The notes beneath the pieces are model-generated. The model was not told the DNA's origin and made no database searches. It saw only the letters and a list, made by a program, of their open reading frames with translations. The position numbers and the translations under genes were made by a program. Positions 1-37,761 of a stretch of 37,761 bases of DNA are shown here, in pieces. Within the stretch, counting starts at the first letter, position 1. Every line of letters begins with the position of its first letter. The stretch spans positions 1 through 37,761 of the IMG/VR virus record IMGVR_UViG_3300032087_004172; one strand, written 5' to 3'. The stretch comes from a virus.

Positions 1-79
1 AAGCGATGCTACACTATACAGGTTGAAATATAATATTTTCGATCATAATAAATGGCAAATAATGGCAAGCTATGTTTGA
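1..79 (+). CDS. possible 3' end of an upstream gene (partial)
   Basis: Frame 2 is open from the left edge to a TGA at 77-79, giving about 25 residues that end KWQIMASYV. If real, it overlaps the start of the next gene (ATG at 72) by 8 nt, an arrangement used throughout this window. The stretch is too short to recognise. It could equally be a non-coding leader: a loose late-promoter-like sequence (AATAAATGG) sits around 46-54. Low confidence. Confidence 0.25.
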   Translation, partial: SDATLYRLKYNIFDHNKWQIMASYV

Positions 80-1097
80 CAATAACACACAACGTATTGG
101 TTTCGCATGTAAGTACATGCACTCTGATCAATCGCTTAAAAAGAAAGAGCTTGAAGAAATTCAACGTCCTTTCAATACTAGGTCCACAACTGTTGCCTGG
201 CTCAACAGGCAAACTCGTGAAGTTGCCGAAGAACGCCTTTGGGACATTATGGTCCACAACATCAAATCTTACTACAACCTAATTTGGTATGTGGGCAATC
301 GTGCTCCTGTGTATCGCATGATTCGACTAGGCAGTGATTGTTTACCTGTGTACACTCAAGAAGATTGGCGATACTTTTGGCAAAAGCCTGACGTGATTGC
401 TTATTGCGAGCGTGAGTTTGCTAAAGTGGGCGAACTTGCTCGCGAGCTTGATGTGCGTTTGTCTATGCATCCTGGTCAATTTACTGTACTTGCTAGTGAC
501 AATCCTGACATTGTAGATCGTAGCATTGACGAGTTTGAATATCACATCAACATGGCACGTTGGATGGGCTACGGAAAGCAATGGCAAGACTTCAAGTGCA
601 ACGTACATATCTCCGGTCGGCAAGGTCCAGACGGTATCAAAGACGCACTTAAACGATTGTCTCCCGAAGCTAGAAACTGTATCACTATCGAGAACGACGA
701 GAACTCGTGGGGTCTTGATGCATCACTTGAACTAGAAAAACATGTTGCGCTAGTACTCGATATTCATCATCACTACATTCGCAGCGACGGCGAATACATT
801 CAAGTCAACGATGACCGTGTAAAACGTGTGTTCGACAGTTGGCGTGGTGTGCGTCCTGCTATTCATTACAGTGTAAGCCGCGAAGAATACATAGACTCTG
901 TTGACACAAATACACTGCCCGATTTGCAACTGCTTATGGAGCAAGGCTACAAAAAGCAAAAGCTTCGTTCACACAGTGACTACTACAAAAATACAGCATG
1001 CAATCAGTGGGCTTTGACCTTCTTAGAACATGCAGACATCATGTGCGAGAGCAAAATGAAGAACCTTGCTGTCGAAGGCTTGGTTAATCTTCTGTAG
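72..1097 (+). CDS. uvsE: UV damage endonuclease, UvsE/UvdE family
   Basis: The 341-residue protein matches the UVDE (UvdE/UvsE) family of TIM-barrel endonucleases, which nick DNA 5' to UV photoproducts to start excision repair. Visible family motifs are RIGFACKYMHSD near residues 8-19, SMHPGQF at 131-137 (metal-binding His), IENDE at 206-210, LDIHHHY at 229-235, IHYS at 264-267 and a late HSDYY. The length is normal for the family. I use the ATG at 72 because the family's N-terminal motif begins just after it; no clear Shine-Dalgarno sequence is visible, so translation may be coupled to an upstream gene. A virus in sunlit surface water would benefit from repair of UV lesions. The 3' end overlaps the convergent minus-strand gene by 14 nt. 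Confidence 0.9.
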   Translation: MFDNNTQRIGFACKYMHSDQSLKKKELEEIQRPFNTRSTTVAWLNRQTREVAEERLWDIMVHNIKSYYNLIWYVGNRAPVYRMIRLGSDCLPVYTQEDWRYFWQKPDVIAYCEREFAKVGELARELDVRLSMHPGQFTVLASDNPDIVDRSIDEFEYHINMARWMGYGKQWQDFKCNVHISGRQGPDGIKDALKRLSPEARNCITIENDENSWGLDASLELEKHVALVLDIHHHYIRSDGEYIQVNDDRVKRVFDSWRGVRPAIHYSVSREEYIDSVDTNTLPDLQLLMEQGYKKQKLRSHSDYYKNTACNQWALTFLEHADIMCESKMKNLAVEGLVNLL

Positions 1098-1623
1098 GAG
1101 GTTCCCAAGATTGAGCACACGTTTCTAGTATAGCAATTGCAGTTAAAAATGTAGGTGCTTGCCTAGTCGAAGGATTTTCTAACATCCACAGACTTTGGTA
1201 TTTGTAAGCGTCTAATTCTTTTAAAAGATTGCAAGAATATTTGGTTTTGTTTATGTGTTGCAGATAATGAACTAGTTCGTGTATTACTGTGTCTGCATCC
1301 TCTATACTGTTCCAATCAAAATCATCTTGTAAGTATATTACACCACTTCCGGGAGTAGGTTGAAACACAGCCTCTACCTGAGTTACATTATCGTTCTTTT
1401 TATCTTCTATATACTTTTCTTCGCCATAAAAGAAAATGTTCATTTGCTCTTGCGACAAATAAACTACTAGTGGAAGGGCTTGGCCGTTGTGAGGCAAATG
1501 ATAAACTTCTGCAAGCCAGTCTATATGCTTTTGCATTTCTGCTAATTCTACATCTCTATCCCGTGCAAAAGCATAAAACGGTATACAGACAGCAATTAAT
1601 ATTGCTGTTATAAATCTTATCAT
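1084..1623 (-). CDS. secreted HExxH metallopeptidase-like protein
   Basis: This is a minus-strand gene of 179 residues. The N-terminus (residues 1-20) is a good Sec signal peptide ending YAFA before RDRD. A zinc-peptidase HExxH motif, HELVH, lies at residues 115-119, followed by a Glu in KELDAY (about 136) that could be the third ligand of a gluzincin-like site. Cysteines at about 131 and 169 could form a disulfide after export. I infer a small periplasmic or outer-membrane zinc hydrolase, but I cannot name the family or substrate. It is convergent with uvsE, and the two stop regions overlap by 14 nt. It stands alone on its strand, which suggests a late acquisition or independent control. Whether it acts in lysis, superinfection control or host-envelope processing cannot be read from the sequence. 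Confidence 0.7.
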   Translation of the reverse strand: MIRFITAILIAVCIPFYAFARDRDVELAEMQKHIDWLAEVYHLPHNGQALPLVVYLSQEQMNIFFYGEEKYIEDKKNDNVTQVEAVFQPTPGSGVIYLQDDFDWNSIEDADTVIHELVHYLQHINKTKYSCNLLKELDAYKYQSLWMLENPSTRQAPTFLTAIAILETCAQSWEPPTED

Positions 1624-1638
1624 ACTGTATTTACCGCA

Positions 1639-1646
1639 AATAAATA
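1639..1646 (+). promoter_or_regulatory. late-promoter-like octamer AATAAATA
   Basis: AATAAATA followed by CAAT lies 24 nt upstream of the ATG at 1671, with an AAAGGA ribosome binding site between. It matches the NATAAATA form of the T4-type late promoter used by marine T4-like phages. The same octamer precedes the genes at 9155 and 10699, also followed by a short pyrimidine-poor tract. Confidence 0.55.
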
Positions 1647-1670
1647 CAATATCAAATAAAAGGATTACCT

Positions 1671-1988
1671 ATGACTAATCAATTATTACGTGCAATGTAT
1701 AGCAGTAAATCATTAGCACAACCAAAAAATCCCAACAGGGTAATGGGCGGTTTGCGTGCACACGGTATGAATTCATACACAGTAATTGCCGAAGATGGTA
1801 GCGAACAAGCAGTGCCGTCTCAGCGCTATGTTGAAACTTTAGAACAAAAAGTTTTAGAACAAACTACAGCTATAAAAGAAATGCAAAAACAAATTGAAAG
1901 ATTAAATCGCAGTACAAACAATTTAAAGAATCAAATAAATACAGTAACAAGGAATTCTACGTATGACAATTCTGTCTTTAACAAGTAA
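1671..1988 (+). CDS. small coiled-coil protein, unknown function
   Basis: This 105-residue protein is not one I can name. Residues 1-50 are compact and Gly/Asn-rich (RVMGGLRAHGMNSYTVIAEDG). Residues about 53-95 form a heptad-like coiled coil with regular Leu, Ile and Gln (VETLEQKVLEQ, then IKEMQKQIERLN). It has no signal peptide or membrane segment. It begins 24 nt after a late-promoter octamer with a clear AAAGGA site, and it precedes an IscA-like gene and a giant fibre gene. A small virion or assembly-chaperone role is a reasonable inference, but nothing proves it. Its last 26 nt overlap the next gene in another frame. Confidence 0.75.
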   Translation: MTNQLLRAMYSSKSLAQPKNPNRVMGGLRAHGMNSYTVIAEDGSEQAVPSQRYVETLEQKVLEQTTAIKEMQKQIERLNRSTNNLKNQINTVTRNSTYDNSVFNK

Positions 1989-2307
1989 TGCAAAGAAAAA
2001 AATTGACGAATTAAGTGCAAATAATAAGTCAGTTAGTTTAAGCATTAAAGGAGGCGGGTGTGCAGGGTTTGAATATAAATGGGATGTAATTAACAACGAT
2101 CAGATTGAAGTAGGCAGTGAAATAATTGAATCAGATAACGGAAAATTAGTTGTAGATCCAACTAGTATTATGTTTTTAGTTGGCACTGAAATAGATTACG
2201 AAACTGAAATTTTTGGTCAAATGTTTAAAATTTCTAACCCTAATGCAACTTCTTCATGCGGTTGTGGTACAAGTGTAGACTTTGATATAGAAGCAATGCA
2301 AGAATAA
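1963..2307 (+). CDS. IscA/HesB-type iron-sulfur carrier protein
   Basis: The 114-residue protein has the A-type Fe-S carrier signature: Cys33 in GGGCAGFEY and the C-terminal pair Cys99/Cys101 in SSCGCGTSV, the three cysteines that bind Fe or an Fe-S cluster in IscA/ErpA/SufA. The length is typical of the family. A-type carriers take clusters from a scaffold and pass them to apoproteins in the cytosol. T4-like marine phages often carry such a gene near tail genes, so a structural or cluster-delivery role late in infection is possible. The start ATG lies 26 nt inside the previous gene with GGA upstream, and the next gene follows after 12 nt, suggesting one transcript. A second Fe-S protein, an FdxA ferredoxin, is encoded at 27247-27588. 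Confidence 0.88.
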   Translation: MTILSLTSNAKKKIDELSANNKSVSLSIKGGGCAGFEYKWDVINNDQIEVGSEIIESDNGKLVVDPTSIMFLVGTEIDYETEIFGQMFKISNPNATSSCGCGTSVDFDIEAMQE

Positions 2308-2319
2308 TCGGAGACAAGT

Positions 2320-5300
2320 ATGTCAAGACAAGTAATAGATATTGGTATTGAGGGTAACGACGGAACCGGAGATAGCATTAGAGAAAGCTTTCGTAAATCA
2401 AATGAAAACTTTCAAGAACTGTATGCAGTATTCGGATTAGGTGGTCAAATTAGCATCACTAACATGAGCGATGTTCCGGATACACTTCAATCTAATAAAA
2501 TACTTACAACAAATGCAACAGGCACAGAAGTAATTTTTTCTACTATTGCGTCTAACAATGCACTAGACGATAGTAGCACTGATACAATTAATGTTGATGT
2601 AACAACTGTACCAGGCAAAATTATTCTTACAACTGCATTTGGCGAAATAGTTGACGATACATCTCCAACATTAGGCGGGCATCTAAATGCAAACAATTTA
2701 GCAATTGGTGGTGTTGCAATTTCAGATGCAGCCGCTGACGCACTTAATGCTCTGCCAGGAAATAGCACAAATTATACAGTTGACGACCTTGTTATAACAC
2801 AAAAGCATGCAGACCAAAGATATGCACCATCTGGCGTTAGCATGTCGTTAGGTGACGAACCTAGTGATGCATCTGGATATACTTTTACAATTACTGCTTA
2901 CAATTCTAGTAATAATGCTGTTGTTACTGGTCATGGTTTTACATCTCAGCGTAACGGACGAGCGTTTGTTTACACTGTTGAAGAAACACTTCCTTCTGCA
3001 TCTCCAGCATTAGTAAGTGGCACTACTTATTTTATACGTAGAGTAAATGATAATGAATTATCGTTCCATCCAACAGAATCTGATGCAGTAAATAATACCA
3101 ACAAAATTGTTATTACCCAAACTGCAATTGCAGCAGGAGATACTCACAAATTAGTAGACTCCAAGTATGACAGTGCTTTAGATGGCTTCTGGTTGTCTGA
3201 TCAACCTGTTCCTAGAAAAAGTCTAGTTCGCAGACAAGGCGATAAAATGACAGGTGCTTTAGTCCTAAATGATCATCCCGGCGATCTAAGCGGACAAGCA
3301 CAGAATAACACTGACTTGCAAGCTGCATCTAAATACTATGTTGATAACAGCGGTTCTTCTGCACAAAGCGTCATATTTGTAAGTAAAAGTGGCAATGATG
3401 CACAATCTGTAGCACCTGCTGGCAAGGAAGGTTCTAGTCTTTCATATGCATTCAAAACTATTAACGCTGCCGCGGAACATGCATACGAAGTTGTAAATTA
3501 TGCACAAGAGACATTAGGCCCTTACGTACAAACTGTGACTCATACAAATTTTACAGTGAATGCACTGGTTAAAAGTGGCTTTGCTGTTAACAGTCCGGTC
3601 ATGCCACATGCAAATACTGCTCTAAAAAACAATAAAGATTATCTAGTAGCAGAGATACAAGGATATGTTGAATTTACATATCCGAACTATGTTTTTGATC
3701 AGCATGAATTCAAAGATGACTATGGCACTCTTATAGATAGTATAAGATTTGATTTAAATAAAGGTCTTACATCTAATGCTCTTACAAAGAGGTTTGCACA
3801 AAAATTTTACAGTGAAATTACAGACAGAGTAAAAATTAAAAAACACTTAACTGAAAATAGTGCTGCTGTTACCCAATTGTATAATCTAATTAATACAAGT
3901 ATATTTGAAAATACTGGTTACAATGAAAAACTAATAGATGCCATCACAAAGTCTAGCGGCAGTACTCCTAGTGTAGTAACAACTGCTACAAATCATAACC
4001 TATCCGACGGAAACTTGGTTAAGTTTGCGTCAGTGCCAGGCATGTATCAATTAGAAGGCAAGTTTGCCTACATAAAAAGTGTAACTTCTACTACTTTTGA
4101 AATTTATACAGATGCAGCACTTACAACTGTATATGACACAAGCAGTTTTAGCGATTACATAGATGACAGTACAAAAGGTAAAATACAATTAAGATATCAG
4201 CAGTACTGCGAACAAAACACGTCAGGCACACACGTTAACAATAATGAATTGAGTGCAGCATCAGCTGCTGAGTCTCTTAAAGACCTTGTTATTAACATAT
4301 GGACTAATGGACCCGAAAGTGGGCAAGACATTGTTTATGGTAACAAATATATACTAAAAGTTGTAAATGACGGTACAGATTTAGATCAGACTAATAGTGC
4401 AAATGTTGATGCACTTCCTAGTAAACTCATAAGAGGTAAAAAGAGTGGCGCTTTAGGACAGATTACCAGTTTTACAAATAGAACAAGTCCAGCAGAAACA
4501 GAATTTTCCTTGAATATGTTAGCTCCTATTGATTTCTTAGAAGACGAAGAAATAGAAGTAGGTTATCTTACAAGGGCAAAACAAGTAACTATACTGGTAG
4601 AAAGTGGTACTTACGAGGAAGATCTTCCTATTAGAATTCCGCAAAATACATCGCTCATTGGTGATGAGTTTAGACGTACACTAGTCAAACCACGTAAGCG
4701 TGTCTCCCAAAGTGCACATGCTAGTACTTACTTCTATAGAGACAGTGCCTTCGACGGCATTACTACTGCTACCCAAGGTGCTACACTAAATGACCAGCAA
4801 GGTAATGCAAAAGGTAAAATTGGATATCACTATCTTTATCGTCCAGACCGTGTTAAAAATGTTGGACCAACTGTAACAAATGCAGGATCTTACACTACAG
4901 CAAAACAAATATTACTAGATAACTCAAAGTATATAGTAGAAGAAACGTTACAATTCCTAAACACAAATCATTCAAGTGTAACTTACGACGAAGTTGCTTA
5001 CAGAGATGATTTTCATAAATTAGTAGATGCACTAGCACACGACCTAGGAGAAGGCGGCGAAGAAAGAAGTTTAGAAATACAAGGATCTTATCACGAAGTG
5101 GGTGATACTGATTATCTTTCTAGACTAGGTGATAGCTCAACAGAAACAGCAGTAGAAGCAGCAATTGACAACATATATACTTTGTGCAATTCACTATTAA
5201 GTGCAAGTGCACCTAGCTATACCGACAGTAGTTACACAGCAGGTAGCTCAACAGTAACAGACAAAGTGGTTCCTAATCTAAGTAATGGGTCTGGTGAATC

Positions 5301-8300
5301 AGGTTCGATAAGTGCTGTGCAAGACTTAATTGACAAGATAAATTTTGTATTCAGTATTGATTATAATCCGCCGTTACGTAACGATCAACTTGACGTGTTT
5401 TTTGTAAATGACGCATCAACTGTAGAAAATATCACAATACAAGAGCACGGCGGATTTGGTATTGTATTAGATCCAGTTGGGCAAATATTAACAAAGTCTC
5501 CTTACATTGCAAATTCTAGTAGTGTAAGCAAAAGCACAAATACTAAAACTTTTGCCGGTGGTGTATTTGCAGATGCTTATGCAGGAAGCATACCTATTAG
5601 AATACGTGGCAACAGTGGAACATTTACCGATGCTACAGGCTCGGTATCATTAGATGCATTCACACTTTGGGTTGAAAGTGAAGACACTGACCTAATTGGT
5701 GACAGCTCAGTATTAGGCATACAAGGTTTAAAGGTAAAAGAACCGCAAGTTCCTAGTGTGTTTTACGTAGACGGTGTAAGATATCAAATTAATGCTATCA
5801 GTAACTATGATAAAGATTTAGGCAGATGTATTTTATACCTTGATCCTACTACCAACAACTCTACCGGTTATGTAGGTGACGTTAGTTCTTCAGTAGATGT
5901 AGAGACATTTATACAAATAGGCGGTAGCAGAAGTATTACAGTTGGCAACTTCCAACAAATAAACGACTTGGGCTACGGTATTGTTGCTGCTAACGGTGCA
6001 AAAATTACGGCAGATCACATTGAATCTACATATAACCAAGCTAGTATATATTCAAAAGACGGAAGTGATATTAAACTTACAAACTCAACTTCTAATTTTG
6101 GTAAGTTTGGTATTGTGTCAGAGGGCGCCGATCCTAATACTATTCCAGATGCAGTAACTTTACGTGACACTATGGTACAACCTGCCAAAATACACGGAAC
6201 ATTCAGTGCCGGTACAAGTCAAACTACAGTTAAAATATATGATGTAACGGTAGCTCCTAAGGCAGGCGGTATTTTGACCATCACAGGCCTTACAGATGAC
6301 AGCACCTTCCGAACACTAGATTATAAAATTAACAGTGTGAAAGTTGATACTGCAACAGGTTCACCAGCTGTAATAAGTAGCACAGTTTATGAATTAACCT
6401 TTACCGCAGATGACGTTTCGTCTACAAACTTTTTTGGTACACTACAACAAGATCTAGCAGACGATACATTAGTAGAATATAGAGATGGAACGCAGTTTAT
6501 TTTTGCAGATGTAGCAAGCCCTACAACATTAGATCCAAGACCTAATACAACTTTCACATTTACCGAAAGCCAAGATACTTCTTATAGTACAACTGTGTTT
6601 TCAACACAAGACAATTACAGCGGTGACTTACCAAACACGCATGTAAAAGCTACGTTTGATAAACAATTTGAATATATTGACCTCCAGCCCAGCATAGCAA
6701 ATATTGTAGGCAAGGGCGATGCACAAGGAAATACTACTTTAGCAATTAATTTAATTACAGGTGGGTCGGCTTCATTCCCTAATACTACTCGAGTAGTTGG
6801 AATGTTATTTACTTGGGCTGGTAGAACGCACAGAATTACAAATTACGATGCAACCCCAGTTACACATGCTGTGATAACATTTGCTGATACTGATTCTAAT
6901 GGTGCAGCACTACCAAACATTCATCCTAGCTATGCAGGTGCAGGTTTAGCAGAACCAGTATACACTGGTAATGTACCCGAAAGTATTAAAGCTGGGCTAG
7001 AAAAAGGTGTAGATGCAGAAATTACAGAAAAAACTGCTGTAGTTAGGGCAACCAGTACGGCATTTAAGAGTGTAGGCGCTGGGTCGTTTAACGACACAAA
7101 CTTCCCTAACGATATACTAGGTGATCCAGTTGACAACTCAGATCCTACTCCGTTTACTACTTCTCCTAGTGCAAGTAAAGCTGAAGTATGGCAACGTGGT
7201 AAAGGTAGAGTGTTCTGGAACAGCTCGGATCAATTTGGTGTATTTAGAGTTGGGCAATTCTTTAACATAGATCAAGCAACAGGCACAACCACTATATCAG
7301 GTGGTATTGGTATTTCTGATGCTGAAAGCTTAGGATTTAGTTTAGGTGCCACTATTAATGAATTCTCTACAGATGATAGTATGAGCGGACAATCTGACAG
7401 TGCTGTACCAACTGAGAAAGCTGTACAAAGTTATATTGATAGACGTTTACATGTTAACGAAGCAGGAAGTGCTATTGCTGTATCTGATGAAATAGGACCT
7501 GGTTTTATGGCGCTAAACGGCGCACAGGCAATGACTGGTGATTTAGATGCTGGTAATAATAATATAATTAACTTAGATCCGCCGTCAAACTCAACAGATG
7601 CAGCAAACAAAGCATATGTTGATGCACAGATAGCAACTAAAGACAGTTTAAGTGAACTTAACGACATTAGTATTTCTACTGCTGCAACAAGTGACTTGCT
7701 AGTGTACGGCGGAAGCTCATGGGAAGACGCTGCTGTAAGCGGTGATGTCACACTTACAAGATCTAGTGCTAATACAATAACAAGTGCTATTTCTGCAGGT
7801 GTTATTGTAGACGCTGACATAAATGCAAGTGCAGCGATTGCTCAAAGCAAATTAAGTTTAGACGACGCAACTACAAGCACAAAAGGTATAGCAAGTTTTG
7901 ATACAGATCATTTTACAGTTACTTCGGGTGCTGTAACTGTAAAAGCAAACAGTATTACAAAAGCAGATATCGAACAAATTAGTACAAGCACTGTTTTAGG
8001 CAGAACTACTGCTGGCACAGGTAACGTTGAAGAAGTTTCTATTAGCACTATTTTAAGTTCAGGTAATGCAATACTTGACGGAGACTTTACTACAGATAAT
8101 ACTGGCTCTAAAGTGCTTACACAAGTTGCTGCTGGGTCATATGGATTGACAAACCTTTCAGCTACAACTGCAAACAACTCTGTAGTTAAGCGTTCGGCAA
8201 CAGGTGAAGTAGATGCTACTGCTTATCAAATCGACGGTAATCAAATACTTGACGTGGACGGCACTGATACTGTGCTTAAAACTACAGCAGGCGGTGTATT

Positions 8301-9126
8301 ACTAAGAGGCGAAGGTGCTACTCCTACATTAGAAACAGGTGGCGCAGTTCAAGTAGGCGATATTGCTAACGTAGACAACAGCACATTCCAAGATGCTAGT
8401 AGCTATAGTACAAGCACAAGTAAACTAGCGTCTACTTGGATTTACACAAACTTCTTAGAAGCTGCTACAGAAAAAGGTGCTAGCAGCATGGGTATTGGCT
8501 TAGGAGCAGGTGGCGGTTTTGCCGAGTCTGCAGCTGATACGATTATCGCAGTAACTAACGGCATTGTGCGTACTGTTACAAATGACTCAGGTCTGACAGT
8601 TTCATCTGGTGACTTGACAGTTTCTTCAGGAAACTTGACAATGACTTCCGGGTATGTGCAAACTACCAATCTTACAACAGGCGGAAGTGCAACAGCAGGT
8701 ACTGTTACAGGCAACTGGACTCTTACTGTAGGATCACGATTCGAAGCAACATATGCAGACATTGCAGAATATTATGAAGCTGATCATACATACGAAGTTG
8801 GCACAGTATTAGTGTTCGGTGGCGAAAAAGAAGTCACAGGCTGCACAGAGCACAAGTCAACAAGAGTAGCAGGGGTGGTTTCTAACACAGCAGCATTTAC
8901 AATGAACCAAGACTGTCCTGGTATTGCAACTTGTATTGCACTTGTAGGACGTGTACCTGTAAAGGTAATAGGAAAAGTTGAAAAAGGTGACATATTAGTT
9001 ACTAGTGCAGTTCCGGGATATGCTGTTGTTGATAATGATCCTAAAGTGGGAACAATACTTGGTCGTGCAATAGGTATTAAAGATGATGCAGACAAGGGTG
9101 TTGTTGAAGCCTTAGTAGGAAAATAA
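2320..9126 (+). CDS. giant tail fibre / beta-helix virion protein
   Basis: This is one unbroken 2268-residue frame. The N-terminus (IGIEGNDGTGDSIRESF) is the module also found at 9994 and 35949, and probably attaches the protein to the baseplate or to another fibre. Around residue 350 the sequence resembles the start of a pectate-lyase-like beta-helix (FVSKSGNDAQS), and around residues 755-795 a segment (VESGTYEEDLPIRIPQNTSL) fits right-handed beta-helix turns. Around 1760 comes the common fibre module DAANKAYVDAQI. The C-terminus from about residue 2140 (FEATYADIAEYYEADHTYEV) resembles C-terminal chaperone or Peptidase_G2-like domains of other fibres, which may be cleaved after trimerisation. 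The protein is rich in Ser, Thr, Asn and Asp and nearly Cys-free until the last 90 residues. A GGAGA site precedes the ATG. Its role is probably host-surface recognition; exact receptor unknown. Confidence 0.85.
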   Translation: MSRQVIDIGIEGNDGTGDSIRESFRKSNENFQELYAVFGLGGQISITNMSDVPDTLQSNKILTTNATGTEVIFSTIASNNALDDSSTDTINVDVTTVPGKIILTTAFGEIVDDTSPTLGGHLNANNLAIGGVAISDAAADALNALPGNSTNYTVDDLVITQKHADQRYAPSGVSMSLGDEPSDASGYTFTITAYNSSNNAVVTGHGFTSQRNGRAFVYTVEETLPSASPALVSGTTYFIRRVNDNELSFHPTESDAVNNTNKIVITQTAIAAGDTHKLVDSKYDSALDGFWLSDQPVPRKSLVRRQGDKMTGALVLNDHPGDLSGQAQNNTDLQAASKYYVDNSGSSAQSVIFVSKSGNDAQSVAPAGKEGSSLSYAFKTINAAAEHAYEVVNYAQETLGPYVQTVTHTNFTVNALVKSGFAVNSPVMPHANTALKNNKDYLVAEIQGYVEFTYPNYVFDQHEFKDDYGTLIDSIRFDLNKGLTSNALTKRFAQKFYSEITDRVKIKKHLTENSAAVTQLYNLINTSIFENTGYNEKLIDAITKSSGSTPSVVTTATNHNLSDGNLVKFASVPGMYQLEGKFAYIKSVTSTTFEIYTDAALTTVYDTSSFSDYIDDSTKGKIQLRYQQYCEQNTSGTHVNNNELSAASAAESLKDLVINIWTNGPESGQDIVYGNKYILKVVNDGTDLDQTNSANVDALPSKLIRGKKSGALGQITSFTNRTSPAETEFSLNMLAPIDFLEDEEIEVGYLTRAKQVTILVESGTYEEDLPIRIPQNTSLIGDEFRRTLVKPRKRVSQSAHASTYFYRDSAFDGITTATQGATLNDQQGNAKGKIGYHYLYRPDRVKNVGPTVTNAGSYTTAKQILLDNSKYIVEETLQFLNTNHSSVTYDEVAYRDDFHKLVDALAHDLGEGGEERSLEIQGSYHEVGDTDYLSRLGDSSTETAVEAAIDNIYTLCNSLLSASAPSYTDSSYTAGSSTVTDKVVPNLSNGSGESGSISAVQDLIDKINFVFSIDYNPPLRNDQLDVFFVNDASTVENITIQEHGGFGIVLDPVGQILTKSPYIANSSSVSKSTNTKTFAGGVFADAYAGSIPIRIRGNSGTFTDATGSVSLDAFTLWVESEDTDLIGDSSVLGIQGLKVKEPQVPSVFYVDGVRYQINAISNYDKDLGRCILYLDPTTNNSTGYVGDVSSSVDVETFIQIGGSRSITVGNFQQINDLGYGIVAANGAKITADHIESTYNQASIYSKDGSDIKLTNSTSNFGKFGIVSEGADPNTIPDAVTLRDTMVQPAKIHGTFSAGTSQTTVKIYDVTVAPKAGGILTITGLTDDSTFRTLDYKINSVKVDTATGSPAVISSTVYELTFTADDVSSTNFFGTLQQDLADDTLVEYRDGTQFIFADVASPTTLDPRPNTTFTFTESQDTSYSTTVFSTQDNYSGDLPNTHVKATFDKQFEYIDLQPSIANIVGKGDAQGNTTLAINLITGGSASFPNTTRVVGMLFTWAGRTHRITNYDATPVTHAVITFADTDSNGAALPNIHPSYAGAGLAEPVYTGNVPESIKAGLEKGVDAEITEKTAVVRATSTAFKSVGAGSFNDTNFPNDILGDPVDNSDPTPFTTSPSASKAEVWQRGKGRVFWNSSDQFGVFRVGQFFNIDQATGTTTISGGIGISDAESLGFSLGATINEFSTDDSMSGQSDSAVPTEKAVQSYIDRRLHVNEAGSAIAVSDEIGPGFMALNGAQAMTGDLDAGNNNIINLDPPSNSTDAANKAYVDAQIATKDSLSELNDISISTAATSDLLVYGGSSWEDAAVSGDVTLTRSSANTITSAISAGVIVDADINASAAIAQSKLSLDDATTSTKGIASFDTDHFTVTSGAVTVKANSITKADIEQISTSTVLGRTTAGTGNVEEVSISTILSSGNAILDGDFTTDNTGSKVLTQVAAGSYGLTNLSATTANNSVVKRSATGEVDATAYQIDGNQILDVDGTDTVLKTTAGGVLLRGEGATPTLETGGAVQVGDIANVDNSTFQDASSYSTSTSKLASTWIYTNFLEAATEKGASSMGIGLGAGGGFAESAADTIIAVTNGIVRTVTNDSGLTVSSGDLTVSSGNLTMTSGYVQTTNLTTGGSATAGTVTGNWTLTVGSRFEATYADIAEYYEADHTYEVGTVLVFGGEKEVTGCTEHKSTRVAGVVSNTAAFTMNQDCPGIATCIALVGRVPVKVIGKVEKGDILVTSAVPGYAVVDNDPKVGTILGRAIGIKDDADKGVVEALVGK

Positions 9127-9127
9127 C

Positions 9128-9135
9128 AATAAATA
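9128..9135 (+). promoter_or_regulatory. late-promoter-like octamer AATAAATA
   Basis: AATAAATA lies directly after the stop of the giant fibre gene and 19 nt before the ATG at 9155, with GAGAAG between as a possible ribosome binding site. It is identical to the octamers at 1639 and 10676. Confidence 0.55.
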
Positions 9136-9154
9136 TACAAAAGAGAAGTAGAGA

Positions 9155-9982
9155 ATGACAAATAGATATCCACTTATAATAGATACACTAGATTCTAACA
9201 AGATAAAAGAATTACCTTCAGGTGATAACTTAAATCTTACAGGCAACGGTGTAGTAGGAGTTACTAACATTACTGCTTCTGGTGGTATTACTTCTGATAC
9301 ACTCACAGCAAATACAATGACACTAGGTGGGCAAACTGTAAAAAGTGTAGCAACATCTGCTAGCTATAATGATCTAGTCAATGCACCATCTGCTGTAAGC
9401 GACTTAACAAACGATCTAAACTTTGTTACTACTGGTGCAAATATATCTGTGTTTACAAACAACGCTGGATATTTGACAACTGTGGCTTTTGCTGATCTTA
9501 CAAGTAAGCCTACTACCCTTGCAGGATACGGAATTACTGATGCACTAACTACAGGTTCTAATAATAGTCTATTAGTTAATGATTCGGGATATTTAAAAGC
9601 AAGTGATCTACAAAATGGTGTTATCACTGTTGATGTAAACAATACTGGTGACTTAGTAGGTTCGGTGTTTGCAGACGACAGTACTGTAATGATAGATAGT
9701 TTACTTGGTGCTATAAATTTAGATGGAACAATTCGCGGCAACGTTATTCCAGCAAATAATGCAACATATAACATAGGCTCAGCATCAAACAAATTTAGTA
9801 CTGTAACCGCTAATACTTTTGTCGGAGAATTAAAAGGTAGCGTATTTGCAGATGATTCTACACTACTTGTTGATGCTGTAAATGGAACAATTCCAGGATA
9901 TGTAAGCATTGCAACTTTAAAAGCAGAAGTAGCCGCAAGTGCAGATTTTGCTGCATTCAAAACACGAATAGCAGCACTTTAA
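9155..9982 (+). CDS. tail fibre-like virion protein
   Basis: The 275-residue protein has an N-terminus of the type seen in many marine T4-like fibres (YPLIIDTLDSNKIKELPSG, then NLNLTGNGV). The middle holds the fibre module KPTTLAGYGITDAL, which recurs in the fibre at 35949. Two internal copies of a GSVFADDST element occur at about residues 169 and 229, and a third version is found in the 35949 gene. It has a Ser/Thr/Asn-rich beta composition with no Cys. A late-promoter octamer lies immediately upstream, and the next fibre gene follows after 11 nt. It is probably a short fibre or fibre-tip subunit; which one cannot be told. Confidence 0.78.
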   Translation: MTNRYPLIIDTLDSNKIKELPSGDNLNLTGNGVVGVTNITASGGITSDTLTANTMTLGGQTVKSVATSASYNDLVNAPSAVSDLTNDLNFVTTGANISVFTNNAGYLTTVAFADLTSKPTTLAGYGITDALTTGSNNSLLVNDSGYLKASDLQNGVITVDVNNTGDLVGSVFADDSTVMIDSLLGAINLDGTIRGNVIPANNATYNIGSASNKFSTVTANTFVGELKGSVFADDSTLLVDAVNGTIPGYVSIATLKAEVAASADFAAFKTRIAAL

Positions 9983-9993
9983 CGGAGAGATAA

Positions 9994-10671
9994 ATGGCAG
10001 TTCAAACAATTAACATAGGTAACATTGCTAACGATGGCACAGGGGATAATCTAAGGCAAGCGTTCCAAAAAGTTAACACAAACTTTGCAGATTTAGATCA
10101 ACGTTTTGATTTTAACAATACCATAGAAAATTTAGGCACAGGTGAAGGTGTTTTTTATACAAAAGAAAACAATGTTCAGTACTACAAGAGTTTAAAAGCT
10201 GGAAATAATATTAACCTTAGTAGCACCAATGACGAAATAACAATAAGCAGTACAGAAGCTTTTACAATACAAACAGATTCAGACAGTGTAAGCGTATCCG
10301 GTACTGGAAAGTTTTTTGGTATCAAGGGCGGCACAAATATTGATACAACAATTACAAGTAACGATGTAAATGTTGCTATTGACCCTAACGGTTTAGTTGC
10401 GTTAGACACTTCTCCTACACTAGGTGGAACCCTTAACGCAAATAGTAACAATATTACAAACGTAGGATCAATAACTGCAAATAGCTTTATAGGTAACGTG
10501 GTTGGCACAGTAAATGGTGTGACTGTTACAGATGATTCTAATGCATTAGATTTTGGCGGATTTATACAAAATGTAACTACTGTCGGCTCATATATTATTG
10601 CCACTACTACAATTGATTATGGCAGTTTCACAAGCCCTGCATCATTAACCAGTGATTTCGGAAGTATCTAA
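9994..10671 (+). CDS. fibre-like virion protein with N-terminal attachment module
   Basis: The 225-residue protein begins INIGNIANDGTGDNLRQAF and continues QKVNTNFADLD. This is the attachment-type module shared with the proteins at 2320 and 35949. It then passes into low-complexity beta-rich sequence, with TSPTLGGTLNANSNNITNVG (about 136-155) echoing the SPTLGGHLNANNLAIGG stretch of the giant fibre. It has no Cys or membrane segment. GGAGA lies at a good distance from the ATG, and the gene shares a transcript with 9155. I interpret it as a minor fibre or whisker protein; the call rests on module similarity. Confidence 0.75.
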   Translation: MAVQTINIGNIANDGTGDNLRQAFQKVNTNFADLDQRFDFNNTIENLGTGEGVFYTKENNVQYYKSLKAGNNINLSSTNDEITISSTEAFTIQTDSDSVSVSGTGKFFGIKGGTNIDTTITSNDVNVAIDPNGLVALDTSPTLGGTLNANSNNITNVGSITANSFIGNVVGTVNGVTVTDDSNALDFGGFIQNVTTVGSYIIATTTIDYGSFTSPASLTSDFGSI

Positions 10672-10675
10672 TCCT

Positions 10676-10683
10676 AATAAATA
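10676..10683 (+). promoter_or_regulatory. late-promoter-like octamer AATAAATA
   Basis: AATAAATACAAT lies in the 24-nt gap between two virion genes, followed by an AGGAG ribosome binding site at 10688-10692. The octamer and its CAAT tail are identical to the one at 1639. Confidence 0.55.
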
Positions 10684-10698
10684 CAATAGGAGTAGATG

Positions 10699-13485
10699 AT
10701 GCATATTGATCAAATTTGGACCAAAAAGTCTGGCAATACAATTGCTACACTAGAAGAAAATAGCATTGTTGCTGTAGATCTTCCGATATCAGAACCTACC
10801 GCAACAATTACTTTGATTAGCGGAAGTTTGCCAAAAGGTACACGTATAGTCGGACACCAAATTATAGGTACACCAGCTGAGGTTGCATATGAAACGAAGT
10901 ACAGATTTGTTTTACGTGCTAGTTATAATAGCAATTTATATGATCGTACATTTAACATTATTGTAAATGGATCAGATGTACCTCAGTGGACTACTGCTGA
11001 AGATCTTTTACCGATTGGTAACAACAAGGCTTATTTTGTATTAGACAATGCTCTTGTTGATTTTCAATTAGAAGCAACAGACGATGATACAAGAGCAGGA
11101 CAAACCTTAAGATACAGTCTTGCAAGTGGTATATTGCCGCCAGGTCTATCATTAACTGTTGATGGAAAAATACAAGGTATAGTTGATCCTATACTCGCTA
11201 TAGAAAAAGCACAACAAGGTGGTTATGATATCGGTGCATATGATTACGGATCAGGCACAGGGTATGATTGGTATAGTTTAATAGCTCAATCATCAAACGG
11301 TTTTGATAGTTATTACTATGATTTAGTAAAATACGATATTAGTGTACCAACAAAAGTTCCTAGGAAGCTCAACAGATATTTTGAGTTTACTGTTGATTTA
11401 ACAGACGGTGAATTTGTTATTCCTAGAACATTCCGTATATTTGTTGTAGGTGACGATTTCTTTACATCAGATGTGACATTGATGCAAGCGGGTACAGGCA
11501 CATTTACAGCAGATGTTAGTAAACTAAGAGCGCCTGTTTGGCTTACTCCAAGTGACTTTGGGTATAGACGAGCAAATAACTATGTGTCTTTGCCTCTGCA
11601 AGTAATCAACAATGCTACTCTAGAAGGGTTAGTTTGGTATAGGTTAGAGGAAATAAACGACGACGGTACTGACAGTTTACTTCCTCCTGGATTAGGATTA
11701 GATTTTAGAAATGGTTATATCGTTGGCAGAACTCCGTTTCAACCAAGTGTGACAAAAACTTATAAATTTACTGTAACTGCTACACGAGTAAGTTTCGACT
11801 CCGAACGTGTAGAACTCCAGCAATACGCTTATGAAGATATAGCAAAAAACGCCGCTACTATAAAGATTAGCAAAACAGAAAAAATTACCGAGTTAGATCT
11901 AATAGGCAGAACTTTTACAGTTCTTGGATTTACCTATAAAATACTAAATGCCGATTTTAGTAATTCATTATATGATGAAATAACTTTGACTTTCGGAACA
12001 AAAACTGCTATACCTAAAGGAACAGAAATAAATTTAGGTATATTTGATCTTACAGAAGCAGAAGAAGCAAAATCTACTAAGACTTTCACTGTAAAGCTTT
12101 TAGGAGAAGTAGAAAGTGAAATTACATGGGTTACTGATGCAGACTTAGGGTCTATAGGTGCAAACTACGTAAGTGTTAAAAAAGTAGTTGCAACGTCATC
12201 AGTTACAAATGCAAACGTATTTTATACCTTAACATCGGGAAGTCTTCCACCTGGGATGCGTTTAAACTTTGACGGAGAGTTATTAGGAACTGTAAAAAGT
12301 TTTGGAAATGTAAATGAACAAGGACTTACAGTTTTTGATTCAAGCAGCACAAAATTTGATAACAATACCACTCGACTAGATAGAGAATTCAACTTTACAG
12401 TTACAGCAAAAGATCATTTTGGTTACAGTCTTAAGACACGGACTTTCAAAATAAAAGTAGCTGACCCTAATGATAAAGAATTTAGTAATCTTTTTATCAA
12501 ACCTAGTTTAACTAGATCAAAACGTGATAAGTTTAGAAATATAATAAACGATCCTCAAATATTTAAACCAGAATGGCTGTTTAGGCCTAGTGATACAAAT
12601 TTTGGCATACAAGACGATCCAAAAGTATTGCTCTATAGTGGCATTGAAACAAAAAATATGCAACACTATATTGCAGCAACTAATCTTTACGGAAAACGTA
12701 AAACGTATCAAATAGGCCAGTTAAAAACAGCGGTTGCTAAAGAATTAGGTACACAAAATATTGTATACGAAGTTGTTTATCTTGACGTAATTGATCCTAG
12801 TAATAGTACAACTAAATCAAAGACTAGAAAAACATATTTACATAATGACAACACACCTCTAGTCGTCAATAGTGCACACTACGATAATGAGGATGAATTG
12901 TATGATAGTGAGCCATACCATGTGGTAATAGGCACTCGCGAGCAAGGCGATATAATATTTGACTTTCGTGTAAATTTAACTGTGGAAACTAGAGAAAATG
13001 AAATTTTAGAATGGATTCTTGCAAATAAATTGTACGTAGGCAGTAATCTTGGTAATAATCTAGAAGTAGAAATTTCAAAAGTAGGAGCTGCGACTCACTA
13101 TAAAATACGACCGACAAATCCAAATGTAGTCACTGCAGACTTTGATTTATACACTGTGGACAGCATTATTAAAAATAAGAAAACAATTGCAAGTATAGAT
13201 AACCTTCGTGATGAAATTAAAAAAATAGGCGAAACCGAAAAAGACTTTTTGCCATTATGGATGCAAACTCCGCAAGATTCTATTGCAGAAATAGGATATG
13301 TGCCTGCTCTAGTATTATGCTATTGTAAACCAGGAACAAGTTCAAAAGTTATTGAAAAAATAAATAGTTCTAATACTAACTTTAAGGAATTTGAACTGGA
13401 TGCTGATAGGCTGATTATAGATAATGCAGAAAACAATGCAAATGATCAATATATTGTGTTCCAGGATAAAGAATACGTAGTTTAA
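10699..13485 (+). CDS. large virion protein with He-PIG/Ig-like repeats
   Basis: This protein of about 928 residues carries at least four copies of the He-PIG (putative Ig, cadherin-like) signature, in which SGxLPPGL is followed by a G-x-I-x-G turn: near residues 42-60, 143-163, 328-345 and 513-533. Examples are ASGILPPGLSLTVDGKIQG and TSGSLPPGMRLNFDGELLG. Such domains form beta sandwiches that extend surface or fibre proteins. The C-terminal 350 residues lack these repeats and are more charged. Two in-frame ATGs exist at 10696 and 10699; the AGGAG at 10688-10692 sits 3 nt from the first and 6 nt from the second, so I choose 10699. The stop overlaps the start of the next gene (TAATG), coupling this virion gene to the non-structural cassette that follows. 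Confidence 0.8.
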   Translation: MHIDQIWTKKSGNTIATLEENSIVAVDLPISEPTATITLISGSLPKGTRIVGHQIIGTPAEVAYETKYRFVLRASYNSNLYDRTFNIIVNGSDVPQWTTAEDLLPIGNNKAYFVLDNALVDFQLEATDDDTRAGQTLRYSLASGILPPGLSLTVDGKIQGIVDPILAIEKAQQGGYDIGAYDYGSGTGYDWYSLIAQSSNGFDSYYYDLVKYDISVPTKVPRKLNRYFEFTVDLTDGEFVIPRTFRIFVVGDDFFTSDVTLMQAGTGTFTADVSKLRAPVWLTPSDFGYRRANNYVSLPLQVINNATLEGLVWYRLEEINDDGTDSLLPPGLGLDFRNGYIVGRTPFQPSVTKTYKFTVTATRVSFDSERVELQQYAYEDIAKNAATIKISKTEKITELDLIGRTFTVLGFTYKILNADFSNSLYDEITLTFGTKTAIPKGTEINLGIFDLTEAEEAKSTKTFTVKLLGEVESEITWVTDADLGSIGANYVSVKKVVATSSVTNANVFYTLTSGSLPPGMRLNFDGELLGTVKSFGNVNEQGLTVFDSSSTKFDNNTTRLDREFNFTVTAKDHFGYSLKTRTFKIKVADPNDKEFSNLFIKPSLTRSKRDKFRNIINDPQIFKPEWLFRPSDTNFGIQDDPKVLLYSGIETKNMQHYIAATNLYGKRKTYQIGQLKTAVAKELGTQNIVYEVVYLDVIDPSNSTTKSKTRKTYLHNDNTPLVVNSAHYDNEDELYDSEPYHVVIGTREQGDIIFDFRVNLTVETRENEILEWILANKLYVGSNLGNNLEVEISKVGAATHYKIRPTNPNVVTADFDLYTVDSIIKNKKTIASIDNLRDEIKKIGETEKDFLPLWMQTPQDSIAEIGYVPALVLCYCKPGTSSKVIEKINSSNTNFKEFELDADRLIIDNAENNANDQYIVFQDKEYVV

Positions 13486-13970
13486 TGCAAACTGAAATCG
13501 AAGAATGGATACTGAATTTTGTATCTGTAAAAAGTAAAAAATTAGATGCAATTCCCTGTCCGTTTGCAAAAAAAGCCTTGTTGAAAAAGTCAATTAGGTA
13601 TGTAGATTGCAATTCACAAAGTCTTACTGAAGAATTCGCTAGGTTAAAAGATAGCTGGGATGATAGCTTTGAAGTTGTAGCTTGTTTTGCTAACCAAGAC
13701 CAGTTTACTGTATCTGAATTACAACAAATTGTAGATCAGTTTAATCAAGAATGCAAAGACAACGAAATTGATCTTGTTGCTTTAGAAGATCATCCTAAAG
13801 ATGCAGAAATAATTAATGGTGAAACAATGAATTTTGGAAAAGCGATTCTTGTTTTATTGCAGCGTGCATCTAAACTATCAGAAGCAAGTAAAATATTAAA
13901 AGACCAAGGCTATTACAAAAACTGGAGTAATGAAAATTATCAAAGCGTTGTAGCATGGAGAGATAGTTGA
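13485..13970 (+). CDS. CPF-motif protein, possibly DUF1415-like
   Basis: The protein has 161 residues. Near the N-terminus, WILNFV is followed by the motif PCPFAKKAL, and EDHP occurs in the second half. A W-x-x-x-V...CPFA opening and a later HP are also what I remember of the DUF1415 family, but the match is loose and the function of that family is unknown. The CPFAKKA Cys could be catalytic or metal-binding. It has no signal peptide or membrane segment, so it is cytosolic. The start overlaps the stop of the preceding virion gene (TAATG), and the stop overlaps the TTG start of the next gene. It is the first member of a four-gene coupled cassette ending with an amidinotransferase. Confidence 0.65.
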   Translation: MQTEIEEWILNFVSVKSKKLDAIPCPFAKKALLKKSIRYVDCNSQSLTEEFARLKDSWDDSFEVVACFANQDQFTVSELQQIVDQFNQECKDNEIDLVALEDHPKDAEIINGETMNFGKAILVLLQRASKLSEASKILKDQGYYKNWSNENYQSVVAWRDS

Positions 13971-14398
13971 ATGAACTAATATATTCTAGAATAAATTTAT
14001 CTAAAACTAACTATGAACTTTTACCAAATGCAAAAATGCTAGACTCACCGCCAATTGACAATCTTAATCAAATTTACAAAGATTATTGTGTTTACAAACA
14101 ATTTAAAAGTGTTATGCCTATTTTTGATAGTGATTATAATGCGTGTGATGTAATTGGATATTTTGATAGTGACAGATTGGTTGCCTTTAGCTTAATACAT
14201 TTATTCGATGACGAGCATGCTGAATCATTACAATTTGCGTGGGACTATAAAAATCCAAAACTTAGGTTAGGTTATGCAAGTTTACAACACGAGTGCAGAT
14301 ATTACAAAGACAAAGGATATAAATTCTTGTACCTAGGATTAGCTGATAAGTATAAAGAAAAATTAGACGGATTTGAAATTCTAGGACCACTTCCATAA
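13967..14398 (+). CDS. Bpt/ATE-like aminoacyl-tRNA-protein transferase domain (GNAT fold)
   Basis: The 143-residue protein resembles the C-terminal catalytic half of bacterial Bpt/Ate leucyl/arginyl-tRNA-protein transferases. RLVAFSLIHLFDD, then LQFAWDYKNPKLRLGYASLQ, KGYKFLYLG and KYKEKLDGFEILGPL line up with the family's D-x-L-D-D, F-x-P...SLG-x-Y-x-I, G-L-P-Y-L-Y-L-G and Y-K-A-x-F-R-P-L-E blocks. The N-terminal Cys-rich half of the normal roughly 240-residue enzymes is missing, so the substrate may differ. The start is TTG: no in-frame ATG exists nearby, and GGAG at 13957-13960 is spaced 6 nt from the TTG, which overlaps the previous stop. The stop overlaps the next start (TAATG). Fold assignment is fairly secure; activity is inferred. 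Confidence 0.65.
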   Translation: MNELIYSRINLSKTNYELLPNAKMLDSPPIDNLNQIYKDYCVYKQFKSVMPIFDSDYNACDVIGYFDSDRLVAFSLIHLFDDEHAESLQFAWDYKNPKLRLGYASLQHECRYYKDKGYKFLYLGLADKYKEKLDGFEILGPLP

Positions 14399-14730
14399 TG
14401 GACGTTTATACAATTTATGCTGACCACAGTGAAGATACAAATGCACATGAGTTTGTAAGACTTATGAAAAAGTTTCTTGATAAAATGGTAAAGCTTCGAC
14501 GCATGGAAACTTATCGTATCACAAGGATGAAGCTAGGATTTAGATCCATGGATCTACCTGAATTTAGAATTGACATGGAATTCAGTAACATGCAGCAGTT
14601 AGATGATGCAATGACTAGCGTTATTCGTAATGAAGAAAATATCGAAGGTGAACATGTAGGTTTTAACCATTTAGTAGACATAGAAACAATACAACATTTT
14701 TTATACAGAGACTTTCCAGATGACATATAG
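14398..14730 (+). CDS. DUF6614-like small alpha/beta protein
   Basis: The 110-residue protein has the outline of the bacterial DUF6614 family as I remember it: an N-terminal strand (MDVYTIYAD), a helix with an F-L-D-K-M segment, then YRITRMKLGFRS, a strand with EFRIDMEFSNMQQLDDA, and the closing YRDFPDDI. This looks like a dimeric ferredoxin-like alpha/beta barrel of the type used by small monooxygenases or ligand-binding proteins, but the family has no established function that I know of. No signal peptide is present. Its start overlaps the previous stop and its last 11 nt overlap the amidinotransferase start, so it is translationally coupled on both sides and probably serves the same pathway. 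Confidence 0.7.
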   Translation: MDVYTIYADHSEDTNAHEFVRLMKKFLDKMVKLRRMETYRITRMKLGFRSMDLPEFRIDMEFSNMQQLDDAMTSVIRNEENIEGEHVGFNHLVDIETIQHFLYRDFPDDI

Positions 14731-16027
14731 AATAGATAAAGTAAACAGTTACAACGGCTGGGATCCATTAAAGCAAGTTGTACTAGGCGATTGCTACCCC
14801 CCAGAGTTTTTTGAGGATATGAAAGATCATAAACTTCGTGATCTTATGCAAAGACTAGTAAGCGAAACTAGGGAAGATCTTGATAATATACAAAAAACTT
14901 TAGAAGACTTTGGCGTTGATGTTGTTCGCTTAGATCCACTTTATAATATGCGACAAGAAATTGGTTCGCCTACTACAATTATGGAATGGTTCGAAAATCG
15001 ACATAGAGTAACATTCGGACAAGTTCCAAAACCTCCTATCACTCCGCGAGATCAATTTTTAGTTATGGGAGATAAATTTTACGTTACATCTGCCGATCAT
15101 TACTATTTAGAACTAGCACACACTATGTTCGAAACCAATACTAGAGATGTTCTTGTCAATCCTAATATCACTGACTCCAGCTTAGTTGATGCTGCAAGAT
15201 TACAATACGACGGTCTAGCTAGAGGTGAAAAAGTTGGCCCTGTTGGACCTATTGCACAAAGTGACGATCAAGTAAGAAACCAAATTTTTGGCGAATTTAG
15301 ACGACACCCATGGAACGGTATTAAGCCTTTTCAAACATGGGAAGAATGTTTGGAATTTTGGGACACAGCGGATCCTACAAATAACGACCATCATTATTTT
15401 TTACAATTAATCAGTAAAGTAAGCCATAGTAGTTTTGCTCCATGTGTTACTCGAGTAGGAGATAAAATTATATGCGATATACAAGATTTTAAATCTATTG
15501 ACAAGGTTATGACTAAATTTACAGAATTCCAGCAAGTAACTGCGGCAATTGGTGGTCATAATGACGGTAGTATAAACTTACCTAGGCCAGGCTTGCTAAT
15601 CTGTGCCCCGTGGGAAGATCCTGATTTTTATAAAACCACATTCCCGGGATGGGATATAGTTCAAATTGATCATACAGGACAAATGCAACATGATTGGGGA
15701 AGTTGGAAAAATGATAAAGCTGAAACACAAGGTAGATGGTGGAGTCCATTTAACAAAGAAAATCCTGAAATAATTGACTTTGTTGATAGTTGGTTAAATG
15801 AGTGGGTTGGATATGCTGAAGAGACACTTTTCGAAGTCAACATGCTCAGTGTCAATCCAGAAACTATTTTATCTTTGAATTACCAAAAAGATGTGCACAA
15901 CGCACTTGAAAAACACGGCGTAGAGCCAATATACTGTAGATTTAGACATAGAAATTTTTGGGATGGCGGTTTACATTGTTTAACACTTGATACTGTTCGC
16001 GAAGGCGGCATGCAAAATTATTTTTAG
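14720..16027 (+). CDS. amidinotransferase (glycine/inosamine amidinotransferase family)
   Basis: The 435-residue protein belongs to the GATM-like amidinotransferase group of the PAD/arginine-modifying superfamily. The N-terminus YNGWDPLKQVVLGD is the usual first strand, GGHNDGSINLPRPG holds a probable catalytic His in the fold, and the C-terminus WDGGLHCLTLDTVREGG contains the active-site His-Cys (about 419-420). These enzymes move the amidino group of arginine to an amine acceptor (glycine, inosamine phosphate and others) through a Cys intermediate, so the product carries a guanidino group. The acceptor here is unknown. The length is near that of vertebrate and bacterial GATM. It is the last gene of a coupled cassette lying between virion genes, and its TAG overlaps the next late promoter. 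It may serve metabolism or modification of a virion component. Confidence 0.88.
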   Translation: MTYRIDKVNSYNGWDPLKQVVLGDCYPPEFFEDMKDHKLRDLMQRLVSETREDLDNIQKTLEDFGVDVVRLDPLYNMRQEIGSPTTIMEWFENRHRVTFGQVPKPPITPRDQFLVMGDKFYVTSADHYYLELAHTMFETNTRDVLVNPNITDSSLVDAARLQYDGLARGEKVGPVGPIAQSDDQVRNQIFGEFRRHPWNGIKPFQTWEECLEFWDTADPTNNDHHYFLQLISKVSHSSFAPCVTRVGDKIICDIQDFKSIDKVMTKFTEFQQVTAAIGGHNDGSINLPRPGLLICAPWEDPDFYKTTFPGWDIVQIDHTGQMQHDWGSWKNDKAETQGRWWSPFNKENPEIIDFVDSWLNEWVGYAEETLFEVNMLSVNPETILSLNYQKDVHNALEKHGVEPIYCRFRHRNFWDGGLHCLTLDTVREGGMQNYF

Positions 16028-16035
16028 TATAAATA
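16028..16035 (+). promoter_or_regulatory. perfect T4 late promoter octamer TATAAATA
   Basis: TATAAATA is the exact T4 late-promoter consensus. It starts one base after the amidinotransferase stop and lies 21 nt before the ATG at 16057, which has its own GAGGA site. Exact consensus, intergenic position and distance make this the strongest promoter call in the window. Confidence 0.75.
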
Positions 16036-16056
16036 GTATATATTGAGGAATTAGAA

Positions 16057-16620
16057 ATGGCAAGTAGTATTACAGCTGACAATATAGATGCTAACTATCC
16101 AGTAGCAGGTCAAGACAATAATAGTCAAGGTTTTAGAGATAACTTTAATTTGATCAAAAACAGTCTTGTAGCTGCAAAAAGCGAAATAGAATCACTGCAA
16201 ACTAACACTGCAAAACTAAACGCAGATAATGATTTTAACGGTGTAAAAATTGCTAACACTAGATTAGAAAACTGGACACAATCTGTATATTCATACGGTT
16301 CTGTAGCAGGTGATTTAGAAGTTGATTGGGCTAATGCGCCATATCAAACTATACAAGCTTCTGCAAATATTACACTTACTTTGAGTAATTGGCCTGCTAG
16401 TTCTAAGTATGCAAAAATGTTATTGCAACTCACTAGCGACGGATCATCAAGGACCTTATCTTGGATAGTTGCTAACGGCGGAACACTGAAAGTAGATACA
16501 AGTTGGCCTAGTTCGTTTACTGTAAGTAGCACAAATGATCCTGTATTTGTTGAATTATGGACAACAAACGGCGGTGTAACTGTGTTTGGCAAGTATTTGG
16601 GCTTATATGATACACCATGA
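16057..16620 (+). CDS. small virion/fibre-associated protein
   Basis: The 187-residue protein begins MASSITADNIDANYPVAGQD and then has QGFRDNFNLIKNSL, a form of the RxxFxxxNxNF helix in the fibre attachment modules. The remainder is beta-rich, with SVYSYGSVAGDLEVDWANA and a run of Trp- and Ser-containing strands, and no Cys. It follows a perfect late promoter, consistent with a late structural product. It may form a collar, whisker or fibre-tip piece, but this cannot be settled here. Its stop overlaps the start of the next small gene (ATGA). Confidence 0.72.
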   Translation: MASSITADNIDANYPVAGQDNNSQGFRDNFNLIKNSLVAAKSEIESLQTNTAKLNADNDFNGVKIANTRLENWTQSVYSYGSVAGDLEVDWANAPYQTIQASANITLTLSNWPASSKYAKMLLQLTSDGSSRTLSWIVANGGTLKVDTSWPSSFTVSSTNDPVFVELWTTNGGVTVFGKYLGLYDTP

Positions 16621-16835
16621 TACTAGGTAATCTCAGTGATTTATCTGAAAAAGAAATTCTCGAAAAAATAGACGACTTGTCTAGAAAATACTTTATTGCA
16701 GGTGCTAATCAACAATTACAAGAGCAAATTGCTAGTGCAATTGACTTATTTAAAATTGAATTAGAAGAACGTAAATTTAAAAATAAACCAGATCAAGGCA
16801 ATAATGATCTTGACAATTTAATCAATATAGATTAA
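16617..16835 (+). CDS. small helical protein, unknown function
   Basis: This 72-residue protein overlaps the preceding stop (ATGA) and so is translationally coupled to a virion gene. The sequence is strongly helical and charged: DLSEKEILEKIDDLSRKYF, then an amphipathic stretch through FKIELEERKFK, ending in an acidic Asn/Asp tail. No Cys, signal or membrane segment is present. I do not recognise it. A small assembly or regulatory role is possible. Confidence 0.6.
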   Translation: MILGNLSDLSEKEILEKIDDLSRKYFIAGANQQLQEQIASAIDLFKIELEERKFKNKPDQGNNDLDNLINID

Positions 16836-16843
16836 AATAATAC

Positions 16844-17377
16844 ATGCTTATGAAAACAGATCATCTAGGTGTACCTCGTTTCACCAATCAAAATCTTATC
16901 GATATGATTTACAGTGGCAATGCTAACAAATGCCATGTTGTTTTATGCGAACCAAGTGACGAAGTAGATAAGTTTAACACTGCTATGGAAACACAAGGTC
17001 TTGATAAGTTACAAAAATATATTCCTTTAGATGTAGACAAAACACAGTTTGATGCAGTGTGTCAATCAGAATGGTTAATGCCTGATACATATAAACAACT
17101 AGATGTAGTTCAATGGCTTTATGATGCACAGTATCTTAGACATCATAATGAAAAAAGAATAAGACGAATAAAAGACGAATTGAGAGAATATGAAAAACAT
17201 GGTATGTATGATCTGTTAAGATATTTGATTTATCTAGTAGACTTCATGCGAGAAAATAACATTGTATGGGGCGTAGGGCGAGGTAGCTCTGTAGCTAGTT
17301 ACGTGCTATATTTAATAGGTATACACAAAGTAGATAGCTTTAAATATAATTTAGACTACAAAGAATTTTTAAGATAA
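16844..17377 (+). CDS. DnaE-like (Pol III alpha) fragment without catalytic aspartates
   Basis: The 177-residue protein matches bacterial replicative polymerase DnaE at its start-of-palm region. From about residue 105, the pattern IRRIKDELREYEKHGMYD, LIYLVDFMRENNIVWGVGRG and SSVASYVLYLIGIHKVDS, ending in YNLDYKEFLR, parallels DnaE's helix, then G-P-G-R-G-S-x-x-G-S-L-V-x-Y-x-L-x-I and F-E-R-F-L. It stops just where DnaE continues to the metal-binding D-x-D. It therefore cannot polymerise, and may bind dNTP, clamp or a host factor, or be a remnant kept for another task. ATGs at 16844 and 16850 are both possible, and no clear ribosome site is visible. Residues 1-100 I do not recognise. Confidence 0.7.
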   Translation: MLMKTDHLGVPRFTNQNLIDMIYSGNANKCHVVLCEPSDEVDKFNTAMETQGLDKLQKYIPLDVDKTQFDAVCQSEWLMPDTYKQLDVVQWLYDAQYLRHHNEKRIRRIKDELREYEKHGMYDLLRYLIYLVDFMRENNIVWGVGRGSSVASYVLYLIGIHKVDSFKYNLDYKEFLR

Positions 17378-17396
17378 GTAATACACGGGATTAGAT

Positions 17397-17870
17397 ATGA
17401 GTAAAAAATACATTAGTACAAAAACATATAGACAAATTGCACCTTGTGCATACCGCCAATGGCGAGCAGATAGTCATTGTAATCTAGTACATGGCTATGC
17501 ATTTTCTTTTCATTTTGAATTTGAAACAGATGATCTAGATGCTCGTAATTGGGTTGTGGATTTTGGCGGTTTACGACCGCTAAAAGATAAACTTGAAGAC
17601 TGGTTTGATCACACACTGCTAGTTGCAGAGGATGATCCGCAACGTGAACATCTACTTAAACTAGGTGAACTTGGCCTTGCAAAGATTACAGAAGTTGAAA
17701 AAACCGGGTGTGAAGGTATTGCTGATTTCTTGTATGAATACATCAACACTATATTCTTACCAAGTTGGGAACCCGGAGAACGTGTTTGGTGTTCTAAAGT
17801 AGAAGTTCGCGAAACAGATGCTAACATGAGTATGCGTGTTGGTCATAGAGAAGACAACGAGTTTGACTAA
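17397..17870 (+). CDS. QueD/PTPS-like 6-carboxytetrahydropterin synthase homologue
   Basis: The 157-residue protein belongs to the 6-pyruvoyl-tetrahydropterin synthase/QueD family, whose QueD members make 6-carboxy-tetrahydropterin for 7-deazaguanine (queuosine or modified DNA bases). Residues that look conserved are Cys28 and His32 in SHCNLVHGY, Asp71-His72 in WFDHTLL, and Glu139 in VEVRETDAN. Two positions that are normally zinc-binding His appear as Tyr: Tyr19 (CAYRQW, usually CAH) and Tyr34 (HGY, usually HGH; HGY also occurs in some family members). Zinc binding and activity are therefore uncertain. No queC, queE or folE was seen in the window, so it must use host partners or genes elsewhere. 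It is followed after 10 nt by the next gene with a GGAGA site. Confidence 0.78.
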   Translation: MSKKYISTKTYRQIAPCAYRQWRADSHCNLVHGYAFSFHFEFETDDLDARNWVVDFGGLRPLKDKLEDWFDHTLLVAEDDPQREHLLKLGELGLAKITEVEKTGCEGIADFLYEYINTIFLPSWEPGERVWCSKVEVRETDANMSMRVGHREDNEFD

Positions 17871-17880
17871 GGAGAGTTAA

Positions 17881-18120
17881 ATGGTACAAAAGAATCCAGG
17901 TAGAAAACAACATCGAACTATGCGTGGCAAGTTAGTAGACATGGATATGCTGCGTAAGAAAAATGAGTTAACTCCAGCAGTAGGAAACATGAACGTTAAT
18001 GCTAGAGGTGACGAAATAGGTCCAGGCGGAAAAATTGTTCGTACTAGAGAAGAAGTGTTAGCTGAGTATTACAAAAACAATGATGCAGTAATTGCAGATC
18101 CAGGGCCGCAAGAGGACTAA
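17881..18120 (+). CDS. small conserved-looking basic phage protein, unknown function
   Basis: The 79-residue protein has a strong GGAGA site at its start. The N-terminal half is basic (QKNPGRKQHRTMRGKLVDMD), and the centre has an ordered Gly-rich motif, NARGDEIGPGGKIVRTREEV. The composition resembles small proteins I associate with marine T4-like phages, but I cannot give a function. It lies 10 nt after the QueD-like gene, and one base separates its stop from the co-chaperonin start, so all three are probably cotranscribed. It has no Cys, signal peptide or membrane segment. Confidence 0.7.
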   Translation: MVQKNPGRKQHRTMRGKLVDMDMLRKKNELTPAVGNMNVNARGDEIGPGGKIVRTREEVLAEYYKNNDAVIADPGPQED

Positions 18121-18121
18121 T

Positions 18122-18514
18122 ATGAAAAAGTTTAAATCTAAAGTGAGAGCCATTGGTAATAAAGTTCTTGTTTCGGACATGGATTTTGGCGATCAAAAAA
18201 CCAAAGGTGGTTTGATTATATCTAGTGATGATGGCAAAACCCGCGGCGTTCACGCTCGTTGGGGACGTGTATTTGACAAAGGTCCTCGTAATACTGACGA
18301 GTATGACATCGGTGACTGGGTCCTTATAGAACACGGCCGCTGGACTAGGGGTGTGGACTTCGAAACAGATGATTTTACTGGCACTATTCGCATGGTTGAT
18401 AATGCAGCAGTCTTAGGGTACAGTGAAACAAAACCTGATGACGTAATATTTGGTAATGAGTATAATGACGGAGATCACATGACCGTAGACCCAAGTGATT
18501 TTATACAAAAATGA
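18122..18514 (+). CDS. GroES-like co-chaperonin (gp31-type)
   Basis: The 130-residue protein has the GroES fold order: an N-terminal strand, KVRAIGNKVLVSD, then a candidate mobile loop around KTKGGLIISSDDGKTRG, then GRVFDKGPRNTDEYDIGDWV (strand and G-D-x-V turn) and LIEHGRWTRGVDFE. T4 gp31 and its relatives replace host GroES so GroEL can fold the major capsid protein; that is the likely role here. At 130 residues it is longer than GroES (about 97) and near the larger phage co-chaperonins, with a C-terminal extension. I use the ATG at 18122 rather than an upstream one, because AGGA is placed correctly and the upstream frame reads through the previous gene. Its stop overlaps the next start (ATGA). 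Confidence 0.82.
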   Translation: MKKFKSKVRAIGNKVLVSDMDFGDQKTKGGLIISSDDGKTRGVHARWGRVFDKGPRNTDEYDIGDWVLIEHGRWTRGVDFETDDFTGTIRMVDNAAVLGYSETKPDDVIFGNEYNDGDHMTVDPSDFIQK

Positions 18515-18678
18515 GAATATTTAATAAAAAGAAACCTAAACAGGTAGTAAAAAAAGCAAGAGAATTTTCACCATATGAGCGTAAAAATGGTGAGAAAATG
18601 TCCGACATTGAAAAAATGGATCAAGGATTTAACGGTTCAACATACACAGTTAATGGTATTGATATTGACTTTTCATGA
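18511..18678 (+). CDS. 55-residue basic protein, unknown
   Basis: This short gene starts with ATGA overlapping the co-chaperonin stop, and its own stop overlaps the next start (ATGA at 18675-18678). These two overlaps are the main evidence that it is real. The 55-residue product begins MRIFNKKKPKQVVKKAREFS (very basic) and ends in an acidic tail, IDIDFS. No cysteine or membrane segment is present. I cannot assign a function. A short basic N-terminus with an acidic C-terminus would suit a nucleic-acid or assembly factor, which is only a guess. Confidence 0.65.
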   Translation: MRIFNKKKPKQVVKKAREFSPYERKNGEKMSDIEKMDQGFNGSTYTVNGIDIDFS

Positions 18679-19784
18679 ATAAGGTCACTGCGCACAAACA
18701 AAAAGTTTTGGAAATGAACCAAGACTTATGGCAAACAAGTGTGCAGCGACCCTGCTTCATCGACACTGGATTAGTTTATCCTCCAGGTGCTGGCGGGAAT
18801 TTTTTACTAAGCTGTTTACAATCTGATTGTCAAGTAAGTGCTTCTAGCGCTAACGAATATTTTTACCCAGACAGTGTGCAATCTCCGCTAGATGTTTATC
18901 CTACAGCTACAGATACTTTTTTAGATAAAGATTGGTCAGATAGACAATATGTAGAATCAGTTGTAAATTTGTATAATAACAAATATGTCAATAATGTACA
19001 GAACAAAAACAAATTTTACTTACATCATTTTTTTCCTACAATTCTAAGCATGACTTGTAATTTACATATTGATGATCTTATTGTTGTTAATGAATCTAGG
19101 TATACATTTATGTTGACTAATTTAATAAAAGAATTAAAACTTTTTGCCACAAGGGATTTTAACAGTCCACATGCAATAGAAGAAATTTTTTATCATAATT
19201 GGCCCGAAGTAAAACAACTTGATCAGTTTGGGGGGTTCGAAGCTGGTACTTGGAATCTTGCATATATTAGTTTAAATGAATTATTACCGTCTATACAATA
19301 TAATAGCACAATACACTGGAGATATATACTACATACTCAAATTTACAAACAGTATGTTAATAAAAAAACTGCAAAGAAATTTCTACAGGAATTTTTTAAT
19401 ACATACTTTCACCTTATACAACATTATGCAAAACATCTCAACCATGACTATTATCAAGCAAGTTTAGAAGATGCAGCAACTTACACACGAAATTTACACT
19501 TGTACGAGTACGATGAACTATTTTTTGATTTAAAGATACCAGACAAATTTTTTAGCTTTTGGAAAACAAAGGATACCAAAAAACAACAAAAATATAATTA
19601 TAGGAAAAAAGTAGCAGAGTATAGTAATAGAACATTGGCTCAAATCAAAGAAATCATGCCCTTTATTACAAATAGGCATTACAAAAGAGTGATGAATAAA
19701 TTAATTCAGCATTTACAAAAAAAACTATACACCGCATGTACTGAACATCATATTAAACTAGTTGACATAACTAGAAATACATAG
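18675..19784 (+). CDS. putative sulfotransferase-like protein
   Basis: The 369-residue protein has a Gly-rich loop after a strand near the N-terminus (CFIDTGLVYPPGAGGNFLLS, about 27-46). It resembles the PAPS 5'-phosphosulfate-binding loop of phage and marine sulfotransferase-like proteins. Downstream, YLHHFF and IVVNESRYTFMLTNLIKE fit the strand-plus-helix arrangement in which 3'-phosphate-binding Arg and Ser occur, but I cannot verify this. The C-terminal half is strongly basic and rich in Lys, Tyr and His. If correct it would transfer sulfate to a carbohydrate, lipid or protein tyrosine, perhaps to alter the cell surface. Alternative: an unknown P-loop-like protein. The start overlaps the previous stop. 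Confidence 0.5.
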   Translation: MNKVTAHKQKVLEMNQDLWQTSVQRPCFIDTGLVYPPGAGGNFLLSCLQSDCQVSASSANEYFYPDSVQSPLDVYPTATDTFLDKDWSDRQYVESVVNLYNNKYVNNVQNKNKFYLHHFFPTILSMTCNLHIDDLIVVNESRYTFMLTNLIKELKLFATRDFNSPHAIEEIFYHNWPEVKQLDQFGGFEAGTWNLAYISLNELLPSIQYNSTIHWRYILHTQIYKQYVNKKTAKKFLQEFFNTYFHLIQHYAKHLNHDYYQASLEDAATYTRNLHLYEYDELFFDLKIPDKFFSFWKTKDTKKQQKYNYRKKVAEYSNRTLAQIKEIMPFITNRHYKRVMNKLIQHLQKKLYTACTEHHIKLVDITRNT

Positions 19785-19787
19785 TAG

Positions 19788-19795
19788 TATAAATT
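19788..19795 (+). promoter_or_regulatory. weak late-promoter-like octamer TATAAATT
   Basis: TATAAATT differs from the T4 late consensus at the last base only. It lies 18 nt before the ATG at 19814, between a sulfotransferase-like gene and mazG, with CAGGA placed as a ribosome binding site. The mismatch lowers confidence, and mazG is expected to be early, so this could be coincidental. Confidence 0.3.
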
Positions 19796-19813
19796 TTTAA
19801 CAGGATGTGAATA

Positions 19814-20236
19814 ATGACTAATATTGTTGATTTAAACAAGTATAAAGAGTTTGTAGATGCTGTAACCAGCAACGAATCTAAGTCTGTTGTACAAATGTAC
19901 AATCGTATGGTTGATATGGACACAGGCGTTAACGGTGCTGAAGTAAACAGTGCACGCCTTCTTACTGGTGCTATCGGACTTGCAAGCGAAGCAGGTGAGT
20001 TTGCTGAGATTGTAAAGAAAATGATCTTCCAAGGTAAGCCATGTGACGAAGAAACTATTTTCCATATGAAACGTGAGCTTGGTGATATTATGTGGTATTG
20101 GATCAACGCTGTAAATGCAATCGGCGAAGATCCTAACGAAGTAATAGCAGAAAATGTAAAGAAACTAGAAGCACGTTATCCAGGTGGAGAATTTGACGCA
20201 TTTTACAGTGAGAATCGTAAAGACGGCGACTTATAG
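19814..20236 (+). CDS. mazG: MazG-like nucleotide pyrophosphohydrolase
   Basis: The 140-residue protein carries the all-alpha MazG NTP pyrophosphohydrolase core: ASEAGEFAEIVKK (Glu at about 59 and 62) and RELGDIMWYW (Glu88, Asp91), which bind Mg2+. The single-domain length fits the phage type. Host MazG hydrolyses (d)NTPs to monophosphates; cyanophage MazG was proposed to lower ppGpp and later shown to favour deoxynucleotides (established knowledge as I recall it). The role here is probably nucleotide-pool adjustment for phage replication. CAGGA lies upstream. The stop overlaps the GTG start of the next gene by one base. Confidence 0.88.
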   Translation: MTNIVDLNKYKEFVDAVTSNESKSVVQMYNRMVDMDTGVNGAEVNSARLLTGAIGLASEAGEFAEIVKKMIFQGKPCDEETIFHMKRELGDIMWYWINAVNAIGEDPNEVIAENVKKLEARYPGGEFDAFYSENRKDGDL

Positions 20237-21057
20237 TGAACAACTACAAATTAAGAGATAAGTTTGATCGTAAAGCAAGCCCATGGAATAAATTTATCCG
20301 TGCATGTGCTGAATCTATGAAAAACAATAATCTTGATTTGTTTTTGCTGACAAATGATAAATTAAAAGTCAAAACATGGATGCAGGATTTTGTTAGCACA
20401 GAACATATCTTACCTCCTTTAGTTATAGACAAAGATCCTGCTGTAGTTTTTGAAAAAACCAAAATTCCTAATTTTTATCTCAAATGTAATTTATATTCAG
20501 GATTAAATGCTAGGATTCAAGACGGGAAGTTTTGCTTAGGACGTACTACAGATGCAACCGATTATAATGGATATTCTAAGTTTAAAAATGATCTGCTAAC
20601 TTTATATCAAAAGGAAAGTTTTGGTTTATACGAATATCAAAAATGCGGCACTCCTTTGTATTTTAGCGAATCTGCTTTAAATGATATTGTAGATTATAAA
20701 CACTTTTTTATCTATGGAGATCATTTTATGACTCAAACTGTGTATAATATAGAACAAGGTACTCCTAATATAAAAGAAGCAATGGTCTGGCCTGATGGAA
20801 GTCCTGTTGGAGCCCAACTGGTCAATGCAATTAGCCAAGCCTTTGTAAAACCAAAATCATGGAATCAACAAATTGCGGTTTGCAAACCAATAGCAAAGTA
20901 TTTTGACTTTATACGTATTGATGTAATCACACAAGAAGACAGTGATAAGTTTTATATAGCAGAAATAGAACCATTGCCACGACGTGGTAACTACAAAGCA
21001 AAAGACATAATGAAAATCATAAATCCAAAACTGCAAAAAGATTATGGCATTATATGA
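20236..21057 (+). CDS. TupA-like ATP-grasp protein
   Basis: The 273-residue protein matches the TupA-like ATP-grasp family. EHILPPLVIDKDPAV, FEKTKIPNFYLKCN and YSGLNARIQDG (about 79-97) follow the pattern of TupA's L-I-P-x-L, L-P-x-x-F-V-L-K-C-N and G-S-G, and the C-terminal half has FDFIRIDVI (223-231) and YIAEIEPLPRRG (about 240-251), the acidic Mg-ATP region. ATP-grasp enzymes join an acid to an amine or similar group; TupA relatives are linked to teichuronopeptide or capsule modification in bacteria. Here the canonical N-H-G-S-G is changed to N-L-Y-S-G. The start is GTG, overlapping the mazG stop by one base. The stop overlaps the next ATG. The target is unknown. Confidence 0.65.
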   Translation: MNNYKLRDKFDRKASPWNKFIRACAESMKNNNLDLFLLTNDKLKVKTWMQDFVSTEHILPPLVIDKDPAVVFEKTKIPNFYLKCNLYSGLNARIQDGKFCLGRTTDATDYNGYSKFKNDLLTLYQKESFGLYEYQKCGTPLYFSESALNDIVDYKHFFIYGDHFMTQTVYNIEQGTPNIKEAMVWPDGSPVGAQLVNAISQAFVKPKSWNQQIAVCKPIAKYFDFIRIDVITQEDSDKFYIAEIEPLPRRGNYKAKDIMKIINPKLQKDYGII

Positions 21058-21263
21058 GCGGTCAACGTAGATTTTTAAAATTATGGGCAAGAACTGTAGG
21101 AATGCCAATAGGCTTAAATGATGAAGATAAACCTGAATTCTTGCCAATTCCTCAAAAAGATGTAATAAGAGCTTTAGCATTTAGAACATTTTGGATTGTG
21201 TTACATATTGTGACATGTTTTGCTATTATTGCAGGGAATGGAAGAGTGTTGGGCTTTTGGTAG
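21054..21263 (+). CDS. small single-TM protein
   Basis: The 69-residue protein starts MSGQRRFLKLWARTVGMPIG, has an acidic stretch and ends in one membrane segment from about residue 46 to 68 (FWIVLHIVTCFAIIAGNGRV). Its opening R-F-L-K-L-W-A-R-T is reminiscent of small proteins found near replication genes in marine T4-like phages. It has no signal peptidase site, and the topology is probably N-in with a very short exterior tail. The ATG overlaps the previous stop (ATGA). Function is unknown; membrane localisation is clear from the sequence. Confidence 0.7.
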   Translation: MSGQRRFLKLWARTVGMPIGLNDEDKPEFLPIPQKDVIRALAFRTFWIVLHIVTCFAIIAGNGRVLGFW

Positions 21264-21421
21264 AACGTATAAAACTTTTCTTTGCATGGTATAAACTATT
21301 GCTTTCTAAGAAATATCATGCTATAACTAGTATACAAGATGCGTGGTATAACTCTGCGTATTACACACTTGATGGAAAATATAAAGAATCATATGTTCAA
21401 AAACAGAAAAGAATACACTGA
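21257..21421 (+). CDS. short protein, TTG start, uncertain
   Basis: The frame after the TM gene reads VERIKLFFAWYKLLLSKKYH and then ITSIQDAWYNSAYYTLDGKY, about 54 residues from a TTG at 21257 that overlaps the preceding stop. Aromatic and basic residues dominate the first half, which could be an amphipathic or peripheral membrane helix. An ATG further upstream (21191) lies wholly inside the previous gene's membrane region and is probably not the start. No good ribosome binding site precedes the TTG, so the call is tentative. Coupling to the upstream gene is the main support. Confidence 0.4.
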   Translation: MVERIKLFFAWYKLLLSKKYHAITSIQDAWYNSAYYTLDGKYKESYVQKQKRIH

Positions 21422-21584
21422 ATGGGCCCTCGATTTACTTGACAAGTATGGCGTTAAAGATCCCAGCACTTACAGCGCAGCTGAAATAAAGCACTACAAT
21501 CCAAATATTCCTGAATCGTTTATTGATGATTACACAGGAAACACAAATAACTACGACACTTATAAAGTTAATATCAAAAGGTAA
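21393..21584 (+). CDS. small acidic protein upstream of clamp loader
   Basis: This frame from the ATG at 21393 gives a 63-residue protein that starts MFKNRKEYTEWALDLLDKYG and runs through DPSTYSAAEIKHYNPNIPES to KVNIKR. It is soluble, helix-rich at first and then Asn/Tyr-rich. Earlier ATGs in the same frame (21339, 21372) would only add residues inside the overlap with the preceding short gene. It ends 7 nt before the gp44-type gene, so it probably shares its transcript. I do not recognise it. Confidence 0.55.
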   Translation: MFKNRKEYTEWALDLLDKYGVKDPSTYSAAEIKHYNPNIPESFIDDYTGNTNNYDTYKVNIKR

Positions 21585-21591
21585 TTGAATA

Positions 21592-22515
21592 ATGAAAGAA
21601 CTTTGGGTAGAGAAGTATAGGCCGAAAACTGTAGACGGTTATGTATTTAGAGATGATGCACAGCGTAATCAAGTAAACACTTGGATTAAAGAACAGACTA
21701 TTCCGCATTTGCTGTTCAGCGGTAATGCAGGAATCGGTAAAACAACTCTAGCAAAGCTGTTGTTTAACGAGCTTGACATTAATCCGCTTGACGTACTTGA
21801 GATTAACGCAAGTCGCACTAACTCTGTAGACGATGTTCGTGATAAAATTGTAAACTTTGTGCAAATGATTCCTTTTGGGGATTTTAAAGTTGTGTTGTTA
21901 GACGAAGCTGACTATTTGTCTCCAAACGCACAAGCAGCGCTTCGTGGTGTAATGGAAGAGTATCACAGTACCGCACGTTTTATTCTAACGTGTAACTATC
22001 CAAACAAAATTATTCCTGCTATTCATTCACGTTGTCAGGGCTTTCACATTGCTAAGATCGATCAAACAGAGTTTACTGCTCGTATTGCAGAGATTTTGAT
22101 TACAGAAGGTATTACGCCAGACTTAGACACACTTGATACATTTGTAAAAGCAACATATCCCGACTTGCGCAAGTGTATTAACATGGTACAGCAAAATGTA
22201 GTAGACGGTGCACTAGTAATGCCGCAGCAAGGTGACAGTGGAGAAACTGATTGGAAACTTGACATGGTCGAGTTGTTCAAAGCAGGCAAGATCCAAGAAG
22301 CTCGTAAACTGCTGTGTGGATCAGTGCGAGCAGAAGAAATGGAAGAAATTTATCGTTGGCTGTATGATAATATAGAGCTGTTCGGAAACGAACAGCAACA
22401 AGACCAGGCAGTGCTAATTATTAAGCAGGGCTTGGTTGATCACACCCTTGTAGTAGATCCTGAAATCAATTTAGCTGCTACACTAATTAGGCTTGCCAGA
22501 CTAGGAGAATCATAA
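21592..22515 (+). CDS. 44: sliding-clamp loader ATPase, T4 gp44-type RFC
   Basis: The 307-residue protein is the RFC-like AAA+ clamp-loader subunit (T4 gp44). It opens MKELWVEKYRPKTVDGYV, the usual W-x-E-K-Y-R-P box, with Walker A SGNAGIGKTT (about 43-52), Walker B VLLDEADYL (101-109), sensor 1 ILTCNYPNK and the arginine-finger SRC motif in HSRCQGF (146-148). It opens the sliding clamp with ATP and loads it on primer-template DNA. T4 uses four gp44 and one gp62. The gene expected to encode gp62 follows immediately with a TAATG overlap, although that protein is not recognisably gp62. The start lies 7 nt after the previous stop. Confidence 0.93.
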   Translation: MKELWVEKYRPKTVDGYVFRDDAQRNQVNTWIKEQTIPHLLFSGNAGIGKTTLAKLLFNELDINPLDVLEINASRTNSVDDVRDKIVNFVQMIPFGDFKVVLLDEADYLSPNAQAALRGVMEEYHSTARFILTCNYPNKIIPAIHSRCQGFHIAKIDQTEFTARIAEILITEGITPDLDTLDTFVKATYPDLRKCINMVQQNVVDGALVMPQQGDSGETDWKLDMVELFKAGKIQEARKLLCGSVRAEEMEEIYRWLYDNIELFGNEQQQDQAVLIIKQGLVDHTLVVDPEINLAATLIRLARLGES

Positions 22516-22847
22516 TGATCGAAACAAAAACACTTAAATCTGCAGAATACTTAAACACTCTTATTGTAGACCGTATGACTCAGAATAAAGATAAAGAAAC
22601 CGCAGAATTTTTAAACACAGCCCATAAACATATTCATGAAATACTAAACGGACTTGTTGAAACTGCGGTCGAACAGCAGGCACCTGCAGGCGTATATGTT
22701 ATCGAAAACCGCAGCGAAGAAGATGTTAAACTCGAAGCGTTTAAAGATGAAAAATCAGCTATGGAGCGTTTTGGAAAGCTAGGCGAAGCTGACAACTTTG
22801 CTAACGTTGAAAAGCTACGTATGCACGCTTTATCACTAAAGGATTAA
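22515..22847 (+). CDS. unknown protein in gp62 position
   Basis: The 110-residue protein overlaps the gp44 stop (TAATG). It is soluble and mostly helical: LKSAEYLNTLIVDRMTQNKD, then TAEFLNTAHKHIHEILNGLV, a short strand with VYVIENRSEED, and a C-terminal helix through RMHALSLKD. It has no Cys. In T4 the gene after 44 is the clamp-loader small subunit 62; position and tight coupling make this a candidate partner, but at 110 residues it is shorter than T4 gp62 (187) and I see no motif that proves it. Thymidine kinase follows after one base. Confidence 0.6.
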   Translation: MIETKTLKSAEYLNTLIVDRMTQNKDKETAEFLNTAHKHIHEILNGLVETAVEQQAPAGVYVIENRSEEDVKLEAFKDEKSAMERFGKLGEADNFANVEKLRMHALSLKD

Positions 22848-22848
22848 T

Positions 22849-23400
22849 ATGCGAGGACATCTTGAAGTATTTGTAGGGCCAATGTATGCAGGGAAAACCA
22901 GTAAGCTACTTCAGCGTGTTCTTTGGCTTAATCATCAGCACAAAAAAGTCCTTGTAGTCAAACCTAGCAAGGACAATAGATATAGCGAAGACAAGATTGT
23001 AACTCACAACCAATTAAGTTACCCTTGTATTAGTGTAAAAACACTTCAAGATGTAAATGAAAACTATAATATCCAACCTTATAATTTTAACACTGTTTGT
23101 TTAGATGAAATTCAATTTATGGATAACGATCTAATGTACGAAAATGTAGAACAGTGGTTAGCAAATGGTGTTAATGTTATTGGAGCTGGCTTAGACCAAG
23201 ACAGTAGAGGGGTGCCTTTTGAAAGTGCATGCACACTTATGGGTCTAGCTGATACTGTAGAAAAAATTACAGCGGTTTGCACAACTTGTGGTAAGCCTGC
23301 TACTAAAACATATCGACTCGAAGCATCTGGAGATCGTGTACAGGTAGGTAGTATGGGCATGTATGAACCACGATGCGTAGAACACTGGGAACCTAAGTAG
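22849..23400 (+). CDS. tdk: thymidine kinase (class II)
   Basis: The 183-residue protein is a type II thymidine kinase, which phosphorylates thymidine to dTMP with ATP. Walker A is GPMYAGKTSK (10-19), Walker B DEIQF (86-90), the glycine/lasso region follows at GAGLDQDSRGVPF (112-124), and the zinc site is Cys144, Cys147, Cys176 and His179 (CTTCGKPA, RCVEH). Length and motif order are standard for bacterial and T4 Tdk. AGGA precedes the ATG. With ThyX (27594) it gives two routes to dTMP. The stop overlaps the GTG start of tctA by one base. Confidence 0.93.
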   Translation: MRGHLEVFVGPMYAGKTSKLLQRVLWLNHQHKKVLVVKPSKDNRYSEDKIVTHNQLSYPCISVKTLQDVNENYNIQPYNFNTVCLDEIQFMDNDLMYENVEQWLANGVNVIGAGLDQDSRGVPFESACTLMGLADTVEKITAVCTTCGKPATKTYRLEASGDRVQVGSMGMYEPRCVEHWEPK

Positions 23401-24839
23401 TGATAGAACAATTTGCAGTATTAGCAGCAGGTACATTGTATGGTTTAATTATTGGTATTATTCCCAGCGCTGGCGCCACTACAGGACTAATTGCACTTTT
23501 CTCAGTTATAGGATATTTTTCTGGTGATCCTTACCTAGGTGTTATTTTTTGTATGGCTGTTGTAGCTGCATCTACTACAGGTGATACTTTTGCCGGCGTG
23601 CTGTTAGGAATTCCAGGCGCAAATTCTGCTGCTGCTACAATGATAGACGGACATCCGCTTGCACTGCAAGGCAAAGCAACTTATGCAATTACAGCAGCAG
23701 TGACAACAAGTACAGTAAACGGAGTGCTATGGGGACTTTTAACCTTTGCTTTGTTACCTTTTTATACAAAATTAATGTTGATATTTGGTATACCTGAATT
23801 ATGGGCGTTTACCATGCTTGCTTTAGCGTGTGTTGGTTTTATTTCTAGCAAGTGGTGGTTGCGTAGTTTAATTGCTATTGCTATAGGTATAGCACTTGGA
23901 TATATTGGAACTGACCCTGGCACAAACGCTGATAGATGGACATTTGGTTGGCAATATTTGGGCGATGGATTACAGTTGATGCCTGTAGTTGCAGGATTAT
24001 TCGCATTTCCAGAAATGATCAAAGGGTTACGTCAAGGAACCTCTATTGCAAAAATAAGTACAGATCAAACTGCTCAAACTTTTGATGGCATAAAAGCTGT
24101 ATGGCAAAATAAATGGGATGCACTAAGAGGTGGATTTATAGGTGCATTTATTGGCTTACTTCCGGGCTTAGGCGGAAGTATTAGTGATTGGATTTCTTAT
24201 GGATCAACTGTCGCAGCAAATCCTAAAGAAAAATTTGGTAATGGAAATATCAAAGGTGTCATAGGCCCTGAAGGATCTAACAACGCACAAAAAGCTACAA
24301 GTATGATTCCAACAGTGCTATTTGGAATTCCAGGAGCGAGTTTTGCTGCTGTAATAATTGCGTTGTTTATGTATTTAGATTTTGAATTAGGCACACCTGA
24401 CCTAGCATATGATACACAATTTTTTAACAGCTTAACCTTCGGCTTTTTAGGGGCCACTGTACTGGTTGGAATTTTCTGCTTAGTGTTTACAAAATATATT
24501 GCCTTGATTACAAAAGTGCCGTATAAGTTTTACTTTCCTATTCTAGTTGTTTTTATTATTTGGGCATGTGTTCAATACACAGGTGGTTGGGAAGACTATG
24601 CAGTACTTGCAGGCTGCACTGCACTTGGATTGCTTGCAAAAAGATTTAAGTTTTCAAGACCTGCAATGTTAATGGGTTTTATTCTAGCAGATAGAATAGA
24701 AGCACTTACTTTGCAAATGATCACATTATATAACTTTGACAAATTAATAGATAGACCTATTTTCTTAGGACTTGTTTCTCTTATTATAATAGTCCTAGTA
24801 TGGGGTGTGTTACGTAGGCAAAAGTTGGAATATGCATAA
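23400..24839 (+). CDS. tctA: TctA-type tripartite tricarboxylate transporter permease
   Basis: The 479-residue, strongly hydrophobic protein (roughly 10-12 membrane segments) matches TctA, the large permease of tripartite tricarboxylate transporters that import citrate, dicarboxylates and other organic acids, driven by an ion gradient. Both halves of the inverted repeat are visible: first IIGIIPSAGATTGLI then GVLLGIPGANSAAATMIDGH (about 69-88) and PLALQGKA; second IGLLPGLGGSISDW (about 252-265) and TVLFGIPGASFAAV. Length is close to normal (about 500) and no frame damage is seen, so it may be functional. The start is GTG overlapping the tdk stop. A TctC-type binding protein is encoded at 25633, but no TctB (small four-TM subunit) is recognisable. 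Confidence 0.92.
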   Translation: MIEQFAVLAAGTLYGLIIGIIPSAGATTGLIALFSVIGYFSGDPYLGVIFCMAVVAASTTGDTFAGVLLGIPGANSAAATMIDGHPLALQGKATYAITAAVTTSTVNGVLWGLLTFALLPFYTKLMLIFGIPELWAFTMLALACVGFISSKWWLRSLIAIAIGIALGYIGTDPGTNADRWTFGWQYLGDGLQLMPVVAGLFAFPEMIKGLRQGTSIAKISTDQTAQTFDGIKAVWQNKWDALRGGFIGAFIGLLPGLGGSISDWISYGSTVAANPKEKFGNGNIKGVIGPEGSNNAQKATSMIPTVLFGIPGASFAAVIIALFMYLDFELGTPDLAYDTQFFNSLTFGFLGATVLVGIFCLVFTKYIALITKVPYKFYFPILVVFIIWACVQYTGGWEDYAVLAGCTALGLLAKRFKFSRPAMLMGFILADRIEALTLQMITLYNFDKLIDRPIFLGLVSLIIIVLVWGVLRRQKLEYA

Positions 24840-25585
24840 TGAAAAAAGGTCCATATTTAAACCAAAAATATGAAAACTGGAACGGATCACGTTGGCAATA
24901 TACAAAATCACAATCAAAGTGGCACTTTGACTCGACAAAGCAAACTACAGATTATGTTAATGTCTGTACATTTGCAGGTGAATGGGACTATGCTGTAGAG
25001 CAATGTCTTGCTAGAGCAGTAGATGCTACGTGGGCCACAAGAAACAATTATATCAAAGATCCTGGTCAAAAAAAGAAACCAATGTATTCTGCTACTGCTG
25101 AAGAAATGGATTTATTTAAAGCGGGAGCTAATCCTAAACAGGAAATATTTCAACGTGCTAAAGCAGAAGACTTTGAAATTTTTAATAAAATTGCTGAGTA
25201 CTTTGGAATGACAGAATCATCGATAAAGTTTCACAATCAACGCACTGGACAAATGTTGAATCTGCACATAGATAATTTTGCAGGAAGAAAAGAACGGGGA
25301 AATAGCTTTAAAACAATTAAAGCCGACAATAATCCAGAATTAATGCGTAGATTTGTAATAATGCTTGACGATTGGAAACATGGTCAAGTGTTCCAACTAG
25401 GTAATTCAAACTGGCATCAATGGAAACGAGGCGAGTGTATTACCTGGGAGTGGCGTGATATCCCACATGCTACTTGTAATATGGGTTGGGATAATCGTCC
25501 AATGCTGCAAATTACAGGTTGGACTACAGAAAGAACACACGAGATAGTATCAAATGGTTCTAAAACTAAAGTAGTAAACGTTTAA
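24839..25585 (+). CDS. 2OG-Fe(II) oxygenase-like protein
   Basis: The 248-residue protein has the facial triad of a cupin-type 2-oxoglutarate/Fe(II) dioxygenase: His143 and Asp145 in NLHIDNFAG, His210 in DIPHATCN, and Arg220 in DNRPMLQITG, a likely 2OG-binding position. The surrounding strand RRFVIMLDDWKHGQVFQLGN resembles aspartyl/asparaginyl-hydroxylase-like and other phage 2OG enzymes. These hydroxylate proteins, nucleotides or small molecules; the substrate cannot be read. It starts in the tctA stop (TAATG) and lies where tctB often sits between tctA and tctC, but it is clearly not a membrane protein. Two uses for 2-oxoglutarate or organic acids in one operon are intriguing. Confidence 0.72.
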   Translation: MKKGPYLNQKYENWNGSRWQYTKSQSKWHFDSTKQTTDYVNVCTFAGEWDYAVEQCLARAVDATWATRNNYIKDPGQKKKPMYSATAEEMDLFKAGANPKQEIFQRAKAEDFEIFNKIAEYFGMTESSIKFHNQRTGQMLNLHIDNFAGRKERGNSFKTIKADNNPELMRRFVIMLDDWKHGQVFQLGNSNWHQWKRGECITWEWRDIPHATCNMGWDNRPMLQITGWTTERTHEIVSNGSKTKVVNV

Positions 25586-25632
25586 GCAGTGAATAACAAC
25601 AACGATAAAACTGCACTAAAAAGGAGAAATAA

Positions 25633-26682
25633 ATGTTAAAAAAACTACTAATATCAGCAACACTTTTGGTAGGTGTTGCAACGTCTGCTATGGCAGATTA
25701 TACTATGATTGTACCGCAGAAACCAGGCGGCGGCACTAGCGTATGGGCCGAAATCGTAGCCGGAGAGCTGGAACCGTTTTTGGGCGAAAACATTCGCATC
25801 AAACACATTCCAGGTGCAAGAGACATTCCAGGCTTTAATGAATGGCATAATGAAATGCGTGATAACGATAAAATTATTATGGTATCTCACGGCGGTAACG
25901 GCGTGTCATTCCTACAAGAGAATGTAGACTACAATTATGGAGAATATGAATCCATCGGTCTAATGAATCTAAATATCATTGCAGGTAAAATTAAGGGTGC
26001 TGATATGGATAATCCATCATTTGCAGCCGGATCTGGACAAACTCCAGAAGCTTTTGCAATGACTTTACTTATTTGTGGTCCTGATAAGACTATAGATGAA
26101 TATGTATCTTGTTTTAAAGATCATGTTACATGGGTACCAGGCATGTCTGGTAGTGAACGTAGGCTAGCATTTAAACGTGGAGAGCTAACAGGCACTAGAG
26201 AAAATCCTGCTGCTTACAAAAAACACGTTGAAGGTAATTCAGATGCAGAAGTATGGTTTCATCACGGAATTCTAGATGCTGCAACAGGTACACATTCTGA
26301 TGATCCTAACTATCCAGGTTACCAGCTTGAAATCCTTTTTGAAGAACGTTGGGGCGTAGAACCTAGCGGAGACATGTACAATGCGTATAAACTAGTAAAG
26401 TCTTTTAGAGATGGTTTACAAAAAGCACTTTGGGTAAATGCTGGTAATCCTAATGCAGAAACTTTGCAAAATGCTCTTACAGCAATGGCAAATGATTCAG
26501 CAGCTACAGAAGTAATTCGCAAAAAAGTTGGTGATTACGAGTGGCTTATAGGTGCAGCAGGTAATGCACAACGTGATACTTTAATGACGTTTATTACCGA
26601 AGATGCCCTTCGAGATCTTGTGCAGTTTAACACAGAAGCACTGGGCTTGAAGTCAATTTACAAGGAAGACTTAGTAAACTAA
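25633..26682 (+). CDS. tctC: TctC/Bug-type periplasmic solute-binding protein
   Basis: The 349-residue protein has a Sec signal peptide (MLKKLLISATLLVGVATSAMA, 21 residues, before DYTMIV). Next come the hallmarks of the TctC/Bug family: a first strand MIVPQKPGGGTSVWAEIVAG (about 25-44), where the Gly-rich turn binds the ligand carboxylate, then RIKHIPGARD. The remaining length is near the family's roughly 320. The protein would bind an organic acid in the periplasm and deliver it to TctA. An AAGGAG ribosome site with ideal spacing implies strong expression. It shares an apparent operon with tctA and the oxygenase. The following nucleosidase overlaps its stop. Confidence 0.8.
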   Translation: MLKKLLISATLLVGVATSAMADYTMIVPQKPGGGTSVWAEIVAGELEPFLGENIRIKHIPGARDIPGFNEWHNEMRDNDKIIMVSHGGNGVSFLQENVDYNYGEYESIGLMNLNIIAGKIKGADMDNPSFAAGSGQTPEAFAMTLLICGPDKTIDEYVSCFKDHVTWVPGMSGSERRLAFKRGELTGTRENPAAYKKHVEGNSDAEVWFHHGILDAATGTHSDDPNYPGYQLEILFEERWGVEPSGDMYNAYKLVKSFRDGLQKALWVNAGNPNAETLQNALTAMANDSAATEVIRKKVGDYEWLIGAAGNAQRDTLMTFITEDALRDLVQFNTEALGLKSIYKEDLVN

Positions 26683-27263
26683 TGAAATATAGAATTCTAT
26701 TAGTTGCACTAGAGGCTGAGTTACCTTACAAACGTGCTCCAAGAAACTGTAAAGTATTTTACACAGGAGTAGGTAAGGTAAACGCTGCATTTGTAGCAAC
26801 TCAGGCAATAGCGGAAGCCCATTCATTGGGCTTCCATCCTGAAGTTTATAACTATGGGACTGTCGGCTCATGCAACAGCAACTTACAGGGTTTGCATCGT
26901 ATAACAAAATTTGTGCAGCGTGATATGAATGCAGAGCCGCAGGCGCCACGGGGAGTTACTCCGTTTGAAGCAGGTTTGCCTTATTTAGATTTTTCGTTTG
27001 ATATGTCTCCAAGCTTAGTATTAGGAACGGGGGACCAATTTGTACACGAGCTCGAACCATGGCTTGTTCTTAATGATATTGACATAGTAGACATGGAAGC
27101 ATATGCTATTGCGGCTGTTTGTAAAAAAATGAATGTGAACCTTACGTGTTATAAGTATGTTACTGATTATGTCGGAACACCGCATCAAGCCGACGTTTGG
27201 CAAGAACGTGTAGCAGACGGTGTTGATGAATTTTTGAGAGTGATGAATGACGTACATAGTTAA
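26682..27263 (+). CDS. MTA/SAH nucleosidase-like phosphorylase family protein
   Basis: The 193-residue protein is a PNP/UDP-phosphorylase superfamily member of the nucleosidase type. Visible features are Glu11 in [18 protein letters not shown] (26-36), NYGTVGS (57-63), [20 protein letters not shown] (136-146; Glu binds the ribose) and KYVTDYVG (158-165; catalytic Asp about 162). Family enzymes cleave 5'-methylthioadenosine, S-adenosylhomocysteine or other nucleosides. At 193 residues it is shorter than MTAN (about 230), so a variant substrate is likely. It overlaps the tctC stop and the fdxA start (17 nt). A strong 9-bp hairpin sits within the coding region at 26813-26835. Confidence 0.75.
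26813..26835 (+). repeat. 9-bp perfect inverted repeat (hairpin) inside coding region
   Basis: GGAAGCCCA and TGGGCTTCC are perfect complements separated by the 5-nt loop TTCAT. It is GC-rich compared with the surrounding sequence, so the RNA stem should be stable. No T-run follows, so it is not a classical terminator. Confidence 0.75.
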
Positions 27264-27588
27264 TGATAGTTGTATAAACTGTAAGCATATGGACTGTGTA
27301 GAAGTATGCCCTGTTGACTGTTTTTACGAAGGTGAAAACATGCTGGTAATACATCCTGACGAATGTATTGATTGCGGAGTATGCGAACCAGAATGCCCTG
27401 CAGATGCAATCCTACCTGAAGAAGCAGACGGTGCTCGAGAATGGATTGAATTTAATAAAAAATGGAGCGAATTATGGCCAAATATTACTGTAATGCGCAA
27501 AGACGACGTGCCAACAGATGCAAAAGAATGGCACGGAATAAAAGATAAAATAAAATATTTTTCAGAACAACCAGGAAAAGGTGATTAA
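27247..27588 (+). CDS. fdxA: 7Fe ferredoxin, FdxA type
   Basis: The 113-residue protein is the bacterial 7Fe (3Fe-4S plus 4Fe-4S) ferredoxin. Cysteines occur at 9, 12, 17, 21, 25, 40, 43, 46 and 50, the same spacing as Azotobacter FdI (8, 11, 16, 20, 24, 39, 42, 45, 49). By analogy Cys9/17/50 bind the 3Fe-4S cluster and Cys21/40/43/46 the 4Fe-4S cluster. Motifs are [20 protein letters not shown] and [12 protein letters not shown]. The C-terminal tail (WPNITV, DAKEWHG) is also FdxA-like. It carries low-potential electrons for unidentified acceptors. It starts 17 nt before the nucleosidase stop, so the two are translationally coupled. Confidence 0.92.
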
Positions 27589-27593
27589 TTGTT

Positions 27594-28268
27594 ATGATAA
27601 GACTAGTTAGCTACTCGCAGCCAGCAAAAGAATTTAAAAACGAAGGTATAGATGATGTGCAAGATCTAATTGCTTTTTGCGCTAGAGTAAGCAATCCTTC
27701 AAATCAAATCAATACAGAAACATCTGAAAAACTAATTAAATACCTTATAAAGCACAAACATTGGTCACCGCTTGAAATGACTAGTGCTTGTTTAGAAATA
27801 AACACTACACGTGATATTGCTAGACAAATTCTAAGACACAGATCATTTAGTTTCCAAGAATTTTCCCAACGGTATGCTAATCCTGCTGAATTTGGTGATC
27901 AGTTTGTTATCAGAGAAGCAAGACTACAGGATACTAAAAATAGACAAAACTCTATTGATGTTGAAGACATAGAACTGCAATCTTGGTGGGATGCACAGCA
28001 AAAATTTGTAATTGATCATGTGTCACGAATATATCAAGAAGCTATCGATAAAGGTATTGCTAAAGAACAAGCACGGGCAATTTTGCCAGAAGGCAATACA
28101 AAATCTAGATTGTATGCAAATGGCACTATAAGAAGTTGGATTCATTATATTGAACTTAGGGCAGCTAACGGAACGCAAAAAGAACATATGGAAATTGCAC
28201 AAGTTTGTGCAAAGGTAATTGCAGAAATATTTCCGCTAGCCAATGATTTGTTAACAAACGTAGATTGA
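27594..28268 (+). CDS. thyX: flavin-dependent thymidylate synthase
   Basis: The 224-residue protein carries the ThyX signature RHRSFSFQEFSQRY (81-94), matching R-H-R-x(7)-S-x-R-Y. It also has the later block SRLYANGTIRSWIHYIELR, where the conserved Arg, Trp and His contact FAD and dUMP. ThyX methylates dUMP to dTMP using methylene-THF, with FAD and NAD(P)H as reductant. Length is typical. It serves phage DNA synthesis together with Tdk. The stop overlaps the ATG of the next gene (TGATG). Confidence 0.93.
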   Translation: MIRLVSYSQPAKEFKNEGIDDVQDLIAFCARVSNPSNQINTETSEKLIKYLIKHKHWSPLEMTSACLEINTTRDIARQILRHRSFSFQEFSQRYANPAEFGDQFVIREARLQDTKNRQNSIDVEDIELQSWWDAQQKFVIDHVSRIYQEAIDKGIAKEQARAILPEGNTKSRLYANGTIRSWIHYIELRAANGTQKEHMEIAQVCAKVIAEIFPLANDLLTNVD

Positions 28269-28480
28269 TGCCATTTATAAGCTGGGATAAACAACGTAAA
28301 ACAAGGTGGCACAAAAAGTTTGCATGGCTACCTACAAAAGCAGCAAGTGGGAAAACAATATGGCTTTCCCACTACTACATTCGTACAATTGAAATTGTAC
28401 GAGGAAATTCTGTTACTATTGAATCAATAGGTACAGTTTATACTCACCACGAGTATTTGACTTATTTAATGAAACATTAA
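28268..28480 (+). CDS. small basic protein, unknown function
   Basis: The 70-residue protein begins with the ATG at 28268 overlapping the thyX stop. It is basic and aromatic: MPFISWDKQRKTRWHKKFAW, then WLSHYYIRTIEIVRG and a C-terminal THHEYLTYL. It has no Cys, signal peptide or membrane segment. It is convergent with phoH and the two stop codons overlap by 4 nt. Two perfect inverted repeats (28346-28373, 28381-28402) lie within the coding sequence. Either the protein or the RNA structure might be what is conserved. Function unknown. Confidence 0.6.
   Translation: MPFISWDKQRKTRWHKKFAWLPTKAASGKTIWLSHYYIRTIEIVRGNSVTIESIGTVYTHHEYLTYLMKH
28346..28373 (+). repeat. 9-bp perfect inverted repeat with 10-nt loop
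   Basis: AGTGGGAAA and TTTCCCACT are perfect complements around the loop ACAATATGGC. It can form a stem in RNA from either strand. Confidence 0.7.
28381..28402 (+). repeat. 10-bp perfect inverted repeat with 2-nt spacer
   Basis: TCGTACAATT and AATTGTACGA are perfect complements separated by GA. The short spacer makes it a near-perfect 22-bp palindrome, more like a protein-binding operator than an RNA hairpin, though a cruciform or stem is possible. It starts 7 bases after the preceding inverted repeat ends. Confidence 0.75.
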
Positions 28481-29154
28481 TTGTATACTCTTAATACCTC
28501 CGCTACTACTGGATGTCTTTCAATGTCATACTTGTCAAACTGAACTGTAGAGATATGAGCTGTGGGTGTTCTAAGCAGTCTATTCATAAACAAATTTAAG
28601 CCATTGTTATCGCCGCGATCTGCTTGTGCTAAATCACCAGTGATTGCCATTTTACTACCTTCGCCTATTCTAGTTAAAAACATCTTCATTTGATTGTCGG
28701 TTGTATTTTGCATTTCATCACCTATGATGTACGCATTTTTAAATGTGCGTCCTCTCATAAATGCCAAAGGAGCAATTTCCAAAACTTCTTCGTACATCAT
28801 TGATTCTATTTTTGATTTAGGAAAATGTTCTAACAAAACGTCTCTGATAGGTCTAATCCAAGGTGCCATTTTTTCTATTAAATCACCTGGTAAATGACCT
28901 AGTTCTTCATCGTTTTCGACTACTGGTCGAGTAACTATAATTTTGTCTACTTTGCGTTCTTTAAACGCTTTCACTGCTGCCTTTACTGCTAATAATGTTT
29001 TGCCTGTGCCTGCTGGTCCTGTGCCTATAACAATGTGTTGGTTAAAATCTAATAATCGTCTTATATATTCATCTTGCTTTATGTTCCTTGGTGTTAATTT
29101 AATTACGTCCTTTGCGTAGCTGGGTTGTTTTTCAACTTTCCGCTTTGCACCCAT
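28477..29154 (-). CDS. phoH: PhoH-like P-loop ATPase
   Basis: The 225-residue minus-strand protein is a PhoH-family ATPase. Walker A is GTGPAGTGKT (44-53), followed by VDKIIVTRPVVE (69-80), LGHLPGDLIEK and Walker B IIGDEMQN (143-150), then MFLTRIGEGSKMAITGD. Family members are widespread in marine phages and may bind RNA or act with the phosphate response; their real role in infection is not established. I place the start at ATG 29154: AAGGAG precedes it at 6 nt, while a longer frame runs back over the divergent promoter region. The stop overlaps the convergent small gene by 4 nt. A CATAAATA lies 41 nt upstream. Confidence 0.9.
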   Translation of the reverse strand: MGAKRKVEKQPSYAKDVIKLTPRNIKQDEYIRRLLDFNQHIVIGTGPAGTGKTLLAVKAAVKAFKERKVDKIIVTRPVVENDEELGHLPGDLIEKMAPWIRPIRDVLLEHFPKSKIESMMYEEVLEIAPLAFMRGRTFKNAYIIGDEMQNTTDNQMKMFLTRIGEGSKMAITGDLAQADRGDNNGLNLFMNRLLRTPTAHISTVQFDKYDIERHPVVAEVLRVYN

Positions 29155-29195
29155 ATAGCTCTCCTTTTGCCCAGGTGTGATACTCCCTACAAAAA

Positions 29196-29203
29196 TATTT
29201 ATG
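29196..29203 (-). promoter_or_regulatory. late-promoter-like CATAAATA for phoH
   Basis: On the minus strand CATAAATA lies 41 nt before the phoH ATG at 29154, in the divergent gap between phoH and the gene at 29263. It fits the NATAAATA consensus. It forms a divergent pair with the octamer at 29237. Confidence 0.45.
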
Positions 29204-29236
29204 TTTGCCTTGATAAAGAAATATACTGCTTTTGTA

Positions 29237-29244
29237 GATAAATA
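29237..29244 (+). promoter_or_regulatory. late-promoter-like octamer GATAAATA
   Basis: GATAAATA lies 18 nt before the ATG at 29263, with AAGGA between as a ribosome site. It opens the plus-strand block that runs to the lysis and chaperone genes. Confidence 0.55.
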
Positions 29245-29262
29245 CATTATAAGGATGCAACC

Positions 29263-29787
29263 ATGTATAATGTAGAAAACTTACTAAACAATATCGACAG
29301 AGTATACAACAGCACAACTAGTTTTCAAATACTAAAAGATTTTGAAAGAGTGCTAGATGAATACTTTGACATTTACGTGTTTGAAAACTGGGAAAATGGA
29401 GAGTTGCTCAAAGGACCAGAATCATCTAAGTATTGGGTAACCTGTTACTTCATGTGGCGTGATTCAGAACGTCCTGATCTTTCTGCATTGAAACGTATGA
29501 AATCAAACGGTGTAAAAGTAAAAGTAGGCACAAACTATCTAGTAGAACCTATAAAGATACGTAAACCAGATGATATACGACCTGGTACTAAAAAGGGCAA
29601 GTTTAAGCGTACTAAAATGTGTATAGTTGGCATTAAAATACCTAAGTCGCTTATGAAATCAGTGTACGGTGGACAAGACATATTTAAGAAGCAGGAAACA
29701 GAAGATGCAACTCCTCAGCCGCCAGCAGAAGACATGAGCATGGGCATGCCAGTTACTGATGCAAACATGGGCATGGGAACATTATAA
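29263..29787 (+). CDS. unknown protein, possible virion component
   Basis: The 174-residue protein begins with a helical domain, YNVENLLNNIDRVYNSTTSF, and DFERVLDEYFDIYVFENWEN. A basic beta segment follows (KVKVGTNYLVEPIKIRKPDD, then KRTKMCIVGIKIPK), and it ends in a Met/Pro/Gly-rich tail (about 147-174, MSMGMPVTDANMGMGTL). It follows a late-promoter-like octamer and is followed after one base by another unknown gene, suggesting a two-gene late unit. I do not recognise either. The low-complexity Met tail is unusual and may be flexible or involved in assembly. Confidence 0.7.
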   Translation: MYNVENLLNNIDRVYNSTTSFQILKDFERVLDEYFDIYVFENWENGELLKGPESSKYWVTCYFMWRDSERPDLSALKRMKSNGVKVKVGTNYLVEPIKIRKPDDIRPGTKKGKFKRTKMCIVGIKIPKSLMKSVYGGQDIFKKQETEDATPQPPAEDMSMGMPVTDANMGMGTL

Positions 29788-29788
29788 C

Positions 29789-30505
29789 ATGGGACTTAGA
29801 GCAGGCGATCTTAAAGATCTTGTTAAACCAACATTTGAAGTAGATACATACTCCAGCAAAATGGGCGAAGATAAAAACATTATTACTTTGTCTTTTAATG
29901 TAAAAAGCGAGCTGCCTGCGCAAGACTTAGTAAAGTTTTTCGAAGCAGGCTATGATTTTATTTTAGATAGTGCTGTATCTAGCGGCGAACAAGATGATGG
30001 TTTCTTTAGAGTATTTGTAGAAATGCCTAGAAACAAAAAATCTACAAAGAATATTATGGAACTGCTTGACGGTGTAAAAAAATTAACCGGAACAGAAGAT
30101 TATAAGTTTAGATATTACAAAAATTTTAAGTCTTACCCTGCAAATCAAGAACTAATAGACGAGCATGTAATAGTTGATCCAAATTTATATGGTGTGAAAC
30201 GTAAGACTGCAGAAAGTTACAATGCAGATAATTTCTTTTCAAAAAGCCATGTTGATACAATTATCTTAGAAGAAAACGACATACTTGTACTAAAAAAGAA
30301 ATATGCAGATCCAGCATATTTCAAAGTGGTAGACTTTAACACACATAATGAAATTTTTAATAACTTAACAGAAAGTTATAATTTCAATGATTTTGGGGAG
30401 GTAATTTACCTAGTAAAATATATAGGTGATTACGATATAACAAAATATGGTAACAAAATAATAATAGAAAATAAGGGTTACTGTTTAGTTACAGAAAGGT
30501 TATAG
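29789..30505 (+). CDS. unknown protein, possible virion or assembly protein
   Basis: The 238-residue protein starts MGLRAGDLKDLVKPTFEVDT. I choose ATG 29789, one base after the upstream stop, over the in-frame ATG at 29759 that lies inside the previous gene. The middle has a mixed alpha/beta pattern (FNVKSELPAQDLVKFFEAGY, IMELLDGVKKLTG), and the C-terminal half is rich in Tyr, Asn and Lys with NDILVLKKKYADPAYFKVVD. It has no Cys until the end, and no signal or membrane segment. It is paired with the preceding gene and followed after one base by the spanin pair. Function unknown. Confidence 0.7.
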   Translation: MGLRAGDLKDLVKPTFEVDTYSSKMGEDKNIITLSFNVKSELPAQDLVKFFEAGYDFILDSAVSSGEQDDGFFRVFVEMPRNKKSTKNIMELLDGVKKLTGTEDYKFRYYKNFKSYPANQELIDEHVIVDPNLYGVKRKTAESYNADNFFSKSHVDTIILEENDILVLKKKYADPAYFKVVDFNTHNEIFNNLTESYNFNDFGEVIYLVKYIGDYDITKYGNKIIIENKGYCLVTERL

Positions 30506-30506
30506 A

Positions 30507-30995
30507 ATGTTTAGAGCACAATTGATTGCTATTATAGTAATCGCTCTAATACCCGTAGGAATCGGTGCATATTGGTACGTAAGTGGTTTACAAAGAGCTT
30601 TAGAAGTATCTCGAGCAAACGAAGCAAAACTACAAGCTGCTGTGGCAACAAACGAAGAAGCTATAAGAGTATTAAAACGAGATTTTCAACTAGCTTCTCA
30701 AGAATTACAAAAAGTAAATGATGAATTTGCAGCTATACGCAGACAAAACGAAAATCTTATTGGTAAATTAGAGAAACACGATTTAGGTTTGCTTGGCGAA
30801 GCAAAGCCGGTGTTAGTAGAAAGAATTATTAATAGAGCTACTGAAAAAGCAAATAGATGTATTGAGATATTAAGCGGTGCAGAATTAACAGAAAAAGAAC
30901 TTAACGCTGCAAGTGGAAATTCTTTTAACAGTGAGTGTCCTTGGTTATGGCAACCGCCAGTAGTTGAAGAAGAAGGTGAAGCAGATGAAAATTAA
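30507..30995 (+). CDS. Rz-like inner-membrane spanin (i-spanin)
   Basis: The 162-residue protein has an N-terminal membrane anchor (about residues 5-25: QLIAIIVIALIPVGIGAYWY) followed by a long coiled coil (about 30-85: LEVSRANEAKLQAAV, IRVLKRDFQLASQELQKV). It ends in a Cys-containing periplasmic domain and an acidic tail. This is the layout of Rz/i-spanins, which with an outer-membrane lipoprotein fuse the two membranes at the end of lysis. The next gene is a lipoprotein whose start lies inside this gene's 3' end, the classic Rz/Rz1 overlap. The residues are not similar enough to name an exact family, so architecture and context carry the call. Confidence 0.7.
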   Translation: MFRAQLIAIIVIALIPVGIGAYWYVSGLQRALEVSRANEAKLQAAVATNEEAIRVLKRDFQLASQELQKVNDEFAAIRRQNENLIGKLEKHDLGLLGEAKPVLVERIINRATEKANRCIEILSGAELTEKELNAASGNSFNSECPWLWQPPVVEEEGEADEN

Positions 30996-31356
30996 AGTTA
31001 TTTTAAGCTCAATTCTTCTACTTGCACTTACATCCTGTGGAGCTATTCCTAATGTGACGCCTATTGAAGTAACAAGTGCGCCTACTGAAAGATTAAAACT
31101 TACTCTTCCTGATATAGATGCAGTTACCCAGAAAGAAGTTTCTTGGGTTTTAATTACAGAAGAAAACTATGAAGAAGTTTTTGCAGAATTAAAAGAAACA
31201 GGTGAGCCAGTTGTATTTTTTGCTCTTACTGATACAGGATATGCAAACATATCTATCAACTATCAAAATGCAAGACAAATTATACAGCAACAGCAAGCCA
31301 TTATAGCAGCATATGAAAACTATTATGTTAATGTAGACACTGCAGAAGTTAAATAA
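30985..31356 (+). CDS. Rz1-like outer-membrane lipoprotein (o-spanin)
   Basis: From ATG 30985 the 123-residue protein has a signal peptide, MKIKVILSSILLLALTS, and a lipobox LTSC with the lipid-bearing Cys at 18. The mature protein begins CGAIPNVTPIEVTSAPTE, and a C-terminal helix through ARQIIQQQQAIIAAYENYY could pair with the i-spanin coiled coil. It overlaps the i-spanin gene by 11 nt. A longer in-frame start at 30964 would spoil the signal peptide, so I reject it. Mature length (106) is longer than lambda Rz1 (40) but within the spread of o-spanins. Role: outer-membrane partner in final lysis. Alternative: another small lipoprotein. Confidence 0.72.
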   Translation: MKIKVILSSILLLALTSCGAIPNVTPIEVTSAPTERLKLTLPDIDAVTQKEVSWVLITEENYEEVFAELKETGEPVVFFALTDTGYANISINYQNARQIIQQQQAIIAAYENYYVNVDTAEVK

Positions 31357-31385
31357 ACTAGTACCTATTACTTTGGGAGGGCAAT

Positions 31386-31727
31386 ATGGGCAAAAAATTA
31401 GAATCAAATTCTATCTACAATCAATTTGATGTAGATGGAGACGGGGTAGTTACAGACGAAGAAATGCGTCAAGCAGAACGTATGATACAAATAGAAAACG
31501 ACGATAAAAAACAAGATGCACAGCGCAATATGGCATGGTTTGCATTAGGCGGTATGTTGCTTTATCCTTTTTCTATCATTGCTACAAGTGCGTTTGGATT
31601 TGAAACTGCCGGTCAGTTACTAAAAGACATTGCACCTACTTACTTTGTGTCTGTTGCAGCTATTGTAGCTGCATTCTATGCAAAAGAAGGTGTAGAAAAC
31701 TTCGGCAAGAAGAAAGACGCTGAATAA
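31386..31727 (+). CDS. EF-hand, two-TM holin-like protein
   Basis: The 113-residue protein carries a perfect EF-hand calcium loop near the N-terminus: [12 protein letters not shown] (residues 15-26), with Asp at loop positions 1, 3 and 5 and Glu at 12. A charged helix follows, then two membrane segments (about 49-72, [20 protein letters not shown]; about 85-100, [15 protein letters not shown]), and a basic C-terminus. GGGAGGG at 31375-31381 gives a strong ribosome site. Size, two TMs and position next to the spanin pair make a holin likely (inference). The N-terminus with the EF-hand is probably cytosolic given the basic C-terminus and even TM count. No endolysin is recognised in the window. 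Confidence 0.65.
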
Positions 31728-31735
31728 GTATATGC

Positions 31736-32518
31736 ATGGACTACTATGCTACACTCGGAGTGTCAAACACTGCTTCTCAGGATGATATCAAGACTGCATT
31801 TAAAAAACTTGCTCTTGAACATCATCCTGATCGGGGCGGCGATGAAAAAAAGTTTGCACAAATTAGTGAAGCATACGATACATTAAAAGATGTTGCAAAA
31901 CGCAAAGAGTATGACGATCCAAAAGTTTTTAGTTATAACTCTAAAACAGATTTTGATTCCTGGCTTAACAAAGAGTTTTATTACAGGACAGGCAGACGTA
32001 ATCAAAATATTAAAATAACGTATACAATATCTTTTGCTGAGCAATTTACTGGTAAGCATACTGACCTAAGCTATCAATTACCCAGTGGAAAAACAAAAAC
32101 AGTGTCTATCAAAATTCCAAAAGGAATCGCACAAGGACAGAACTTGACTTTTTCAAATTTAGGTGATGATTCAAATCCTTATGTTGAATCGGGCGCACTT
32201 ATACTGTCCATAAAAGTAAAAAGTACACCAAATTGGAAGCGTGAAGGTAATGATGTACGTACATCAATTAAAGTAAATGTACTAGACCTTATATTAGGTA
32301 CAAAAGTTTCTTTATCAACTCCAATTGGCAAAGAATTTGTATTAAATATTAAACCCGGCACTAAACCAAATACAGTGCTAAGTATACCCGAGTATGGCAT
32401 TCCGCATCTAAGCACAGGCATTTGCGGAAATGTTTTAGTAAAAATCGAAGGCGAAGTTCCATTAATTACAGAGGATTCTATAATTGATAAATTAAAGCAA
32501 ATACGTGATTCAATGTAG
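31736..32518 (+). CDS. DnaJ-family co-chaperone, CbpA-like (type II)
   Basis: The 260-residue protein has an N-terminal J domain ([16 protein letters not shown], with HPD at 30-32 in HHPDRGG) and a C-terminal substrate-binding domain ([56 protein letters not shown]). The zinc finger and Gly/Phe stretch of classical DnaJ are absent, so it resembles CbpA/type II proteins, slightly short (CbpA about 306). It would stimulate host DnaK, here likely for virion-protein folding. I take ATG 31736, which starts MDYYATLG; an ATG at 31732 is out of frame. It lies 8 nt after the holin-like gene. Confidence 0.9.
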
Positions 32519-32543
32519 AAAAAACTTTACCTTTTGGCATTTT

Positions 32544-32560
32544 TGTTGTAATATACAACA
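32544..32560 (+). promoter_or_regulatory. 7-bp perfect inverted repeat, possible operator
   Basis: TGTTGTA and TACAACA are perfect complements separated by ATA. The right arm abuts the late-like octamer TACAAATA (32561-32568) and lies 29 nt before the clpA-like ATG, a position where a bound protein could block or activate transcription. Confidence 0.55.
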
Positions 32561-32568
32561 TACAAATA
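32561..32568 (+). promoter_or_regulatory. weak late-promoter-like octamer TACAAATA
   Basis: TACAAATA differs from TATAAATA at one base. It is 21 nt before the ATG at 32590, in the only longer gap (71 nt) of this part of the window. The abutting inverted repeat makes regulation plausible. Confidence 0.35.
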
Positions 32569-32589
32569 AAATAAGAGTGAATATTAAAT

Positions 32590-34803
32590 ATGTTAAACAC
32601 CACAGAAGAAGTACAATTAGCTTTTGACAAGGCATTACGTGACGCTACAAAATTAAGTCACGAGTATATCACATTAGAGCATCTTACATTTGCTATTCTT
32701 TGTGTAGAAGAATTCGAACAAGCACTGAAGGATATTGATATAGATGTGTCTGAATGTAAGACTAATTTAGAAAATCATCTTCTGAATGAATGCAATGATA
32801 TTGTTTCTGATAAAGGACAAAAGGTTAAAAGAACTAGAGCAGTTGAACGTGTACTTCAACGTGCCTTTGCACAGTCTCTTTTTAGTAATAGAGACAAAGT
32901 AGGTCTAGGTGATGTTATACTAAGTATGCTGCACGAAAAGCATTGTTTTAGTGTTTACTTTATGACACAAGCCGGCATCACAAAAGAAAAGATTGCAGAG
33001 CACCTGTTCAGTGAATTATTAGATGCTGAAGGTTTTGGTGGTGTTGCCGGTGGTAGTGCTTTAGAGCGTTATGCAGATAATCTAACAGCACTAGCCGAAG
33101 AAAATAAGATTGATCCAGTAATCGGTCGTGCAGAAGAAATTGAAAGTATTGCGCTGGCATTAGGCCGACGTACAAAAAACAATGTGCTTCTAATTGGTGA
33201 TCCCGGTGTAGGCAAAACCGCAGTGGCAGAAGGTCTTGCACACAAGATTAACAACAAAGAAGTTCCAGAATTTTTGCACGACTATGAAGTTTTTAGTCTA
33301 CGTATTCCATCGTTGCTAGCAGGCACAAGATATCGTGGCGAATTTGAAGAACGTATGGAACACTTGTTAGAAGAATTAGAAGAACGTGACAACTTAATCT
33401 TATACATCGACGAAGCACATATGATTAACGGTGCTGGTGCGGGTAACAGTGAAAATCCTAACGATCTAGCAAATATTCTTAAGCCTGCACTAAGTAAAGG
33501 CAAGATTAAAGTAATTGCAAGCACTACATGGGGCGAATATCGCAAATATTTTGAAAAAGATAGTGCTCTTATGCGTAGATTCCAACGTGTAAGTGTAGAT
33601 GAACCTAGCATGGATACAACAAAAGAAATTCTGCTTGGTATAAAAAAATATTACGAAGAATTCCACAACATTGCTATACATAAAAGTGCAATTGCAAGAG
33701 CAATTAATCTCAGTGTGAAATACCAACATGACAAAAAGCTTCCGGATAAAGCAATTGATTTGCTTGATCAAGCTTGTGCTAGATTTAAAGTTGAACAACG
33801 TAAAGAAAAACGTATTGTTAAAGGCCACAATATTGAGTACGAAATGGCTAAAGTTTTAAAAATACCTCTTGAACAAATCCAAGAAAGAGAAAATACTACT
33901 TTAGCAAGTTTAGAAAGTAACATTAAGGCTCAAGTGTTTGGCCAAGATATTGCTATTGAGCAGATTGTAGATAAAATCTGTGTAGCAAGAGCAGGGTTAA
34001 AAGAAGCAAACAAACCAGTGGGCAGTTTTGTGTTCATGGGCCCTACAGGTACAGGTAAAACAGAAACTGCCAACCAATTAGCTGAAAACTTAGGTGTTAA
34101 ACTTATTAGATTCGACATGAGCGAGTTTCAAGAATCCCACAGTGTATCTAAATTGATTGGTTCGCCTCCCGGTTATGTAGGCTATAGTGAAAGTTCTGGT
34201 AAGCTTATTAATAGTTTACAAGAGAATCCTAATTGTGTACTGTTATTAGATGAAATTGAAAAAGCACACCCCGATATTAGTCAAATCTTACTCCAAATTA
34301 TGGATCATGGTAAAATAACAGGCTCAGATGGAAAAGAAGTTGACGTATCTAATTGTGTTTTAATTTTAACCACAAACTTAGGAGCTGCTGATACCGAAAA
34401 AAGCACAATTGGTTTCAACGGCGACGAAAATAAAACCTATAAGACAGCAGCATTCAAAAAGTTTTTTGCTCCTGAATTTAGAAACAGAATCGATAAAGTA
34501 ATTGTATTTGAATACTTAGGAAAGAAAGTTGTTAGACAAATTGTAATGAAACTAGTAAATGAATTGCAAGATACTCTTTCCAAAAAATCAGTATCTATCG
34601 AGCTTGATAAAAATGCTGTTAACTATCTTATTGAAAATGGTTATGATAAAAATATGGGCGCCCGACCATTAAGTCGACTAATTGATGAAAAGATCAAAAC
34701 ACCACTCAGTAAAGAAATTCTATTTGGCAAACTTCAAAAAGGAGGAAATGTTGCAATTACTGCTGAAGCAGACTTACATTTAGAATTTTTGGATAATTCA
34801 TAA
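32590..34803 (+). CDS. clpA: ClpA-type AAA+ unfoldase with ClpP-docking tripeptide
   Basis: The 737-residue protein is close to E. coli ClpA (758). It has an N-terminal double Clp_N domain (about 1-145). D1 carries Walker A GDPGVGKTA (203-211), pore motif AGTRYRGEFEER (244-255) and Walker B LYIDEAH (271-277). D2 carries Walker A GPTGTGKTE (484-492), pore loop PPGYVGY (526-532) and Walker B LLLDEIEKAHPD (551-562). No ClpB/Hsp104 middle coiled coil is seen. The loop after sensor 1 contains STIGFNGDE (605-613); an I-G-F/L tripeptide here is the ClpP-binding loop of ClpX and ClpA. I infer it docks to host ClpP; no ClpP or ClpS is in the window. The stop overlaps the next gene's start (TAATG). Confidence 0.92.
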   Translation: MLNTTEEVQLAFDKALRDATKLSHEYITLEHLTFAILCVEEFEQALKDIDIDVSECKTNLENHLLNECNDIVSDKGQKVKRTRAVERVLQRAFAQSLFSNRDKVGLGDVILSMLHEKHCFSVYFMTQAGITKEKIAEHLFSELLDAEGFGGVAGGSALERYADNLTALAEENKIDPVIGRAEEIESIALALGRRTKNNVLLIGDPGVGKTAVAEGLAHKINNKEVPEFLHDYEVFSLRIPSLLAGTRYRGEFEERMEHLLEELEERDNLILYIDEAHMINGAGAGNSENPNDLANILKPALSKGKIKVIASTTWGEYRKYFEKDSALMRRFQRVSVDEPSMDTTKEILLGIKKYYEEFHNIAIHKSAIARAINLSVKYQHDKKLPDKAIDLLDQACARFKVEQRKEKRIVKGHNIEYEMAKVLKIPLEQIQERENTTLASLESNIKAQVFGQDIAIEQIVDKICVARAGLKEANKPVGSFVFMGPTGTGKTETANQLAENLGVKLIRFDMSEFQESHSVSKLIGSPPGYVGYSESSGKLINSLQENPNCVLLLDEIEKAHPDISQILLQIMDHGKITGSDGKEVDVSNCVLILTTNLGAADTEKSTIGFNGDENKTYKTAAFKKFFAPEFRNRIDKVIVFEYLGKKVVRQIVMKLVNELQDTLSKKSVSIELDKNAVNYLIENGYDKNMGARPLSRLIDEKIKTPLSKEILFGKLQKGGNVAITAEADLHLEFLDNS

Positions 34804-35495
34804 TGATAGAAGTAGTAAGCGACAAACTTTTTTATAACAAATATGTTTATAAACTTGAGATGTATACTGGGGTTGCTCATCTGTTTAGAGGAAAAAATTT
34901 ACAAGGAGTAAAAGAACTTATAGATTTTTACCAAAGTAATATTGACGACTGGGACGACGAGGCATCTGAAATTTATGACGATGTGGCTCATATTGGCTAT
35001 GCCACAAAATGGCTATTAAAAAGATTTAAACCTACCCATCAAGAATTAAGAGATACGATTAGGTTATATAACTTTTTATCTTTAGATAATGACACAAAAG
35101 TAAGAGTCGAAATGAATAACTTGGGTTTATACAGCAATGACAGACCTTTACTAGAGTCTATAAGTGATACTTTAGAAAATACTTCTCTAATTTTGCATGT
35201 TCCGAAATGCCTTCCTGAAGAAATGAAACCAAATACTGTCTATCATTCGTTTGCAGACAAATATGGTTACAAGATTACCATTGGCAAAGTTTATGATAGC
35301 GGTCTTGCAGATTACATTGAAGCAAATAACAACAATTTTGTTAAGGCTGGTGCTACTTGTATAGCAAATATAAGAAATAAAACTACAGGCGTGTACAACA
35401 GTTTTTATTTTTATGTACGTGATGAGAAAATATTGAACATTATATCAATGTTTGGTTTCGAAATCAAAAGAATAGACAAGTTGCTTCCTAAGTAA
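34803..35495 (+). CDS. unknown protein coupled to ClpA
   Basis: The 230-residue protein starts in the clpA-like stop (TAATG), so it is translationally coupled to it. It reads as soluble, helix-rich and then mixed: LVSDKLF-like opening (MIEVVSDKLFYNKYVYKLEM), an acidic helix IDDWDDEASEIYDDVAHIGY, a basic helix, and a C-terminal domain with YGYKITIGKVYDSGLADYIE and FKRIDKLLPK-like basic end. I recognise no family. Coupling to an unfoldase suggests an adaptor or substrate-delivery factor, which is inference only; a virion-assembly protein is also possible as fibre genes follow. Confidence 0.65.
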   Translation: MIEVVSDKLFYNKYVYKLEMYTGVAHLFRGKNLQGVKELIDFYQSNIDDWDDEASEIYDDVAHIGYATKWLLKRFKPTHQELRDTIRLYNFLSLDNDTKVRVEMNNLGLYSNDRPLLESISDTLENTSLILHVPKCLPEEMKPNTVYHSFADKYGYKITIGKVYDSGLADYIEANNNNFVKAGATCIANIRNKTTGVYNSFYFYVRDEKILNIISMFGFEIKRIDKLLPK

Positions 35496-35499
35496 ATCA

Positions 35500-35507
35500 G
35501 ATAAATA
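35500..35507 (+). promoter_or_regulatory. late-promoter-like octamer GATAAATA, very close to start codon
   Basis: GATAAATA ends only 5 nt before the ATG at 35513. With T4-type spacing, transcription would begin at or next to the A of the ATG, giving a leaderless message. No Shine-Dalgarno sequence precedes this gene. Confidence 0.5.
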
Positions 35508-35512
35508 ACACT

Positions 35513-35938
35513 ATGCCAGGAAATAGTGTAACAATATTAACATCACAAGTCCATCCAGAGGACAGCACAGTAAAAAGCGTAACCGGTGATAAGCAAAAAG
35601 CAGACGGTTACTTTGGGCGTTCAGATGGGTTTCATACTGTACAAATAAATTTAACAGAGTTTACAGGCGAAATTGCTTTTCAAGGCAGTCTTGCAATAAC
35701 ACCAAGTGATACTGATTGGTTCAGTGTAGAAATTTCGTCAACAACAGACACCACTGTAGCAAGTGTTGATACAACAGGTGCAATCACATCTGCGACTACA
35801 ACAACCTTGTCTAGTGTATCACTGTCAGATGAAAGTTCTAATATAAATTATAACTTTACAGGCAATTATGTATGGATCAGAGCTGTGGTTACAAATTGGA
35901 CTAGTGGCTCTATAAAAAGTATTTTAATGAATTTCTAG
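35513..35938 (+). CDS. small Ig-like/beta-sandwich virion protein
   Basis: The 141-residue protein is Ser/Thr-rich with alternating beta strands (AFQGSLAITPSDTDWFSVEI, NFTGNYVWIRAVVTNWTSGS), no Cys, and no signal peptide. Such small beta-sandwich proteins occur beside tail-fibre genes in marine myoviruses. A late-promoter-like octamer abuts its start and a large fibre gene follows after 10 nt with an AGGA site. It may decorate the tail or capsid, or assist the fibre. No nearby alternative in-frame ATG exists, so the start is fixed at 35513. Confidence 0.7.
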   Translation: MPGNSVTILTSQVHPEDSTVKSVTGDKQKADGYFGRSDGFHTVQINLTEFTGEIAFQGSLAITPSDTDWFSVEISSTTDTTVASVDTTGAITSATTTTLSSVSLSDESSNINYNFTGNYVWIRAVVTNWTSGSIKSILMNF

Positions 35939-35948
35939 GAAAAGCTAA

Positions 35949-37761
35949 ATGGTCCAAAAGAATATTAACATAGGTTCAGCAGAAATAGCAGGAGACGGAG
36001 AGAGTATTCGTAGTGCTTTTTCTAAAATACAAGATAACTTTACTGAACTTTTTAATCGACCAACAACCGAAGCAGGTAATACATTACAAATAGACCTACA
36101 AGGTAATGTTGTAGGCGCTGATAGTGCTCTTATAATAAATTCTAGTGATAGCAGTATTACCGCAGGCGGCGGTATTACTGGAGATTTAACAGGTAATGTC
36201 ACAGGTACAGTAAGTAGTATTTCTAACCATAACCTAAGCGGCTTAGGTAACGTAAGCACGGCAGTGCCAACTACAGGTCAAGTGTTAAAATGGAATGGAT
36301 CTGAATGGGCTCCGGGTACTGACAATACAGGGTCTGGCGGCAGCGATGGCGGCAGTTTTTCATTTATTGTTGCTGCTGACGATAGTGTTCAGCGAATCAT
36401 TAATAACCAAGAAACACTAAGCGTGTTAGGTGGTACAAATCTTAATACAAGTGCAAATCCGGAAGCTGCTGTAACTATTAACTTAGATACTAGCATATCG
36501 CTTGACAGTGTAACCACTACTTCATTATTTACAAGCACTATAGATACTTCTGATTCGTCTTCACTTACTATTACACCATCTGTTGTAATGAGCAGTGATC
36601 TTACTGTTGAAAATACATTAAATCTAATAAATGCTGTAAACTTACCTGCAGGTTCTACACTTAACGGTCAAAGTTTAAGTGTGACAGATGGAATTACAGA
36701 AGTTGTACAAGATACAAGCCCGCAACTAGGCGGCAATTTAGATTTAAACAATTTTGATATTACAGGTACTGGTAATATTCCTGCTGCAAACTTGACAGGC
36801 GCTTTGCCAGCAATAGATGGTAGTGCTCTAACAGGCGTGCTTACAGCAGGTGGTGACTTTGAAGGCAACTTGTCAGGTTCAGTGTTTGCAGATGATTCAA
36901 CAATATTAGTAGATGGTGTGAATGGCACACTAAACTCATCAGCACTTACCAAGCCTATTGCACTTGCCGACAATGAGAAAATAACCTTTGGTGATGGTGA
37001 TGACTTAGAGATATATCATAACGGAACTGCAAATTATATTGCTGGAGCGGGCGGGACGATAATTACTGGAAACTGGTTATATCTACGAAAGTCCGGTAGT
37101 GCTGAAAATTATCTCATAGGTAAAGCTGACGGAGCAGTTGAAGTATATTATGATAATGTTAAAAAGTTAGAAACCACAGCAGATGGTATTAGTGTAACAG
37201 ATCATATAGCATTAGCCGATAATGGCGAACTAAGATTAGGCACTGACAATGATATGCAGATTAGTCACAGTGGCACAAACGGTTTGGTCAAAAGCGTCAC
37301 AGGCACGCTTGTCTTACAAGGTCCTACTGTTAGAATACAAGATAGTGGATCGGCTCAGACAGCCTTTTCTGCCTCCGACGGTATTGCTACACTTTTATTT
37401 GAGAACTCAGCAAAACTGGCAACAAGCACAGATGGTGTTGCTGTTACAGGTAAAATCACAGGACTTACAGATCCAACTAACGCACAAGATGCAGCAACCA
37501 AAGCCTATGTAGATGCTTCAGCATTTGATGGAGCATTTGGTTCGCTGTCAGGAACACCAACCACACTTGGTGGATATGGTATTACAGATGCGGCAAACAC
37601 TTCAGCAGAAACAACATTCACAAAAGACGTGCATTTTGATAGAGGTGTAGAAGAAAAATTCCAAACACTTACAGGACAATCAGGAGTTGTTATTCATAAC
37701 TGGAATGATGGACACGTATTTTATCACACAACACCAGCAGGTGATATTACTGCAAACTTTA
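35949..37761 (+). CDS. tail fibre protein, 3' end beyond window (partial)
   Basis: The frame is open from ATG 35949 to the right edge (604 codons, no stop). The N-terminus (NINIGSAEIAGDGESIRSAF, then SKIQDNFTELF) is the attachment module shared with 2320 and 9994. Later come TSPQLGGNLDLNNFDITG, GSVFADDSTILVDGVNGT, and two copies about 83 residues apart of a unit opening LADNEKITFGDGDDLEIYHN and LADNGELRLGTDNDMQISHS. DPTNAQDAATKAYVDA and GTPTTLGGYGITDAA follow. Near the edge is GVEEKFQTLTGQSGVVIHNW, resembling a common fibre C-terminal region, so the true end is probably not far outside. AGGA precedes the ATG. It is probably a host-recognition fibre subunit. Confidence 0.85.
   Translation, partial: MVQKNINIGSAEIAGDGESIRSAFSKIQDNFTELFNRPTTEAGNTLQIDLQGNVVGADSALIINSSDSSITAGGGITGDLTGNVTGTVSSISNHNLSGLGNVSTAVPTTGQVLKWNGSEWAPGTDNTGSGGSDGGSFSFIVAADDSVQRIINNQETLSVLGGTNLNTSANPEAAVTINLDTSISLDSVTTTSLFTSTIDTSDSSSLTITPSVVMSSDLTVENTLNLINAVNLPAGSTLNGQSLSVTDGITEVVQDTSPQLGGNLDLNNFDITGTGNIPAANLTGALPAIDGSALTGVLTAGGDFEGNLSGSVFADDSTILVDGVNGTLNSSALTKPIALADNEKITFGDGDDLEIYHNGTANYIAGAGGTIITGNWLYLRKSGSAENYLIGKADGAVEVYYDNVKKLETTADGISVTDHIALADNGELRLGTDNDMQISHSGTNGLVKSVTGTLVLQGPTVRIQDSGSAQTAFSASDGIATLLFENSAKLATSTDGVAVTGKITGLTDPTNAQDAATKAYVDASAFDGAFGSLSGTPTTLGGYGITDAANTSAETTFTKDVHFDRGVEEKFQTLTGQSGVVIHNWNDGHVFYHTTPAGDITANF

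Follow-up and report, generated by a model that had tools for sequence, protein, structure and literature searches.

How holins time host lysis has long been in question, and no second messenger is, to our knowledge, established as binding a holin directly. A small gene on a 37.8-kb virus contig, which carries T4-like genes as read from its open reading frames (IMG/VR record IMGVR_UViG_3300032087_004172; "the window" denotes the whole stretch analysed, positions 1 to 37,761), raises the question of whether calcium could act in this way. The encoded protein, hereafter the EF protein, combines a canonical EF-hand loop with two predicted transmembrane (TM) segments. Judged from its sequence and that of its relatives, the protein most probably acts as a holin, alone or as half of a holin pair, and would carry a Ca2+ switch on its cytoplasmic side. 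With its almost invariant predicted calcium loop and its frequent place in the lysis module, this phage membrane family makes the question of holin timing directly testable with a 110-residue protein.

The Gene and Its Neighbours in the Window

The gene comprises 113 codons, with an ATG start at 31386 and a stop codon at 31725-31727 (Table 1). Its coordinates, loop pattern and predicted helices agree with the initial annotation, which had described an open reading frame with a canonical 12-residue EF-hand ahead of two membrane segments and an adjoining spanin pair; the latter is confirmed by the matches of the two upstream genes to phrog_739 and phrog_812, the lipobox of the second, and the 11-nt overlap between them, together the features expected of a spanin pair. 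No endolysin gene was found in the window with the families tried; phage lysozyme (PF00959) and GH19, considered as the missing endolysin, gave no convincing match either in the window or in L013, one of its nearest long relatives.

Table 1. Features of the EF-hand locus and adjoining genes (window coordinates)
Feature	Position	Strand	Basis
EF-hand two-TM membrane protein gene, 113 aa; likely holin or holin partner	31386-31727	+	ORF, predicted structure, family, 62-locus conservation
Shine-Dalgarno-like GGGAGGG, 4 nt 5' of the ATG	31375-31381	+	Sequence
EF-hand Ca2+-binding loop (predicted), residues 15-26	31428-31463	+	Pattern match; D15, G20, E26 unchanged across 45 diverse members
One predicted helix (residues 24-69) comprising the exiting helix, the charged linker and TM1	31455-31592	+	AlphaFold model, conservation
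TM2, about residues 83-99, with invariant Y86 and A96, then Lys-rich C-terminus	31632-31682	+	AlphaFold model, conservation
i-spanin-like protein, N-terminal TM and coiled coil	30507-30995	+	phrog_739 Rz-like spanin, E=3.3e-9; synteny
o-spanin-like lipoprotein, lipobox ..LTSC	30985-31356	+	phrog_812 Rz-like spanin, E=3.3e-5; synteny
DnaJ-like protein, conserved downstream neighbour, itself no lysis gene	31736-32518	+	Pfam DnaJ and DnaJ_C; synteny

Elsewhere, the window encodes a full-length TctA-type tripartite tricarboxylate transporter membrane subunit (23400-24839; PF01970, E=2e-92), an unusual auxiliary metabolic gene on a T4-like contig, and near it a secreted protein similar to the binding subunit TctC but with no Pfam match (25633-26682). 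Other genes encode (i) a UvdE-type UV endonuclease (72-1097), (ii) a 6-pyruvoyl tetrahydropterin synthase-like protein (17397-17870), (iii) a phosphorylase-superfamily nucleosidase (26682-27263), and (iv) a ferredoxin (27247-27588).

The EF-Hand Loop and Its Conservation

Residues 15-26 satisfy both PROSITE PS00018 and a stricter canonical 12-residue pattern, D-x-[DN]-x-[DN]-G-x-[ILV]-x-x-x-E. Among 200,000 random shuffles of the protein's residues, 118 yield PS00018 and 8 the stricter pattern; together with the conservation among loci located by the membrane half, this rules out an EF-hand arisen by chance. The Pfam EF-hand models match the protein only below their cut-offs (EF-hand_1, 19.9 bits vs 25.4, E=5e-4; EF-hand_5, 19.5 bits vs 25.9), and comparison of the family profile with the PDB retrieves calmodulin-type chains at E values of about 1e-5 to 1e-4, mostly over one hand and the linker helix. 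Calmodulin-type EF-hands share with this family the canonical loop and a long exiting helix, whereas in this family the loop is single and unpaired and sits on a membrane protein. Since the entering helix is very short in many relatives, the conserved unit is the loop with its exiting helix, not the full helix-loop-helix.

To lessen circularity, the membrane half alone served as query in addition to the whole protein; every relative was then placed anew with membrane-half queries and its reading frame extended, giving 263 loci. The loop is present in 254 of these; the nine loci without a match comprise (i) five cut by the contig end, (ii) one with an unknown residue, (iii) two with near-canonical loops (DLNGNNKIDPEE and DVNGDNKVDDQE), and (iv) one true loss. 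The one true loss, L154:84-380, is the only intact homologue without it (MTEDNKDTLDSLALEERRRAM...) and provides a natural test of the need for the loop.

In a non-redundant set of 62 members (<80% identity), 57 match the strict pattern. D occupies loop position 1 in 60/61, G position 6 in 59/62, and E, the Ca2+-type residue, position 12 in 61/62. All but one sequence have D or N at position 3, and all but one at position 5; I, L or V stands at position 8 with a single exception, whereas the non-ligand positions, 2, 4, 7, 10, and 11 among them, vary. The only invariant columns in an alignment of 45 sequences are D15, G20, and E26, corresponding to loop positions 1, 6, and 12, and G56, P61, Y86, and A96 in the membrane region. 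Synonymous codon differences at the fixed loop positions point to purifying selection, and the pattern as a whole indicates selection for metal binding.

Membrane Anatomy and Topology

The structure of the protein was predicted with AlphaFold2 and the family alignment, at moderate confidence (pLDDT 75.5, pTM 0.44). The model displays a short entering helix (residues 10-14) and, beyond the loop, helices at residues 24-69, 73-81 (short), and 83-112. The first of these runs from the loop through the charged linker, whose length differs by 2 or 7 residues between members, into TM1 (about residues 49-69, with the invariant G56 and P61). Across the family, Lys and Arg residues number on average about 4 in the 15 residues that precede TM1, 0.55 in the stretch joining the TM segments, and 2.4 beyond TM2, a distribution that, by the positive-inside rule, predicts an N-in/C-in topology with the EF-hand on the cytoplasmic N-terminus. 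The hydropathy of the homologues supports two TM segments, with TM2 below the threshold in Roseobacter phage CRP-810. Model helices, charge bias, and hydropathy are all consistent with the anatomy of a class II holin, small and with two TM segments, N-in/C-in. A fold search of the PDB with the model gave no match, and that of a viral library a single one, an unnamed 84-aa viral protein, presumably a relative.

A Viral Family Without Annotation

Searches with tblastn identified relatives in eight kinds of isolate phage, comprising Roseobacter phages CRP-1, CRP-9, CRP-207, CRP-345, and CRP-810, Limnohabitans phage DC31, Methylophilales phage Melnitz, and Pelagibacter phage HTVC008M; every one of them carries the annotation hypothetical protein, and one match extends over the start of the adjoining spanin gene as well. 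Three overlapping scans of IMG/VR confirmed 383, at least 585, and 227 candidates, that is, hundreds of loci. The phages that carry the family are linked to SAR11, OM43, roseobacter, and freshwater hosts or habitats, and the members are mostly 98-118 aa long. A cellular origin was considered and rejected, the 14 matches in the genome collection lying in metagenome-type bins, probably on phage contigs; the family appears to be viral. PHROGs and NCBIfam hold no informative family for the EF protein, and no precedent for an EF-hand holin was found in the open literature searched. Holin-like lysis proteins are already known; one with an EF-hand would be new, in what appears to be a large phage family without annotation.

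Gene Neighbourhoods in the Relatives

The 62 non-redundant loci were labelled by homology to seeds, a lysis label denoting lysis genes within 2.5 kb. Lysis genes (endolysin, spanin or three-TM holin-like) flank 28/62 loci, a T4-like tail-hub neighbourhood surrounds 13/62, and the remaining 21/62 are uninformative; by an estimate from genome sizes, perhaps 5-10% of random genes would be expected to lie near lysis genes. On the family tree, which is poorly resolved and built on few columns, the lysis label changes nine times, well supported branches requiring at least four of the changes. Most lysis loci belong to one of three groups, and complete cassettes are found in CRP-1, CRP-9, CRP-345, and the loci L043 and L162.

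In group (i), 18/62 loci, the EF gene is followed directly by a gene for a three-TM holin-like protein (PF11351, phrog_2524 or phrog_6637), overlapping it by 4 bases in 13 of the 18, and in all but one an M15, GH19 or GH108 endolysin gene comes next; in L155, a phrog_1544 gene lies upstream of the EF gene instead. The partner in CRP-810 is a true PF11351 GTA_holin_3TM (E=2.5e-20). With a separate holin-like gene alongside, the EF protein might act as an antiholin or second component, the three-TM neighbour making the hole and being held or released according to Ca2+. We regard this reading as possible rather than probable: in its favour, several partner families share the position, but the cassettes of CRP-1, CRP-9, CRP-345, and L043 have no such partner, and PF11351 itself occurs in just 2 of the 24 records searched, one of them above the cut-off.

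In the lysis region of Roseobacter phages CRP-902 and CRP-13, phrog_2524 is immediately preceded by a gene for a small two-TM protein that lacks an EF-hand, as if the EF protein and this protein replaced one another; in HMO-2011 a homologue of the small protein lies downstream of phrog_2524, so the slot is not fixed. Proteins of phrog_32327 with a C-terminal TM (L273:2067-2534, L003:3517-3999, L009:3251-3712) turn up repeatedly as the upstream neighbour of the EF gene or the small two-TM gene, and the one in CRP-902 is annotated as "peptidase". The protein gp73 of CRP-207 (L002:3292-3873) is annotated as "putative lysozyme", yet comprises an N-terminal TM and a coiled coil and has no lysozyme match; its look-alikes adjoin the EF gene in L020, L031, L150, L258, and L260 and could be i-spanin-like.

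Group (ii) comprises CRP-1, CRP-9, and CRP-345, in which the EF gene is accompanied by an M15 endolysin gene and a u-spanin gene (lipobox and C-terminal TM), in the order EF, endolysin, u-spanin in CRP-9 and CRP-1, and EF, u-spanin, endolysin in CRP-345. The three endolysins are signal-less and without TM, and the EF protein is the only holin-like two-TM protein in the cassettes; CRP-1 also encodes, two genes upstream, a 153-aa protein with one C-terminal TM.

Group (iii) comprises T4-like contigs, with the order i-spanin, o-spanin, EF, DnaJ, Clp in the window and in L010-L016; in L011, the o-spanin and EF genes are separated by two small ORFs, one of 54 aa and a nuclease-like one of 156 aa. 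Two further T4-like loci complete the cassette with an endolysin, L043 (GH19 endolysin, phrog_181 E=2e-77, then i-spanin, o-spanin, EF, DnaJ) and L162 (GH19-like endolysin, spanins, EF, DnaJ). A cytoplasmic endolysin needs a holin, and the cassettes of group (ii) and L043 offer no other holin-like candidate; by elimination, these loci are the strongest evidence that the EF protein may itself be the holin. Taking anatomy and neighbourhoods together, our confidence is evenly balanced that the EF protein is a lysis-module inner-membrane protein of the holin type, with two TM segments, N-in/C-in, and a cytoplasmic Ca2+-binding EF-hand rigidly joined to TM1.

Comparison with Known Holins

No holin family model scored above its cut-off in members of the family scanned singly; Phage_holin_3_6 (PF07332) matches 18/45 members at E up to 0.1 (best 2e-5), the singly scanned members all below cut-off. 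A T4-type holin elsewhere in the EF-carrying records was considered and rejected, the T4 holin T model (PF11031) matching none of 13 T4-like or large records, HTVC008M and Melnitz included. Homology to the neighbouring three-TM families was likewise rejected: GTA_holin_3TM, phrog_2524, phrog_6637, and phrog_1544 share with the EF family a place in the lysis module and a C-terminal TM pair, and the TM2 endings look alike, but these families have no EF-hand and the profile-profile comparison is not significant (hhalign probabilities 1-21%); for PF11351 the probability is 0.7%, and no PF11351 match was found in the EF proteins.

Class II holins, such as the S protein of lambdoid phage 21, comprise two TM segments in an N-in/C-in arrangement. 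The EF family resembles them in size, in the two TM helices, in the N-in/C-in charge pattern, and in its place beside endolysin and spanins, but shows no detected sequence relation and carries in addition a predicted cytoplasmic N-terminus of about 48 residues bearing the EF-hand. The T4 holin T differs, with one TM segment, a periplasmic domain, and no EF-hand. Its cytoplasmic N-terminal helix beside the TM is essential for pore formation, and the cytoplasmic antiholin RIII is thought to act at this helix (PMC12162936), which makes a switch at the same place in the EF protein mechanistically reasonable.

A Possible Calcium Mechanism

The EF proteins may, tentatively, form a widespread class of Ca2+-gated holins, in which Ca2+ influx through the first lesions would load and pair the EF-hands, trigger the holes, and so set the timing of lysis. 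Cytoplasmic Ca2+ is sub-micromolar in bacteria, against about 10 mM in seawater, and a lone EF-hand typically binds weakly and pairs with another, position 8 of the loop, hydrophobic in nearly all members, being the residue of the pairing strand. Beyond the conserved canonical loop, we infer the following steps: (i) the EF protein would accumulate in the inner membrane with its loop unoccupied at the very low Ca2+ of the cytoplasm; (ii) first small lesions or depolarisation of the membrane would admit Ca2+ from the periplasm; (iii) since a single hand is weak alone, Ca2+ would pair the hands of neighbouring subunits and stiffen the exiting helix and TM1; (iv) oligomerisation into holes would become all-or-none and cooperative; and (v) the signal-less endolysin would then escape, the spanins completing lysis. 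Calcium may in this manner help control the timing of host lysis.

An EF-hand that permanently holds Ca2+ (or Mg2+) and merely folds or pairs the N-terminus of a holin-like protein, with no sensing, seems unlikely: a near-invariant loop would be expected of a structural site too, and in the periplasm the site would always be full at seawater Ca2+, but the charges place the loop in the cytoplasm, where a single hand would be mostly empty.

Tail-Hub Loci

In the 13 tail-hub loci, HTVC008M and Melnitz among them, the gene order is gp26, gp51, EF, gp29-like, and no lysis genes were found in the flanks. T4-like pelagi- and methylophages (L004 and L007) thereby place a membrane protein gene between gp51 and the gp29-like gene. 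This order would fit a membrane factor for virion assembly, e.g., a baseplate-hub anchor, with proximity to lysis genes secondary, but we consider that role very improbable, given that the lysis context recurs on the tree and that the family occurs beside endolysin and u-spanin in the roughly 55-kb genomes of CRP-1, CRP-9, and CRP-345, with no hub genes in the stretch read.

The holin reading of the initial annotation is upheld in part. The EF gene takes the holin position in cassettes of unrelated phage types and its loop is almost never lost, whereas the three-TM neighbour of group (i) and the tail-hub loci qualify it; homologues without the loop, which had been named as counter-evidence, are essentially not found. 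The T4 lysis genes are dispersed in the T4 genome, and by analogy it is plausible that the tail-hub EF gene is a scattered lysis gene in T4-like phages. No holin is named in the description of Melnitz, where a curli pore is put forward in its stead (PMC9004378); the EF protein is a holin candidate for such phages.
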